Source: Pseudomonas sp. DC1.2 (GTDB taxonomy: Bacteria > Pseudomonadota > Gammaproteobacteria > Pseudomonadales > Pseudomonadaceae). Taken from it: a stretch of DNA of 64,000 nucleotides. Position numbers and translations under genes: made by a program. How positions within the stretch are numbered: the stretch's first letter is position 1; every line of letters begins with the position of its first letter. Of the stretch, positions 1 to 64,000 are shown in pieces. Under the pieces are notes generated by a model. It did not search any database. It was not told where the DNA came from and was given only the letters and a program-made list of their open reading frames with translations. Location: positions 4,531,001 to 4,595,000 of the forward strand of contig NZ_CP133782.1 in assembly GCF_034351645.1 (NCBI RefSeq), written 5' to 3'.

Positions 1-815
1 GCCAGGCACAACTGCAAGTCGCGGAGGTCAACCTCAAGCGCTACAAGTTATTGAGTGTCGATGACGGCGTGTCCAAGCAGACTTACGACCAGCAACAAGC
101 GCTGGTCAACCAGCTCAAGGCCACCGCACAGGGAAATCAGGCCGCCATCGACTCTGCCCTGGTGCAACTTTCATACACGCAGATCCACTCTCCGGTTACC
201 GGTCGCGTCGGCATTCGCACGGTGGATGAGGGCAACTTCCTGCGCATGACGGACACGCAAGGCCTGTTCACGGTGACCCAGATTGATCCGATTGCCGTGG
301 CATTCGCCTTGCCGCAGCAAATGCTCCCGACCCTGCAAGGCCTGATAAATGATCCCCAACACGCCCAGGTCAAGGCCTACATCGGCGCCGACACCGAGGG
401 CGAAACCGGCAACCTGCTCGGCGAAGGCCATCTGACACTGATCGATAACCAGATCAGCGCCAACACCGGGACCATTCGCGCCAAGGCTGAATTCAATAAC
501 TCCGGACAGAAGCTCTGGCCCGGCCTGCTGGTCACGGTAAAAATTCAGACAGCGCTGGATAAGGATGCACTGGTAGTGCCGCCTACTGTCGTACAACGCG
601 GCCTCGACCAACATTTCGTGTATCGGGTCAACGGTGACAAAGTCGAAACCGTGTCCGTGCAAATGGTCTATCAAGGCAGCAGTCAGGACATTATCAAAGG
701 CGTTAACCCCGGCGACGTGCTCGTCAGCGACGGTCAGTCGCGACTCAAGCCCGGTTCAACCGTGCAGGTGCTGACGGATCCGCCGCCGGTGGTGCAATCG
801 GAGTCGCCGCAATGA
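1..815 (+). CDS. RND efflux periplasmic adaptor subunit (membrane fusion protein), 5' end cut by window
   Basis: This is the C-terminal part (about 270 residues) of an HlyD/AcrA-type adaptor, which links an inner-membrane RND pump to an outer-membrane channel. The frame is open from base 3, so the start lies outside the window; TTG or ATG codons near base 51 are internal. Visible parts are the end of the coiled-coil hairpin, the second half of the lipoyl domain (HSPVTGRVGIRTVDEGNF), the beta-barrel domain beginning VTQIDPIAVAFALP, and a membrane-proximal C-terminus. It overlaps the permease gene by 4 bases (ATGA), so the two are translationally coupled. No outer-membrane factor gene is in the window. 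The pump substrate is not evident. Confidence 0.93.
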   Translation, partial: QAQLQVAEVNLKRYKLLSVDDGVSKQTYDQQQALVNQLKATAQGNQAAIDSALVQLSYTQIHSPVTGRVGIRTVDEGNFLRMTDTQGLFTVTQIDPIAVAFALPQQMLPTLQGLINDPQHAQVKAYIGADTEGETGNLLGEGHLTLIDNQISANTGTIRAKAEFNNSGQKLWPGLLVTVKIQTALDKDALVVPPTVVQRGLDQHFVYRVNGDKVETVSVQMVYQGSSQDIIKGVNPGDVLVSDGQSRLKPGSTVQVLTDPPPVVQSESPQ

Positions 816-3800
816 AGGGCCACGGCTCCGTCTCCGCATGGTGCATCGACCACCCGGTGGCGACAATTCTGCTGACGTTTGCGCTGGTGTTGCTAGGGGT
901 GATTGCCTTCCCGCGCCTGCCGATTGCGCCCTTACCGGAAGCGGAATTCCCGACCATTCAGGTGTCCGCGCAATTACCCGGCGCCAGCCCCGACACCATG
1001 GCCTCGTCGGTGGCCACGCCGCTGGAAGTGCAATTCAGTGCCATCCCCGGCATGACCCAAATGACCTCGAGCAGTGCCTTGGGCTCCAGCCTGCTGACCC
1101 TGCAATTCACTCTCGACAAAAGCATCGACACCGCGGCCCAGGAAGTGCAGGCCGCGATCAATACCGCCGCCGGCAAATTACCCAAGGACATGCCGACGCT
1201 ACCGACTTGGAAGAAGGTCAACCCGGCCGACAGCCCGGTGCTGATCCTCAGCGTCAGCTCGACCCAGATGCCCGGCACTGAACTCAGTGACTTGGTGGAA
1301 ACCCTGCTTTCGCGCCAGATCAGTCAAATCGACGGCGTAGGCCAAATCAACATCACCGGCCAGCAACGTCCGGCGATCCGGGTGCAGGTGTCGGCTGACA
1401 AACTCGCGGCCATCGGCCTGACGCTGGCGGACATTCGTCTGGCGATCCAGCAGACCAGCCTCAACCTGGCCAAAGGCGCGCTGTACGGTGAGTCGAGTAT
1501 TTCGACCCTGTCCACCAACGACCAGTTGTTTCACCCCGAGGAATACAGTCAGCTGATTGTTTCCTACAAGGACGGGGCACCGGTCCACCTCAAGGATGTG
1601 GCCAACGTTGTCAACGGTTCGGAAGATGCCTACGTTCAGGCCTGGGCCGGCGATCAACCCGGTGTGAACCTGGTGATCTCCCGGCAACCCGGCGCGAACA
1701 TCGTCGAGACCGTAGACCGTATTCAGGCCGCCCTGCCGCGACTGGAAGCCATGTTGCCGGCCTCGGTGCAGGTCAAGGTGTTGATCGACCGCACCCAGAC
1801 CATCCGTGCCTCGCTGCATGAAGTGGAAATAACCTTGCTCATCGCGATCATGCTAGTGGTGGCGGTGATGGCGCTGTTCTTGCGCCAGTTATCGGCAACG
1901 ATGATTGTGTCCGCGGTACTCGGCGTTTCGCTGGTCGCCAGTTTCGCCCTGATGTACATCATGGGGTTCAGCCTGAACAACCTGACCCTGGTAGCGATCG
2001 TGGTGGCCGTGGGGTTTGTGGTGGACGATGCAATTGTGGTGGTAGAAAACATTCACCGCCACCTGGAAGCTGGCGAAGGCATGCGCGAAGCGGCGATCAA
2101 GGGTGCCGGCGAAATTGGTTTTACCGTGGTCTCGATCAGTTTCTCGCTGGTCGCTGCGTTTATCCCGCTGCTGTTCATGGGCGGCGTGGTCGGGCGGTTG
2201 TTCAAGGAGTTCGCCCTGACCGCGACCTCGACCATCCTCATTTCGGTGGTGGTTTCGCTGACGTTGGCACCGACCCTGGCCGCGCTGTTCATGCGTGCGC
2301 CCGTACACCACGCCCACAGCAAACCGGGCTTCGGCGAGCGCCTGCTGACCTGGTACGAAAAAGGCCTGCGCCGCGCCCTCGCCCATCAGAAATTGATGAT
2401 CGGGGTGTTTGGCCTGTCGCTGGGGCTGGCCATCGCCGGTTACATTTTTATCCCCAAGGGCTTCTTTCCGATTCAGGACACCGGCTTCGTGCTGGGCACC
2501 ACCGAAGCCGCCGCTGATATTTCATACGGCGACATGGTGAAAAAACACTTGGCGATGGCCGAAATCGTCGCGGCCGACCCGGCCGTTGAGGCGTTTTCGC
2601 ACTCCGTCGGCGTCTCAGGCAGCAACCAGACCATCGCTAACGGCCGTTTCTGGATTGCCCTGAAAAAGCGCGGCGACCGTGATGTATCGGCCAGCCAGTT
2701 CATCGACCGGATTCGCCCGCAACTGATGAAAGTCCCCGGCATCGTGCTCTATTTACGCGCAGGCCAAGACATCAACCTCAGCTCCGGCCCGAGCCGCGCC
2801 CAATACCAATACGTGCTCAAGAGCAATGACGGCGCGACGCTCAGCACCTGGACCCAGCGCCTGACGGAAAAACTGCGAACCAACCCGGCATTCCGCGATA
2901 TATCAAACGACTTGCAACTGGGTGGCAGCATCACTCATATCAACATTGATCGCAGCGCTGCCGCGCGGTTCGGCCTGTCCGCCAGCGATGTCGATGAAGC
3001 GCTGTACGACGCTTTTGGCCAACGACAAATCAACGAGTTTCAGACCCAGATCAACCAATACAACGTGATTCTGGAACTGGACACCCAGCAGCGCGGCAAA
3101 GCCGAAAGCCTCAACTACTTCTACCTGCGCTCACCGCTCAGCGGTGAGATGGTGCCGCTGTCGGCCCTGGCGAAATTCGATGCGCCGACCATTGGTCCAC
3201 TGTCCATCGCCCATGACGGGATGTTCCCGGCCGCCAACCTGTCGTTCAACCTCGCCCCCGGCGTGGCACTGGGCGACGCGGTGATCATGCTGAACCAGGC
3301 CAAGGTCGAGATCGGCATGCCGGCGGCCATCAGCGGCAACTTCCAGGGCGCGGCTCAGGCGTTTCAGAGTTCCCTGGCCAGCCAGCCGTGGCTGATCCTG
3401 GCAGCGCTGGTGGCGGTGTACATCATTCTCGGCGTGTTGTACGAGAGCTTCGTCCATCCACTGACCATCATCTCGACCCTGCCGTCGGCGGGGCTCGGGG
3501 CGGTGATCATGCTGTGGATCTGCGGCCAGGACTTTTCAATCATGGCGCTGATCGGGCTCGTGCTGCTGATCGGGATCGTCAAGAAAAACGGCATTCTGAT
3601 GATCGACTTTGCCCTCGAAGCCCAGCGCAAGGGTGGCTTGCCTCCGGAAGAAGCGATCTATCAAGCCTGTATTACGCGGTTCCGGCCGATCATCATGACC
3701 ACCCTCGCCGCGCTGCTCGGCGCGTTGCCGCTGATGCTCGGCTACGGCACTGGCGCCGAACTGCGCCAGCCGCTGGGGATCGCGGTAGTCGGCGGCTTGC

Positions 3801-3913
3801 TGGTGAGCCAGGCGCTGACGCTGTTTACCACGCCGGTCATATACTTGTGGCTTGAGCGGCTATTTCATCGGCCCAAACCAGCCCCGATACCGGTGCTGGC
3901 GACCACAGACTGA
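812..3913 (+). CDS. RND multidrug efflux permease (HAE-1 family, MdtB/MdtC-like)
   Basis: The 1033-residue length is normal for the AcrB/MdtC class of proton-driven inner-membrane pumps. An N-terminal membrane segment (about 12-32) is followed by a large periplasmic loop, a TM2-6 block (about 335-500), a second loop and a final TM block (about 865-1020). TM4 carries the paired aspartates needed for proton relay (VGFVVDDAIVVVENIHRH). The start is set by the ATGA overlap with the adaptor. The gene is 8 bases from the response regulator downstream, so pump and regulator probably share a transcript. HAE-1 features favour organic drugs rather than metal ions, although the two-component pair behind it is of the metal-sensing type. 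Confidence 0.93.
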   Translation: MKGHGSVSAWCIDHPVATILLTFALVLLGVIAFPRLPIAPLPEAEFPTIQVSAQLPGASPDTMASSVATPLEVQFSAIPGMTQMTSSSALGSSLLTLQFTLDKSIDTAAQEVQAAINTAAGKLPKDMPTLPTWKKVNPADSPVLILSVSSTQMPGTELSDLVETLLSRQISQIDGVGQINITGQQRPAIRVQVSADKLAAIGLTLADIRLAIQQTSLNLAKGALYGESSISTLSTNDQLFHPEEYSQLIVSYKDGAPVHLKDVANVVNGSEDAYVQAWAGDQPGVNLVISRQPGANIVETVDRIQAALPRLEAMLPASVQVKVLIDRTQTIRASLHEVEITLLIAIMLVVAVMALFLRQLSATMIVSAVLGVSLVASFALMYIMGFSLNNLTLVAIVVAVGFVVDDAIVVVENIHRHLEAGEGMREAAIKGAGEIGFTVVSISFSLVAAFIPLLFMGGVVGRLFKEFALTATSTILISVVVSLTLAPTLAALFMRAPVHHAHSKPGFGERLLTWYEKGLRRALAHQKLMIGVFGLSLGLAIAGYIFIPKGFFPIQDTGFVLGTTEAAADISYGDMVKKHLAMAEIVAADPAVEAFSHSVGVSGSNQTIANGRFWIALKKRGDRDVSASQFIDRIRPQLMKVPGIVLYLRAGQDINLSSGPSRAQYQYVLKSNDGATLSTWTQRLTEKLRTNPAFRDISNDLQLGGSITHINIDRSAAARFGLSASDVDEALYDAFGQRQINEFQTQINQYNVILELDTQQRGKAESLNYFYLRSPLSGEMVPLSALAKFDAPTIGPLSIAHDGMFPAANLSFNLAPGVALGDAVIMLNQAKVEIGMPAAISGNFQGAAQAFQSSLASQPWLILAALVAVYIILGVLYESFVHPLTIISTLPSAGLGAVIMLWICGQDFSIMALIGLVLLIGIVKKNGILMIDFALEAQRKGGLPPEEAIYQACITRFRPIIMTTLAALLGALPLMLGYGTGAELRQPLGIAVVGGLLVSQALTLFTTPVIYLWLERLFHRPKPAPIPVLATTD

Positions 3914-3921
3914 GGCGGGTC

Positions 3922-4599
3922 ATGCGCGTTCTGATTATCGAAGACGAGGAAAAAACCGCGGACTATTTGCACCGCGGCCTGACGGAGCAGGGTTACACCG
4001 TGGACCTGGCGCGGGATGGGATCGAAGGCCTGCACCTGGCGCTGGAAAGTGACTACGCGGTGATCATTCTCGACGTCATGCTGCCGGGCCTGGATGGCTT
4101 CGGCGTGCTGCGAGCCCTGCGTGCGCGCAAACAAACGCCGGTGATCATGCTCACCGCGCGGGAACGGGTAGAGGACCGCATCAAAGGCTTGCGCGACGGC
4201 GCCGACGATTACCTTGGCAAACCGTTTTCGTTCCTTGAACTGGTGGCGCGCCTGCAAGCACTGACCCGGCGCAGCGGTGGTCATGAGCCGGTTCAAGTTA
4301 GCATCGCTGACCTGTGGATCGATTTGATCAGCCGCAAGGCGACCCGTGCCGGCGCCCGTCTGGACCTGACCGCCAAAGAGTTCTCGCTGCTCAGTGTGCT
4401 GGCCCGTCGACAAGGTGAAATCCTCTCGAAAACGGCTATCGCCGAAATGGTCTGGGACATCAATTTCGACAGCGACGCCAACGTTGTCGAGGTCGCGATC
4501 AAACGCCTGCGGGCAAAACTCGACGGACCGTTCGACGAAAAACTGCTACACACCATTCGCGGCATGGGTTACGTGCTGGAGAGTCGCGGTGTCCAGTAA
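3922..4599 (+). CDS. OmpR-family response regulator, heavy-metal type (CopR/CzcR/IrlR-like)
   Basis: This 225-residue regulator has a receiver domain (1-120) with acidic pocket E7/D8/E9, phosphoacceptor D51 (IILDVMLPGLDGF) and conserved lysine in the DDYLGKPF motif. A winged-helix DNA-binding domain follows (about 130-220), ending LLHTIRGMGYVLE. A GAGG ribosome-binding site precedes the ATG. It sits 8 bases after the RND permease and overlaps the sensor kinase by 11 bases, so pump and controller form one operon. The closest families I recognise regulate copper, cobalt/zinc/cadmium or silver efflux, but the ligand here is unknown. Confidence 0.93.
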   Translation: MRVLIIEDEEKTADYLHRGLTEQGYTVDLARDGIEGLHLALESDYAVIILDVMLPGLDGFGVLRALRARKQTPVIMLTARERVEDRIKGLRDGADDYLGKPFSFLELVARLQALTRRSGGHEPVQVSIADLWIDLISRKATRAGARLDLTAKEFSLLSVLARRQGEILSKTAIAEMVWDINFDSDANVVEVAIKRLRAKLDGPFDEKLLHTIRGMGYVLESRGVQ

Positions 4600-5953
4600 C
4601 TCGATTGCACTGCGCTTGAGCGGGATGTTCACGCTGGTGGCGCTGTTGGTGTTTTTGTTGATTGGCTGGGCGCTGTATCAGCAGGTCGAAAAGGGCCTGG
4701 GCCTGTTGCCCGAGGCCGAGCTGGATGCGCGCTACAGCGTGCTCGAGTCCACGGTTGGACGCTTCGGCACCCCTGAACATTGGGTGAAGATCAACAACAA
4801 GCTCAACCTGCTGGGCGAGGAAGACAAACGCATCCGCTTCTGGATTATCAGCGGCGATACGGCCTACGAGTACGGCAACCCGCCCCCACAGGTACGGGCC
4901 TTTGCCGAGGGGCCATTGGGTCGGCGCGACTTGCAACTGCCGGGGCAGCGTTACCCGTTGAAAGTGCTGGTCAGCCAGTTCCCGGCCAAGGATCAGCGAC
5001 CGCCGCTGCGCTTCCTGATCGCCATCGACACCGAGACATTTTTACAGACCCAACATCACTTGCTGATCGCCTTGATCGGCCTGGCGATTGTCGGCGTTCT
5101 GCTGGCCTCGGCCCTAGGTTACTGGGTGGCGCGGATAGGTCTCAAACCGTTGATCAAGTTGTCTCAGGAAGCCCAACGCCTGGCCCCGCCGCTGCGCTCG
5201 GGGCGTTTACGGCTGTCGCCGTTGCCGCCGGAGCTGGATCAATTCGTCAGTTCGTTCAATTCGACACTGGAGCGGGTTGAACAGGCTTATTCGCGACTGG
5301 AGTCGTTCAACGCCGATGTCGCCCATGAGTTGCGCTCGCCGCTGACCAATTTGATTGGCCAGACCCAAGTGGCGCTGACCCGCGGACGTTCGGCGGAGCA
5401 CTATTTCGAGGTGCTGCAATCGAACCTAGAAGAGTTGGAGCGGCTGCGTTCAATCATCAATGACATGCTGTTCCTGGCCAGCGCCGATCAGGGCAGCAAG
5501 GCGACCAAACTGACCTCCACCTCACTGGCGGATGAAGTCGCCACGACCCTGGAGTATCTGGACTTCATCCTTGAAGACGCCCAGGTTCAGGTTCACGTCA
5601 GCGGTGACGCTCAGGTGAGCATCGAAATTGCCCATCTGCGCCGCGCCTTGATCAATCTGCTGAGCAACGCGGTGCAGCACACCGAACCTGGACAGGTGAT
5701 TGAGGTGCTTATCGAGGTCGAGGCGCATCAGGTGAGTATCGGCGTGACCAACCCCGGCTTGCCGATTGCCAGCGAGCATCTGCCGCGACTGTTCGAGCGC
5801 TTTTATCGGGTGGATGCGTCACGCAGCAACAGTGGGAATAACCACGGGTTGGGACTGGCAATCGTCAAGGCCATTGCGTTGATGCACGGTGGTGATGTGT
5901 TTGTGCATAGCGATCAGGGGATGAATACCTTCGGCATCCACCTCCCGGCCTGA
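4589..5953 (+). CDS. heavy-metal-type sensor histidine kinase
   Basis: This is a 454-residue membrane kinase and partner of the preceding regulator. I chose the GTG at 4589, which has GGAG eight bases upstream and overlaps the regulator stop; longer readings run through the regulator gene. It has TM1 (about 10-30), a periplasmic sensor loop of about 130 residues, TM2 (about 155-178), HAMP, and an H-box with phosphorylated His246 (FNADVAHELRSPLTN). An N-box (RRALINLLSNAVQH) and a G-box (NNHGLGLAIVKAI) follow. The H-box and loop size match the CusS/CopS/IrlS group. Confidence 0.92.
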   Translation: MSSNSIALRLSGMFTLVALLVFLLIGWALYQQVEKGLGLLPEAELDARYSVLESTVGRFGTPEHWVKINNKLNLLGEEDKRIRFWIISGDTAYEYGNPPPQVRAFAEGPLGRRDLQLPGQRYPLKVLVSQFPAKDQRPPLRFLIAIDTETFLQTQHHLLIALIGLAIVGVLLASALGYWVARIGLKPLIKLSQEAQRLAPPLRSGRLRLSPLPPELDQFVSSFNSTLERVEQAYSRLESFNADVAHELRSPLTNLIGQTQVALTRGRSAEHYFEVLQSNLEELERLRSIINDMLFLASADQGSKATKLTSTSLADEVATTLEYLDFILEDAQVQVHVSGDAQVSIEIAHLRRALINLLSNAVQHTEPGQVIEVLIEVEAHQVSIGVTNPGLPIASEHLPRLFERFYRVDASRSNSGNNHGLGLAIVKAIALMHGGDVFVHSDQGMNTFGIHLPA

Positions 5954-6085
5954 ATGATCGCTACCCACTGCAATCGTTCCCGCGCCGAGCGTGAGAATGA
6001 CCGCCCCGAACTGTTGCTTTGTTCGCAACAGTCCTTTCTGAAATCGACTCTGGTTCCCACCGCCATCGGGCCTAAGCCTTGCCAG

Positions 6086-6344
6086 TCAGGCGTCTTTGAA
6101 ACCCGGCAAACCATTGGCTGCACGCCATTCTTTAACCGTTTGGGTGATGCCTTCTGCTGAGTTATCAGCACCGTCCTCAGGATAATAAATCAGATCAGAG
6201 CCTGTTGGATGCTCAGTGAGGCGTTCAAGCTCATCAAGTAGAGGGTCTAGAACCTCATCTGGAGACCCCTTGTTTGCAGTGAATATTTCCTGCATGAAGC
6301 TGACAAATTCAGCTTCCGTATATTCAGAGATACTCTTTTTTCAT
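6086..6344 (-). pseudogene. colicin/pyocin DNase immunity gene, frameshifted at its start
   Basis: The translated body is a colicin E-type immunity protein (Im2/Im9 family): DLIYYPEDGADNSAEGITQT followed by VKEWRAANGLPGF, the segment that inhibits the cognate HNH nuclease. The open frame begins only at an internal ATG (6295), giving 69 residues and lacking helix 1. Upstream in that frame the missing N-terminus is plainly readable (KKSISEYTEAEFVSF), but the expected ATG at 6342-6344 is one base out of phase. It is followed by six A residues (T run 6336-6341 on the + strand), and five A would restore a full-length protein of about 85 residues. The gene sits 6 bases after the nuclease stop codon, the normal bacteriocin-immunity arrangement. 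A homopolymer sequencing error is an alternative to true loss. Confidence 0.8.
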
Positions 6345-6350
6345 AGTCTG

Positions 6351-6950
6351 TTACCGGTGAATTTCAATGTGGTTTTTAGGCGTGTTGACCCGTAAATTAT
6401 CTACGTTGTAGACCTCTCCGCCTTCGGAAACCAAGTCCACATGATGTATCTCAAAGGAACGTTTTTTCCCCGCATGGTCAGGCTTTCGTGCTTTTGGCGC
6501 ATATCCATCTTGCATACGGTCTATATTTTGGGGAATGAACTGGCTACTTAACTCTGGGGCAGCCGCTACAGCCTTCCAAAACGCCTTCCTGAACGCATCA
6601 AAACTACTGAAGCTTTTCCCCCTGAGCTGATCAGCAATTCGAGTCGGAATCGGTGCATCAAGCCCAAGCCCAACCCCAGCACCGGCTAACCAGATACCCG
6701 AAACGGCCTGTCACCGCCCCGTCACTGTGCCCGGATCAAGACGCACGTTCATCACGATGTACAGCGGTTTTAAGTCCGAATTAGCCGGGGAAACGAGGAT
6801 GAAATCCTTGTAATCAGGCGGATGAATCGGGTTGACGATCATGTTGTCCGCGTGTTCGGTCGGCGGATAAGTTCAGATTTGAGGGGCTTGCGGGGCGGCT
6901 TCGAGTGCTGGAATACCTAAGGTACTAGACGGGTCAGTGGCGGGCGTCCA
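6351..6950 (-). pseudogene. S-type bacteriocin (pyocin) remnant: translocation-domain end plus HNH DNase
   Basis: Read on the minus strand in a single frame, this encodes the end of an S-type pyocin translocation domain (YPPTEHADNMIV, DYKDFILV) and then a complete colicin-type DNase domain. That domain carries the HNH/beta-beta-alpha-Me motif EIHHVDLVSEGGEVYNVDN and the ending VNTPKNHIEIHR. Two in-frame TGA codons break it: at 6873-6875, where family members usually have Trp (TGG), and at 6711-6713 between the translocation and nuclease parts. No receptor-binding region exists upstream; the frame instead runs into secretin sequence. The nuclease coding portion after 6711 is uninterrupted but has no start signal. 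Non-functional as a bacteriocin. Confidence 0.82.
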
Positions 6951-7295
6951 GATCAACGTAACACCGTCACCGTCGTGCAGCTTTATTTTCGTGTTCAGGC
7001 GTCGAGTATTAGTGATCAAGTCCGATGCTGTGAGGTCATTCGACACGCTCGATGCGGTCTGTTTAATGTCCAACTCGACATCACCATCGAGCGTTAAACC
7101 TACGTCCTGACGGGTGATCGTCTGGTAAGGATTATCGAGCGGTGTGGCTGCGCTGGTGGTTGTACCGCTCAGAAACGGCACGTTTTGACCTACAACGATA
7201 CTGGCCTTCTCGCGGTTCAGTACCAGGAGCTGAGGCGTTGAAAGAATCTTGTTCTTGCCGCAGTTTTGAACCGACTGAACAAACGCACCAAGCCT
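6951..7295 (-). pseudogene. type II secretion secretin (GspD) fragment
   Basis: About 110 codons resemble the core secretin domain of GspD/XcpQ/HxcQ: LGAFVQSVQ, NKILSTPQLLVLNREKASIV, VGQNVPFLSG, then NPYQTITRQDVGLTL and ASDLITNTRRLN. About ten residues normally found after DVGLTL are missing, and sequence upstream of 7295 in this frame is not secretin-like. The frame continues without a stop into the bacteriocin remnant at about 6950. No other type II secretion gene is nearby, so this is an isolated relic, probably brought in or left behind by recombination. Confidence 0.7.
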
Positions 7296-7465
7296 TCGAA
7301 CAGTCGCAGGAAGAGATGACCGCCAAAGCCCAGGATGCTGCACACCCGCCTCAAGCGTCGACATCCGCAACCCGGCAACAGGCTGATAAAGACAGCTGAT
7401 CCACCGTATCGCTCTGTTTCCCCCGACACTTTTCTTCGGCTCTTCCCTTTGAAAAGTTGTCTTCA

Positions 7466-7497
7466 AAGCCGCTGCTATCAGCGGCTTTTTTTTGTAG
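7466..7497 (+). terminator. rho-independent terminator
   Basis: The stem AAAGCCGCTG / CAGCGGCTTT with a 4-base loop (CTAT) is followed by a run of eight T on the + strand. No intact + strand gene ends here, so it probably outlived the gene it once served. Confidence 0.7.
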
Positions 7498-7528
7498 TGG
7501 TTTTAATGGTTTTACGTTGGGTCGTCAG

Positions 7529-7560
7529 AAAGGTCAGCATGTTTTGCTGGCCTTTTTTTA
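7529..7560 (+). terminator. rho-independent terminator-like hairpin
   Basis: The stem AAGGTCAGCA / TGCTGGCCTT with one G-T pair is followed by a T7 run. It is the second such hairpin within 65 bases, in the debris before the diguanylate cyclase gene. Confidence 0.6.
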
Positions 7561-7614
7561 ACCCGGGACTTATACAGGCGCACGGGTAGGCAGTCGTTGT
7601 GGGGACGCTGTCCG

Positions 7615-7629
7615 GTTCTTGAAAAGAAC
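7615..7629. promoter_or_regulatory. perfect palindrome upstream of the diguanylate cyclase gene
   Basis: GTTCTT-GAA-AAGAAC has 6-base arms and a 3-base centre, and lies 36 bases before the ATG of the cyclase gene. Size and position suit an operator for a dimeric repressor, but no regulator is identified. Confidence 0.35.
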
Positions 7630-7664
7630 TATTCGCAACACCTTAATTTGCAGAAGTCAGAACC

Positions 7665-9158
7665 ATGAGTGTGAGCAAAGTAAAATCTCACCATCCGATT
7701 CGCTCGACGCGGTCGGAGTCGCTTCTGTTGCTGAGCAGCTCGGTGTTGGTAGTCGCTATTTTGAGCATCGTCACTTTTCTGCTGGTCCGCGAGCGCGCCA
7801 CCGCCCAACTTTTAGCGACGCGTGAGGCGTCGAATATCGTGCAATTGATCGATGCAGACGTGCTGCGCAACATCGAACTCTATGACCTGTCACTACGCGG
7901 TTTGATCGCAGCGTCCTGGCGCGAAGAGCTCAAAAGCGTTTCCCCTTCCATCCGTCATCTGGCCTATTTTGATCGAGCGACGGCGGCCCCCTACAAGGGC
8001 GATATTCTGCTGCTCGACACGCAAGGTGACGTGGTCGCCGACTCGGCGTCGGTAGTGCCCCGGACGGGCAACTTTTCCGACCGTGAATATTTCCAGTCGC
8101 ATCTGAACAATACCGACCCAGGCATGCACATCAGCCGTCCGTTTCGCGCCAGAACCGCAGACCATGAATGGCGTATCAGCTTTAGTCGTCGGATCAGCGG
8201 CACACAAGGCGAGTTCATGGGGGTGGCCGAAGCGGCGATGCGCTTGAGCTATTTCGACAAACTGTTCAAAAGCCTCAGTATCGGCAATGGCAGCACTGTC
8301 AATCTGATCAGTACCAACGGGATTCTGCTAGCTCAGGAACCGCCCCTCGCCGATAACTTGATCGGTAAAGACTTCAGCAACCGCCCCAATTTTCTGCGCA
8401 TCGTCAAGGAAGGCGAAGGCAGCTTCAGCGGCGTCTCCAGCGTTGATCAAAAGCAGCGCCTGTATACCTTTTCTCAGGTCGGCAATTTACCGCTGATTGT
8501 GATCGTTGCGCTGTCCAGTGATGACGTGTTTGCTGGCTGGAAGCGCACGATGATCGTGGTCAGCATGGCCTCTATTGCACTGTGTATCAGCCTGCTCTGG
8601 CTGACCTGGTTGTTGAGCCGCGAACTTCGCCTGCGCCACAAGGCCGAGCAGGAGCTGGCGCAATTGGCCGCCACTGACGCCCTCACGGGACTGGCTAACC
8701 GCCGCACGCTGGATCAAGTGCTGCGCCACGAATGGTTTCGCGCACAACGCTCTGGCAAACCCTTGTCGGTATTGATGATCGACGCCGATAACTTCAAGGC
8801 ATTCAATGATCGCCATGGCCACCAGGCAGGCGATGATGCCCTGCGTGCAGTGGCCAAGGTCATCAGTGGCAGCATCCGACGCCCGGCCGATCTCGTCGCC
8901 CGTTACGGCGGCGAGGAGTTTTCAGTGATCCTTGCCGAAACCGACAGCGAGGGCGCGCAGCAGATCGCTGAGCACGTTCGTCGGGCGGTGGAGCAGTTAC
9001 CACTGGCGCCAGGCGCAGATTCACCGATTACTGTCAGTATCGGGATCAGCACGTGGACCACTGCTACGGAGGTCGGACTGGAGCAGTTGCTGGTTGCGGC
9101 GGACAAAGCGTTGTATCAAGCCAAGGAAGGAGGCCGGAATCGAGTCATGGCGGGATAA
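7665..9158 (+). CDS. membrane diguanylate cyclase with Cache-type sensor domain
   Basis: This 497-residue protein should make cyclic di-GMP from two GTP. TM1 is at about 22-42 and an extracytoplasmic double-Cache-like sensor at about 50-290 (DREYFQSHLNN, SFSRRISG). TM2 is at about 293-317 and a GGDEF domain at about 335-495. The active-site loop reads GGEEF (415-419), and the inhibitory I-site RxxD is present at 406-409 (RPAD), exactly five residues upstream, so product feedback is expected. The ATG at 7665 has only a weak AGAAG upstream. The gene is monocistronic, with a palindrome (7615-7629) in front. The signal sensed is unknown. Confidence 0.93.
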   Translation: MSVSKVKSHHPIRSTRSESLLLLSSSVLVVAILSIVTFLLVRERATAQLLATREASNIVQLIDADVLRNIELYDLSLRGLIAASWREELKSVSPSIRHLAYFDRATAAPYKGDILLLDTQGDVVADSASVVPRTGNFSDREYFQSHLNNTDPGMHISRPFRARTADHEWRISFSRRISGTQGEFMGVAEAAMRLSYFDKLFKSLSIGNGSTVNLISTNGILLAQEPPLADNLIGKDFSNRPNFLRIVKEGEGSFSGVSSVDQKQRLYTFSQVGNLPLIVIVALSSDDVFAGWKRTMIVVSMASIALCISLLWLTWLLSRELRLRHKAEQELAQLAATDALTGLANRRTLDQVLRHEWFRAQRSGKPLSVLMIDADNFKAFNDRHGHQAGDDALRAVAKVISGSIRRPADLVARYGGEEFSVILAETDSEGAQQIAEHVRRAVEQLPLAPGADSPITVSIGISTWTTATEVGLEQLLVAADKALYQAKEGGRNRVMAG

Positions 9159-9245
9159 ACAGGTGCGCCGAGTTGAGTGACCTCGCCGCGAACCCAGCGT
9201 GCGCCCATCACCCCGCAACTGTCGAAAAACAGGACAGGCAGCCCC

Positions 9246-9281
9246 ATAAAAAAAGGCCACCCGAAGGTAGCCTTTAAAAAC
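9246..9281 (-). terminator. terminator of the dcw/lpxC transcript
   Basis: On the minus strand, AAAGGCTACC-TTCG-GGTGGCCTTTTTTT forms a tetraloop hairpin with a T run, 14 bases beyond the lpxC stop codon. Confidence 0.8.
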
Positions 9282-9294
9282 TAGAGAGGTTTTT

Positions 9295-10242
<948 letters not shown>

Positions 10243-10318
10243 TCAACAAAGGCTGGCGATAATAGCAGACCAGACCTTTGCTGAACACCAATCACCTTCA
10301 TAGCCCTGATACATTCCA

Positions 10319-11512
10319 TCAATCAGCCTGGCGACGCAGGAAAGCCGGGATGTCCAGGTAGTCCAGGTCGTCTTGCGGATTCATCTTCGCGGCAGTCGCA
10401 GCACCGGCCTGAGCCTGGTTGCGCATAACGGTCGGACGGTCCAGATCGCGGTAGTTCACGGCAGGCTGTTCCTGACGAACGGGAGCTTGCTGTTGCGGCT
10501 GGGAGGACATCGAAGTGTGAACGGTGTTGTCGATAACCTTTACAGGCTTCTCGATTTTCGCGCCCAGACCCGTGGCAACCACGGTCACGTGCAGCTCGTC
10601 ACGCATGTCCGGATCGATAACAGTACCGACCTTGACCATGGCGTGCTCGGAAGCGAAGGCTTCGATGATGCTACCCACGTCGGAGTACTCACCCAGTGAC
10701 AGGTCAGGACCGGCGGTGATGTTCACCAAAATACCGCGCGCACCTTGCAGGTTCACGTCTTCGAGCAATGGGTTGCGAATGGCCGCTTCGGTGGCCTCGC
10801 GTGCACGGTTCGGACCGCTGGCGCAGCCAGTGCCCATCATCGCCATGCCCATTTCGCTCATCACGGTACGGACGTCGGCAAAGTCGACGTTGATCATGCC
10901 CGGACGCTTGATGATGTCGGAGATACCGCGAACGGCACCGGCCAGTACATCGTCAGCCTTGGCGAACGCGGACAGCAGGCTTGCGTCCTTGCCCAGGATG
11001 GTCAGCAGCTTCTCGTTGGGAATGGTGATCAACGAGTCAACGCTTTCAGACAGCAGACGGATACCTTCGTCAGCGATCTGCATACGCTTGCGACCTTCGA
11101 ACGGGAACGGACGAGTCACCACCGCAACGGTGAGAATCCCCATTTCCTTGGCCACTTCAGCAATGATTGGCGCCGCACCGGTACCGGTACCGCCGCCCAT
11201 GCCGGTGGTGATGAACACCATGTTGGTGCCCTGCAAGACTTCGGCGATACGTTCGCGGTCTTCCAAAGCGGCCTGACGACCGACTTCAGGGTTGGCGCCA
11301 GCGCCAAGACCTTTGGTCACGCCGGTGCCCAGTTGCAGGATGGTCCGCGCGCCAATGCTTTTCAGCGCCTGGGCATCAGTGTTGGCGCAGATGAATTCCA
11401 CGCCTTCAATGTTGCTCTTGACCATGTGATTGACTGCGTTGCCGCCGCCACCGCCAACACCGATAACTTTAATTACCGGGCTTTGCGGGATGTTGTCTAC
11501 GAGTTCGAACAT
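10319..11512 (-). CDS. ftsZ: cell division protein FtsZ
   Basis: FtsZ is the tubulin-like GTPase that forms the division ring. The tubulin signature GGGTGTGAAP lies at about 107-116 and the T7 catalytic loop region is intact. A variable linker (about 318-378) rich in Q and A precedes the conserved C-terminal peptide DYLDIPAFLRRQAD, which docks FtsA, ZipA and ZapD. At 397 residues it is full length. The ribosome-binding site reads GAGAGGG before the ATG. It lies 69 bases after ftsA, a common site for additional ftsZ promoters. Confidence 0.99.
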   Translation of the reverse strand: MFELVDNIPQSPVIKVIGVGGGGGNAVNHMVKSNIEGVEFICANTDAQALKSIGARTILQLGTGVTKGLGAGANPEVGRQAALEDRERIAEVLQGTNMVFITTGMGGGTGTGAAPIIAEVAKEMGILTVAVVTRPFPFEGRKRMQIADEGIRLLSESVDSLITIPNEKLLTILGKDASLLSAFAKADDVLAGAVRGISDIIKRPGMINVDFADVRTVMSEMGMAMMGTGCASGPNRAREATEAAIRNPLLEDVNLQGARGILVNITAGPDLSLGEYSDVGSIIEAFASEHAMVKVGTVIDPDMRDELHVTVVATGLGAKIEKPVKVIDNTVHTSMSSQPQQQAPVRQEQPAVNYRDLDRPTVMRNQAQAGAATAAKMNPQDDLDYLDIPAFLRRQAD

Positions 11513-11581
11513 TTTCCCTCTCCTTACATTCTCTAGTTTTTTTCGCCTACTGCATTTTTGAAACGGTATTGCGGTAATTCG

Positions 11582-12841
11582 TTAGAAGTTGCCTTGAACC
11601 CAGCTCTTGATGCGATCGAGCAAGGCGGGTTTCGGCTCTTCATTGCTGTAGCTGTCACGGCTGCTGATGCCCGAGAACGAAATGCCGTCGGACTGCTTTT
11701 GCAGGCCATACATCAAGAGGCCAACACCGGTGGAATAAATCGGGTTGCGCACCACGTCATCCAGTCCCTTGACGCCATGCGGTACGCCCAGACGCACCGG
11801 CATGTGGAAAATTTCTTCGGCCAGCTCGACCGCACCTTCCATCTTCGACGTACCACCCGTCAGGACGATGCCGGCCGGAATCAAGTCTTCGTAGCCACTG
11901 CGGCGCAGTTCGGCCTGAATCAGCGTGAACAACTCGTCGTAACGCGGCTCGACCACTTCAGCCAACGCCTGGCGGGACAACTCACGCGGCGGACGGTCGC
12001 CGACGCTTGGCACTTTGATGGTTTCACCGGCACCGGCCAGTTTGGCCAGGGCACAGGCGTAGCGAATCTTGATTTCTTCGGCGTACTGGGTCGGGGTGCG
12101 CAACGCCATGGCGATGTCGTTGGTCACCTGGTCGCCCGCAATCGGGATCACGGCCGTGTGGCGGATCGCACCTTCGGTGAAGATCGCAATGTCGGTAGTG
12201 CCACCGCCGATGTCCACCAGGCAAACACCCAGTTCTTTCTCGTCATCGGTCAGGACCGAATAAGCGGAAGCCAACTGTTCAAGGATGATGTCGTCGATTT
12301 CGAGGCCACAGCGACGCACACATTTCTCAATGTTCTGAGCGGCGTTAACGGCGCAAGTGACCACGTGGACCTTGGCTTCCAGACGCACGCCGGACATGCC
12401 CAGCGGCTCACGAACGCCTTCCTGGTTGTCGATCACGTAGTCCTGAGGCAGCGTGTGCAGCACGCGCTGGTCTGCCGGGATCGCCACGGCCTGGGCAGCG
12501 TCGAGGACGCGCTCAAGGTCGGCGGCGCTGACTTCGCGATCACGAATTGCAACGATGCCGTGGGAATTCAGGCTGCGGATGTGATTACCGGCCACACCGA
12601 CAAACGCCGAGTGAATGCGGCAACCGGCCATCAGCTGCGCTTCTTCGATGGCGCGCTGGATCGATTGCACGGTGGACTCGATGTTCACCACTACGCCTTT
12701 TTTCAGGCCGCGGGACGGGTGCGTACCGATCCCGACGATTACCAGCGTGCCATCGTCCGCGACCTCACCGACCAGCGCCACCACCTTGGAGGTGCCGATA
12801 TCGAGACCGACGATCATTTTGCCGCTTTGCACGTTTGCCAT
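11582..12841 (-). CDS. ftsA: cell division protein FtsA
   Basis: FtsA is an actin-fold ATPase that tethers FtsZ filaments to the membrane. At 419 residues it shows the N-terminal phosphate-1 motif (VGLDIGTSKV), the SHS2/1C insert, phosphate-2 (VDIGGGTTD) and adenosine motif (VLTGGTSKMEG). It ends in an amphipathic membrane-targeting helix (ALLDRIKSWVQGNF). It follows ftsQ after 15 bases. The start MANVQSGKM is the family norm. Confidence 0.98.
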   Translation of the reverse strand: MANVQSGKMIVGLDIGTSKVVALVGEVADDGTLVIVGIGTHPSRGLKKGVVVNIESTVQSIQRAIEEAQLMAGCRIHSAFVGVAGNHIRSLNSHGIVAIRDREVSAADLERVLDAAQAVAIPADQRVLHTLPQDYVIDNQEGVREPLGMSGVRLEAKVHVVTCAVNAAQNIEKCVRRCGLEIDDIILEQLASAYSVLTDDEKELGVCLVDIGGGTTDIAIFTEGAIRHTAVIPIAGDQVTNDIAMALRTPTQYAEEIKIRYACALAKLAGAGETIKVPSVGDRPPRELSRQALAEVVEPRYDELFTLIQAELRRSGYEDLIPAGIVLTGGTSKMEGAVELAEEIFHMPVRLGVPHGVKGLDDVVRNPIYSTGVGLLMYGLQKQSDGISFSGISSRDSYSNEEPKPALLDRIKSWVQGNF

Positions 12842-12856
12842 GGGTCCTGCCTCTTC

Positions 12857-13726
12857 TTAATTCTTCGCGACAGCGGGTTGAGCTGTCGTCGGCGCTACAG
12901 GTTCCCGCCAGCCAACAGCGAGGCCGTTGGCGTAGCGCAGATCGATGCGCGCAATGTTCGTAATCTGCTCTTTAAGCGTCTTGTCATAGATGGCAATGAA
13001 GCGGCGCATCTTTTCCACCAAGGCACCGCGTCCCAGCAGCAGCTCAATGCCGGGCCCTGCACTGCCGGCGCCCGTGGTCAGGAACCAGCTGCCTCGTTCA
13101 CGTAACTCCAGGCGCGCAATGGAGAAGCCCAATGGCCTAAGCATCTGGCTCAGCACCTGGTATTGCTGCATCACTTGCTGCTGGGCCCGTTGTGGCCCGA
13201 ACAGTTGTGGCAGATGTTCGTAATTCGCCAGTTCCTTGGGCGTAAACGCCTGCCCCTGGTTGTTCAGCAGTGCCTCATCGCCCCAACGGGCCACCGGCAA
13301 TTGTTCTTCCAGGCGGATCACCACTTGGTCCGGCCACACCCGGCGCACCTCGGCGTGGGCGATCCATGGCATCTGCTCCAGCTCCGTGCGCATGCTCGCC
13401 AGGTCGATGGTGAAGAAGCTTGACGCCACGTAAGGGGCGATCCGCTGTTGCACGGCTTGCTGGCTGATGTAGCTCAAATCGCCCTGCACATTGATCTTGG
13501 TGATCGGCCGGTCCGCGTAAGGCAGCAAACGTTGCGCGCCCTCGTAAGTCCCCACCCCCAGCACCACCAACAACACAGGCCAGAACAAGGCTTTGAGAAA
13601 ACCAAAATTGGCTTTCGGCAGGCGCGCAGACATCGGCTCTTTGGCAACCATTCGGCTGGCACCCCGCGGTACCGGCTTGCGGCCGGGCGGTGCGGGGGGC
13701 TGATGACGTAGCGATGCGCCTTGCAT
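12857..13726 (-). CDS. ftsQ: cell division protein FtsQ (DivIB)
   Basis: FtsQ is a bitopic divisome protein that scaffolds FtsB/FtsL. I start at ATG 13726 (MQGASLRHQ), with GAGG upstream and 4 bases after the ddl stop; the frame is open farther upstream but runs into ddl. The 289 residues comprise a basic cytoplasmic tail, one TM helix (about 45-65, [19 protein letters not shown]), a POTRA domain ([20 protein letters not shown]) and a beta domain ending near 275. Confidence 0.96.
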
Positions 13727-13730
13727 GGTC

Positions 13731-16160
<2,430 letters not shown>

Positions 16161-16168
<8 letters not shown>

Positions 16169-17231
16169 GGGCCACCTCCAGGCAGGTATCGACAACGTTG
16201 CGGGTGGCATCAGGTTTGGCCAGCCGACGTGCGGCGGTGGCCATGTCATTAAGTCGTTGCGGTTGCATCAAGACCTCTGTCAGGCGTGCGGCAAGATCCG
16301 CTGCGCCAGTCGTTCTTTGTGGCATCACGAAGGCTGCACCTTCGCGGGCCAAATATTCGGCGTTACGGGTCTGGTGATCGTCGATCGCGTGGGGCAAAGG
16401 CACCAGCATCGAGGGCAGACCGGCGGCGGCCAGTTCACTGATGGTCAGCGCGCCTGCGCGGCACACCACCAGGTCGGCCCAGCTATAAGCGTGGGCCATG
16501 TCTTTGATGAAAGGCTGCACTTGCGCCTCGACGCCAGCGTCGCGATAGCGCTGTGCAGTGACTTCATCGTGGTTTTTGCCAGCCTGATGAAACACTTCCG
16601 GACGCAGGTCGACAGCGACTTGCGCCAGGGCTTCAGGCAGCAATTTGTTCAACGGTTCTGCGCCCAGGCTTCCACCCAGAATCAGCAGACGCGCTTTGCG
16701 ACCGGCCAGTGCCTGGCGCGGTGTATCGAGGAACAGCTCGGTGCGCACCGGATTGCCAGTGGTCCGACGGCTGTCCGACAGGGTAAAGGTGTCGGGGAAC
16801 GCTTCACAGACTCGGGCGGCCAACGGCATGAGCAACCGATTGGCGGTACCGGCCACGGCGTTCTGCTCGTGGACGATGACTGGCACACCAGACAGTTTGG
16901 CAGCGACGCCACCAGGACCGGTCACAAAGCCACCAAAACCGACCACACAAACCGGCCGCAGCCGACGAATGATCGCCCGCGCCTGCCAGATCGACTTGAG
17001 CAACATGAACGGTGCCTTGAGCAGCGACAGCTTGCCCTTGCCCCGCAGACCGCTGGCGTTGATGCGATGCAGTTCAAGACCGGCCGCCGGAACCAGGTCA
17101 TTCTCGATGCCGCGCGGCGTGCCGAGCCAATGCACGGTGTAGCCACGCGACTGAAATTCACGCGCACAGGCCAGCGCCGGGAACACGTGCCCACCGGTGC
17201 CGCCCGCCATGATCAATACGTTAGCGCCCAT
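16161..17231 (-). CDS. murG: UDP-GlcNAc:lipid I transferase MurG
   Basis: MurG turns lipid I into lipid II on the cytoplasmic face of the membrane (GT28/GT-B fold). I start at ATG 17231 ([20 protein letters not shown]), which puts the glycine-rich G-loop at residue 10 as in characterised members and overlaps the ftsW stop by 11 bases. The 356 residues also contain the second G-loop ([14 protein letters not shown]) and the donor-sugar site ([15 protein letters not shown]), including the conserved ALTISE segment. Confidence 0.97.
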
Positions 17232-18438
17232 GGGTTGGCTCCTCGGCAAAGTCGCTTTCCTGGAATTCCATTTCTTCACTGCCCAAGTGGGTCCGACTTT
17301 CCCATTCGATGCGCAGGAGCAAGCCGAGACAGGCACAGCAGATCACCAGCGAGCTACCGCCATAACTGAGAAACGGCAGGGTCAGGCCCTTGGTCGGCAG
17401 CAAGCCGACATTCACCCCAATATTGATCAGGAACTGACCAATCCATAGGAACGACAGACCGTAAGCCACGTAAGCGGCGAAGAACTGCTTGGCTTTCTCT
17501 GCCCACAAACCGATGTACATGCCACGGATACAAACAAAGACAAACAGCGCGACCGTACACAAGGAACCCACGGCGCCCAGTTCTTCGGCCAGGACCGAGA
17601 ACACGAAGTCAGTGTGGGCTTCCGGCAGGTAGAACTGTTTCTGCACGCTGTTGCCCAGGCCAACGCCCAGCCATTCGCCACGACCGAACGCGATCAATGC
17701 TTGAGACAACTGATAGCCCGCACCGAACTGGTCGGCCCACGGATCGGCAAAGTTGGTCAGGCGTGCCATTCGATACGGTTGCACTTGAATCAACAGCACC
17801 ACCGCCGCGACAGCCAGCACCACCATCAGCGAAAAACGGAACAGCCCGACGCCGCCGAGGAACAACATGGCGGCCGCAGCGCCCATCATCACGACGGTGG
17901 CACCGAAGTCCGGTTCCATCAACAACAGACCTGCCATCGGTAGCAACACGATGAACGGCTTGAAGAAGCCCATCCAGCTTTCTCGTACTTCCTTCTGACG
18001 ACGCACCAGGTAACCGGAGAGGTAGATCACCACGAATACCTTGGCAATCTCGGAGGGCTGGACGTTGAAGAAGCTGAAGCCAATCCAGCGCATCGAACCG
18101 TTCACTTCACGGCCGATCCCAGGGACGATCACCATCACCAGCAAACCGAACGCCCCCAGCAGCATCAGCCAGCCGAGGCGTTGCCAGGTGGCGATCGGAA
18201 TCATCATGGTGACGATGCAGGCACCCAGGCCGATCACGATGTAAATAAGGTGCCGAATCATGTAGTACAGGGCGCTGCCCGACTGAGCCGCTGCCACTTC
18301 GGTGGAGGCCGAGGCAATCATGATCAGCCCCAACCCCAGCAACGCGAGACAGCCTGCGAGCATCGGGAAGTCGAGGTCGATACCGCGCCCGGTGATGAGC
18401 GGCGATGGGTACGGCTTGATGATATTTAGCAGGCTCAT
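17221..18438 (-). CDS. ftsW: septal peptidoglycan polymerase FtsW (SEDS family)
   Basis: This 405-residue polytopic membrane protein has about ten TM helices. SEDS proteins polymerise lipid II, and FtsW works with FtsI at the septum. Family motifs visible are GSMRWIGFSFFNVQPSEIAK, the region FLPEAHTDFVFSVLAEELG and the C-terminal GLTLPFLSYGGSS. It overlaps murD by 4 bases. The acidic cytoplasmic tail ([18 protein letters not shown]) is typical of pseudomonads. Confidence 0.97.
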   Translation of the reverse strand: MSLLNIIKPYPSPLITGRGIDLDFPMLAGCLALLGLGLIMIASASTEVAAAQSGSALYYMIRHLIYIVIGLGACIVTMMIPIATWQRLGWLMLLGAFGLLVMVIVPGIGREVNGSMRWIGFSFFNVQPSEIAKVFVVIYLSGYLVRRQKEVRESWMGFFKPFIVLLPMAGLLLMEPDFGATVVMMGAAAAMLFLGGVGLFRFSLMVVLAVAAVVLLIQVQPYRMARLTNFADPWADQFGAGYQLSQALIAFGRGEWLGVGLGNSVQKQFYLPEAHTDFVFSVLAEELGAVGSLCTVALFVFVCIRGMYIGLWAEKAKQFFAAYVAYGLSFLWIGQFLINIGVNVGLLPTKGLTLPFLSYGGSSLVICCACLGLLLRIEWESRTHLGSEEMEFQESDFAEEPTHGR

Positions 18439-19781
18439 ACCAGATCCTCCACAGCGCGGACGAACTGGTGACCACGGTCTTCGTAATTTTTGAACATGTC
18501 AAAACTGGCGCAGGCGGGCGACAACAGCACGGCGTCGCCGGGCTCGGCGAGGGAGCGGCATTGCGCGACGGCTTCGTTCAGCGAGTTAACGTGAATCAGC
18601 GGCACGGCATCGCCCAGCGCCTGACCAATCAGATCGGAGTCGCGGCCCATCAGCACTACGGCGCGGCAGTTGGCCACCACCGGAAGACGCAGGTCCTTGA
18701 ACTCGGCACCCTTGCCGTCACCACCGGCAATCAGCACCAGTTTGCCGTCGATGTCAGCCCCCAGGCCTTCGATGGCAGCCAGCGCCGCACCGACGTTAGT
18801 GGCTTTGGAATCGTTGTAATAGCTCACACCGTTGAATTCGCGAACCCACTGGCAACGATGCTCAAGCCCAGCGAAGCTGCGCAGGCTCGACAGCATGGCG
18901 TCGAACGGCAAGCCAACGGCATGCCCCAGCGCCAAGGCGGCAAGTGCGTTGGATTGGTTATGGGCGCCACGAATTTTCAATTCGCGTACCGGCATCAGAT
19001 TCTGGAACTCAAAGGCCAGGTATTTTTCGCCATCTTCTTCACGGATGCCGAACGCCTTGAAATCGGGCGTGCCCAGACCGAAGGTCCAGCACGGCTGACC
19101 TTCGCCCATCAACGGACGGCTGAGGGCGTCTTGGCGGTTGACCACGAACTGTTTGGCGCCGCGAAAGATCCGGTGCTTGGCCAGGTGATAAGCCGGCAGA
19201 CCGCTGTAGCGGTCCATGTGGTCTTCGCTGACGTTGAGCACGGTCGCCACTTCAGCGCCGAGATGGTCGGTGGTTTCGAGCTGGAAGCTCGACAGTTCCA
19301 TCACGTATAACTCGACAGTGTCGCTAAGCAAGTCCAGCGCGGGCGTACCGAGGTTGCCGCCAACCGCCACGCGTTTGCCGGCCGCCGCGGCCATCTCGCC
19401 CACCAAGGTGGTGACCGTGCTTTTCGCATTGGAACCGCTGATGGCGACAATCGGCGCCTTCGCGTTACGTGCGAACAGCTCGATGTCACCGGACAGTTTT
19501 ACGCCACGGGCAGCGGCAGCCTGCAGGGCCGGGGTCGCCAGCGCCAGGCCAGGGCTCACGTATAGCTCGTCGGCACGGCACAGGAACTCGACGTCCAGCT
19601 CGCCACAACGCACTTCCACCTGCGGGTAGTCACGGCGCAGCGTGGCCAGCTCGGGTGGATTTTCCCGCGTGTCCGCCACGGCAAACGACACGCCCCGGTT
19701 CGCCAGGAAGCGAACCAGAGACATGCCGCTCTTGCCGAGGCCGACAACGATGCGGAAGTGGTCAGAAGCGATCAGAGACAC
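18435..19781 (-). CDS. murD: UDP-N-acetylmuramoyl-L-alanine--D-glutamate ligase MurD
   Basis: MurD adds D-Glu to UDP-MurNAc-L-Ala in the cytosol. It is 448 residues long with N-terminal Rossmann motif (RIVVGLGKSGMSLVRFL) and the ATP loop AISGSNAKSTVTTLVG. That loop has GSNAKST where many Mur ligases have GTNGKT, a common MurD variation in pseudomonads. The carbamylated-lysine/metal region (NVSEDHMDRY) and C-terminal domain (NDSKATNVGAAL) are intact. It lies 5 bases after mraY. Confidence 0.97.
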   Translation of the reverse strand: MSLIASDHFRIVVGLGKSGMSLVRFLANRGVSFAVADTRENPPELATLRRDYPQVEVRCGELDVEFLCRADELYVSPGLALATPALQAAAARGVKLSGDIELFARNAKAPIVAISGSNAKSTVTTLVGEMAAAAGKRVAVGGNLGTPALDLLSDTVELYVMELSSFQLETTDHLGAEVATVLNVSEDHMDRYSGLPAYHLAKHRIFRGAKQFVVNRQDALSRPLMGEGQPCWTFGLGTPDFKAFGIREEDGEKYLAFEFQNLMPVRELKIRGAHNQSNALAALALGHAVGLPFDAMLSSLRSFAGLEHRCQWVREFNGVSYYNDSKATNVGAALAAIEGLGADIDGKLVLIAGGDGKGAEFKDLRLPVVANCRAVVLMGRDSDLIGQALGDAVPLIHVNSLNEAVAQCRSLAEPGDAVLLSPACASFDMFKNYEDRGHQFVRAVEDLV

Positions 19782-19786
19782 TCGTT

Positions 19787-20869
19787 CTACCTCAGCTTCA
19801 GGGTGGCAAGGCCGACCAGGACGAGAATCACGGTGATGATCCAGAAACGGACGATCACGCGCGGCTCAGGCCAGCCCTTGAGTTCAAAGTGGTGGTGTAT
19901 CGGTGCCATGCGGAACACACGGCGCCCGGTCATCTTGAAGGAGGCCACCTGGATGACCACCGACAGGGTTTCCATCACAAACACACCGCCCATGATGAAC
20001 AGGACGATTTCCTGGCGAACGATCACCGCAATGGTGCCCAACGCGGCGCCCAGCGCCAGGGCGCCGACGTCGCCCATGAACACTTGGGCCGGGTAAGTGT
20101 TGAACCAGAGGAACCCCAGGCCCGCACCGATCAAGGCACCACAGAAAACGATCAGCTCACCGGCGCCCGGTACATAAGGGATAAGCAGGTATTCAGCGAA
20201 TTTCACGTTACCCGACAGGTAGCAGAAGATACCCAACCCGCCGCCGACCATGACGGTGGGCATGATGGCCAGACCATCCAGGCCATCGGTCAGGTTGACT
20301 GCGTTACTCGAACCGACGATCACGAAATAGGTCAGGACAATGAAGCCTGCGCCCAGCGGAATGCTGTAGTCCTTGAGCATCGGCAGGATCAGCGTGGTTT
20401 CCACTGCCGTCGGGGCCGTCACGTAAAGGAAGATCGCCGCGCCCAGACCGAATACCGACTGCCAGAAATATTTCCAGCGGCTCGGCAAGCCTCGGGAGTT
20501 TTTCTCTATCACTTTGCGGTAGTCGTCGACCCAACCGATGGCGCCGAACAGCAACGTCACCAACAACACGGTCCAGACATAACGGTTGCTCAGGTCAGCC
20601 CAGAGCAACGTACTGACACCGATGGACGAAAGAATCAGCGCACCGCCCATGGTCGGGGTGCCCGACTTGGCCAGGTGCGATTGGGGACCATCGTTACGAA
20701 CGGACTGGCCGATCTGACGGTTCTGCAAAGTGCGGATCATCCACGGGCCATAGCACAGCGACAAAACCAGCGCGGTCAGCACACCGAGAATCCCGCGCAG
20801 GGTCAGGTACTGAAAGACCGCGAAGCCTTTGTAGAACTGTTGCAGATACTCCGCTAGCAGCAGCAGCAT
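19787..20869 (-). CDS. mraY: phospho-MurNAc-pentapeptide transferase MraY
   Basis: MraY makes lipid I by transferring phospho-MurNAc-pentapeptide to undecaprenyl phosphate in the inner membrane. The start is ATG 20869 ([12 protein letters not shown]), one base overlapping the murF stop (TAATG). The 360 residues contain about ten TM helices. The active-site motifs are seen as [10 protein letters not shown] (the DD pair), [13 protein letters not shown] and the histidine cluster [16 protein letters not shown]. Confidence 0.97.
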
Positions 20870-22236
20870 TAATGTTTCTCCAGGCGAGGCCCGCACAAAG
20901 CGGCAACGATGTTTTCCATCGCCGCGCTGCGCGAGCCCTTGATCAAAATAGTGGTGTTTGTGTCTTGCTCGGCGCCCAGGGCCTCGATCAGTTCAGCCTG
21001 AGTGCTGAAGTGATAAGCCTGCGGACCGAAAGCATTAACGGCGTGAGCCATCATTGGACCGACCGCATAAAGCGCAGAAACCTTGCCACGGGCATACTCG
21101 CCCACATCGCGGTGCCCCTGCTCCGCCCACGCGCCCAACTCACCGATATCTCCGAGCACCAGAACGGTGCGACCGGAAAAGCCGGCGAGTATATCAACGG
21201 CGGCACACATGGAGGTGGGGTTCGCGTTGTAAGTGTCATCAATGACACGCATGCCGTTAGTTGCCAGTTGCGCGACGGTGCGCCCTTTGACCGGTTGCAC
21301 AGCCCCCAGGCCCGTGGCGATGCCAAACAGCGAGACGCCCAAGGCGTGCGCGGCAGCAGCAGCGGCCATGGCGTTGGCGACGTTATGAGTACCGAGCAGG
21401 TTAAGTTGAACCCGCTCCACACCTTCAGGACTGTGCAGATTGAACGCCGGGCAACCGCGAGCATCGCGGCTCAGATCGCTGGCATAGAAGTCAGCGCCTG
21501 AATTGTTCAGCGAGAAAGTCAGGACTTTGCGACCGGCAGCGCGGGTCTTCCAGATGCCGAATGCCTTGTCGTCGAGATTAAGTACGGCGACGCCATCGGC
21601 ATCCAGCCCTTCAATAATCTCGCCTTTGGCTTCAACGATTTTGTCCGGTCCACCGAACTCGCCGACATGGGCCGTTCCGGCGTTGTTAAGGATGGCCACA
21701 TGGGGTTGGGTCATGCCCACGGTGTAGGCAATTTCACCCAGGCGCGAGGCACCGAGCTCGATCACGGCGGCGGTGTGTTCCGGCGCCAGTTCGAGCAGGG
21801 TCAGCGGCACACCGAGGTCGTTGTTCAGGTTGCCACGAGTCGCCAGCACCGGGCCACGAGTCCGCAGGATGCTGGCAAGCATTTCCTTGACCGTGGTCTT
21901 GCCGCTGGAGCCAGTGACGGCTGCAACCGGATTGCTGTAAGCCGCGCGATTGAGTGCGCCCAACTGGCCGAGGGCCTGGCGGGTGTCGGCGACCACCAAC
22001 TGTGGCAGCGTGCTGTCGGCGACTTCGCGCTCGACCAGCGCCGCGACTGCGCCTTGGCTGGCGACATCATTCAAATAGTCATGACCATCGAAACGTGGAC
22101 CGGTCAGTGCAATAAACAGCTGACCCTGCTTGATCCCACGGCTATCGATGCTAACACCGTCGAAACGGGCATCGGCGCCGACCAATCGGGCATTTAAGGC
22201 GCCAGTCAGCTCACTCAGCGTCAGGGTTTTAAGCAT
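20869..22236 (-). CDS. murF: UDP-MurNAc-tripeptide--D-Ala-D-Ala ligase MurF
   Basis: MurF completes the UDP-MurNAc-pentapeptide. It has 455 residues: an N-terminal domain binding the UDP-sugar ([18 protein letters not shown]), an ATPase domain with [15 protein letters not shown] and [13 protein letters not shown], and a C-terminal domain containing [11 protein letters not shown]. It overlaps murE by 8 bases and mraY by 1, in keeping with coupled translation along the cluster. Confidence 0.97.
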
Positions 22237-23691
22237 GGGCGGCCTCCCACGTGGTCAGCGCACGATCGGCTTCGACCAGGTCAGAGAAATCGTGGCGCTC
22301 GCCGTTGATTTCCTGATAGTCCTCATGACCTTTACCCGCCAGGACAACCACGTCATCCGCTGAAGCGCTGGCGATCAACTGCGCAATCGCCTGGCCACGG
22401 CCAGCAACGAAGGTGACTTTATCCACCGCCGTGAAACCAGCCCGTATGTCGTCAAAGATCACAGCCGGGTCTTCGGTGCGCGGGTTGTCATCGGTGACCA
22501 GTACGCCGTCTGCCAGACGCTCGACCACTTCGGCCATCAACGGACGCTTGCCGCGATCACGATCACCGCCGCAACCAAACAGGCACAGCAAACGCCCCTT
22601 GGCATGCGGGCGCAGGGCCATCAATACTTTTTCCAGCGCGTCCGGGGTGTGGGCGTAATCGACCACGACCAGCGGTTGAGTGCCGCCGCCCAGACGTTGC
22701 ATGCGCCCAGCCGGGCCTTCGAGTTTCGGCAGGACCTTGAGAATCTCGTCCAGTGCGTAGTCCAGGCCGAGCAAGGCACCGACCGCCGCCAGAACGTTGC
22801 TCAAGTTGAAACGACCGAGCAAGCTGCTGCGTAAGTGGTGCTCGCCTTGCGGCGTGACCAACGTGGCGCGCACGCCTTCGTCGTCGAATTGCGCTTCGCG
22901 GCAATACAGGTAGGCGCTGGTGTCTTCCAAGCTGTAGGTAATCAGCCGCGATTCGCGTTTTTCTGCCGCCAACTGCCGGCCGAACGCGTCGTCGAGGTTA
23001 ATCACCCGGCACTTCAAATCATTCCAGGCAAACAGCTTGGCCTTGGCGCCGCCGTAGGCTTGCATGGTGCCGTGATAATCCAGATGGTCGCGAGACAGGT
23101 TGGTCATCACCGCGACATCGAATGCCAGTGCAGTCACGCGCCCCTGGTCCAGGCCATGGGAAGACACTTCCATGGCCACGGCTTTGGCGCCGGCCTTTTT
23201 CAAATCAGCCAGGGTCGCCTGAACGGCAATCGGATTCGGCGTGGTGTGCAGGCCGCTTTGCAGCGCGCCGTAGAACCCGGTGCCCAGAGTGCCGACGATG
23301 CCACAATGCTGGCCGAGCAGGTCCAGGGCTTGCGCAACCAACTGCGTCACACTGGTTTTACCGTTGGTGCCGGTCACACCGACCAGATTCAGATGACGGC
23401 TCGGGTCGCCGTAAAAACGCCCGGCGATGTCGGACAGCTGCGCTGCCAGGCCTTTGACCGGGATCAACGGCGCATCGGTTATCGGCAACACGGTAGCGCC
23501 TTCGACTTCATACGCCACAGCGGCAGCACCGCGCTTCAAGGCGTCGGCGATGTGTGCGCGACCGTCGAGCTTGCCGCCCGGTACGGCGAGAAACAGATCG
23601 CCAGCCCGCACGTTGCGGCTGTCCAGGGTCAGTTCGCGAATCAACAAATCGCGACCGGCGTGGGCAAAAATCTTGTTCAGACTCAGAGACA

Positions 23692-23692
<1 letters not shown>
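22229..23692 (-). CDS. murE: UDP-MurNAc-L-Ala-D-Glu--meso-diaminopimelate ligase MurE
   Basis: MurE adds the third stem residue. It is 487 residues long with LTLDSRNVRAGDLFLAVPG at the N-terminus, ATP loop VGVTGTNGKTSVTQLV and VAMEVSSHGLDQGRV. The substrate motif DNPRTEDP corresponds to the DNPR box that marks enzymes specific for meso-diaminopimelate rather than lysine, as expected in a Gram-negative. The start overlaps the ftsI stop by one base (TAATG). Confidence 0.97.
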
Positions 23693-25720
<2,028 letters not shown>

Positions 25721-25724
<4 letters not shown>

Positions 25725-26668
25725 CGCAACTTCTCCGCGACACGCATGACAGCGCTACGGGAGCGTGGGTTGGCTTTGAGTTCTGCCTCAGAGGCGGACT
25801 GCGTTTTGCCGTGGACTTTGATTTTCGGTTCGAAGGCGACGTGGCGCACCGGCAAATTGCGCGGCAGGTTGTCGGCTTCACCCTTCACCAGTTTGCGCAT
25901 GAACAATTTGACGATACGGTCTTCCAGGGAATGGAAGCTGATGACCACCAGGCGTCCACCGATCTCCAGACACTCAAGCGCTGCTTCGAGGCCAGCTTCA
26001 AGATCGCCCAGTTCATTATTAACGTGAATGCGCAGGCCCTGGAACGCACGAGTTGCCGGGTTTTTGCCTTTCTCCCATGCCGGGTTGGCTACTTTCAGCA
26101 CTTCAGCCAGGTCACCGGTACGTTCGAACGGCTTAATATCGCGACGCTCGGCCACCGCACGTGCCATGCGACCAGAGAAACGCTCTTCGCCGTATTCCTT
26201 GAATACGCGGGCGATTTCCTCGGCAGGTGCCGTGTTGACGAATTCCGCAGCGCTGATCCCGCGGGACGGGTCCATACGCATGTCCAGCGGTCCGTCGTTG
26301 AGAAAGCTGAAACCGCGCTCAGGGTCATCGAGCTGCGGAGACGATACGCCCAGGTCGAGCAAAATGCCGCTGACCTTACCAGCCAGACCACGCTCGGCGA
26401 CTTCCGAACCCAGCTCGGCAAAGCTGCGCTGCACAACGACAAAGCGGCCGTCTTCGGCCGCTAGCGTTTGCCCGGTGGCAATCGCTTGAGGATCTTTATC
26501 GAACCCCAGCAGCCGACCATCAGGCCCGAGCTGACTGAGGATCAACCGACTGTGCCCGCCGCGTCCGAACGTACCGTCCAGATAGCAGCCATCAGGACGT
26601 ACGGCGAGAGCCTCCACGGCTTCGTCAAGCAGTACGGTGATGTGGTTAAAGCCGCTATCAATAGTCAC
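25721..26668 (-). CDS. rsmH: 16S rRNA (cytosine1402-N4)-methyltransferase RsmH (MraW)
   Basis: RsmH is a SAM-dependent methyltransferase acting on C1402 in the ribosomal P site. It has 315 residues, with the SAM loop [16 protein letters not shown] and a second conserved stretch [20 protein letters not shown]. The C-terminus contains [18 protein letters not shown]. RsmI, which methylates the ribose of the same nucleotide, is encoded at 27994-28899 in this window. It overlaps both mraZ and ftsL by 4 bases. Confidence 0.98.
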
Positions 26669-27120
26669 AGGATCAAATCACGCAGTTCATCAGGCATAGC
26701 GCCCGGTTGTTGAATAGCAGCCAGGTCAGCGGCAGAAACCGCATCCCAGGCATCCTCGTCCCACAATTGGAACTTGTTCAGTTGGCCTACCAACATCGCG
26801 CGCTTATCCAACTTGGCATATTCACGAAGACGCGGCGGAACCAGAAAACGACCACTGCCGTCGAGTTCGAGGTCGACGGCATTACCAATCAGCAAGCGTT
26901 GCAGGCGGCGGTTCTCTTCGCGAAGCGAAGGCAGTGCGCGTAGTTTGGTTTCAATAATTTCCCACTCATCGAGCGGGTAAACGCACAAACAGGGATCAAC
27001 GGCGTCGATTGTGACGATTAACTGACCAGAACTTCGCGAAACGAGCTCGTCACGATACCGGCTCGGCATTGCGAGACGGCCCTTTGCATCGAGACTGATA
27101 GCGTTAGCTCCGCGAAACAC
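26665..27120 (-). CDS. mraZ: transcriptional regulator MraZ
   Basis: MraZ is the first gene of the dcw operon, a ring-forming AbrB-fold DNA-binding protein that represses its own promoter in E. coli. The 151 residues hold two tandem SpoVT-AbrB-like halves ([19 protein letters not shown] and [20 protein letters not shown]). The start codon is GTG (27118-27120) with GGAGA eight bases upstream. Its likely operator, three 10-bp-spaced AAGTGG boxes, lies 43-68 bases upstream of the gene. Confidence 0.97.
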
Positions 27121-27162
27121 GTCAGCGTTTCTCCAATTTTTAGCGTTTTGAGCTTAAAAAAC

Positions 27163-27188
27163 CCACTTCATGCCACTTTCCGCCACTT
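27163..27188 (-). promoter_or_regulatory. MraZ operator: three AAGTGG boxes at 10-bp spacing
   Basis: On the minus strand AAGTGG occurs three times in direct orientation with exact 10-base periodicity (27183-27188, 27173-27178, 27163-27168). MraZ of E. coli and Mycoplasma binds tandem GTGG-type repeats at this period. The boxes start at the predicted transcription start and run into the leader, where bound MraZ would block initiation or clearance. Confidence 0.8.
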
Positions 27189-27194
27189 GCGCAC

Positions 27195-27224
27195 ACTATA
27201 GGAATGCGCCCACCACACCGTCAA
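27195..27224 (-). promoter_or_regulatory. sigma-70 promoter of the dcw operon (Pmra)
   Basis: On the minus strand the -35 TTGACG (27219-27224) is separated by 18 bases from the -10 TATAGT (27195-27200). The predicted start is near 27188, giving a leader of about 68 bases before the mraZ GTG. This is the only strong promoter-like sequence seen in front of the cluster. Confidence 0.75.
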
Positions 27225-27564
27225 GACGCGGATTAAAGGAAAAGCCTTACAGAACGGAGATTTAGGAGAGTAAACGGAGGGATAACGAGAATCTGACGTA
27301 TGTTTTTACTCAATAACTTGAGTCAGCACGAAGGGCTGCGCTCAGAAGTTAAAGTAGTTTGTTAAGAGTAAGATTTTTTCGGTATTACGAGAGTGTTTCT
27401 GTCGATGGTTTTGCAAGGAGGGAAATCGCTGTTGCGGGGAGATTTGTAAGTCGCTGCCTGCGCAGGCTAACCGATATCACACAACCCTTCTGCCAGTCAT
27501 TACGCAAGGAGGGAAATGCAGACTATCAATACCCTGTTCAATCATTCAAACAAGGTGAAAAAAA
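27225..27564. other. non-coding interval between rnpB and the dcw promoter
   Basis: No protein gene is convincing here. The interval is AT-richer than its surroundings and contains a 14-base direct repeat GCAAGGAGGGAAAT at 27413-27426 and 27504-27517 (91 bases apart), each copy looking like a strong Shine-Dalgarno sequence without a sensible reading frame after it. Confidence 0.5.
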
Positions 27565-27920
27565 GGTGGAGAGTCGATCTGTAAGCCGGGTTCTGTCTTG
27601 AACAGTCATTCGTCTACGATGGCCATCACTGGACATCTTTAGCAACCTACCCGGTCCCAGCGCGGGCCACGCCTTGAGACCCTATTTGGTCTTGCTCCAA
27701 GTGGGGTTTACCTAGCCACGAACTGTTGCCAGACGTGCGGTGCGCTCTTACCGCACCTTTTCACCCTTACCGGCGCCGAAGCACTTAGGCGGTTATTTTC
27801 TGTGGCACTTTCCGTAGGCTCACGCCTCCCAGGCATTACCTGGCACTTCGCCCTATGGAGCCCGGACTTTCCTCCCCCCCCTAATTTTCATAGAGGGCAG
27901 CGACTGTCCAATCGACTCTC
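27565..27920 (-). ncRNA. rnpB: RNase P RNA component, class A
   Basis: This is the catalytic RNA of ribonuclease P, which matures tRNA 5' ends. On the minus strand the P4 5' strand and its surroundings read GAGGAAAGTCCGGGCTCCAT. CCGGTAAGGGTGAAAAGGTG and AGAGCGCACCGCACG follow, and the 3' end has GACAGAACCCGGCTTACAG, all diagnostic. The 5' and 3' ends pair (AGAGTCGAT / ATCGACTCT). A T-rich run with CACC follows the 3' end. Ends are estimated to within a few bases. Confidence 0.95.
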
Positions 27921-27928
27921 CGCCGCAA

Positions 27929-27957
27929 AGGTTAACGGCAGAGCGGCGGAAGAACAA
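27929..27957 (-). promoter_or_regulatory. promoter of rnpB
   Basis: On the minus strand TTGTTC (27952-27957) is separated by 17 bases from TAACCT (27929-27934), placing a start about 8 bases downstream, at the 5' end of RNase P RNA. Confidence 0.6.
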
Positions 27958-27993
27958 GCGCTAAAAGCCTTTGGCCACTCCTGCGCGCGGGGT

Positions 27994-28899
27994 TTACTCG
28001 CCCTTCTGTCTATCGAGTGCCACCTGATACAGCACATTTTTTCGCTCTCCGGTTATTTGCGCTGCCAATGCGGCAGCACGCTTAAGCGGCATTTCTTCGA
28101 GCAACAGATTAAGGATGCGCATCGCTTCGCTGCTAACGGCGTCTTCCGTTTCCGGTGCCGACCAGCCCGCCACCAACACCACACACTCGCCACGCTGCTG
28201 ATTGCTGTCGGACTCGACGAACTCACGCAACTGGGCCAACGGCAAACCTTTGAGGGTTTCGAAAGTTTTAGTGATCTCCCGCGCCAGCAACGCCGGGCGC
28301 TCGCCACCGAACACCAGTTCCATGTCTTGCAGGCATTCAAGGATGCGATGTGGCGCTTCGTAGAAAATCAGGGTACGCGGCTCTTCCTTGACCAACTCCA
28401 GGCGCGCCCGACGCCCCACAGCCTTGGCCGGCAGGAAACCTTCAAAGATAAATCGATCAGACGGCAAACCCGCTGCCGAGAGTGCCGCGATCAAGGCGCA
28501 GGCACCCGGCACGGGCACAACATTGATCCCGGCAGCGCGCGCCTGACGCACCAAGTGATAACCCGGATCGGAAATCAACGGCGTCCCGGCATCGGAAATC
28601 AGCGCGATATCGTCACCCGCCAGCAAGCGGGTAATAAAACGACTGCCTTCATCACGTTCGTTATGCTCATGGCAGGCCGCCAATGGCGTCGCAATACCGA
28701 AATGCTGCATCAGGCGCTGAGAGTGCCGCGTATCTTCAGCGGCGATCAATGCCACCTCGCGCAGGATTTTCAGCGCACGCGCACTGATGTCGTCCAGGTT
28801 GCCGATGGGCGTCGCCACCACATAAAGCGAGCCAGCAGCGGAATTCAAAGCACCTGGAGCAGTCAAAGCACGTACCTCATGATCGGTAAAAGCGGCCAT
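27994..28899 (-). CDS. rsmI: 16S rRNA (cytidine1402-2'-O)-methyltransferase RsmI
   Basis: RsmI is a tetrapyrrole-methylase-fold enzyme that methylates the ribose of C1402, the nucleotide whose base is modified by RsmH from the neighbouring operon. It has 301 residues, with N-terminal signature LYVVATPIGNLDDISARAL and the SAM-site segments IALISDAGTPLISDPGYHLV and PVPGACALIAALSAAGLPSD. The C-terminal accessory region is normal. It is divergent from lpoA, as in many gamma-proteobacteria. Confidence 0.97.
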   Translation of the reverse strand: MAAFTDHEVRALTAPGALNSAAGSLYVVATPIGNLDDISARALKILREVALIAAEDTRHSQRLMQHFGIATPLAACHEHNERDEGSRFITRLLAGDDIALISDAGTPLISDPGYHLVRQARAAGINVVPVPGACALIAALSAAGLPSDRFIFEGFLPAKAVGRRARLELVKEEPRTLIFYEAPHRILECLQDMELVFGGERPALLAREITKTFETLKGLPLAQLREFVESDSNQQRGECVVLVAGWSAPETEDAVSSEAMRILNLLLEEMPLKRAAALAAQITGERKNVLYQVALDRQKGE

Positions 28900-29076
28900 T
28901 GTAGCGCGTCATAGCGCTAGCGATACGCCCAGCCCACCCCGCAGCTCCATGTGTTTTGTGCAGCACGGCAACATTTGCATGAGCTAAATTGAAGGATTCA
29001 CGCCAGTAACATCGCGCCCCGGCCAGTGCTTGGGTACAATTCCACGCTAATTTGATCGAGTATCAGGAACACTTAC

Positions 29077-30887
29077 ATGATCGCTTGCCTGCGGCTGTTA
29101 TCTGCCCTCTGCCTCGCTGCCTTGCTGGCGGCTTGCGCCAGCTCGCCCTCCTCCAGCCTTGGCGAACTTCCACGGACCCCGAATGCCAGTATCGAGCAGT
29201 TGCTCGAGCAGGCAACCCAGAGCAGTACGCCGGAGAAGGCAGCGTTACTGCGCTTGACCGCGGCTGATTTGGCCTACCGCCAAGGCAATGCCGGTCAATC
29301 CGCGCAAATCCTGCAACAAGTGCCGCTGGACCCACTCAAGCCAGGCCAACAGGTCTTCGCCAGTACGCTGGCGGCCGAACTGGCCATGGTTCGCAATCAA
29401 CCCAAGGCGGCTCTAACTGCCTTGAGCCATCCGAGCCTGGAACGCCTCGGCGAAATGCCTGTGGACCAACAGGTACGCACCGGCATCGTGCATGCCCGAG
29501 CCTTTGAAGCTGATGGCCAGACGTTGGCCGCCGCGCGGGAGCGTATCTTCATTGCCCCGTTGCTCTCCGGAGAGGCCGCCAGCAAAAACCACGAAGCCAT
29601 CTGGATCCTGATCGCATCGCTGCCTACCGATCAATTGCAGCCGACCACCAATGATGACCTCGGCGGCTGGCTGGGCCTGGCCCAAGCGGTGAAATCTGCG
29701 GGCACCCTGGAACAGCAGCAAGCCGCCATCGACAACTGGCGCGCCCAGAACCCCAAGCATCCAGCGGCCATTCAGTTGCCGTTGCCCTTGACCAAACTCA
29801 AGGAACTGGCGAGCCAGCCCCTGAACAAAATCGCCCTGCTGCTGCCACAAGATGGCCCACTGGCCTCGGTCGGCAAAGCGCTGCGCGACGGCTTTATGGC
29901 CGCTCACTACCAGGCGCAACAAGCCGGACAGAAACCGCCAGTCATCGTGTTTTATGACAGTACACACCTCACTTCCATGGACGAGTTCTACCGCAAAGCC
30001 CAGGCCGATGGCGTGCAACTGGTGGTCGGCCCGCTGGAAAAGCCACTGGTCAAACAGCTGAGCACTCGCCCGCAACTGCCGATCACCACTCTGGCACTGA
30101 ATTACAGCGAGGGTGATCAAGGCCCCGCCCAACTGTTCCAGTTCGGTCTTGCCGCTGAAGACGAAGCTCGCGAAGTAGCGCGCCGTGCTCGTGCCGACGG
30201 CCTGCATCGTGCAGCAGCCATGGTGCCTAAAGGCGAATGGGGTGATCGCGTCCTGAAGGCTTTCAGCCAGGACTGGCAAGCCAATGGCGGCACCATCGTT
30301 GCGGTAGAGCGCGTTGATCAGCCCGTTCAACTGGCCCAACAGATCGCCGACATGTTCCAGCTACGCCAGAGCGAAGGTCGCGCCAAGAGCCTGCAAAGCA
30401 CCGTTGGCTCGCCAGTCGCCGCCCAGCCTTCGCGTCGCCAGGACATCGAGTTCATCTTCCTGGCCGCCACCCCGCAACAGGCACAGCAGATCAAACCAAC
30501 CCTGAACTTTCAATACGCTGGTGACGTGCCGGTTTACGCCACATCCCACGTGTTCAGTGCCAGCGGCGACGTGAATCAGTACAACGACATGAACGGCGTG
30601 CGCTTCTGCGAAACGCCATGGCTGCTGGATGCCAACGACCCGCTGCGCAAGCAGGTCACAGCACAATGGCCACAGGCCGCTGGCAGCCTCGGGCGCCTTT
30701 ACGCCATGGGTGTTGACGCCTATCGCCTGGCGCCGCGCCTGGGCCAACTCAAAGCCTTGCCGGACAGCCGCATCCAAGGTCAGTCGGGCAGCCTGGGCAT
30801 GACTCAGAATCAACGAGTCGAGCGCCAGTTGCCGTGGGCACAATTCGTCAACGGTCAGGTTCAGCGCCTGCCAGACACGGCGCGCTA

Positions 30888-30888
<1 letters not shown>
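29077..30888 (+). CDS. lpoA: penicillin-binding protein activator LpoA (YraM)
   Basis: LpoA is an outer-membrane lipoprotein that reaches through the periplasm to stimulate PBP1a-type synthases. The 603 residues have a lipoprotein signal ending LLAAC with lipidated Cys20, an N-terminal TPR-like helical domain (about 35-250) and a C-terminal periplasmic-binding-protein-like domain (about 258-600, NKIALLLPQDGPLASVGKAL). The order lpoA-yraN-diaA-dolP is the same as in E. coli. The yraN ATG overlaps its stop (TAATG). Confidence 0.95.
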
Positions 30889-32526
<1,638 letters not shown>

Positions 32527-32544
32527 CACGCAACACGCACGCAC

Positions 32545-32576
32545 AAAAAAGGCGATCCGGTTGGATCGCCTTTTTT
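32545..32576. terminator. bidirectional terminator between dolP and sspB
   Basis: AAAAAAGGCGATCC-GGTT-GGATCGCCTTTTTT is a perfect hairpin with A and T runs on either side, serving both converging operons. Confidence 0.9.
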
Positions 32577-32577
32577 A

Positions 32578-32991
32578 TTACTTAACCACTTTCAAACTAG
32601 GTCGACCGCTGGGACGCGGCGGCTCGCTGTCAGGTGGCGGAATATCGTCATTGGGCTCGACCTCGTCCTCGTCCTCCATGGACGACTCCAGATCAAACAC
32701 CATGCCCTGGCCGTTCTCACGGGCGTAAATGCCCAGGATCGAGGCGATAGGCACGTACAGTGTGTGTGGTACACCACCGAAGCGCCCTTCAAAGCTGACC
32801 GCATCGTTATCCATGTGTAAATGACGCACGGCTGCCGGCGATACGTTCAGGACTATTTGTCCGTCACTGGCAAAACCTTGAGGCACCTGCACCGACGGAT
32901 ACTCGGAATTAACCAGCATGTGCGGGGTGCAATCGTTATCCACAATCCACTCGTAGAGCGCGCGGACCAGATAAGGTCGACTGGAGTTCAT
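32578..32991 (-). CDS. sspB: ClpXP protease specificity-enhancing factor SspB
   Basis: SspB delivers ssrA-tagged and other substrates to ClpXP. The 137 residues comprise an N-terminal Sm-like dimer fold (SSRPYLVRALYEWIVDNDCT, HMLVNSEYPSVQVP), an acidic flexible linker (about 105-125) and a C-terminal ClpX-docking tail (RPSLKVVK). It is the partner gene of sspA, 16 bases upstream, and ends 2 bases from a shared terminator. Confidence 0.96.
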   Translation of the reverse strand: MNSSRPYLVRALYEWIVDNDCTPHMLVNSEYPSVQVPQGFASDGQIVLNVSPAAVRHLHMDNDAVSFEGRFGGVPHTLYVPIASILGIYARENGQGMVFDLESSMEDEDEVEPNDDIPPPDSEPPRPSGRPSLKVVK

Positions 32992-33007
32992 AGCGGCTCC
33001 TTAAGCC

Positions 33008-33625
33008 TTAGCGCATATCGCGTTCGACACCAGACAAACTCGCCTGGAAAGCCTGACGCGCAAACGAGCGCTCCATATAGTCAAGCAGCGGCTTGGCTGG
33101 CCGCGGCAGTTCAATACCCAGAATCGGCAAACGCCAAAGTATTGGTAATAGGCAGCAATCCACCAAACTTTGTTCCTCACTGAGGAAAAATGGCTTGTCG
33201 GCGAACAACGGCGACACGCCTGTCAGGCTTTCGCGCAACTCTTTACGAGCCACGACACGGGCTGCTTCCTTGGTCCGCGAATCCAGAATCAGATCCACCA
33301 GACCACACCAGTCACGCTGAATACGATGAATCAGCAGGCGGCTGTTTGCACGCGCCACAGGATAAACCGGCAGCAAGGGCGGGTGCGGATAACGCTCATC
33401 CAGATACTCCATCACCACGGTCGACTCCCACAACGCCAGGTCACGATCGACCAAGGTGGGCAGACTGCCGTAAGGGTTCACTTCGATCAGTTTAGGCGGG
33501 TGACGACCTGCCTCCACGTAAATGATCTCGGCGCTGACACCCTTCTCTGCGAGCACAATACGTACCCGGTGGGAATAGTGGTCGGCGGGGTCGGAGTAAC
33601 AGGCCAACCGATTGGTCACGCCCAT
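33008..33625 (-). CDS. sspA: stringent starvation protein A SspA
   Basis: SspA has a glutathione S-transferase fold but binds RNA polymerase instead of acting as an enzyme, and governs stationary-phase and virulence genes. It is 205 residues long. The thioredoxin-like domain ([39 protein letters not shown]) lacks the catalytic cysteine or serine arrangement of active transferases. The alpha-helical C-terminal domain is intact. It lies in the petABC-sspAB order typical of pseudomonads. Confidence 0.96.
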
Positions 33626-33668
33626 GGCGGTCCTCCTCGCTTGTAAAAATTATCGAGAGCGGAAAAAC

Positions 33669-33749
33669 GAGCGCGCCCAGAGGGCGCCTCCCGTAACGTC
33701 TGAATAACCAGACTCGTTACTCTCGGAGACGCCCTTGGGCGCGCGCGAT
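33669..33749 (-). repeat. long imperfect inverted repeat between petC and sspA
   Basis: The outer arms GCGCGCCCAGAGGGCGCCTCC and GGAGACGCCCTTGGGCGCGC pair over about 20 bases. Inside, GTAACG...CGTTAC with CTG..CAG forms a second stem. The whole could fold as one hairpin of about 80 bases just after the petC stop. It probably stabilises or ends the petABC message ahead of sspA; there is no classic T run. Confidence 0.6.
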
Positions 33750-33773
33750 TAACAGCAGTTGCTTAATGCTTTA

Positions 33774-34553
33774 TCAATGCACATCTTTCCAGTATTCGCG
33801 CTTGAGCAGGTAGGCGAATACAAAGAAGAACGCCAGGTACAGCAATACATAAGTACCAATGCGCTGATGCTGCAGCTTAACCGGGTTAGCCGAGTAAGCG
33901 AGGAAGGTTACCAGATTCTTCACCTTCTCATCGAATTGCTCTTCGGTCAGGGTCCCGGTCTTCGGCACGATGGTCAGTTGATCGCACGCTTCATGAGTCA
34001 GAGGCGTACCGGTCAACGGGTCGTATTGCTTCTTACCGTCTTCGACGATCTGCACTTGTTTGCAGCCTACCACCTGACGACCTTGCAGGCCGACAAGGAC
34101 GTTCGGCATGCCAACGTTCGGAAACACCTTGTTGTTCACACCCCAAGGACGTGCCGGATCTTCATAGAACGATCGCAGATAACCATAGAGCCAGTCAGTA
34201 CCACGAACACGCGCGACCAACGTCAGGTCTGGCGGCGCCGCACCAAACCACGCCTTGGCATCTGCCGGCTGCATACCGATGCTCATGTGGTCGCCGATCT
34301 TGGCACCCGTGAACACCAGATTTTTCAGCATCAGATCATGAGGAATCCCCAAGTCGTCGGCAACGCGCTCGTAACGCTGGAACTTGGCGCTGTGGCAGCC
34401 CATACAGTAGTTGGCGAACGTACGCGCGCCATCTTGCATGGCGGCGTTGTCGGAAACATCGATATCGACTTTTTCCAGCTCGGGACCGTGCTCAGCGGCG
34501 AAGGAGAACACCGGCAAAGCAGCGAGAATCAGTACAGCAAATAGCTTTTTCAT
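33774..34553 (-). CDS. petC: ubiquinol--cytochrome c reductase, cytochrome c1
   Basis: This is the cytochrome c1 subunit of the bc1 complex, passing electrons from the Rieske centre to cytochrome c. I start at ATG 34553 (MKKLFAVLILAALPVFSFA), which gives a clean signal peptide and a one-base overlap (TGATG) with petB; extra upstream frame is petB sequence. The 259 residues have the haem site CMGCH at 50-54, the axial Met region (NVGMPNVL) and a C-terminal membrane anchor (about 232-252). Confidence 0.97.
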   Translation of the reverse strand: MKKLFAVLILAALPVFSFAAEHGPELEKVDIDVSDNAAMQDGARTFANYCMGCHSAKFQRYERVADDLGIPHDLMLKNLVFTGAKIGDHMSIGMQPADAKAWFGAAPPDLTLVARVRGTDWLYGYLRSFYEDPARPWGVNNKVFPNVGMPNVLVGLQGRQVVGCKQVQIVEDGKKQYDPLTGTPLTHEACDQLTIVPKTGTLTEEQFDEKVKNLVTFLAYSANPVKLQHQRIGTYVLLYLAFFFVFAYLLKREYWKDVH

Positions 34554-35767
34554 CAGCCAGTCACCCTTTCCGGAACCGGTTTGGTCTTCTCGAGCCGGGT
34601 GTAGAACGGCATCAGAATGAAGTAGGCAAAGTACAGGAACGTACAGACCTGCGAGATCAACGTGAGGGTCGGAGTCGGAGCCTTGACGCCGGTCCAGCCA
34701 AGCAGCACGAAAGAAATGCAGAACACCAAAAGCCAGATCTTGCTCAGCCAACCTTTGTAGCGCATCGACTTGACCGGACTCCGATCAAGCCACGGCAGGA
34801 CAAACAGCAGCGCAATCGAAGCACCCATGGCAATCACACCCATGAGTTTGTCCGGAATCGCCCGCAGGATCGCGTAGAACGGAGTGAAGTACCAGACAGG
34901 AGCAATGTGCTCCGGAGTCTTGAAAGCGTTCGCCACTTCAAAGTTCGGCTTTTCGAGGAAGTAGCCACCCATTTCGGGGAAGAAGAACACAATCGAGCAG
35001 AAGATAAACAGGAACACCACCACACCGACGATATCTTTCACGGTGTAGTACGGGTGGAAGGCGATGCCGTCCAGCGGTATACCGTTTTCGTCTTTGTGCT
35101 TCTTGATGTCCACGCCGTCAGGGTTGTTCGAACCTACTTCGTGCAGCGCCAGAACGTGCAGCACCACCAGCCCCAGAATCACTATCGGCAGTGCAACCAC
35201 ATGCAAGGCAAAGAAGCGGTTCAGGGTAATACCGGAAATCAGGTAGTCACCACGAATCCACTGCGTCAGGTCGTTACCGATGACCGGGATGGCACCGAAC
35301 AGCGAGATGATCACCTGGGCGCCCCAGTAGGACATCTGACCCCATGGCAGCAGATACCCCATGAAGGCCTCTGCCATCAGCGCGAGGTAGATCAGCATGC
35401 CGAAAACCCACACCAGCTCACGGGGTTTCTGGTACGAGCCGTAGAGCAGACCACGGAACATGTGCAGATAGACCACGATGAAGAACATCGACGCGCCGAC
35501 CGCATGAAGCAGACGCAAAATCGCGCCGTAACTGACATCGCGCATGATGCCTTCAACAGAAGCAAATGCCTCTTCCGCCGACGGCGTGTAGCTCATCGTT
35601 AGCCAGACACCGGTAACGATCTGGTTGACCAGAACGAGCAGCGCCAGGGAACCAAAGAAATAGAAGAAATTGAAGTTCTTCGGAGCGTAGTACTTGCTGA
35701 GATGGTCTTCCCACATTTTGGTCGCGGGAAAGCGCGCATCAACCCATTCCATGAACTTGCTCATCAC
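34553..35767 (-). CDS. petB: ubiquinol--cytochrome c reductase, cytochrome b
   Basis: This is the membrane core of the bc1 complex with two b haems and the two quinone sites. It is 404 residues long with eight TM helices. The four-helix bundle with paired haem histidines (LLHAVGASMFFIVVYLHMFR and RFFALHVVALPIVILGLVVLH) is visible. The Qo-site motif is PVWY (APVWYFTPFYAILR), the variant usual in beta- and gamma-proteobacteria in place of PEWY. It overlaps petA by 4 bases. Confidence 0.97.
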   Translation of the reverse strand: MMSKFMEWVDARFPATKMWEDHLSKYYAPKNFNFFYFFGSLALLVLVNQIVTGVWLTMSYTPSAEEAFASVEGIMRDVSYGAILRLLHAVGASMFFIVVYLHMFRGLLYGSYQKPRELVWVFGMLIYLALMAEAFMGYLLPWGQMSYWGAQVIISLFGAIPVIGNDLTQWIRGDYLISGITLNRFFALHVVALPIVILGLVVLHVLALHEVGSNNPDGVDIKKHKDENGIPLDGIAFHPYYTVKDIVGVVVFLFIFCSIVFFFPEMGGYFLEKPNFEVANAFKTPEHIAPVWYFTPFYAILRAIPDKLMGVIAMGASIALLFVLPWLDRSPVKSMRYKGWLSKIWLLVFCISFVLLGWTGVKAPTPTLTLISQVCTFLYFAYFILMPFYTRLEKTKPVPERVTG

Positions 35768-36357
35768 GCTTTCTCCGTATCGACGCCAATGACAATGAGG
35801 TCATCGGTTTCATAGGAATGCGGGGGAACTGGCAGGTTCAAAGGCGCAGGTTGCGACTTGTAGACGCGGCCAGCCAAATCGTAGTGAGAACCGTGACAAG
35901 GGCAGAAATAACCCCCGACCCACTTCGGCCCCAGATCAGCAGGCGCCACTTCCGGTCGGAAGGTCGGCGAACAACCCAGGTGAGTACAGATACCGATCAG
36001 CAGCAGAATTTCCGGCTTGATCGAACGTGTTTCCGGATCGACATAGGTCGGTTGCGTCGAGTTTTTAGAATCCGGATCGGACAACTGGTCCTCGATCTTT
36101 TTCAGATTCCCCAGGATTTCCTCGGTACGGCGGACGATAAACACCGGCTGACCGCGCCATTCAGCAATCATTTGCTGACCTGGCTCGATTTTGCTGACAT
36201 TCACTTTCACCGGTGCACCAGCGGCTTTCGCCTTGGCGCTGGGAAACCATGACCCTACGAACGGGACCGCAGCCCCCACCGCTCCTGCAGCACCCACCAC
36301 GGATGTGGCTGCTACCAAGAAGCGACGCCGGCCTGCATTCACGCCGTCATTGCTCAT
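35764..36357 (-). CDS. petA: ubiquinol--cytochrome c reductase, Rieske iron-sulfur subunit
   Basis: This is the Rieske protein of the bc1 complex. The 197 residues have a twin-arginine signal/anchor at the N-terminus (RRRFLVAATSVVGAAGAVGA) and a [2Fe-2S] site made of CTHLGC (124-129) and CPCHGSHYD (152-160). The anchor is not cleaved in this family. It is the first gene of petABC; a 267-base gap to rpsI upstream should hold the operon promoter, though no clear -35/-10 pair stands out. Confidence 0.97.
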   Translation of the reverse strand: MSNDGVNAGRRRFLVAATSVVGAAGAVGAAVPFVGSWFPSAKAKAAGAPVKVNVSKIEPGQQMIAEWRGQPVFIVRRTEEILGNLKKIEDQLSDPDSKNSTQPTYVDPETRSIKPEILLLIGICTHLGCSPTFRPEVAPADLGPKWVGGYFCPCHGSHYDLAGRVYKSQPAPLNLPVPPHSYETDDLIVIGVDTEKA

Positions 36358-36567
36358 TCAGTCCTCTCCCATCAGCTTTGTGGCCTGTTAAATCAGGCGT
36401 CTACTAAGTAAAACTATGTACTTATAAAAATTTTGCCGAATGGTAATGAAAAGCCCCAATTCTGACAAGGTAATTACCCAGGAGCTCCACTGCCAAGCCT
36501 TGCAGTATAGGGGCTCTACGCGAGTGGCAAGTTGTCACAGCGCAATTCTTCAACAAATCGCGCCCAT

Positions 36568-36609
36568 AAAAAAACGCCCAGCTCCGTGAGGAAACTGGGC
36601 GTTCTTTTT
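36568..36609 (-). terminator. terminator of the rplM-rpsI operon
   Basis: On the minus strand, AACGCCCAGTTTCCTCACGG and AGCTGGGCGTTTTTTT form a GC-rich stem (CGCCCAG / CTGGGCG) followed by seven T, beginning 15 bases after the rpsI stop. Confidence 0.85.
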
Positions 36610-36624
36610 GAAAGTGGAAGCGAA

Positions 36625-37017
36625 TTAACGCTTCGAGTACTGCGGACGCTTACGCGCTTTACGCAGACCAACTTTCTTACGTTCAACTTCACGAGCATCG
36701 CGAGTAACGAAGCCAGCTTTGCGCAGAGCGCCACGCAGGGTTTCGTCGTACTGCATCAGTGCGCGAGTGATACCGTGGCGGATTGCGCCAGCTTGACCAC
36801 TTACACCACCACCGATCACGGTGACGTAGATGTCGAATTTCTCGACAGTCTCAGTCAATTCCAGCGGCTGACGAACTACCATGCGGGCAGTTTCGCGGCC
36901 GAAGAAATTTTCCAGGGTGCGGTTGTTGATGGAGATGTTACCAGTACCCGGACGCAGGAAAACGCGTGCGGTTGCGGTCTTGCGACGGCCAGTGCCGTAA
37001 TTTTGAGTCGCCGACAT
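36625..37017 (-). CDS. rpsI: 30S ribosomal protein S9 (uS9)
   Basis: S9 contacts P-site tRNA through its basic C-terminal tail, visible here as [12 protein letters not shown]. At 130 residues it has the usual bacterial length and starts [20 protein letters not shown]. It follows rplM after 14 bases in the universal rplM-rpsI pair. Confidence 0.99.
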
Positions 37018-37031
37018 AATGAACTATTCCG

Positions 37032-37460
37032 TTAAAACTTCAGTTCTTGGGGCTGCTGAGCAGTATGAGGGTGTACAGCGCCCGCATAGACTTTCAGCTT
37101 ACGATACATGTCGCGACCCAGTGGGTTCTTAGGCAGCATGCCTTTGACCGCGGTCTCGATCACGCGCTCAGGGGCTTTAGCGATCAGCTTTTCGAAGTTG
37201 ATCGACTTGATGCCACCAGGAAAACCGGAGTGGGAGTAGTAGATTTTGTCGGTGGTTTTAGCACCGGTCACACGAATCTGCTCGGCATTGATAACGACGA
37301 TGTAGTCGCCGGTGTCAACGTGAGGAGTGTACTCAGCTTTATGCTTGCCACGCAGACGGCTCGCGATTTCGGTGGCCAGACGACCCAGGGTCTGACCTGC
37401 AGCGTCGACGACAAACCAGTCGTGCTGTACTGTTTCCGGTTTAGCAGTAAAAGTTTTCAT
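37032..37460 (-). CDS. rplM: 50S ribosomal protein L13 (uL13)
   Basis: L13 is an early-assembly protein of the large subunit. It has 142 residues with signature motifs [20 protein letters not shown] and [16 protein letters not shown]. It is the first gene of the rplM-rpsI operon. In E. coli L13 represses its own mRNA; I see no obvious copy of that structure here. Confidence 0.99.
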
Positions 37461-37501
37461 TCTTTATAGCCTCAGGGGCCGCCTTGTAAATTAGACGGCG
37501 G

Positions 37502-37530
37502 ATCTTACTGAATAGTGCGTACTTTGACAA
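37502..37530 (-). promoter_or_regulatory. promoter of rplM-rpsI
   Basis: On the minus strand TTGTCA (37525-37530) is 17 bases from TAAGAT (37502-37507). The bases between the -10 and the expected start are GC-rich (CCGCCG), a discriminator of the kind that makes ribosomal promoters sensitive to ppGpp and DksA. Confidence 0.65.
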
Positions 37531-37705
37531 GTCAAAGGCAGCCGGATACAGACGCTTTCGGGGGCTCGGGTCGGCGCGTCCGTTCAACGGCAAGATTCTT
37601 CGGCGGCGGCGCATCACTTCCACTGCAGAAAGAGGTGCGCAATTATGCAGATTGCGAAAAATATTTCAACCTGCTTTTATGATTGTTTTGCCCAAGGAGC
37701 ACCTG

Positions 37706-38746
37706 ATGGATTATCGACAGCTAGGCCGGACCGATCTGAACGTGAGTGCAATCTGCCTCGGAACCATGACCTGGGGCGAGCAAAACAGCGAACCTGAAGC
37801 CTTCGCTCAGATTGAACGGGCCAAAAGTGCCGGGATCAATTTCATCGATACCGCCGAGATGTACCCGGTGCCACCAAAGGCCGAAACCTACGCCACCACC
37901 GAACGCTACATCGGTAATTACTTCAAAAGTCGCGGCGACCGGGCCGACTGGATCCTGGCCAGCAAGATCGCCGGCCCAGGCAACACCATCGATTACATCC
38001 GCGACAAAAACCTGCGGCACAACCGCCAACACATCACCGAAGCTGTGGATGCCAGCCTCAAGCGCTTGCAGACCGACTACATCGACCTCTATCAGTTGCA
38101 CTGGCCGGAGCGCAGCACCAACTTCTTCGGCCAGTTGGGCTACAAGCACAAAATCGAAGCCAACCTGACGCCACTCGAAGACACCCTCGAAGCGTTGGAC
38201 GAGCAGGTCAAGGCCGGGAAAATCCGCCACATCGGCCTGTCCAACGAAACGCCTTGGGGCACCATGCGCTTCCTTGCCCTGGCAGAAGCGCGCGGCTGGC
38301 CACGCGCGGTGTCAATCCAGAACCCCTACAACCTGCTGAACCGCAGCTTTGAGGTTGGCCTGGCAGAGATTGCCATTCGTGAACAGTGCGGGCTGCTAGC
38401 GTATTCACCGCTGGCATTCGGCTTCCTGACAGGCAAGTACGAGGGGGGAGCCCGCCCGGCAAAGGGCCGCCTGAGCCTCTACAGTCGCTTCAGCCGCTAC
38501 TTCAATGCGCAATCGCAAGCAGCATGCAGCCGCTACGTGGCATTGGCGCGTGAACACGGCCTGGACCCGGCGCAGATGGCATTGGCATTCGTGACCGCGC
38601 AGCCGTTCGTGACTAGCAACATTATTGGCGCGACGACGCTTGAGCAATTGGACAGCAACATTGCCAGCTTCGACCTGACGCTTTCCGAAGAGGTGCTGGC
38701 GGGGATTGAGGCGATTCACAACGATCATCCGAATCCTGCACCTTGA
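37706..38746 (+). CDS. NADP(H)-dependent aldo-keto reductase (Tas-like)
   Basis: This is a 346-residue TIM-barrel oxidoreductase of the AKR superfamily. The start is ATG 37706 (MDYRQLGRTDLNVSAICLGT), with AAGGAG nine bases upstream. The catalytic tetrad is recognisable: Asp/Tyr in FIDTAEMYPVPP, Lys in ILASKIAG, His in YQLHWPER. The cofactor region NIIGATTLEQLDSNI is near the end. It resembles E. coli Tas, whose physiological substrate is unclear. It is monocistronic and followed by a large REP palindrome. Confidence 0.92.
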   Translation: MDYRQLGRTDLNVSAICLGTMTWGEQNSEPEAFAQIERAKSAGINFIDTAEMYPVPPKAETYATTERYIGNYFKSRGDRADWILASKIAGPGNTIDYIRDKNLRHNRQHITEAVDASLKRLQTDYIDLYQLHWPERSTNFFGQLGYKHKIEANLTPLEDTLEALDEQVKAGKIRHIGLSNETPWGTMRFLALAEARGWPRAVSIQNPYNLLNRSFEVGLAEIAIREQCGLLAYSPLAFGFLTGKYEGGARPAKGRLSLYSRFSRYFNAQSQAACSRYVALAREHGLDPAQMALAFVTAQPFVTSNIIGATTLEQLDSNIASFDLTLSEEVLAGIEAIHNDHPNPAP

Positions 38747-38762
38747 TTGATCTGTCGATCTA

Positions 38763-38825
38763 TTCGCGAGCCGGCTCATCCCACAGGAAATCACCATCAC
38801 CTGTGGCGATGAGCCGGCTCGCGAA
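38763..38825. repeat. REP-type palindrome after the aldo-keto reductase gene
   Basis: The 18-base arms TTCGCGAGCCGGCTCATC and GATGAGCCGGCTCGCGAA are perfectly inverted, and the inner CACAGG/CCTGTG extends the stem. GCGAGCCGGCTC is a known core of fluorescent-pseudomonad REP elements. It lies between convergent genes and may also act in transcript ending. Confidence 0.8.
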
Positions 38826-38849
38826 GGCGGCCTGACGGTCACCGTCGCG

Positions 38850-39986
38850 TCAAAGTGACCGCGCAATAATCTCTTTCATGATTTCATTGGTCCCCGCATA
38901 GATCCGCTGCACGCGTGCATCCGCCCAGGCCCGAGCCACTGGGTATTCCCACATAAACCCGTAGCCGCCGTGCAACTGGACGCATTCGTCGAGCACCTTG
39001 CATTGCAGGTCGGTGCCCCAATATTTGGCCATCGCGGCTGTCGGCACGTCGAGTTTGCCTTGCAGGTGCAGCTCCAGACAGCGATCAACGAAGACTCGAC
39101 CAATCTGAATTTCGGTCGCCATTTCCGCCAACTTGAAGCGCGTGTTCTGAAAGTCGGCAATCGCCTTGCCGAACGCCTTGCGCTCACGGGTGTAATCCAG
39201 CGTCCATTGCAAAGCAGCTTCAGCTGATGCCAATCCACCGACCGCAACGGTGAGTCGCTCCTGTGGCAACTCCTGCATCAGGTACGCAAACCCCATTCCA
39301 GCCTGTCCCAGCAAGTTTTCCTTGGGCACCCGCACATCCTGGAAGAACAATTCAGAGGTGTCCTGGGCCTTCATGCCGACTTTTTCCAGACGCTTGCCTT
39401 TGGCAAAGCCCGGAGTGTCCGCTTCCACCAGAAACAAACTGGTGCCCTTCGCGCCGGCTTTCGGGTCTGTTTTGGCCACGACAATCACCAGATCCGCCAA
39501 ATAGCCATTGGTGATAAACGTCTTCGAGCCGTTGATCACATACTCGTCGCCGTCCAGCACGGCGGTGGTCTTGACCCCTTGCAGATCAGAACCGGCACCC
39601 GGCTCGGTCATCGCAATAGCGGTCACCATTTCACCGGACACCAGCTTCGGCAGGTATTTGTGCTTCAACGCCTCACTGCCGTAATGCAGGATGTAGGGCG
39701 CAACGATGTCCGAATGCAGGGAAAAGCCGATCCCGGTCAGCCCAAGACGCCCCACCTCCTCAATCACCACCGTGCTGTAAAGAAAGTCCGCCCCCAGCCC
39801 GCCGTACTCTTCAGGAAGATGCGAGCACAGCATCCCCGCCTCCCCCGCCTTGTTCCAGAGTTTGCGGTCGATGTAACCCTGCTTCTCCCATTGCCCATGG
39901 AACGGCACGGCCTCTCTTTCGAGAAACGTTCGCACGCTGTCGCGAAACAATTCGTGCTCGGAGCTGAACAAGGTTCTGGGAATCAT
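38850..39986 (-). CDS. acyl-CoA dehydrogenase (long-chain type)
   Basis: This 378-residue FAD enzyme carries out the first oxidation of acyl-CoA. It contains AMTEPGAGSDLQG, FITNGYLADLVIVV, the C-terminal segment QLHGGYGFMWEYPVARAWAD and ending IYAGTNEIMKEIIARSL. The glycine in YAGTNEI shows it does not use the MCAD-type catalytic glutamate there; the pattern resembles mammalian long-chain and isovaleryl types, where the base sits earlier. It is divergent from the GlxA-type regulator. The exact acyl substrate is not determinable. Confidence 0.93.
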   Translation of the reverse strand: MIPRTLFSSEHELFRDSVRTFLEREAVPFHGQWEKQGYIDRKLWNKAGEAGMLCSHLPEEYGGLGADFLYSTVVIEEVGRLGLTGIGFSLHSDIVAPYILHYGSEALKHKYLPKLVSGEMVTAIAMTEPGAGSDLQGVKTTAVLDGDEYVINGSKTFITNGYLADLVIVVAKTDPKAGAKGTSLFLVEADTPGFAKGKRLEKVGMKAQDTSELFFQDVRVPKENLLGQAGMGFAYLMQELPQERLTVAVGGLASAEAALQWTLDYTRERKAFGKAIADFQNTRFKLAEMATEIQIGRVFVDRCLELHLQGKLDVPTAAMAKYWGTDLQCKVLDECVQLHGGYGFMWEYPVARAWADARVQRIYAGTNEIMKEIIARSL

Positions 39987-40131
39987 GCGGCACCTGTGAT
40001 TATTGTTAGCCAGAATGGTTCTTCAGAGACTAAGCCTCACCTTCGATACAGGACACTGGACACATCCGACAAAAAATAAGACGATCCAGCCGTCTGGTGA
40101 CCACTTTCCCCTATAAGAATAAAGTTGAATT

Positions 40132-41127
40132 ATGTCTAACCAAGTCCCCACGCCCTTGCGGCGCGTCAGTATCCTGGCTATCGACCGGGTTTTTGCTTCA
40201 ACCCTTATGCAAGCCAAGGATTTCTTTCATCTGGCGAGCCTGCGCTACGGCAAGCAACTGGGCCACGGCCTGACACCGGCGTTCGAAACCCGGCTAGTCA
40301 GCCCCGATGGCAAACCGGTACACAGCTTCAGCGACGTGATAATGCCGGTAGACGGCGGCCTGGAAAACGCCGACATCATCATCCTCCCGGCCTTTTGGGA
40401 CGACTTCGCAACGCTCTGCAAACGTTACCCCCAAGTGTTGCCGTGGCTGCGCGAGCAACACGCGCGCGGCGCCGTCCTGTGCGGCGAAGCCACCGGGGTG
40501 TTTTGGCTGGCGGAAGCCGGGCTGCTCGATGGCAAGGAAGCCACCACTTACTGGCGCTTCTTCAATGCGTTTGCCGAGCGCTTCCCACAGGTTCAACTCA
40601 ATCAGGACAAGCACCTGACCGACGCCGACAACCTGTATTGCGCCGGCGGGACCACCTCGGCGTGCGACCTCTACATCTACTTGATTGAGCGCTTCTGCGG
40701 CGCCAACGTGGCGCAAGCCGTGGCCCGGGACATCCTCTACGAAGTGCAACGAAGCTATGCACCGGGACGGATCGGTTTCGGCGGGCAAAAGCTGCACCAG
40801 GATGTGATCATCCTGCAAATCCAGCACTGGCTCGAAGACCATTTCGCCGACAAATTCCGCTTCGAAGACGTCGCTCGGGAGCACGGCATGAGCATCCGCA
40901 ACTTCATGCGCCGCTTCCAGACCGCCACCGGTGACAAGCCGCTGCATTACCTGCAACGGCTGCGCATCGAGACCGCCAAGGGGCTGTTATCCGGCAGTCG
41001 CAAGAGCATCAAGACCATCAGCTATGAGGTCGGTTATGACGATGCGAGCTTCTTTGCGCGGCTGTTTCGCCAGCACACCGAGCTGTCGCCGAACCAGTAT
41101 CGGCAACAGTTTCAGCAGGCGGCGTAG
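40132..41127 (+). CDS. GlxA-family AraC-type transcriptional regulator
   Basis: The 331 residues have an N-terminal DJ-1/PfpI-like amidotransferase-fold ligand domain (about 10-200; the AVLCGEATGVFWLAEAGLL region holds the nucleophile-elbow position with a Cys). A C-terminal AraC helix-turn-helix pair follows (about 225-325, RFEDVAREHGMSIRNFMRRF; SIKTISYEVGYDDASFFARL). Proteins of this shape often control genes for quaternary amines or amino-acid derivatives. It could govern the acyl-CoA dehydrogenase upstream or the amino-acid oxidase cluster downstream. Confidence 0.92.
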   Translation: MSNQVPTPLRRVSILAIDRVFASTLMQAKDFFHLASLRYGKQLGHGLTPAFETRLVSPDGKPVHSFSDVIMPVDGGLENADIIILPAFWDDFATLCKRYPQVLPWLREQHARGAVLCGEATGVFWLAEAGLLDGKEATTYWRFFNAFAERFPQVQLNQDKHLTDADNLYCAGGTTSACDLYIYLIERFCGANVAQAVARDILYEVQRSYAPGRIGFGGQKLHQDVIILQIQHWLEDHFADKFRFEDVAREHGMSIRNFMRRFQTATGDKPLHYLQRLRIETAKGLLSGSRKSIKTISYEVGYDDASFFARLFRQHTELSPNQYRQQFQQAA

Positions 41128-41153
41128 GCCTTAAAGCCCAACACAAATCAATA

Positions 41154-41246
41154 AATGTGGGAGCGGGCTTGCTCGCGATGACGGCGGCACATCCGGCATT
41201 GATGTGGCTGACACACCGCTATCGAGCGAGCCTCGCTCCTACAGGG
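41154..41246. repeat. Pseudomonas REP doublet (REPIN-like)
   Basis: TGTGGGAGCGGGCTTGCTCG at the left and GAGCGAGCCTCGCTCCTACA at the right form two REP palindromes in inverted orientation, separated by a spacer that includes the familiar ATTGATGTGGCTGACACACC segment. This is an abundant mobile repeat type in P. fluorescens-group genomes. Confidence 0.85.
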
Positions 41247-41393
41247 GTGACTCTGCGGCATGCCTGATGAACAGGCATTTTCCCCACGCAAAAAACGGAA
41301 TTCAGGCCACCCCAACGCCGTAATTAGCTGATATCCGCCGCCCGCTCGACACCTCAAGATCTTCCCAGCCAACATCATCAGGGAAGATCGACA

Positions 41394-42838
41394 ATGACCA
41401 TCGGCTCAAGCTACAACTACCAGTCATCCGTGCTCAGCAGCCATCGGCCCAAGCGTTCGGCCGAAGACAAATGGAAAGCCCGTTACCCCAATCCACCCGA
41501 CTTGTGCTTCGACTATCGGGCACTGGTCGAACAGGAAAACGGCATCGCCAAGGCAACTGACCCGCAACACAAAATCTGCATCATCGGCGCCGGTGTCACC
41601 GGGCTTACGGCCGCACGCGAACTGTATCGATGCGGTTTCACCGACATCACCTTGATCGAGCAATCCCGACGCATCGGCGGCCGCCACTTGACCGTTGCCG
41701 GAAGCGCGAAATCGAGTAAATCGCATACACCATTTGAAATGGGCGCGATGCGTATGCCCTTCTTCAACAGGGCCGGCGAGGCCCCCACAGAAGGCCGCTC
41801 ACTAATGGCTTATTACGCCAAAGCCTTTGACCTGATGTATACGGACTTTGCCAACCCCGGCAGCCAATGGGTCAGCTCGACAGGGATCTATTTGCGCGAA
41901 GGCAGCATGGGAGGCGGGCCGACCCCACGGATGCTGATCTGGAAGAACACCGATGACCAGACCCCGCCACCCAGTGCAGACTTGCAAAAGGTTTATGCAA
42001 AGTGGAAAGCCTTCGCCGATCGCATGACCCGCCACGTCGCAGACGTTTACGCCAGCCAGGCGTGGGAAGCAATGTGGGCCGCTATCGTGGAAAAATACGA
42101 GGCAGTTTCATTCCGTGATCTGGTGCGCATGCCGGCCCTGCAAGCCTGGGATGAGCGCGCGCCGGGAGACTTCGGCGGAATGGGCATGTCCGCTGAAGAG
42201 TCGGCGATCTTCTATGCCATTGGCATCGGCGACGGTAGCTGGGGAGCCTTTTACGATGTGTGCTCCCTCTATCCAGTGCGCACCGCCATTTTTGGGTTCA
42301 GCAGCCAGCTGCAATTGATCCTCGGACGCGTGGACTCGATGGGTGACCCGCTGGATTCCCCATGTCTGCACGACGAAGCGGTTTTCGACTCCAGGGGCTT
42401 GGGCTTCGAGCGCCCACGCTATGTCGGGCTCGCCGCGCTCAATGAATGCCTGTTGTTCATGAAAACCGAAGAGTCCGCGAAGTCTTTCTACGAACACTGC
42501 GGGGAACGAGGTAACGGCTTGCTCACCGACTCATCCGTGACAAAACTGCAAAAACTGACCAACCAGAAAACCCGTGTTTATTACGACTGGAAACACAGCC
42601 AACCCGAGCACACGGTGGAGCAGTTCGATGACTTCGACTCGGTGATCATGACCCTCCCCTCCTGGCTGATCGAAACCCGGATCCAGCTCGAAAACTTCAC
42701 CCCGCAGATGCTGCCCTTCGCCACCATTAACGCCTATAAAACCGCGCATTGGGAAACCAGCTGCAAAGTTTTCGCACCGTTAAAAAAATCATTCCTGTCG
42801 AAAAATACCAACATCCCACAAGCCATCGTCACCGACAG
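41394..42838 (+). pseudogene. flavin amino-acid 2-monooxygenase/oxidase, 5' part, interrupted by IS element
   Basis: This is the first 481 codons of an FAD amine-oxidase-family enzyme related to tryptophan 2-monooxygenase (IaaM), lysine 2-monooxygenase (DavB) and phenylalanine 2-monooxygenase. The dinucleotide-binding motif is IIGAGVTGLTAARELYRCGF (63-82), then SRRIGGRHLT and FEMGAMRMPF (the conserved GAMRFP-type motif near the flavin). An insertion sequence lies after codon 481; the reading then continues 16 codons into the IS and stops at 42884. Without the IS and one 5-base repeat the frame joins the 44171-44666 part to give 646 residues. As it stands the product lacks the C-terminal flavin/substrate segment and is presumably inactive. 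Confidence 0.88.
42834..42838 (+). repeat. left target-site duplication GACAG
   Basis: GACAG directly precedes the IS left end and is repeated directly after its right end at 44166-44170. Five bases is the usual duplication for IS2-type elements. Confidence 0.85.
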
Positions 42839-42875
42839 TGGACTGGCCCCTATCAAACCGGACACCTGCACCCCG

Positions 42876-43748
42876 TTAAATTGATGCCGCTGCCAAACGC
42901 CTAAACTCCCGTGGTGAACGGTATTTCAGCGCGCTGTGCGGATGCTCCTCGTTGTAATGCTCAAAGGCAATCGTCAGGTTACGCAAGGCTGTTTCCCGGT
43001 CAGGTTTGGGCATGTGCGCGACGTAGTCGCGTTTCATCGTTTTGACGAAGCTCTCGGCCATGCCGTTGCTCTGCGGGCTACGCACCGGTGTGGTCACCGG
43101 TTGCAAACCGATCTGTCGGGCAAACTGGCGTGTCTGTTCAGCGATGTAGGCCGAGCCATTGTCGCTCAGCCATTGCACCGGGGTGGCAGGCGCCTCTTCA
43201 CCGAAGCGTTTTTCCACCGCCTCCAGCATCAGATCACGGATATCGTCGCCGCTGTACCCGGTCGGGCTGGCCACCCAACCGATGGCTTCGCGGTCGCAGC
43301 AGTCCAGGGCAAAGGTCACGCTCAGCTTGGCGTTATCATCACAGCGAAACTCAAACCCGTCCGAGCACCACCGGGTATCGCTGGTGGCCACGGCAATTCG
43401 GCCTTCGTGACGGCGTGCCACACCCGGTTGTTTAATCCGTCGCTCCAGCAGCAACTGATGATCGCGCATGACGCGATAAACCCGCTTGACGTTGATCGGC
43501 GCCTGACTCTGCTTTTCACGCCGACGACGCAGCAACCCCCACACACGGCGGTACCCGTAGCTGGGCAGTTCACTCACTTCAGCCTGAATTTCTTCGACCA
43601 GTGCGGCATCGTCCAGCGCAGGGCGACGCCGCTCGACCTGAGCATTTGGGTTGAGTCGAACCGTCAATTGCGAGCGCGCTACACCGAGACTTTCACTGAT
43701 CAGCTTCACTGGTCGTCCCCCGGCAACAAGGGTGAGTGCGCAATCCAT
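42876..43748 (-). CDS. IS2-type transposase OrfB (DDE integrase domain)
   Basis: This is a 290-residue catalytic part of the transposase. The RNase H-fold residues are seen as D in [11 protein letters not shown] in [10 protein letters not shown] and E in [15 protein letters not shown], the DD(35)E pattern of IS3 elements. It starts at ATG 43748 ([18 protein letters not shown]), in the -1 frame inside the end of orfA; the overlap contains CGAAAATGG. The full OrfAB is probably made by -1 slippage on that A run, as in E. coli IS2, with the ATG giving OrfB alone. Intact. Confidence 0.92.
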
Positions 43749-44098
43749 TTTCGCGACCGAGCAATCTCCACAGCTTCCTGAAGGATCTCGACCTGCATGG
43801 TTTTCTTGCCAAGCATGCGCTGTAGCTCGCGGATCTGCTTGAGCGCATCGGCCAGCTCGGAAGCGGGCACCACGCTCTCCCCAGCACTGACAGCCGAGAG
43901 ACTGCCGCTCTGATAGAGCTTGCGCCACTGAAACAACTGGTTGGCATTCACGCCATTCTGTCGAGCCACCACCGAGACGCTTTGCCCCGGTTGCAGGCTC
44001 TCGCGAACCATGGCCAGTTTTTGCTCCGGGCTCCAGCGGCGACGCCGCTCCTGACCCAAAAGCTCCCCACCCTTATCGTTTCTATTAGTCATATACAC
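43706..44098 (-). CDS. IS2-type transposase OrfA (helix-turn-helix)
   Basis: This 130-residue DNA-binding subunit matches E. coli IS2 InsC closely in pattern: [40 protein letters not shown], a leucine-zipper-like stretch ([20 protein letters not shown]) and the ending [12 protein letters not shown]. It is upstream of and overlaps orfB by 43 bases. An alternative start two codons downstream (44092) is equally plausible. Confidence 0.92.
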
Positions 44099-44165
44099 AG
44101 TCGTTTGCCTATCCCTTATGTTAAGGGGGAAACGGTGTCCTGTCTTTCAGGGGGCTCGTCCAGAC

Positions 44166-44170
44166 AGCTT
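44166..44170 (+). repeat. right target-site duplication GACAG
   Basis: This is an exact copy of 42834-42838, directly after the IS right end. Confidence 0.85.
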
Positions 44171-44666
44171 CATCCACGACGTCTACACCTATCGCTACAA
44201 CGACAACTATAGCTACGACTGCATTCTGCTGAGTTACACCTGGGAGGATGACGCCAGCAAACTCGCGCTGTTCAGCGACAAGGAACTGGTCACCCGCTGC
44301 GCCAATGAACTGGACCGCATCCTGATGAACTCGACCAATATCCAGGAAAAAATCTCGCCGTACATCGGCCTTGATCAAGCCGTGGTGCATCGCTGGATGA
44401 GCGATAAAAACGCTCTTGGTTGTGCAAAGTTATACCGACCCGGCACCTACTACGACGCAGTCAGCCTGATGAAGTACAACCGGGACTTCGCGCATGTTTC
44501 AGGTCTGTATTTTTCCGGTGAGTCGTTTTCAGTCGATGCCGGCTGGACCGAGCCCTGCTTTCGAGGCGCCATTGATGCAGTCATTCATATTTGCAATAAA
44601 ACTGAAGCCATCTTCAATGGCGGCTTTTCGATGAGTGACTATCCCGAATACAAGCTCCGTAGCTGA
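44171..44666 (+). pseudogene. flavin amino-acid 2-monooxygenase/oxidase, 3' part
   Basis: This is the C-terminal 165 codons of the split enzyme. CILLSYTWEDDASKLALF matches the LSYTWEDDA motif shared by tryptophan, lysine and phenylalanine 2-monooxygenases. GLYFSGESFSVDAGWTEPCF matches the C-terminal flavin-binding motif (GxxxSxxxGWxEGA). Joining 42838 to 44171 leaves the frame intact. The enzyme would convert an L-amino acid to the amide with CO2 release, or to a keto acid. There is no start of its own, so this part is not expected to be translated usefully. Confidence 0.87.
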
Positions 44667-44838
44667 CTCCAAGTCTCTGCCAATAGCCCGATTGGAGGTG
44701 TATTGGCTCGGACTACCACATCTTGGGATAAGGACTACACGCTATACGGAAGAGACTGACTACCCGTTATTTCCCGAATCACTTCTTATAAATACGCCAT
44801 TAAACAGCGTGAATAAAAATAAAAAGAGGTTATCCGGA

Positions 44839-45726
44839 ATGAGCGAGTCAACAAGCCCTGTGCGTGTAGCAGTCGTACAATTCGATCCACAAGTCGGCAC
44901 GGATAATCGAGTAGCAAATCTGCGTCGAAGCCTGGAACTGACTTTGGAAGCGGTGGACGGAGGAGCAAACCTCATTGTCCTGCCGGAGCTGTCGAGTACC
45001 GGTTATTTCTTCACTAATCGACAGGATGCGTTTGATCACTCCGAAGCGGTTCCCAGCGGCCCCAGTGTGCAGAGCTGGGTAGATTTCGCCTGTAAACACA
45101 AGATTTATCTAGTAGCCGGTTTGACCGAACGCGATGGCGTGCGGCTGTTCAACACAGCGGTGCTGGTAGGGCCCGATGGTTTTATCGGCAAATACCGAAA
45201 AGCCCATTTGTGGAACCTTGAAAAGCTGTGGTTCACACCGGGCGACTTGGGCTTTCCGGTTTTTGAAACACCGATTGGCCGCATTGGCCTGTTGATCTGC
45301 TGGGATATCTGGTTTCCAGAGGTGCCTCGCATTCTCAGTCAGCAAGGTGCAGATATTATTTGCAGCCTCAACAACTGGGTGTGGACGCCTCCTCCGCTGT
45401 TCGATGACGCCGGAAAGTGCATGGCGTCGTACCTGACGATGACCGCGGCTCACGTTAACAATGTGTTTATTGCCGCTGCCAGCCGGATAGGTGAAGAGCG
45501 AGGAGCTCGTTACTTGGGTTGTTCGTTGATTGCCGGCACCAATGGATGGCCGATTGGCGTAGTGGCTTCCGCGGATAAGCAAGAAATCCTGTTTGCCGAC
45601 ATCGACCTCACGAGTTCGCGTAGCGCGCCCATCTGGAACAACCTCAACGATCTGCATCGGGATCGTCGAGCCGATCTCTACGATCAAATGCTCGGTTACA
45701 CCCAACACCCTTGTCTCCCGCGCTGA
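44839..45726 (+). CDS. carbon-nitrogen hydrolase (nitrilase-superfamily amidase)
   Basis: The protein has 295 residues. The Glu-Lys-Cys catalytic triad is visible: E50 (VLPELSSTGY), K121 (KYRKAHLW), C154 (LLICWDIWFPEV). The start is ATG 44839 (MSESTSPVRVAVVQFDP) with AGAGG upstream. Its position after an amino-acid 2-monooxygenase-like gene matches lysine catabolism, where DavB makes 5-aminovaleramide and the nitrilase-fold amidase DavA hydrolyses it. By analogy this enzyme would release the acid and ammonia from the amide made upstream. A 172-base AT-rich gap precedes it, so it may have its own promoter and still be expressed despite the IS. Confidence 0.88.
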   Translation: MSESTSPVRVAVVQFDPQVGTDNRVANLRRSLELTLEAVDGGANLIVLPELSSTGYFFTNRQDAFDHSEAVPSGPSVQSWVDFACKHKIYLVAGLTERDGVRLFNTAVLVGPDGFIGKYRKAHLWNLEKLWFTPGDLGFPVFETPIGRIGLLICWDIWFPEVPRILSQQGADIICSLNNWVWTPPPLFDDAGKCMASYLTMTAAHVNNVFIAAASRIGEERGARYLGCSLIAGTNGWPIGVVASADKQEILFADIDLTSSRSAPIWNNLNDLHRDRRADLYDQMLGYTQHPCLPR

Positions 45727-45741
45727 TAAGGGGTCCTCACC

Positions 45742-46962
45742 ATGCAAACCAAAACCGAAGTCCCTCGGCAGAACGCTCGTGCCAGCAGATCAGCATTCGA
45801 CATGGCTATTATTGTGCTGATGATCGTCACGGCGCTGCTGATTACTTGGCTTTCATTCACCCACCGCTCCACATGGGCCGCCCATTGGCCGGATTACAAC
45901 CACATGGTCTCCAGCCTTCCAGGTCCTAGTGCCTGGCTACGCTGGGTATTGGGTGACATCAGTGAGGTGGCATTCTACAAACACGAATTCGCCTCTATTG
46001 GACTGTTGGCTGGAGCCTACCTGGCTTACTGGGCGAATCGCACAGGAAAGGTCTGGCAAGGCTTCGCCATTTCCTACGGCAGCGGCTTATGGCCATGGTT
46101 AATCACCAGTTCGTTGCTCGGGCTGCTGCTGAGTAATCTGTTGTGGGGATGGACGGTCACGGCGACTAGTTGGCAGCCTACTTTTGCGGCCTTTGTTTCG
46201 TTGCCGGCAGCGATGGTGCTGATGTTTGGACGCGGCTGGAAAGTCGCAATCAACGGCGCAATCATGGGCGCGGTGCTGGTTACTCCGATGTGCCTGCTGA
46301 TCGTCAACTATGTGTGCAATCCATTGGGCCTGCCGGTAGTGATCGGAAATGTTTCTGGAATGGCCGTCGCCAGCGTTGCTGCCTTTGTACTCTGTCGATT
46401 CGTGCCGAACCTGATGAAGTCTCAACAACCGGCCTCATCCGAAAAATCGGCGGAAACTATCCCCACCCCCTCTCAAACAAAAACACCTGACTACGGAGTC
46501 GTCTGGAGCCTGCGTCGAGTGTTGGCGGACTTTTCAGAGGCACCGTTCTTTGGCAACGAACTGGCAAGCATCGGTCTCCTGTTAGGTGCGTTACTGGCTT
46601 ACACATTGAACCCAATGAGTCCCGTTTACGGCTCGGGCCTACTGCCGCAGCTGATCGGTGCACAGGCCCTGACCTCGGCACTCGGGATAATAATCTGGCG
46701 CCGACAATGGATGCTACTTGGCTGGTATCCCACTTACGTTCCTCTGGTGTCCGTCGTACCGGCAGCCATCCTGACTTATGGAGGCAGTTGGCAAGTCATC
46801 ACCTCAAGCGCGTTGTTCGGAGCAATGATGGCGCCACCTTTGGCCCGAGCGATTTCCAAGCGGCTGCCCGACTACATGCATTCATATATCGGTAATGTTT
46901 TATCCATGGCCATCAGCACCCTGCTGATCATTCCGCTGATTGGGCTTCTCATAGCCGGTTAA
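45742..46962 (+). CDS. polytopic membrane protein with two homologous halves, unknown function
   Basis: This 406-residue protein has about ten to twelve hydrophobic segments and AAGGGG before the ATG. Two halves repeat one pattern: LRWVLGDISEVAFYKHEFAS then IGLLAGAYLAY (about 67-97), and LRRVLADFSEAPFFGNELAS then IGLLLGALLAY (about 255-285). Each is followed by YGSGLWPWLI / YGSGLLPQLI, a WxPT(F/Y) motif and an IGNVSGMAV / IGNVLSMAI ending. A charged linker (about 225-248) joins them. I do not recognise the family. Position between an amidase and an asparaginase suggests uptake or export of an amino acid or amide. Confidence 0.8.
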   Translation: MQTKTEVPRQNARASRSAFDMAIIVLMIVTALLITWLSFTHRSTWAAHWPDYNHMVSSLPGPSAWLRWVLGDISEVAFYKHEFASIGLLAGAYLAYWANRTGKVWQGFAISYGSGLWPWLITSSLLGLLLSNLLWGWTVTATSWQPTFAAFVSLPAAMVLMFGRGWKVAINGAIMGAVLVTPMCLLIVNYVCNPLGLPVVIGNVSGMAVASVAAFVLCRFVPNLMKSQQPASSEKSAETIPTPSQTKTPDYGVVWSLRRVLADFSEAPFFGNELASIGLLLGALLAYTLNPMSPVYGSGLLPQLIGAQALTSALGIIIWRRQWMLLGWYPTYVPLVSVVPAAILTYGGSWQVITSSALFGAMMAPPLARAISKRLPDYMHSYIGNVLSMAISTLLIIPLIGLLIAG

Positions 46963-47044
46963 CCCACCTACCAGCATTTGCCACTCGGCTGTACCCGTGA
47001 GGTACAGCCACTTCCAAATCACGATCAGTAAAACGAGGTGCAAC

Positions 47045-48028
47045 ATGAACCTGCCTAAACTGGCTGTAGCAGCACTTGGCGGTACGGTGAGCATGCAAGC
47101 CGGGAATGCTGGCGAAGGTGTTATGCCGACAGTCAGCGGTGAATCCATGCTGTCCACGGTTCCAGAACTGGCTACCCTGGCAGAAGTAACTGTCGAGACG
47201 CTTGGACTATTCCCTAGCGCCTCACTGGACTTCGTGTTCCTGCTGAATGTTCTTTCGTGGGCAAATTACCAGATCGCTGAGGGTGCAAACGGTGTTGTCA
47301 TCACTCAGGGGACCGACACGCTCGAAGAAACAGCCGCCTTCTTCGATTACTTATGGAACCATGACGAACCGCTGATTCTGACCGGGGCGATGCGTTCTGC
47401 GAGCCAGGCAGGCCCCGACGGCCCGGCAAACTTGCTGGATGCCTGCAGGGTTGCACTGGCTGGAACCAGTCGTAAGCGTGGCGTTCAAGTCGTCATGAAT
47501 GGTCAAATTCATCAGGCAAACGTCATTCGTAAAACCGACTCTTTGGCGTTGCAGGGTTTTACCTCGCCCGTTGTTGGCGCTGTCGGCATGATTCTGGAAG
47601 AAACCGTCTACTATCTACGCGAACCGATACGCCGCTTGGTTTTACCCTTGCCACAACAAACAACACAGGCGATAGCCCTGCTTGAAACTTCTCTTTGCGC
47701 CGATACCTATTTATTGGAAAACATCCTGAAACTGGGTTATGACGGTTTGGTTATTGCCGGTTTCGGAGCAGGACACGTTCCAGCGAATTGGGCTGACATT
47801 ATCGAAACAATCGCAAAAAATATTCCCGTCATCATTGCCACACGCACAGGCTCTGGCTCCACCGCTCAATCGTCATATGGTTTTTTAGGGGGGGAGATTG
47901 ACTTGATACGCCGAGGCGCATTGATGGCGGGATTCCTCTGCCCTCGCAAAGCCAGAATCCTGCTTTGGCTGACGGTCGGGTGCCAGCAGCAGGATGAACT
48001 GCCGCGTTATCTCAAATCTAACGCGTAA
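47045..48028 (+). CDS. asparaginase
   Basis: This 327-residue enzyme of the L-asparaginase (AnsA/AnsB) family hydrolyses asparagine, and often glutamine, to the acid and ammonia. The first threonine motif is ALGGTVSM (T14), and the second VITQGTDTLEETA holds T90 and D91 of the catalytic set. GAMRSASQAGPDGPANLLDA supplies the dimer-site segment. The start is ATG 47045 with GAGG upstream; no signal peptide is seen, so it is cytoplasmic. It is the last gene of the cluster and is followed immediately by a terminator. A hydrolase for another amide is possible. Confidence 0.9.
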   Translation: MNLPKLAVAALGGTVSMQAGNAGEGVMPTVSGESMLSTVPELATLAEVTVETLGLFPSASLDFVFLLNVLSWANYQIAEGANGVVITQGTDTLEETAAFFDYLWNHDEPLILTGAMRSASQAGPDGPANLLDACRVALAGTSRKRGVQVVMNGQIHQANVIRKTDSLALQGFTSPVVGAVGMILEETVYYLREPIRRLVLPLPQQTTQAIALLETSLCADTYLLENILKLGYDGLVIAGFGAGHVPANWADIIETIAKNIPVIIATRTGSGSTAQSSYGFLGGEIDLIRRGALMAGFLCPRKARILLWLTVGCQQQDELPRYLKSNA

Positions 48029-48054
48029 AAAAGGCCTGCAATGCAGGCCTTTTT
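48027..48054. terminator. bidirectional terminator between asparaginase and zapE genes
   Basis: AAAAAAGGCCTGCA-TGCAGGCCTTTTT forms a perfect hairpin overlapping the asparaginase stop codon and lying 18 bases beyond the zapE stop. Confidence 0.88.
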
Positions 48055-48072
48055 CAGTTTCAAACCCTCGTC

Positions 48073-49167
48073 CTACGGCTTGTGCGCCCGAGACAGGAAT
48101 TCGTGCGATTGCATTTCCAGCAAACGGCTAAGCGTGCGCTGGAACTCAAAGTTCAGACGACCGCCGGTGTAGAGGTCTTTGAGCTCTACTTCAGCAGAAA
48201 TGATCAGCTTCACGTTTCGGTCGTAGAACTCGTCGACCATGTTGATAAAGCGTCGGGCGATGTCGTCGGTGGTGACGGTCATCTGCTCGACACCACTGAG
48301 CAACACGGCGTGGAAGATTTTACCCAGTTCGATGTAATCGTTTTGGCTACGCGGACCGTCGCACAGTTCGCGGAAGTCGAACCAGGCCACGTCATCGCAC
48401 GTGCGCAGGGCTCGGATTTCACGGTTCTCGATCATCAGCACGTCGTTTTCGATGGCTTGCGTGCATTCCGGTGTCAAGGCGCGGAAGCTTTTACGCAGGC
48501 TTTCGTGGGACGCTTCGTCGAGCGGGAAGTGAAACAGCTCGGCTTGCTCAAGGTGACGCAGACGATAATCAACGCCACTGTCGACGTTAACGATGTCGGT
48601 GTTCTGTTTGATCAGCGCGATGGCCGGCAGAAAGCGCGCACGTTGCAGACCGTCCTTGTACAGGCCGTCCGGGACGATGTTCGAGGTCGCAACCAGGGTC
48701 ACACCGTTCTTGAACAGCTCTTCCATCAGCGTGCCAAGAATCATGGCGTCGGTGATATCGGAGACGAAGAACTCATCGAAACAGATCACCCGGGCTTCAT
48801 CGGAAAAACGCTTGGCGATGATGGTCAGCGGGTTTTTCTCACCGGGCAGGGTCTTCATTTCTTCGTGTACACGCTTCATGAAGCGGTGGAAGTGAGTGCG
48901 GACCTTTTCCTTGAACGGCAGGGCTTCGAAGAACGTGTCGACCAGGTAGGTCTTGCCACGGCCAACACCGCCCCAGAAATACAGGCCCTTGACCGGCACC
49001 TGCTCTTTCTTGCCAAACAGCTTGCCGAGCAGGCCCGGTTTATTCTGCGAGGCCGCGACCAGGTCGTCATACAGGCGCTGCAAATGGCGTACAGCAGTTT
49101 CCTGCGCGGCGTCGTGGAAGAAGTCCGGGCGTTTCAGATCAGCTTGATATCGTTCTAGGGGCGTCAT
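48073..49167 (-). CDS. zapE: cell division ATPase ZapE
   Basis: ZapE is an AFG1-like AAA ATPase that acts on FtsZ rings late in division. It has 364 residues, with Walker A GGVGRGKT (66-73) and Walker B VICFDEFFVSDITD. Sensor and arginine motifs follow (VATSNIVPDGLYKDGLQRAR). It lies next to trpS and away from dcw in this genome. Confidence 0.95.
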   Translation of the reverse strand: MTPLERYQADLKRPDFFHDAAQETAVRHLQRLYDDLVAASQNKPGLLGKLFGKKEQVPVKGLYFWGGVGRGKTYLVDTFFEALPFKEKVRTHFHRFMKRVHEEMKTLPGEKNPLTIIAKRFSDEARVICFDEFFVSDITDAMILGTLMEELFKNGVTLVATSNIVPDGLYKDGLQRARFLPAIALIKQNTDIVNVDSGVDYRLRHLEQAELFHFPLDEASHESLRKSFRALTPECTQAIENDVLMIENREIRALRTCDDVAWFDFRELCDGPRSQNDYIELGKIFHAVLLSGVEQMTVTTDDIARRFINMVDEFYDRNVKLIISAEVELKDLYTGGRLNFEFQRTLSRLLEMQSHEFLSRAHKP

Positions 49168-49257
49168 AATTCGTTAGCAAGGCAACAAAAACGGGCGGTC
49201 ACTGTAGCGACGGCCCGTAGGAATGGCAATCGGCCCTTGGTCGGACCGAGCCGTTGT

Positions 49258-50613
49258 TTAGTCCTGAACCGGCGTCAGCGCGACTCGCAGAGCGTCGATG
49301 GCAACATCACGCGCCGCGCTGTCGGCGAAGCCTGGGCTGTCGGCAACGCACTCACCTTGCAGCCAGACGCTGAAGCTCAGGTCTTCGCTGCGCACGTCCA
49401 GAGGCTGGCCGGCTTGCAGTTGCTTGGTCACTTGACCAGCGGCTTTGCCGTCAGAGAAGTGACGCGACAACAGCAGTTGCTCGCCATCAGCCGCCAGCAA
49501 ACGGAAGCGGAAACTGCCGTCGTCCTCACGGAAGCTGACGAAGCGCGCGGCTTTTGCAGCCTTCTTTTTGGTGGCAGCAACCACTTGGGTCTGAGCAACA
49601 AAAGAACGCAGGCCAACCGCTTCACGCAGCTCGTTGAGGAACGGGGTCGCTACGGCACGGGCCTTTTTGGCGCCGATTTGCAGCATGTCTTCCAGGTCCG
49701 CCGGACGCTCGATCAACTGGTGATACTGCTCGCGCGACTCGCCCAGCTCACTGTCGAGGAGTTGGAACAGACGATGCTTCGCCTCGCCCCAACCCAGGCC
49801 CTGCAACAGTTCACTGCGCAATTCGTCGGACTGCGCAGGGGTAGCGAAAGCCTGGAACAAGGTGAACAGGTGCGAACTGTCAGGGTCTTTCGCTTCGCCC
49901 GGCGCGCGCGAATCGGTGACGATCCGCGAGATCGCGTCCTTCATGTCCTTGGCGCTGCTAAACAGCGGAATGGTGTTGTCGTAGCTTTTCGACATCTTGC
50001 GCCCGTCGAGGCCCGGCAAGGTGGCGACGCTTTCTTCGATCAGCGCTTCAGGCATGGTGAAGAATTCTTTGCCTTGACCAAACAGATGGTTGAAGCGCTG
50101 GCCAATGTCCCGAGCCATTTCCACATGCTGGATCTGGTCGCGCCCCACCGGCACCTTGTGCGCGTTAAACATCAGGATGTCCGCCGCCATCAACACCGGA
50201 TAGCTGTACAAGCCCATGGTGATACCTGCATCAGGGTCTTCACCGGTTTCGACGTTCTTGTCCACCGACGCCTTGTAGGCATGCGCGCGATTGAGCAGAC
50301 CTTTGGCGGCCACGCAGGTCAGCAGCCACGTCAGCTCGGGGATTTCCGGGATGTCGGATTGGCGATAGAAGGTCACGCGGTCCACATCCAGGCCACCGGC
50401 CAGCCAGGTCGCGGCAATTTCCAGACGCGAGCGCTGGATGCGCAGCGGGTCATCGCATTTGATCAGGGCGTGGTAGTCGGCCAGGAAGTAGAACGAATCG
50501 GCATTGCTGTCACGGCTGGCGAGGATCGCCGGACGGATGGCACCGGCGTAGTTGCCCAGGTGCGGCGTGCCGGTGGTGGTGATGCCGGTGAGGATACGGG
50601 TACGAGTCGTCAT
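49258..50613 (-). CDS. trpS: tryptophanyl-tRNA synthetase with C-terminal extension
   Basis: This is a class I synthetase charging tRNA-Trp. The start is ATG 50613 (MTTRTRILTGITTTGTPHLG). The HIGH-like motif is TGTPHLGNYAG and the KMSKS loop is GRKMSKSYDNTIPLF. At 451 residues it exceeds the roughly 335 of E. coli TrpS. After the anticodon region (about 345) comes a lysine/alanine-rich linker (KKKAAKAARF) and an extra domain of about 75 residues (SFRFRLLAADGEQLLLSRHF) that resembles DUF1508/YegP repeats. Long forms of this sort are usual in pseudomonads. Confidence 0.95.
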   Translation of the reverse strand: MTTRTRILTGITTTGTPHLGNYAGAIRPAILASRDSNADSFYFLADYHALIKCDDPLRIQRSRLEIAATWLAGGLDVDRVTFYRQSDIPEIPELTWLLTCVAAKGLLNRAHAYKASVDKNVETGEDPDAGITMGLYSYPVLMAADILMFNAHKVPVGRDQIQHVEMARDIGQRFNHLFGQGKEFFTMPEALIEESVATLPGLDGRKMSKSYDNTIPLFSSAKDMKDAISRIVTDSRAPGEAKDPDSSHLFTLFQAFATPAQSDELRSELLQGLGWGEAKHRLFQLLDSELGESREQYHQLIERPADLEDMLQIGAKKARAVATPFLNELREAVGLRSFVAQTQVVAATKKKAAKAARFVSFREDDGSFRFRLLAADGEQLLLSRHFSDGKAAGQVTKQLQAGQPLDVRSEDLSFSVWLQGECVADSPGFADSAARDVAIDALRVALTPVQD

Positions 50614-50637
50614 GGGTAATCGCTTGTCAGACTGCAA

Positions 50638-51267
50638 TCAATTCGAAAGGCGCGGCAGGAGCAGATCCTTGAGATCGGTCAGCTTGCCATGAAAAAAGTG
50701 TCCGCATTCTGCCACTTTCAGCAGCTCATGGGGGCGATCAAGCGCGTCAGACCATTGGTAAACCAGTTGCGGATCGATGACTTCATCGGTTTGCGGCTGG
50801 ATCACGGTCAGTGCGCCTTGCTGCGGCAGTTGATCCTGATCACCCAGGCGCATTACCGCTGGCGCCACCATGAACAGATGCTTGAGCTGTTCGCCCTGGG
50901 CTTCCAGTCGCCCGCCAAGACTGGCAGCCACAAAGCCGCCGAAGGAGAAACCGAACAGGGTCAGGGGCAAGTCAGGATGCCTGGCGCGCAGCCATTGTGC
51001 CGCTGCCTGAGCATCATCGACTTCACCCGTACCCATGTCGTGCGTACCTTCACTGGCACCGACGCCGCGATAGTTAAAGCGCAACGTAATCAAACCGGCG
51101 TCGCGCGCGGTGCGCTGCAAGGTCGACACGACTTTATTGAGCATGGTGCCGCCCTGCACCGGGTTCGGATGGCAGATCAGTGCCACGCCGCGCGACTGTT
51201 CGTTATCCAGGTACAAAGCTTCCAGTTGACCCACCGGGCCATCAATCACTACAGGGGTTTCACGCAT
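50638..51267 (-). CDS. alpha/beta hydrolase
   Basis: This 209-residue serine hydrolase fold has the oxyanion segment ALICHPNPVQGGTMLNKVV, nucleophile elbow GFSFGG and late histidine VAECGHFFHG. The sequence matches the family of small conserved hydrolases found beside trpS in pseudomonads; the substrate is unknown. I start at ATG 51267; a TTG two codons upstream (51273) has the better-spaced GGAG and could be the real start. It is 24 bases ahead of trpS and probably cotranscribed. Confidence 0.87.
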   Translation of the reverse strand: MRETPVVIDGPVGQLEALYLDNEQSRGVALICHPNPVQGGTMLNKVVSTLQRTARDAGLITLRFNYRGVGASEGTHDMGTGEVDDAQAAAQWLRARHPDLPLTLFGFSFGGFVAASLGGRLEAQGEQLKHLFMVAPAVMRLGDQDQLPQQGALTVIQPQTDEVIDPQLVYQWSDALDRPHELLKVAECGHFFHGKLTDLKDLLLPRLSN

Positions 51268-51411
51268 AAGCAAGGAAGGAACTCCGTGACCTCGAATCGG
51301 GTCGACTCGTCTAGCAAAGTGTCTGTGCCAATCTATTGCGAGTTAATCGCGGTATACAGCGCAGGTTCGAGCCGTTAACGTAAAGCAAAGCCGTTTATAG
51401 AGGAAGGACTC

Positions 51412-51846
51412 GTGGAACACTCGCTCTTAGTTTGGTTGTTGCCGACTCTTGCCCTGGTTGTGGGTGTCGCCGCTGGATTTCTGATCGCTCGCCTGCTGCC
51501 GAATGCCGCGCCTAACCGCACGCAACGTCAGCTGGATGACATTCAGGAACGTTTCGACAGTTATCAAAACGAGGTGGTGACCCACTTCAACAGCACTGCA
51601 ACACTGGTCAAGAAGCTGACTCAGAGCTACCAGGAAGTGCAGGAACATCTCGCCGAGGGCGCCAACCGTCTGGCCCTGGACGAGCAGACTCGCCAACGCT
51701 TGCTGGCCGCCCTGCACGCCGACGCCGCCGTGGCACCACGGGAACGCCTGACGCCGCCGCGCAATCAGGAACCGCCACGCGATTACGCGCCAAAAACCCC
51801 GAACGCGCCGGGCATGCTTGATGAGCATTACGGCCTGAAGAAGTAA
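51412..51846 (+). CDS. YhcB/ZapG family membrane protein (DUF1043)
   Basis: This 144-residue protein starts at GTG 51412 with GAGGAAGG upstream. One N-terminal TM helix (about 6-27) is followed by a coiled coil (about 38-100, RQLDDIQERFDSYQNEVVTH) and a proline-rich tail. E. coli YhcB (ZapG) links division and cell elongation. It is monocistronic with a strong terminator. Confidence 0.88.
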   Translation: MEHSLLVWLLPTLALVVGVAAGFLIARLLPNAAPNRTQRQLDDIQERFDSYQNEVVTHFNSTATLVKKLTQSYQEVQEHLAEGANRLALDEQTRQRLLAALHADAAVAPRERLTPPRNQEPPRDYAPKTPNAPGMLDEHYGLKK

Positions 51847-51864
51847 TCAGGTTTCGCGCGATAC

Positions 51865-51904
51865 AAAAAGCCCTCGGACAAGTGATTGTCCGAGGGCTTT
51901 TTAT
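51865..51904 (+). terminator. terminator after the YhcB-like gene
   Basis: AAAAAGCCCTCGGACAA and TTGTCCGAGGGCTTTTT pair over 16 bases around a short loop, with a T run on the + strand. Confidence 0.9.
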
Positions 51905-51944
51905 GGCCTGGCTGCCTGCTCAAGAAGGACCGCAAACTGGTGAT

Positions 51945-51984
51945 ACAAAACCCCACCCGCTCTGCTGAGAATCGGGCGGGTTTA
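51945..51984 (-). terminator. terminator after the OmpA-type lipoprotein gene
   Basis: On the minus strand CCCGCCCG...CGGGTGGG (one G-T pair) is followed by GTTTTG, 23 bases beyond the stop codon. Confidence 0.6.
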
Positions 51985-52006
51985 TACCTGGGGTTCAGTC
52001 AGACGG

Positions 52007-52732
52007 TTACTGGTACTGCTGAGCAGGTTGACCCTGTTGCTGATATTGCTGACCCGGAATCGCCTTCAGGTTGACTTCAACTCGACGGTTCTGCGCCCGG
52101 CCATTGACGTCGCCGTTGCTGGCAATCGGATTATCCGGCCCGGCCCCGCGCGCCGACAGATTGGCGCCGCTGACACCCTGGGACGTCAGGTAAGTCGCCA
52201 CGCTCTGGGCGCGCCGCTGAGACAGGTCCATGTTGTGCTGACGGCTGCCGGTGCTGTCGGTGAAGCCGACGATTTCGATCTGGTTCTGGTTGAACTCCTT
52301 GAGCGAGCCCGCCAAATTGTTCAGCGGCTGATAGAAGCTCGGAGCGATGTTCGCCGAATCGGTGGCGAAGGTGATGTTGCCCGGCATGATCAACTTGATT
52401 TGATCGCCCTGACGCTGCACTTCAACCCCGGTATTGGCCATGCTGGCGCGTAGTTTGGCTTCCTGCTTGTCAGCGTAGTAACCGTAACCGGCAGCGGAGG
52501 CGCCCACCACGGCGGCGCCAATCAACGCGCCTTTGCCACGGTTGTTGTGGTCGATGGCGGCACCCGCCAGCGCACCGGCCAAGGCACCGAGGCCACCGTA
52601 TTTGGCTGTTTTGCTCATGCCTTGGGAGCCACTGTCGGCTTGCCCTTGATTGTCATAAGGGTTGGGCGATGCGCAACCGGCCAACAAGGCCACAGCGGTA
52701 GCAACAATTATCAAGCGAGGCTTGGTGAACAT
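52007..52732 (-). CDS. OmpA-family lipoprotein (YiaD-like)
   Basis: This 241-residue outer-membrane lipoprotein has a signal ending LLAGC with lipidated Cys20. A glycine-rich segment resembling the glycine-zipper (about 45-85, GGLGALAGALAGAAID and GALIGAAVVGASAAGYGYYA) comes next. A C-terminal OmpA peptidoglycan-binding domain follows (about 110-228; NQIEIVGFTDSTGSRQHNMD, LSQRRAQSVATYL, NRRVEV). A Q-rich tail ends the protein. It anchors the outer membrane to peptidoglycan; no partner is obvious. Confidence 0.92.
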   Translation of the reverse strand: MFTKPRLIIVATAVALLAGCASPNPYDNQGQADSGSQGMSKTAKYGGLGALAGALAGAAIDHNNRGKGALIGAAVVGASAAGYGYYADKQEAKLRASMANTGVEVQRQGDQIKLIMPGNITFATDSANIAPSFYQPLNNLAGSLKEFNQNQIEIVGFTDSTGSRQHNMDLSQRRAQSVATYLTSQGVSGANLSARGAGPDNPIASNGDVNGRAQNRRVEVNLKAIPGQQYQQQGQPAQQYQ

Positions 52733-52833
52733 GAAGAGCTCCTACTTTTGCATTCTGTGGTGCAACGGACGTTGGCAATAGACCACTGCGGGCGTTGGAT
52801 CACCGAAGACGACAAAAATTCAATCGCCGACCG

Positions 52834-53478
52834 TCATGCCCTGACAAAGGGGTTGCCGCGCATTTCATCGCCCAGACAAGTGTCAGGACCATGCCCGGTC
52901 ACCACGACTGCTTCCTCGTCGAGGGTGTACAGCCGCTGCTTGATCGAGCGCACGATGGTTGCCTGATCGCCACCCCACAAATCCGTGCGCCCCACCCCGC
53001 GACGAAACAACGTGTCACCGGCAATCAGCAGCTTAGCTTCTGCAAACCAAAAGCTCATGGAGCCTGGTGTATGACCCGGTGTATGAATCGCCACGCCGCA
53101 GCCACAGTCCAGCGCTTCATCGTCGGCCAGCCAGCGATCCGGTGAGGGCACCGGGGTGTAAGGCACGCCGAACATCTGGCATTGCATCTCCAGGTTGTCC
53201 CAGAGGAATTGATCCTCCTTGTGCAGGTGCAGGGTGGCGCCGGTTTTTTCTTTCAACTGCCCAGAGGCCAGGAAATGATCGAGGTGGGCGTGAGTGTGGA
53301 TAATGCTCACGACTTTCAGGCCCAGAGCATCGAGCCGGGCAAGGATTAACTCATGATTGCCACCGGGGTCGACGACGATGGCTTTTTTGGTAATCGGGTC
53401 GCCGATGATCGTGCAGTTGCACTGCAACGGGCCGACGGGGAAAGTTTCGCGGATGAGGGTTCCGTTCAGGGTATTCAT
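52834..53478 (-). CDS. metallo-beta-lactamase-fold hydrolase (YcbL/glyoxalase II-like)
   Basis: The protein has 214 residues. The metal motif HTHAHLDH, then HTPGHTPGSM, AGDTLFRRGVGRTD and VTGHGPDT are those of type I/II glyoxalase II relatives such as YcbL. Probably a thioester (S-lactoylglutathione-like) hydrolase in the cytosol. I start at ATG 53478 (MNTLNGTLIRETFPVGPLQC); the frame extends 16 codons upstream without conservation. It is divergent from the kinase gene, with 104 bases between them. Confidence 0.9.
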   Translation of the reverse strand: MNTLNGTLIRETFPVGPLQCNCTIIGDPITKKAIVVDPGGNHELILARLDALGLKVVSIIHTHAHLDHFLASGQLKEKTGATLHLHKEDQFLWDNLEMQCQMFGVPYTPVPSPDRWLADDEALDCGCGVAIHTPGHTPGSMSFWFAEAKLLIAGDTLFRRGVGRTDLWGGDQATIVRSIKQRLYTLDEEAVVVTGHGPDTCLGDEMRGNPFVRA

Positions 53479-53582
53479 GGGACTGATCCTACTGCTGAGG
53501 CTTGGTTCTGCGGTTGTGATCCGCAAAATTGATAGGTTATGCTCGCGCCGCGCCTATTTTGAAACAAAACGGCAGGAAGCCA

Positions 53583-55484
53583 ATGCCCTCTCCAATGGAA
53601 CACGTGCTTGTCGATAAGAGCGTCCTGTTTCAGGACCCGGATATTATCAACCGCATTCGCGGCAAGAAGGGTTTGCCATTCATATCCCACGCCGATCTTC
53701 TGCAACTTCAGTCCCTGACGACGGGGCACGAACAGGTCCATAAAAACGCGCGACAGTTTTTCCAGCTTTTCGCCAGCCACCCCTCGCGCCCGCACCGTAC
53801 ACTCCCAAAAGGTACAGCACTGCGCCCCGGCGACTTGTTGGCCGAATACGCTTTCGATGGCCAGCCGATCTTTGCGCTAAAGCGAACGGTTGCGCCACCG
53901 GACTCGGCCAAGGTGGGTGAAACCGTCGATTTATGCCGCCACTACGACTTGCTGTTGCTGACGTGTGACGAGGCGCAGCTCAGTCACTGCAAGGCCGCCC
54001 AAGCCAGAGCCACGCGCTGGATAGGTCGTGCTGGGAAAAACCCGGTGAATATATCGCCGCCAACCCTGCCTTTCGACCTCCCTGAAGCGCCCCTCGCTGG
54101 CGCTGACAGTCTGATCCAGAACAAAGGCGTCTCTGTCGCGCCCGGGTCGGTGGTGAAGACATCAAGTGGCCGCCAGTTGACGTTGAACGCCGCGATCAGC
54201 GCCGGTGGCGAAGGGACAATCTACGCCGTCGCGGGCAACGCTGAAGTGTGCAAAATCTATCACCCGGAAAAGCTCACGACTCGCCGCCGCGAAAAGATCG
54301 AGCTTATGGTGACGCGCCAAATCACTGAGCCTGGCATTTGTTGGCCAACCGAGCAGGTGTTCAACGCTCACCAAGAGTTTGTCGGCTATGTGATGCCCAG
54401 GGCGCAGGGAAAAACGCTGCAGACCGCCGTATTTGGCAAACCCATGCTGGCCAAAACGTTCCCGCAGTGGACACGACGAGATTTGGTCAATGTTGCCAGC
54501 GCGTTTCTGAAACAGGTGGAATACCTGCACTCGCTCAACATCATTGTTGGCGACATCAACCCGATGAACCTGCTGGTGACAGCGGACAGCAACAAGGTCT
54601 GGATGGTCGATACGGACAGTTTTCAGATCGGGCATTTTCCGTGCGAGGTCGGCACGGTGAATTTCACCGCCCCGGAAATCCAGGGGAAAAGATACAGCGA
54701 CTACCTGCGCACAAAAAATCACGAAACTTTCGCGGTCGCAACCATGCTGTTCATGATCCTGCTGCCAGGTAAACCGCCTTACTCGCAACAAGGGGGTGGG
54801 ACGGCCTCGGACAACATCAAAAACATGAACTTCCCCTATCGCTACAAAAAAGACAGCGGTAAAGGCAAAGTAAGCGTCACGCCGGTGGGTGCCTGGCAAA
54901 ACATTTGGAGTCATTTACCCTACGCGCTCAAACAGGCGTTCAGTGACACCTTCGAAGATAATCAGCGACGACCGCTCGGTGACTGGTTGAGGCTGCTGAC
55001 TCAGTACGGCGAAGAGTTGCGCAAGGGCAAGCATTGCGATGAGGTGTTTCCCGCCGCTTTTCATATCAACGACCCGGTTGAGGCTGTCTGTGGCACCTGC
55101 AAAAAAACCTACACCGAATCCAAATACTGGCTTAAGAAAATGCAGGCCGTCGGTAGATCGACCCGGTGTGCAGACTGTCAGCGGTCGTCCAAACTGAAAC
55201 AGCTGGCCAGTGAAAGCCAAAAGAAAACCGCGCAGGCAGAGCAGCGTGCGGCGCCACCTCCGGCAGCCTCCGTGCCTCGCGCCACTCCTGCGCCAGTTCG
55301 AAACGCACCTGCACCGGCACGGAAGACACCCTCCCCTGCGCCCGCGCCTCCAGCGCCGTCAAAACCGCAGCAGCAACCGGCTTCCCCCAGACCGCAACCC
55401 TATCCATCAGCACCCGCACGCCCCCTCAATCAAGAGAGCCTGGTGGTCCGCTGGTTCAAACGACTCTTGAAGCGTATTTTGTAA
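53583..55484 (+). CDS. PIN-like / atypical protein kinase / zinc-ribbon protein (YegI/TerY-P kinase type)
   Basis: This is a 633-residue protein. Residues 1-147 look like a PIN nuclease domain of the PhoH-associated kind: VLVDKSVLFQDPDIINRI, EQVHKNARQFFQLF, then YDLLLLTCDEAQL. The kinase core spans about 190-470: glycine loop ISAGGEGTIYAV, probable ATP lysine K224 (VCKIYHP), catalytic loop VGDINPMNLLV with D324 and N329, DTD (343-345) where DFG is usual, and TAPEI. A CxxC...CxxC zinc ribbon follows (C503, C506, C529, C532), then a proline/alanine-rich stretch (about 545-610) and an amphipathic basic end. The start is ATG 53583 behind AGGAAG. It forms one operon with the VWA and PP2C genes. 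Kinase plus zinc ribbon is known for this family; the PIN-like part is my inference from motifs. Confidence 0.85.
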   Translation: MPSPMEHVLVDKSVLFQDPDIINRIRGKKGLPFISHADLLQLQSLTTGHEQVHKNARQFFQLFASHPSRPHRTLPKGTALRPGDLLAEYAFDGQPIFALKRTVAPPDSAKVGETVDLCRHYDLLLLTCDEAQLSHCKAAQARATRWIGRAGKNPVNISPPTLPFDLPEAPLAGADSLIQNKGVSVAPGSVVKTSSGRQLTLNAAISAGGEGTIYAVAGNAEVCKIYHPEKLTTRRREKIELMVTRQITEPGICWPTEQVFNAHQEFVGYVMPRAQGKTLQTAVFGKPMLAKTFPQWTRRDLVNVASAFLKQVEYLHSLNIIVGDINPMNLLVTADSNKVWMVDTDSFQIGHFPCEVGTVNFTAPEIQGKRYSDYLRTKNHETFAVATMLFMILLPGKPPYSQQGGGTASDNIKNMNFPYRYKKDSGKGKVSVTPVGAWQNIWSHLPYALKQAFSDTFEDNQRRPLGDWLRLLTQYGEELRKGKHCDEVFPAAFHINDPVEAVCGTCKKTYTESKYWLKKMQAVGRSTRCADCQRSSKLKQLASESQKKTAQAEQRAAPPPAASVPRATPAPVRNAPAPARKTPSPAPAPPAPSKPQQQPASPRPQPYPSAPARPLNQESLVVRWFKRLLKRIL

Positions 55485-55509
55485 CGCGCCGACTCACAAG
55501 GATGATCCC

Positions 55510-56184
55510 ATGCAAGAAGATTATGTAATTCGTCAGGAAGACCTCATCGAAAACCCAACAGCACGCGTGCCCATTTGCCTCGTGCTGGACGTCAGCGGCT
55601 CGATGGAAGGCGACCCGATTGCGGAACTTCACGCCGGCGTTCAGATGTTTTTCGAGGCCATCCGTAAAGATGATGTAGCGCAATATGCTGCTGAAATCAG
55701 CATCGTCACGTTCGGCGGGACGGCGCAAAAAGTGCTGGATTTCAGTGACATTAATCGTCAGGACGTGCCGCCACTGGTGGCGTCAGGACTGACGCCCATG
55801 GGACATGCCGTTAACATCGCGCTGGACTTGCTGGAAGCGCGTAAGGAAGACTATCAGCGCGCCGGTGTTGATTATTACCAGCCGTGGATGGTGCTCATGA
55901 CCGATGGCGAACCCACCGACGATATTGGCTCAGCGGCTGCTCGCGTGGCCAGCCTGATAAGCCAGCGCAAACTGAGCGTTTTTCCTATTGCGATCGGTAC
56001 GGCGGTGAACATGCAGTCGCTGAGTCAGTTTTCTCCGACACGCCCGCCCCTGCGCCTGAAGGGCTTGAACTTCAATCAGTTCTTTGACTGGCTAAGCCGA
56101 AGCGTATCGCGGGTGTCGCAGTCGACACCTGGAGAAGAGGTAGCGCTGGACATTAAAGGTATCGAAGCCTGGGCACAGATCTAA
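55510..56184 (+). CDS. von Willebrand factor A domain protein (TerY/YegL-like)
   Basis: The 224 residues form one VWA domain with a complete metal-ion-dependent adhesion site: DVSGS (27-31), T95 in ASGLTPMGHA and D132 in LMTDGEPTDD. YegL and TerY proteins of this size are found with a Ser/Thr kinase and a PP2C phosphatase and are thought to be a metal-dependent scaffold or phosphorylation target. It lies 25 bases after the kinase gene and 2 bases before the phosphatase gene, with AAGGATGA upstream of the ATG. Cytoplasmic, no signal or TM segment. Confidence 0.93.
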   Translation: MQEDYVIRQEDLIENPTARVPICLVLDVSGSMEGDPIAELHAGVQMFFEAIRKDDVAQYAAEISIVTFGGTAQKVLDFSDINRQDVPPLVASGLTPMGHAVNIALDLLEARKEDYQRAGVDYYQPWMVLMTDGEPTDDIGSAAARVASLISQRKLSVFPIAIGTAVNMQSLSQFSPTRPPLRLKGLNFNQFFDWLSRSVSRVSQSTPGEEVALDIKGIEAWAQI

Positions 56185-56186
56185 CC

Positions 56187-56996
56187 ATGCCTGACATCCA
56201 GATCAATTTCAGTTGCAAAACAGCCTGCGCTTTTGTGGCAGGACGCTCACACCTCACGACTCACACACCTTGCCAAGACTATGTCGCTGCCAGACAGTCC
56301 AACGAGGTGACGTGCATCGCATTGGCCGACGGGGCGGGCTCCAGAGCCCGGTCCGATGTCGGCGCCCAGGTCGCGGTCACTGCGGCGCTAGCCTTTGTTT
56401 GCAAAAACTTTGAAAGTCTCTGGCAAAACGCGGAAAAATCCCACGCCAAGGCTGCGCAACGCCTGATAAATCGCTGCCTGGACGCGTTCAGACGCAAGTC
56501 GAAAAAACTGGGCTGCGAGATCAACGACCTATCCTGCACCCTGTCCTTCGTCGCTTTTTCACGGGGCCGCTACCTGGCAGGCCATTTGGGTGATGGCGTC
56601 ATCGCACGAGTTGATATAGACGGTCAACTTCTGGCCCTCTCTCATCCGGAAAACGGCGAGTACGCCAATACCACGCTGTTTCTGACGGACCCTAAAGTGG
56701 CTGGGCGCCTCAGGATGTACCGTGGCCCTGTAGAAGGCGCGACAGGCTTTGCGATCATGAGCGACGGCACGGCAGAAAGCCTCTACCACAAATCCAGTGG
56801 CATCCCCGCCCCGGCGATCCTGAAACTGCTGGAGTGGAATACATCGCTACCCAGAAAAAAAATGAAGTCGGTTTTGGCCGACAACCTGCAACACTCCATC
56901 GCCAGTAAAACCGGGGATGACTGCTCAATAGGATTGCTGTCGATCCTGAAGCAGGAGGGACAGACGCACGCTGTGAGCGCCGGCGAAGAGAATTGA
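56187..56996 (+). CDS. PP2C-type protein phosphatase (YegK-like)
   Basis: This 269-residue metal-dependent Ser/Thr phosphatase has acidic metal ligands in CQDYVAAR (D31), ALADGAGSRARSD (D48), GHLGDGVIA (D136), IMSDGTAESLY (D193) and KTGDDCSIGLL (D244/D245), which together define the PP2C site. It is the third gene of the triad, so kinase, presumed target and phosphatase are made together. It ends 65 bases before the convergent LuxR-type regulator; no clear terminator lies between. Confidence 0.92.
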   Translation: MPDIQINFSCKTACAFVAGRSHLTTHTPCQDYVAARQSNEVTCIALADGAGSRARSDVGAQVAVTAALAFVCKNFESLWQNAEKSHAKAAQRLINRCLDAFRRKSKKLGCEINDLSCTLSFVAFSRGRYLAGHLGDGVIARVDIDGQLLALSHPENGEYANTTLFLTDPKVAGRLRMYRGPVEGATGFAIMSDGTAESLYHKSSGIPAPAILKLLEWNTSLPRKKMKSVLADNLQHSIASKTGDDCSIGLLSILKQEGQTHAVSAGEEN

Positions 56997-57061
56997 CCGA
57001 CAGCCGCGGACTCAAGACGCACGGTGTATCGGAGGTGTTCAAACGGTGATTTTCGCCAAAG

Positions 57062-59800
57062 CTACAGCAACACGCCCATTTCCTTCGCCCGCGCCACTGC
57101 ATGGGTGCGCCGCTCTACTCCGAGTTTGCTGTTGATATGGCTGGCGTGGGTTTTCACCGTGTGCAGCGAGATAAACAGTTGATCGCTGATTTGCTGATTG
57201 GAGCACCCTTGGGCGATCAGTCGAAGGACCGCCAGCTCGCGGGTGCTTAGCTGTTCTGCGGTGTGAAAAGCGTCCAGTACAGGTCGGTTGGCCTGTACTG
57301 GAAGACGCTCCACCAGGCTCTGCGTGACGGCCGTCGGCGTGGCTACCTGCAATTGTCCGCGCAACCAGTCAGCGTGCTCGGCCAACAACCCGTCGAAAGG
57401 TTGCAGCACTCCACCGGCCGCAGCGTTGAGCGCTTGAGTCAACGCGCCGCGCGCTTCGGGTTCGCGTCCACCGGACAGCAACAGCGCAATTTTCTGCGTC
57501 AGCGCCATGACGCTAAGCATCTGCCGCCCAGTCTGCTGCCCATGCTCAAGCAACGTATTGAGCCGCCCCTCGGCCAGCATCGGCTGCCCCTGGATGACGT
57601 CCAGTAGCGCGCGCTGAAGTTCGATATGCAACGGCAACTGTGGATGAAACTCCGGCGGTGCAGCAGCGCCTACGCCAGTGTAGGTCTGGCCCAAACGGGC
57701 CAGCCAGGCCTGAGCCAGGTCAGTACGACCCTGGGCCAGCCAGAGTTCACATTTGACCAGCGTGATCATTGCCAGGTAGTAAATCGGCGGCACATCCCAG
57801 ATATGCATCAGCCGTTCGGCTTCGGCGAGTTCGGCGAAGGCTTTGGCAAACTCGCCGCTGCTGCCCTCAAGGCGAGCAATGACGCAATGCCCGATCAGCA
57901 CACTGATATCGCGACAGGCGCGAGCCTCATGCAGTCCCGCCTGTAAACGAAGCCGGGCAGCGTGCGGTTGCGAGCGTAAGGCCAGTAAAAAGCCTTCGTA
58001 AAGGGTCAGCCGGGCACGTACCGCATACAGTCGCTGTGGGGATAACCCCTGCAAGCGTTGCAGCCCTTGGTGGACTTCATCCAGCGCACGCAGGATTTCC
58101 CCGCGAGCCTGCAACACACGCGCACGATCGTAATGCGCCAGCGCTTCGAACAACGGATTCCCCACCCGTTGCGCCAGCTCCAGGGACTCACGGTTCAGGC
58201 CCCGCGCATGCCACAAGTCACCGTCGGCAATCGCCAGGTTAGACAACGCCGAGAGGCACATCAGCCGCTGCCCGTAACGTTTGGCCGGCAGGCTTTCCAG
58301 CGCTTCGGTGCAATAGAGCAAGGTCAGCGCACGATTGCCACGACCGCGCGCGATGATGCCGCTCAGGGCCAGCCATTGGGCGAGCATGGATTTTTGCGCG
58401 GTGGCCGACGGTGCTGGCAGGAAGCGGCTCAAGTGATGGGCCAACTCCTCAGCGGCGTCCAGTTGACAGGCCAGCCCCAACGCCCAGCTGTAAAGCACAA
58501 TCAGCCGCGGCGTGCTGATCAGCAGGCTGTCGGGCAAATCCATTTTCCAGCGCAGCAACATGCCGACGTTCTGTTCCGCCAGCAGTTGCTCTTCTGAAAG
58601 GTTTTGCACCAGGTTAGCGGCCACATCGAGATGCCCTGCGCGTAATGCCTGCTCCACCGCTTCATCGAGCAATCCTTGGGCATTGAACCAGCGGCAGGCC
58701 CTTAAGTGCAGGCTGGCGGCAGGCACTATCGCCTGAGTGGTGGGCCGAGTACGCAGCAGATCGGAAAACAGATGGTGGTAGCGATACCAGCGCCCCTGCT
58801 CATCCAGGGGCACCAGGAAAACCTGATGCGCCAAGAGGAAACGCACGATCTCGGCACTGTCATGGGCCTCACGCACGGCGTCGCACAGCTCGATACAAAA
58901 GCGCTCCTGCGGGGCGGTGTCATAAAGAAATGACTGCACGTCTGCGGGCAAACAATCGATAACTTCTTCCAGCAAGTAATCGCGAATCAACCCTTCCCCA
59001 CCGTGCAACGCCTGAGGCAGCGGCCCGTTGGGCCCCGCCTCCGAGGCTGCGAGCAGCCAGAAACGCAAGCCAGCGACCCACCCTTCGCTGCGCTGGATCA
59101 GGCTTTCCAGCGCCTCGCCGCGCAAGGAACTGCTGTGCCGGTCAAGCAGCGTAAGGGCTTCATCATGGGTCAGACGCAGGTCTTGTTCATGCAGTTCGAG
59201 CAGTTGCCGCGATAGCCGCAGTCGCGCGAGGTGCCAGTCGGGGCGCTGGCGGCTGGTGACCATGACCAGTAGGCCATCGGGAAGATGATTGAGGAAAAAT
59301 TGCAGGCAACGATCAAGCACCGGCCCCTGAGCCAAGTGGTAGTCATCAAGCACCAGCAGCAACGGTGTACTCGGCGAAAGATGTACGGCCAACTCATCGA
59401 GCAGCCCGTCCAGCCATTCCTCGAAGGCAAACGGCTGATGGCGCTGACGCATTTTCAGCAAACCGAGGGCCTGGCTGCCCAACTGCGGAAAAAAGTCCTG
59501 AAGACCTTCGAGCAGACGTTCCAGAAAACGCCCAGGATCGCTGTCCCGTCGGCTCAAACCCAACCACAGGCTTTGCCAATGAGCCGGTAACCCCTGACAG
59601 AACTCCACCGCCAACGAACTCTTGCCAAACCCTGCCGGAGCGCTGACCAACAACAGCCTGCCACCGAGCCCCGCACTCAGGCGCTCACACAGACGAGGCC
59701 GCAATACATGCCCTTCGGGCAGCGGCGGCCTGAAAAAACGCCCGTCCAATGCTGCGACGGCAACGCTTGCAGGACCTGGAAGTGGTGACAGATCAGTCAT
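57062..59800 (-). CDS. MalT-type (LAL) LuxR-family transcriptional regulator
   Basis: This 912-residue STAND ATPase activator has Walker A APAGFGKSS (54-62) and Walker B LLLVLDD (147-153). The middle (about 370-830) is a long TPR-like helical solenoid that would bind the inducer. A C-terminal LuxR helix-turn-helix follows (about 845-908, LSTRELAVLRLIAQGCSNQQ). It lies directly upstream, in transcript direction downstream, of the DUF1329/DUF1302/acyl-CoA synthetase genes, and probably activates them. The inducer is unknown. Confidence 0.93.
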   Translation of the reverse strand: MTDLSPLPGPASVAVAALDGRFFRPPLPEGHVLRPRLCERLSAGLGGRLLLVSAPAGFGKSSLAVEFCQGLPAHWQSLWLGLSRRDSDPGRFLERLLEGLQDFFPQLGSQALGLLKMRQRHQPFAFEEWLDGLLDELAVHLSPSTPLLLVLDDYHLAQGPVLDRCLQFFLNHLPDGLLVMVTSRQRPDWHLARLRLSRQLLELHEQDLRLTHDEALTLLDRHSSSLRGEALESLIQRSEGWVAGLRFWLLAASEAGPNGPLPQALHGGEGLIRDYLLEEVIDCLPADVQSFLYDTAPQERFCIELCDAVREAHDSAEIVRFLLAHQVFLVPLDEQGRWYRYHHLFSDLLRTRPTTQAIVPAASLHLRACRWFNAQGLLDEAVEQALRAGHLDVAANLVQNLSEEQLLAEQNVGMLLRWKMDLPDSLLISTPRLIVLYSWALGLACQLDAAEELAHHLSRFLPAPSATAQKSMLAQWLALSGIIARGRGNRALTLLYCTEALESLPAKRYGQRLMCLSALSNLAIADGDLWHARGLNRESLELAQRVGNPLFEALAHYDRARVLQARGEILRALDEVHQGLQRLQGLSPQRLYAVRARLTLYEGFLLALRSQPHAARLRLQAGLHEARACRDISVLIGHCVIARLEGSSGEFAKAFAELAEAERLMHIWDVPPIYYLAMITLVKCELWLAQGRTDLAQAWLARLGQTYTGVGAAAPPEFHPQLPLHIELQRALLDVIQGQPMLAEGRLNTLLEHGQQTGRQMLSVMALTQKIALLLSGGREPEARGALTQALNAAAGGVLQPFDGLLAEHADWLRGQLQVATPTAVTQSLVERLPVQANRPVLDAFHTAEQLSTRELAVLRLIAQGCSNQQISDQLFISLHTVKTHASHINSKLGVERRTHAVARAKEMGVLL

Positions 59801-60094
59801 GGCCGGCTCTTGTTTGAATGGCTATTGGCGGCGTTGCAGATGTCCGCAGACTAGCGGTAAACGAAGAGCTATTGAAGGTTATTGCTACAAATGGCTACAA
59901 AAAGACTACGTGCAGAAATGTCAGACGTGCTTTGGAGGGGGGCTGACAGCCGAAGTCGCCCGCATCGCGGGCGGGTACGCACGCCCACTTGATCGCGTTT
60001 TCATGAAAAAACGCGCACGCCTGTCGCCGAGTGCTTGCTTCGCGTGGCGACCGGACGAAGAGGCTATTCGGACCTTGGCAAGTATTTCACAGGC
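59801..60094. other. non-coding interval between the LAL regulator gene and the DUF1329 terminator
   Basis: This 294-base gap should hold the regulator's own promoter (minus strand). It contains a small hairpin CGCGTTTT...AAAACGCG near 59996-60017. No gene and no clear -35/-10 pair is seen. Confidence 0.4.
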
Positions 60095-60128
60095 AAAAAA
60101 ACGCCCCGAACCAGTCGGGGCGTTTTTT
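60095..60128 (-). terminator. terminator after the DUF1329 gene
   Basis: AAAAAAACGCCCCGA-ctgg-TCGGGGCGTTTTTT is a strong hairpin with A and T runs, 29 bases past the DUF1329 stop; it can work in both directions. Confidence 0.88.
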
Positions 60129-60156
60129 CGAGGATGCGGCCTCTATTCAGTGCGTA

Positions 60157-61521
60157 TCAGCGAACACCTTCCTGACGCAGAGCGGCAGGGGTGAAGTCGC
60201 TGGTGGTCGCGGTGAAGCCGAAGTCATAGGCTTGTTTCTCTTCGTTCTTCATACCCAGCGCCAGGTAACGACCCGATTGCAGGTCGTACAGGACTTCCAG
60301 GGCATACCACGGCACTTGCTTGTCGTAGTAGTCCTCGGCATGCGCCTCGGCCACGCGCCAAAGCTGACCACGACCATCGTAGTGATCGATCACGGCAGCC
60401 TGCCAGGTGTCTTCGTCAATGTAGAAGTCACGTTTGGCGTAGATGTGGCGCTGACCTTCTTTGAGGGTAGCAACCACATGCCAGACGCGGCGCAGCTCAT
60501 AACGGGTCAGGTCCTGGTTGATATGGCCGGCCTTGATGATGTCCGCGTACTTGAGCGTCGGTGAGTCGATCTTGTAGCTGTCGGAGGCGATGTACATCTC
60601 TTTCTTGCCTTCGAGTTTCCAGTCGTAGCGATCCGGAGCACCGTTATACATGTCGAGGTTGTCGGAAGTGCGCAGGCCATCCGCCGCAGTACCCGGCCCG
60701 TCATACGAGACTTGCGGCGCACGACGCACCCGACGCTGCCCAGCGTTGTAGACCCACGCCGAGCGGGGCTCTTTAACCTGGTCGAGTGTTTCGTGTACCA
60801 ACAGAACGCCACCAGCCAGACGCGCCGGCGCGGTCACTTTCTGCTTGAAGTAGAACAGAATGTTGCCCGGATTTTTTGGGTCGTAGTCCTTCATCTTGTC
60901 GCGGAACACAAACTGATCCTGGAAGTACACCAGGCTGAACGAGCCGTTCGGTTGTGGCGTCGCCTGGGTTACCAGACGGGTCACACTGCCGCCACGATAA
61001 CGAGTGATGTGGTTCCAGATGACTTCAACGCCGGTTTTCGGAATAGGGAAAGGCACAGCGGTTTCGAAGTTTTCCAGTCCATTACCGCCAGACACCAGGT
61101 TAGTGCTGGTGGCGTTCTTTTTGATCGCAGCGAACACGTCATCCGGCACGGTCGAGCCACGATGGGACGGGTAGACCGGCATGATGAACGTGTCCGGGTA
61201 GCGCTTGAACATCGCGTATTGGCCCGGAGCCAGTTTTTCCTTGTACTGATCGACGTTCTTCGCGGTGATGGTGAACAGTGGCTTTTCACTGGCAAACGGG
61301 TTGGACAGGAAACCTTTGCTGTCGACCGCACCGGCGTTTTTCGGCAGCGGTTTCCAGGCCGGAATCGAACCGTCGGCATTGCCCGCCATTTCCGCGCCCA
61401 TCGGCGTCAGGCTCTTGCCCAGTTTGTCCGCCTCGGCCGCAGGCACTGCTGCCATGACAGCACTCGCCAGCAGCGAAAGCCCAAGTACACCGGCGTGGAA
61501 CAGACTCTTTGTTATTTTCAT
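60157..61521 (-). CDS. DUF1329 exported protein
   Basis: This 454-residue protein has a cleavable signal (about 1-25, LLASAVMAAVP). Family features are KLGKSLTPMGAEMAGNADGS, RYPDTFIMPVYPSHR, NAGQRRVRRAPQVSYDGPGT and a YLALGMKNEEKQAYDFGF end. Members resemble LolB/LolA-like outer-membrane lipid-handling folds and are nearly always beside a DUF1302 gene. The pair is linked to growth on hydrophobic or esterified compounds in pseudomonads, with the molecular role open. It lies 26 bases after the DUF1302 gene, in the same operon. Confidence 0.9.
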   Translation of the reverse strand: MKITKSLFHAGVLGLSLLASAVMAAVPAAEADKLGKSLTPMGAEMAGNADGSIPAWKPLPKNAGAVDSKGFLSNPFASEKPLFTITAKNVDQYKEKLAPGQYAMFKRYPDTFIMPVYPSHRGSTVPDDVFAAIKKNATSTNLVSGGNGLENFETAVPFPIPKTGVEVIWNHITRYRGGSVTRLVTQATPQPNGSFSLVYFQDQFVFRDKMKDYDPKNPGNILFYFKQKVTAPARLAGGVLLVHETLDQVKEPRSAWVYNAGQRRVRRAPQVSYDGPGTAADGLRTSDNLDMYNGAPDRYDWKLEGKKEMYIASDSYKIDSPTLKYADIIKAGHINQDLTRYELRRVWHVVATLKEGQRHIYAKRDFYIDEDTWQAAVIDHYDGRGQLWRVAEAHAEDYYDKQVPWYALEVLYDLQSGRYLALGMKNEEKQAYDFGFTATTSDFTPAALRQEGVR

Positions 61522-61547
61522 ATGTGTTCGTCCTGAAAATGCAGTGC

Positions 61548-63437
61548 TTAGAAGTTCACGCCGACGCTGAGTGCAACGAAGTCGCGGTCATCCACGGTGC
61601 TGTACTTGCCGCCAAAGAAGTTGGTGTACGCCAGGCTGGCGGTGTAAGTGTTTTGGTATTCGGCATCGACCCCAAGGCTCACAGCCTTGCGGCCTTCTTC
61701 AAAGTTACCGCCAGGGCCAGGGGAGTAGCCGCTGACGTCATGGGACCAGGCCACGTTCGGCTTCAGGTTCACACCGGCGAACACGTCGTTGTATTCCCAG
61801 ATGGCACGGCCGCGATAACCCCACGAGTTGGCCGTGGTGAAACCGTCATTGTTGCAGTTGGTGCTTTTGTTATTGGACGATGCGCCGGCCCCGGCCCCAT
61901 TGATGGTGGAGGTGTTGAGGATTTGCGAACAGGTGTCCAGGCCCCCGGTGGAGGGCAGTTCACCCGGCCCGAAGACCGGGTCGCGGCCATAACGGACATC
62001 GGAGGTGCTTTCCAGGCCGCCGACGTGGGTCAGGCCGACTTCACCGACCAGGGTCAAGCGACTGGCGCCCATGACTTGATCAAAGAAGTGCGTCAGGGTG
62101 GTCTGGAACTGGGTGATTTCTTTACGGCGATAGCCGTGCAGGTCCTGACCCGGCGTGCCGGTCAACAGCGAGGCGTTGGTCAATGCGCCGCCCAACGGCC
62201 GCACACCGGCGAACAGGATGTCGGTGGAGTTCAACTGCACCGGAGCATTCGGACGGTAGCTGACCTCACCGGCCCACGCGGTGCCGGTAGGCAAGGTGGT
62301 CGAGAAGCTCAGGCCGTAGAGGCGAATGTCTTCCGGGTATTCGACGAAGTACTGCGAGTTACCCGCGACCACCAGCGGCCCCAGCGCCTGGAAAGGCCCT
62401 GGAAGCGCCTTGACGCCGTTGTAGACCGATTGTGGCGCACCAGTGGCGCTGAAAATCGGCGCACGGCTGTGGTAGTTCATGAAGTAGGCGCCGAACTCGG
62501 TATCGAGCGGCTCAAACATGTACTTGAAGGATGTGCCCCACTGGCCGCTGTTCCCAGGGTCGCGGTTCGCACCACGGCGTACCAGAACGCCTTCGTCATT
62601 GACGTCGACGTTGGCCGCAGCCAATGGACCGAGCGCCACCGACGGAATGGTCGAGCGCTTGTTCAGCACGCGCAGATTGTCTTCGCAACCGGTAGAAATG
62701 ATGTCCGGTTGCGAGAAGAACGTGCCGCAGTTATCGGTCACGGTCTTTTGCCACTGAAGCTGATAGAACGCCTCGGCGGACAGGTTTTCAGTGAGGCTTT
62801 GGGACACGTAGAACATGTTGACCGGGATCAGGCCTTCTTTGACCTCGGCACCCGGACGACGGAACGCAGACACGTCAATCGGGTTGATCGAGTTGATGCC
62901 GCCGCCAATAAAGGTACTTTCACCCCAACTCACAACCTGCTTGCCCAAACGCACGGAACCCGGTTCATCGGCGATGGAGTAGTTGTGGTAAACGAAGGCG
63001 TCGAGGATCTGGCCGCCCGAAGACTTGGCACCTTCATTGCGATGCTCGTTACTGACGTTCTTGAATTCCAGGTCCTGGTTTTGCAGCGCGAAGTCGTACC
63101 AGTATTTGCCTCGAACGAAGACACCGGTGTCGCCGTATTTCAACTCAAGGTCATGGATGCCCTTGAAAATCTTTGAAAAGGCTTGCCCGCTCTTGAAGTT
63201 CAAGTGGCCGTCATCAGAGGTTTGGGACAAGCCCTTGCCGCCGTTGTTGACGCCGATAAGGTTCTTGTTCGGCTGTTGGGTCGAGACACTCATGCCCAGG
63301 GAGAGCGACGAGTCGAACTGACCTTCGATTTCACCGACGTTGAAACTGACGCCGAATGCGGGCCCGGCGAGCGTAGAGGCAAGACTGACCGCCAAGGGCA
63401 ATTTCGCCCGGCGCCAGAACTGGTTTACTGATGTCAT
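61548..63437 (-). CDS. DUF1302 outer-membrane protein
   Basis: This 629-residue protein has an N-terminal signal (about 1-29, ending AGPAFG). The body is rich in alternating beta strands with terminal aromatic residue (YRGRAIWEYNDVFAGVNLKP; VDDRDFVALSVGVNF), so an outer-membrane barrel is likely. Motifs include FNVGEIEGQFDSSLSLGMSV and RLGKQVVSWGESTFIGGGIN. It could import the hydrophobic substrate that the neighbouring acyl-CoA synthetase activates; that is inference from context only. Confidence 0.9.
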   Translation of the reverse strand: MTSVNQFWRRAKLPLAVSLASTLAGPAFGVSFNVGEIEGQFDSSLSLGMSVSTQQPNKNLIGVNNGGKGLSQTSDDGHLNFKSGQAFSKIFKGIHDLELKYGDTGVFVRGKYWYDFALQNQDLEFKNVSNEHRNEGAKSSGGQILDAFVYHNYSIADEPGSVRLGKQVVSWGESTFIGGGINSINPIDVSAFRRPGAEVKEGLIPVNMFYVSQSLTENLSAEAFYQLQWQKTVTDNCGTFFSQPDIISTGCEDNLRVLNKRSTIPSVALGPLAAANVDVNDEGVLVRRGANRDPGNSGQWGTSFKYMFEPLDTEFGAYFMNYHSRAPIFSATGAPQSVYNGVKALPGPFQALGPLVVAGNSQYFVEYPEDIRLYGLSFSTTLPTGTAWAGEVSYRPNAPVQLNSTDILFAGVRPLGGALTNASLLTGTPGQDLHGYRRKEITQFQTTLTHFFDQVMGASRLTLVGEVGLTHVGGLESTSDVRYGRDPVFGPGELPSTGGLDTCSQILNTSTINGAGAGASSNNKSTNCNNDGFTTANSWGYRGRAIWEYNDVFAGVNLKPNVAWSHDVSGYSPGPGGNFEEGRKAVSLGVDAEYQNTYTASLAYTNFFGGKYSTVDDRDFVALSVGVNF

Positions 63438-63783
63438 CGACGCTACTCCATGTGCATTATTGTTATGGCAGTGAGCACTTTTAAAAACGCTGAGGGTGAC
63501 CGGAAGCCAAGATGTCCGAAGTCACTCCAAAGTTGCATCGCCCCGTTTTGTGCGTTTGCTCCGTTCTTAAAAATCCTTGAGCGGACTATAGCCAGCAGGC
63601 TGTACTGCTTGATCCCTCTAAAGTGTGATTTATAGCTGCCGGCCACTCTGGAACAGTCCTTTCGCCAGTCCGACAGGTGTCGGCACGGCAAGGATGGCTG
63701 AAAATTCGGATTTGACAAGCCAAGCGCTTGCTTGGTGGGGCTGGCGTGCCGTTGCGGGCACGCCAGAGCGCGTCAAAAAACGC
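63438..63783. other. non-coding interval before the DUF1302 gene
   Basis: The 346 bases between the acyl-CoA synthetase stop and the DUF1302 start hold a hairpin CTGGCGTGC...GCACGCCAG (63740-63765) without a T run and a palindrome CAAGCGCTTG (63721-63730). The promoter of the DUF1302-DUF1329 pair probably lies here (a possible minus-strand -10 TATAGT at 63589-63594). Confidence 0.4.
63721..63730. promoter_or_regulatory. palindrome CAAGCGCTTG upstream of the DUF1302 gene
   Basis: This perfect 10-base palindrome is flanked by further CAAG/CTTG repeats (CAAGC before, CTTGG after). It could be an operator, for example for a TetR- or LuxR-type regulator, or chance. Confidence 0.25.
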
Positions 63784-64000
63784 TTAAAGCGTTGAGAGGA
63801 AGGTGCTGTTGTTGGCCTGCCATTCAGTGATGTCGAGGCGGATACGCTTCTTGTCGAGTTTGCCGACACTGGTCTTGGGAATTTCCGTAACAAGGGCGAT
63901 CTGACTCGGGATCGCCCACTTGCTCAGGTGCCCTAGCTCGACGAACGGCTTAAGGTGTTCCTTGAGTTCGCGAGCCCCGATCTCATGCCCTTCACGGATC
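63784..64000 (-). CDS. AMP-binding acyl-CoA synthetase, C-terminal end, cut by window
   Basis: Only the last 72 codons are present; the gene continues beyond 64000. The minus-strand frame reads ELKEHLKPFVELGHLSKWAI, then EIPKTSVGKLDKKRIR, which is the mobile C-terminal subdomain of ANL-family ligases with the catalytic lysine in GKLDKK. The enzyme would activate a fatty or aromatic acid as the CoA thioester through an acyl-AMP. Same direction as the DUF1302 and DUF1329 genes, 346 bases ahead of them. Confidence 0.88.
   Translation of the reverse strand, partial: IREGHEIGARELKEHLKPFVELGHLSKWAIPSQIALVTEIPKTSVGKLDKKRIRLDITEWQANNSTFLSTL

Follow-up and report, generated by a model that had tools for sequence, protein, structure and literature searches.

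A TerY-P-type triad of Pseudomonas sp. DC1.2 whose kinase carries a PhoH2-type PIN domain with two of four canonical acids

INTRODUCTION

A TerY-P triad that includes a kinase-zinc ribbon protein is described in the available text of PMC11090510 with reference to Anantharaman et al. 2012. A TerY-P defense system with an OB-fold kinase is credited to Gao et al. 2020 in the available portions of PMC11090510 and PMC7699616. There are also reports of TerY-P defense in P. aeruginosa and of TerY-P defense directed at T7-like phages. In such reported cases, the triads shield their hosts from phage attack. In Escherichia coli, YegI is a membrane-bound Ser/Thr kinase that is dephosphorylated by the PP2C phosphatase PphC (YegK), according to the available text of PMC13232886. 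PIN domains are known from PhoH2, a PIN-helicase with reported RNase activity (PMC4826407, in part), and from SMG5 and SMG6, whose paralogous PIN domains make one composite active site (PMC12923823, in part).

Here, we analyze a triad in a 64-kb window, a stretch of 64,000 nucleotides from Pseudomonas sp. DC1.2, in which the kinase begins with a PIN domain. In the texts available, a literature search for PIN domains joined with TerY, triads, or kinases found no description of the fusion, the 2012 TerY triad paper being outside its scope. A built-in PIN domain would link the kinase switch to RNA. Because intact, disarmed, and absent PINs all occur in natural lines, the role of the domain is open to direct testing.

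RESULTS

The locus is a TerY-P-type triad with a kinase-zinc ribbon protein, as judged from the encoded sequences. Inspection of open reading frames placed the kinase, VWA, and PP2C genes back to back on the forward strand at 53583-56996, with 25 bases between kinase and VWA and 2 bases between VWA and PP2C (Table 1). The products matched the Pfam families Pkinase (1.2e-9), VWA (1.3e-12), and PP2C_2 (1.7e-49), respectively. These matches, together with residues kept in all three proteins, bear out the initial annotation, which had read the order of zinc-ribbon kinase, TerY-like VWA, and PP2C as TerY-P-like. The characteristic kinase, VWA metal-site, and PP2C residues are intact. The kinase frame is already open from TTG 53529, and the start was set at ATG 53583, where most aligned relatives begin or from which they begin a few residues away; the stop codon ends at 55484. 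A foreign base composition was considered, and the contrast in GC between the triad (0.53-0.61) and its flanks (0.56-0.63) gave no clear signal. Promoter and terminator scans of the locus yielded about as much as shuffled sequence.

Table 1. Features of the triad locus, in window coordinates
Feature	Coordinates	Strand	Details
Kinase gene	53583..55484	+	633 aa; PIN-like domain, kinase domain, zinc ribbon, Pro-rich stretch, amphipathic C-terminal helix
PIN domain, PhoH2-type fold	53595..54026	+	Residues 5-148; canonical acid places D11, Q41, V111, D129
Protein kinase domain	54150..55052	+	Residues about 190-490; K224, D324, N329, D343 kept
Zinc ribbon	55071..55217	+	Residues about 497-545; C503, C506, C529, C532; from alignment and model
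Pro-rich low-confidence stretch	55218..55427	+	Residues 546-615; from model and dN/dS
C-terminal amphipathic helix	55428..55481	+	Residues 616-633; putative membrane tether; from model, dN/dS, and tail composition
TerY-like VWA protein	55510..56184	+	224 aa; D27, S29, S31, T95, D132 kept
PP2C-family phosphatase	56187..56996	+	269 aa; D31, D48, D136, D193, D245 kept

The kinase had been called atypical, which holds for its divergent sequence but not for the four kinase residues listed in Table 1, all of which are invariant in a 123-row kinase alignment. The four cysteines are likewise invariant across the 123 rows, and the zinc ribbon proposed earlier stands. The composition of the C-terminal tail speaks for a membrane tether: FK forms the last residues in 52/97 kinases, and the final 14 residues are 58% hydrophobic, versus 22% before them. 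Kinases of the window clade lack the FK ending, and dN/dS over the 18 codons of the helix tail is 0.23-0.42, a weak constraint. Both observations count against the tail as a membrane tether.

Residues 1-150 of the kinase are a PhoH2-type PIN domain, in agreement with the PIN-like layout noted at the outset. Of 848 kinase relatives, the best 120 were considered, and in 68 of these, precomputed annotation places the PhoH2-type Pfam family PIN_4 ahead of the kinase; the N-terminal domain of the window kinase matched a profile of those 68 fronts at 100 bits (99.9% by hhalign). One PIN profile was built on 20 of 34 nonredundant N termini picked by hand, and the fold alignment held 98 rows after Sel1-bearing and truncated sequences were excluded. 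An AlphaFold2 model (pLDDT 87) gave the front domain the strand and helix order of PIN; an earlier run on 10 close sequences (pLDDT 38.9) was discarded. A direct Pfam search found no PIN family in the window protein or in any of 8 clade members, and when the window domain or its clade served as the query against PDB and Pfam, all matches were at chance level. Foldseek against PDB and against BFVD listed kinases or kinase-like rows and no PIN among the 50 rows given for each, so that support for the fold comes from profiles and topology.

The PIN-kinase fusion is a family trait. The chain was first thought unusual, a view that the 68 PIN_4-bearing proteins among the best 120 of 848 relatives overturn, and PIN-kinase triads also occur in Paenarthrobacter and Fusobacterium. 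Some family members are already labeled "PIN domain-containing protein" in databases. Five of the six PIN-less relatives examined look complete, and therefore the PIN seems dispensable in some lines. A kinase-alignment search of viral contigs found one triad, which was PIN-less, and phage records gave 2 matches that covered the kinase only in part.

The PIN domain is under purifying selection. In three sequences, its dN/dS was 0.14-0.24, compared with 0.27-0.50 in the linker and Pro-rich stretch. Moreover, D84, R101, and Y121 are invariant (98/98 rows), and W146 and P75 are present in 96/98.

The canonical nuclease acids were lost repeatedly on the kinase tree. The window kinase keeps D11 and D129 and has Q41 and V111 at the other two canonical places, so 2/4 acids remain. 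Acids were counted and trees built on 107 rows, 16 of the 123 kinase rows being left out for want of a full N terminus; since they come from the best 120 of 848 relatives, the window's own protein among them, the counts apply to closer members of the family. All four acids (D-E-D-D) occur in 67/68 PIN_4-annotated relatives versus 0/39 rows without the annotation, among which are the 10 members of the window clade; annotation and acids are not independent, because Pfam scores the same motif. A kinase-only tree explains the loss of the acids with 5 changes, of which no fewer than 4 are forced. The initial annotation had named D11, D108/E129, and the D145 region as clustered acids; D11 is present and residue 129 is the second kept acid, as D, whereas residue 108 is S and residue 145 is R. 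The acid cluster expected across homologues is thus found in the wider family (67/107) but neither in the window protein nor in any other of the 10 members of its clade (0/10), which in part counts against the initial annotation by its own standard. An RNA-cleaving output is weakened here, and because Q41 and V111 replace canonical acids, RNA cutting by the window protein is doubtful.

DISCUSSION

We moderately favor the reading that the locus encodes a TerY-P-type phosphorylation switch whose kinase has a regulatory pseudo-PIN with a noncatalytic role. The kinase would phosphorylate a target, itself, or both, PP2C would undo the phosphorylation, and the VWA protein, its metal site intact, would bridge the partners. 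In this Pseudomonas clade, a PhoH2-type PIN fold without the full canonical nuclease site would most likely be a regulatory module, and its kept surface may bind RNA or nucleotide, or pair kinase molecules, and so set the activity of the kinase. Anchoring at the membrane is the probable role of the amphipathic helix at the C terminus, and the switch might serve in stress response or phage defense.

As the initial annotation proposed, the PIN could still be an active RNase gated by phosphorylation, with shifted acids (D11, D38 or E41, E or D at 113, and D129), which we consider unlikely though far from fanciful. The window kinase has D38 and E113, D11 and D129 occur in 10/10 clade members, and all members have an acid at 38 or 41 plus E or D at 113. 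The acids at 38 (9/10) and 113 (10/10), positions absent from the canonical set, could restore the site, and they count against a pseudo-PIN, as does E41 in 6/10 clade members; the intact sites of the wider family also speak for cutting. However, position 111 has an acid in 0/10 clade members, position 41 is K or Q in 4/10, and the sister row P0010 lacks D38, lacks an acid at 113, and has N at 129.

Alternatively, by analogy to SMG5 acting for SMG6, a pseudo-PIN might complete or block the active site of another PIN. The composite site published for that pair, at least in the available text of PMC12923823, lends the idea a precedent, a Fusobacterium PIN-kinase is adjoined by a second, HTH-linked PIN-like protein, and a PIN_4 search of the Pseudomonas genome itself gave one match, PhoH2, the candidate partner. 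PhoH2 lies far away on the chromosome, however, and a second PIN gene is absent in or beside the window triad, and we regard such partnering as quite improbable. It seems very improbable indeed that the PIN is a functionless remnant in decay: two canonical acids are gone, and in the related genome L004 the VWA gene and most of the kinase have disappeared and PP2C remains, but the low dN/dS of the domain and its invariant D84, R101, and Y121 argue against decay.

A regulatory pseudo-PIN can be placed in a broader picture, which we hold tentatively. PIN-kinase triads may be a widespread family, with members in Proteobacteria, Actinobacteria, and Fusobacteria. Within this family, the PIN would mainly control a membrane-held kinase, RNA cutting would have been dropped at least 4 times, and a noncatalytic face (D84, R101, Y121, and W146) would have stayed fixed. 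The window would then represent a disarmed line, perhaps an RNA sensor or one completing or titrating another PIN.

As far as the available accounts describe them, the zinc-ribbon TerY-P triad and the window locus both have VWA, PP2C, and a kinase with a C-terminal zinc ribbon in one operon; the window kinase adds an N-terminal PIN, and adjacent CoCoNuT genes are absent from the 64-kb window. The OB-fold TerY-P system, in the same partial accounts, also has kinase, VWA, and PP2C, but the window kinase bears a zinc ribbon in place of the OB fold. Residues 298-371 of the window kinase match PADLOC STK_OB (E 2.3e-7), the VWA protein reached only 0.026 against PADLOC TerY, and the PADLOC search gave no match for PP2C. 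We conclude that, with its zinc ribbon, the TerY value of 0.026, and PP2C unmatched in PADLOC, the triad falls outside OB-fold TerY-P. In YegI and PphC (YegK), as far as the source describes them, the pairing of a Ser/Thr kinase with PP2C is alike. To our knowledge, YegI has no PIN front, and it aligned to a relative of the window kinase with an intact PIN (P0014) in the kinase part only. The PIN class is common to the window kinase and PhoH2, whose partner domain is a helicase instead of a kinase; a profile of the kinase N termini annotated as PIN_4 matched PhoH2 of the same genome (E 7.4e-13, search space 1), and the window clade by itself gave only a weak match to it (E 7.9e-4, search space 1). 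Finally, SMG5-SMG6 belongs to eukaryotic mRNA decay and, in the text available, involves no kinase fusion, such that its likeness to the window kinase is one of analogy only.

The front domain of the kinase

The kinase, VWA and PP2C genes are consecutive on the + strand, separated by 25 bases (kinase to VWA) and 2 bases (VWA to PP2C), and all three have Pfam matches, which bears out the triad of the initial annotation. Kinase residues K224, D324, N329 and D343 and all four zinc-ribbon cysteines showed no variation across a 123-row kinase alignment. Moreover, VWA residues D27, S29, S31, T95 and D132 and PP2C residues D31, D48, D136, D193 and D245 were identical in 5/5 aligned triads (the window, the related loci L002 and L003, Paenarthrobacter, and Fusobacterium). 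We take these invariant residues to be the active or metal sites of their families.

Features of the triad in the window
Feature	Coordinates	Strand	Evidence
Kinase, 633 aa	53583-55484	+	Pfam E 1.2e-9
VWA protein, 224 aa	55510-56184	+	Pfam E 1.3e-12
PP2C phosphatase, 269 aa	56187-56996	+	Pfam E 1.7e-49
Hydrophobic C-terminal kinase end, family-wide	55428-55484	+	Tail composition, 97 rows

Pfam searches found no PIN family in the window kinase or in 8 members of the window clade (10 members), and PDB sequence searches with the front domain or its clade gave chance-level matches. The kinase part as query retrieved 848 relatives, and PF13638 (PIN_4) was precomputed beside the kinase in 68 of the best 120. 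The window domain matched a profile of those 68 N-termini with 100 bits (E 4.5e-33, in a search space of one sequence), and hhalign matched the 10-row clade to them at 99.9% probability. A second profile, built from 20 diverse N-termini that included that of the window kinase, matched two solved chains of PIN type, 1o4w_A (E 9.7e-7) and 3i8o_A (4.9e-5), and PIN_4 matched 15 of the 20. An AlphaFold2 model from 98 sequences had a mean pLDDT of 87.1 (block means 77-97 over residues 1-150), and residues 6-145 ran strand, helix, helix, strand, helix, helix, hairpin, helix, strand, helix, strand, the order of a PIN domain. Foldseek with the model returned no PIN among the best 50 rows of either of two libraries because the kinase part dominates, and the result therefore is uninformative on the PIN fold. 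Thus, the PIN_4 profile, hhalign, and the modeled order uphold the proposed PIN-like front, but its presence in 68 of the best 120 relatives makes the PIN-kinase fusion a family trait, not a one-off.

Probable loss of the PIN active site

Alignment with PIN_4 relatives placed the canonical PIN acids at positions 11, 41, 111 and 129 of the window kinase. Among the 107 kinases whose N-terminus is complete, 67 have all four (D-E-D-D, "intact"), being 67/68 PIN_4-annotated kinases versus 0/39 others; the two measures are linked, since this motif is also what Pfam scores. The window kinase reads D-Q-V-D. Its clade (n=10) has D11 and D129 throughout, E in 6 rows, K in 3 and Q in 1 at position 41, and no acid at 111. 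The 40 incomplete rows kept D11 in 39, D129 in 32, E41 in 10 and D111 in 1. Other positions were nearly fixed, with D84, R101 and Y121 constant in 98/98 rows and W146 and P75 in 96/98. Eleven relatives among the best 120 of 848 (P0082, P0086, P0095, and 8 more) add Sel1 repeats to PIN and kinase, and the four acids are kept in 11/11.

On an unrooted tree built only from the columns of the kinase, 5 changes between intact and incomplete were needed (bootstrap range, 5-6) versus about 32 with shuffled labels, and supported branches forced at least 4; the corresponding figures on a quicker tree were 6 and 3. An AU test rejected a single group of all 40 incomplete rows, a group defined from the trait itself (p 1.6e-87). 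The intact state is the family majority, which suggests an intact ancestor, and if so, the site would have been lost about four to six times. Six of the 16 rows lacking a complete N-terminus were read; one is apparently cut, and five, apparently complete, start shortly upstream of the kinase and by eye have TM-like C-terminal stretches.

The domain itself is being maintained, less tightly than the kinase: in a comparison of three sequences (window, L002, and L003; Nei-Gojobori), dN/dS was 0.14-0.24 for PIN, 0.07-0.13 for kinase, 0.13-0.17 for PP2C, 0.09-0.11 for VWA, and 0.27-0.50 for the linker and Pro-rich stretch.

The RNA-cleaving output originally suggested is doubtful for the window kinase, as the fold is present but the acids are incomplete. 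PhoH2, a helicase fused to PIN, is reported to have RNase activity (PMC4826407). The nuclease site is incomplete in several lines of the family, that of the window kinase among them, and for that reason a regulatory pseudo-PIN is likelier than a plain RNase output. Alternatively, the site may have shifted to another acid set and not simply been lost, since the window clade carries new acids at 38 (9/10) and 113 (10/10), the latter being K or R in 84/97 kinases outside the clade. Less probably, the pseudo-PIN would pair with another PIN protein, by analogy to SMG5 and SMG6, described as forming a composite PIN (PMC12923823). The cellular role of the triad, in turn, is something we infer.

The C-terminal end of the kinase

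Hydrophobic residues make up 58% of the last 14 positions across 97 family rows, versus 22% in preceding stretches. FK is the final pair in 52 of these rows; in the window clade the final pair is FL, WL or IL. Residues 621-632 have the highest hydrophobic moment anywhere in the window kinase, and its tail is weakly constrained (dN/dS 0.23-0.42 over 18 codons). We infer a membrane tether from the hydrophobic ends, the TM-like ends of PIN-less relatives, and YegI, reported as membrane bound (PMC13232886).

Distribution and neighbors

The window genome is a single 5.82 Mb contig, and the closest named relatives of the window are Pseudomonas. Full-length kinase relatives are rare, found in 1 of 50 Pseudomonas genomes (the window's own, with weak kinase matches in two others) and, with a different family member as query, in 1 of 89, again the window's own. 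Opposite-strand genes flank the triad, one of the metallo-beta-lactamase superfamily (Pfam Lactamase_B 3e-36) and one for a LuxR/MalT-like regulator (GerE 3e-18, TPR_MalT 7.2e-17). The hydrolase gene occurs in 29 of 40 Pseudomonas genomes, the window's included; in 10 of the other 28 it adjoins a MalT-like gene with no triad between, and the remaining 18 have other sequence in the 1.5 kb beyond it. L002 and L003 have the complete triad where it lies in the window, and Pseudomonas sp. UYIF39 (L004:7867-8994) retains the PP2C reading frame but has lost the VWA gene and the greater part of the kinase.

Farther afield, a conjugative Paenarthrobacter plasmid (L008:2425-10136) encodes HTH, PIN-kinase, VWA and PP2C genes near recombinase, Mu-type transposase/transposition and AAA ATPase genes, and its kinase front scores above the PIN_4 cut-off, as does that of a Fusobacterium vincentii PIN-kinase triad. 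Directly upstream of the latter kinase lies an HTH protein (L009:4679-5587) with a PIN-like second half that shares 36% identity with the PIN of the kinase (E 2e-17). One viral contig (L010:6518-9956) has a triad of VWA, PP2C and kinase genes close to genes for phage portal and coat proteins; its kinase has no PIN and ends in an FGE-sulfatase domain.

Comparison with known systems

The cited papers describe TerY-P as a set of VWA, PP2C and zinc-ribbon kinase proteins, of which OB-fold versions are stand-alone defense (PMC11090510), and report TerY-P activity against T7-like phages (PMC7699616) and, in P. aeruginosa, Autographiviridae (PMC10889362). The window triad does not match the OB-fold TerY-P type of PADLOC. 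Comparable kinase-zinc ribbon, PP2C and VWA sets appear in PMC7159879, which also describes PIN-bearing VWA components of other systems.
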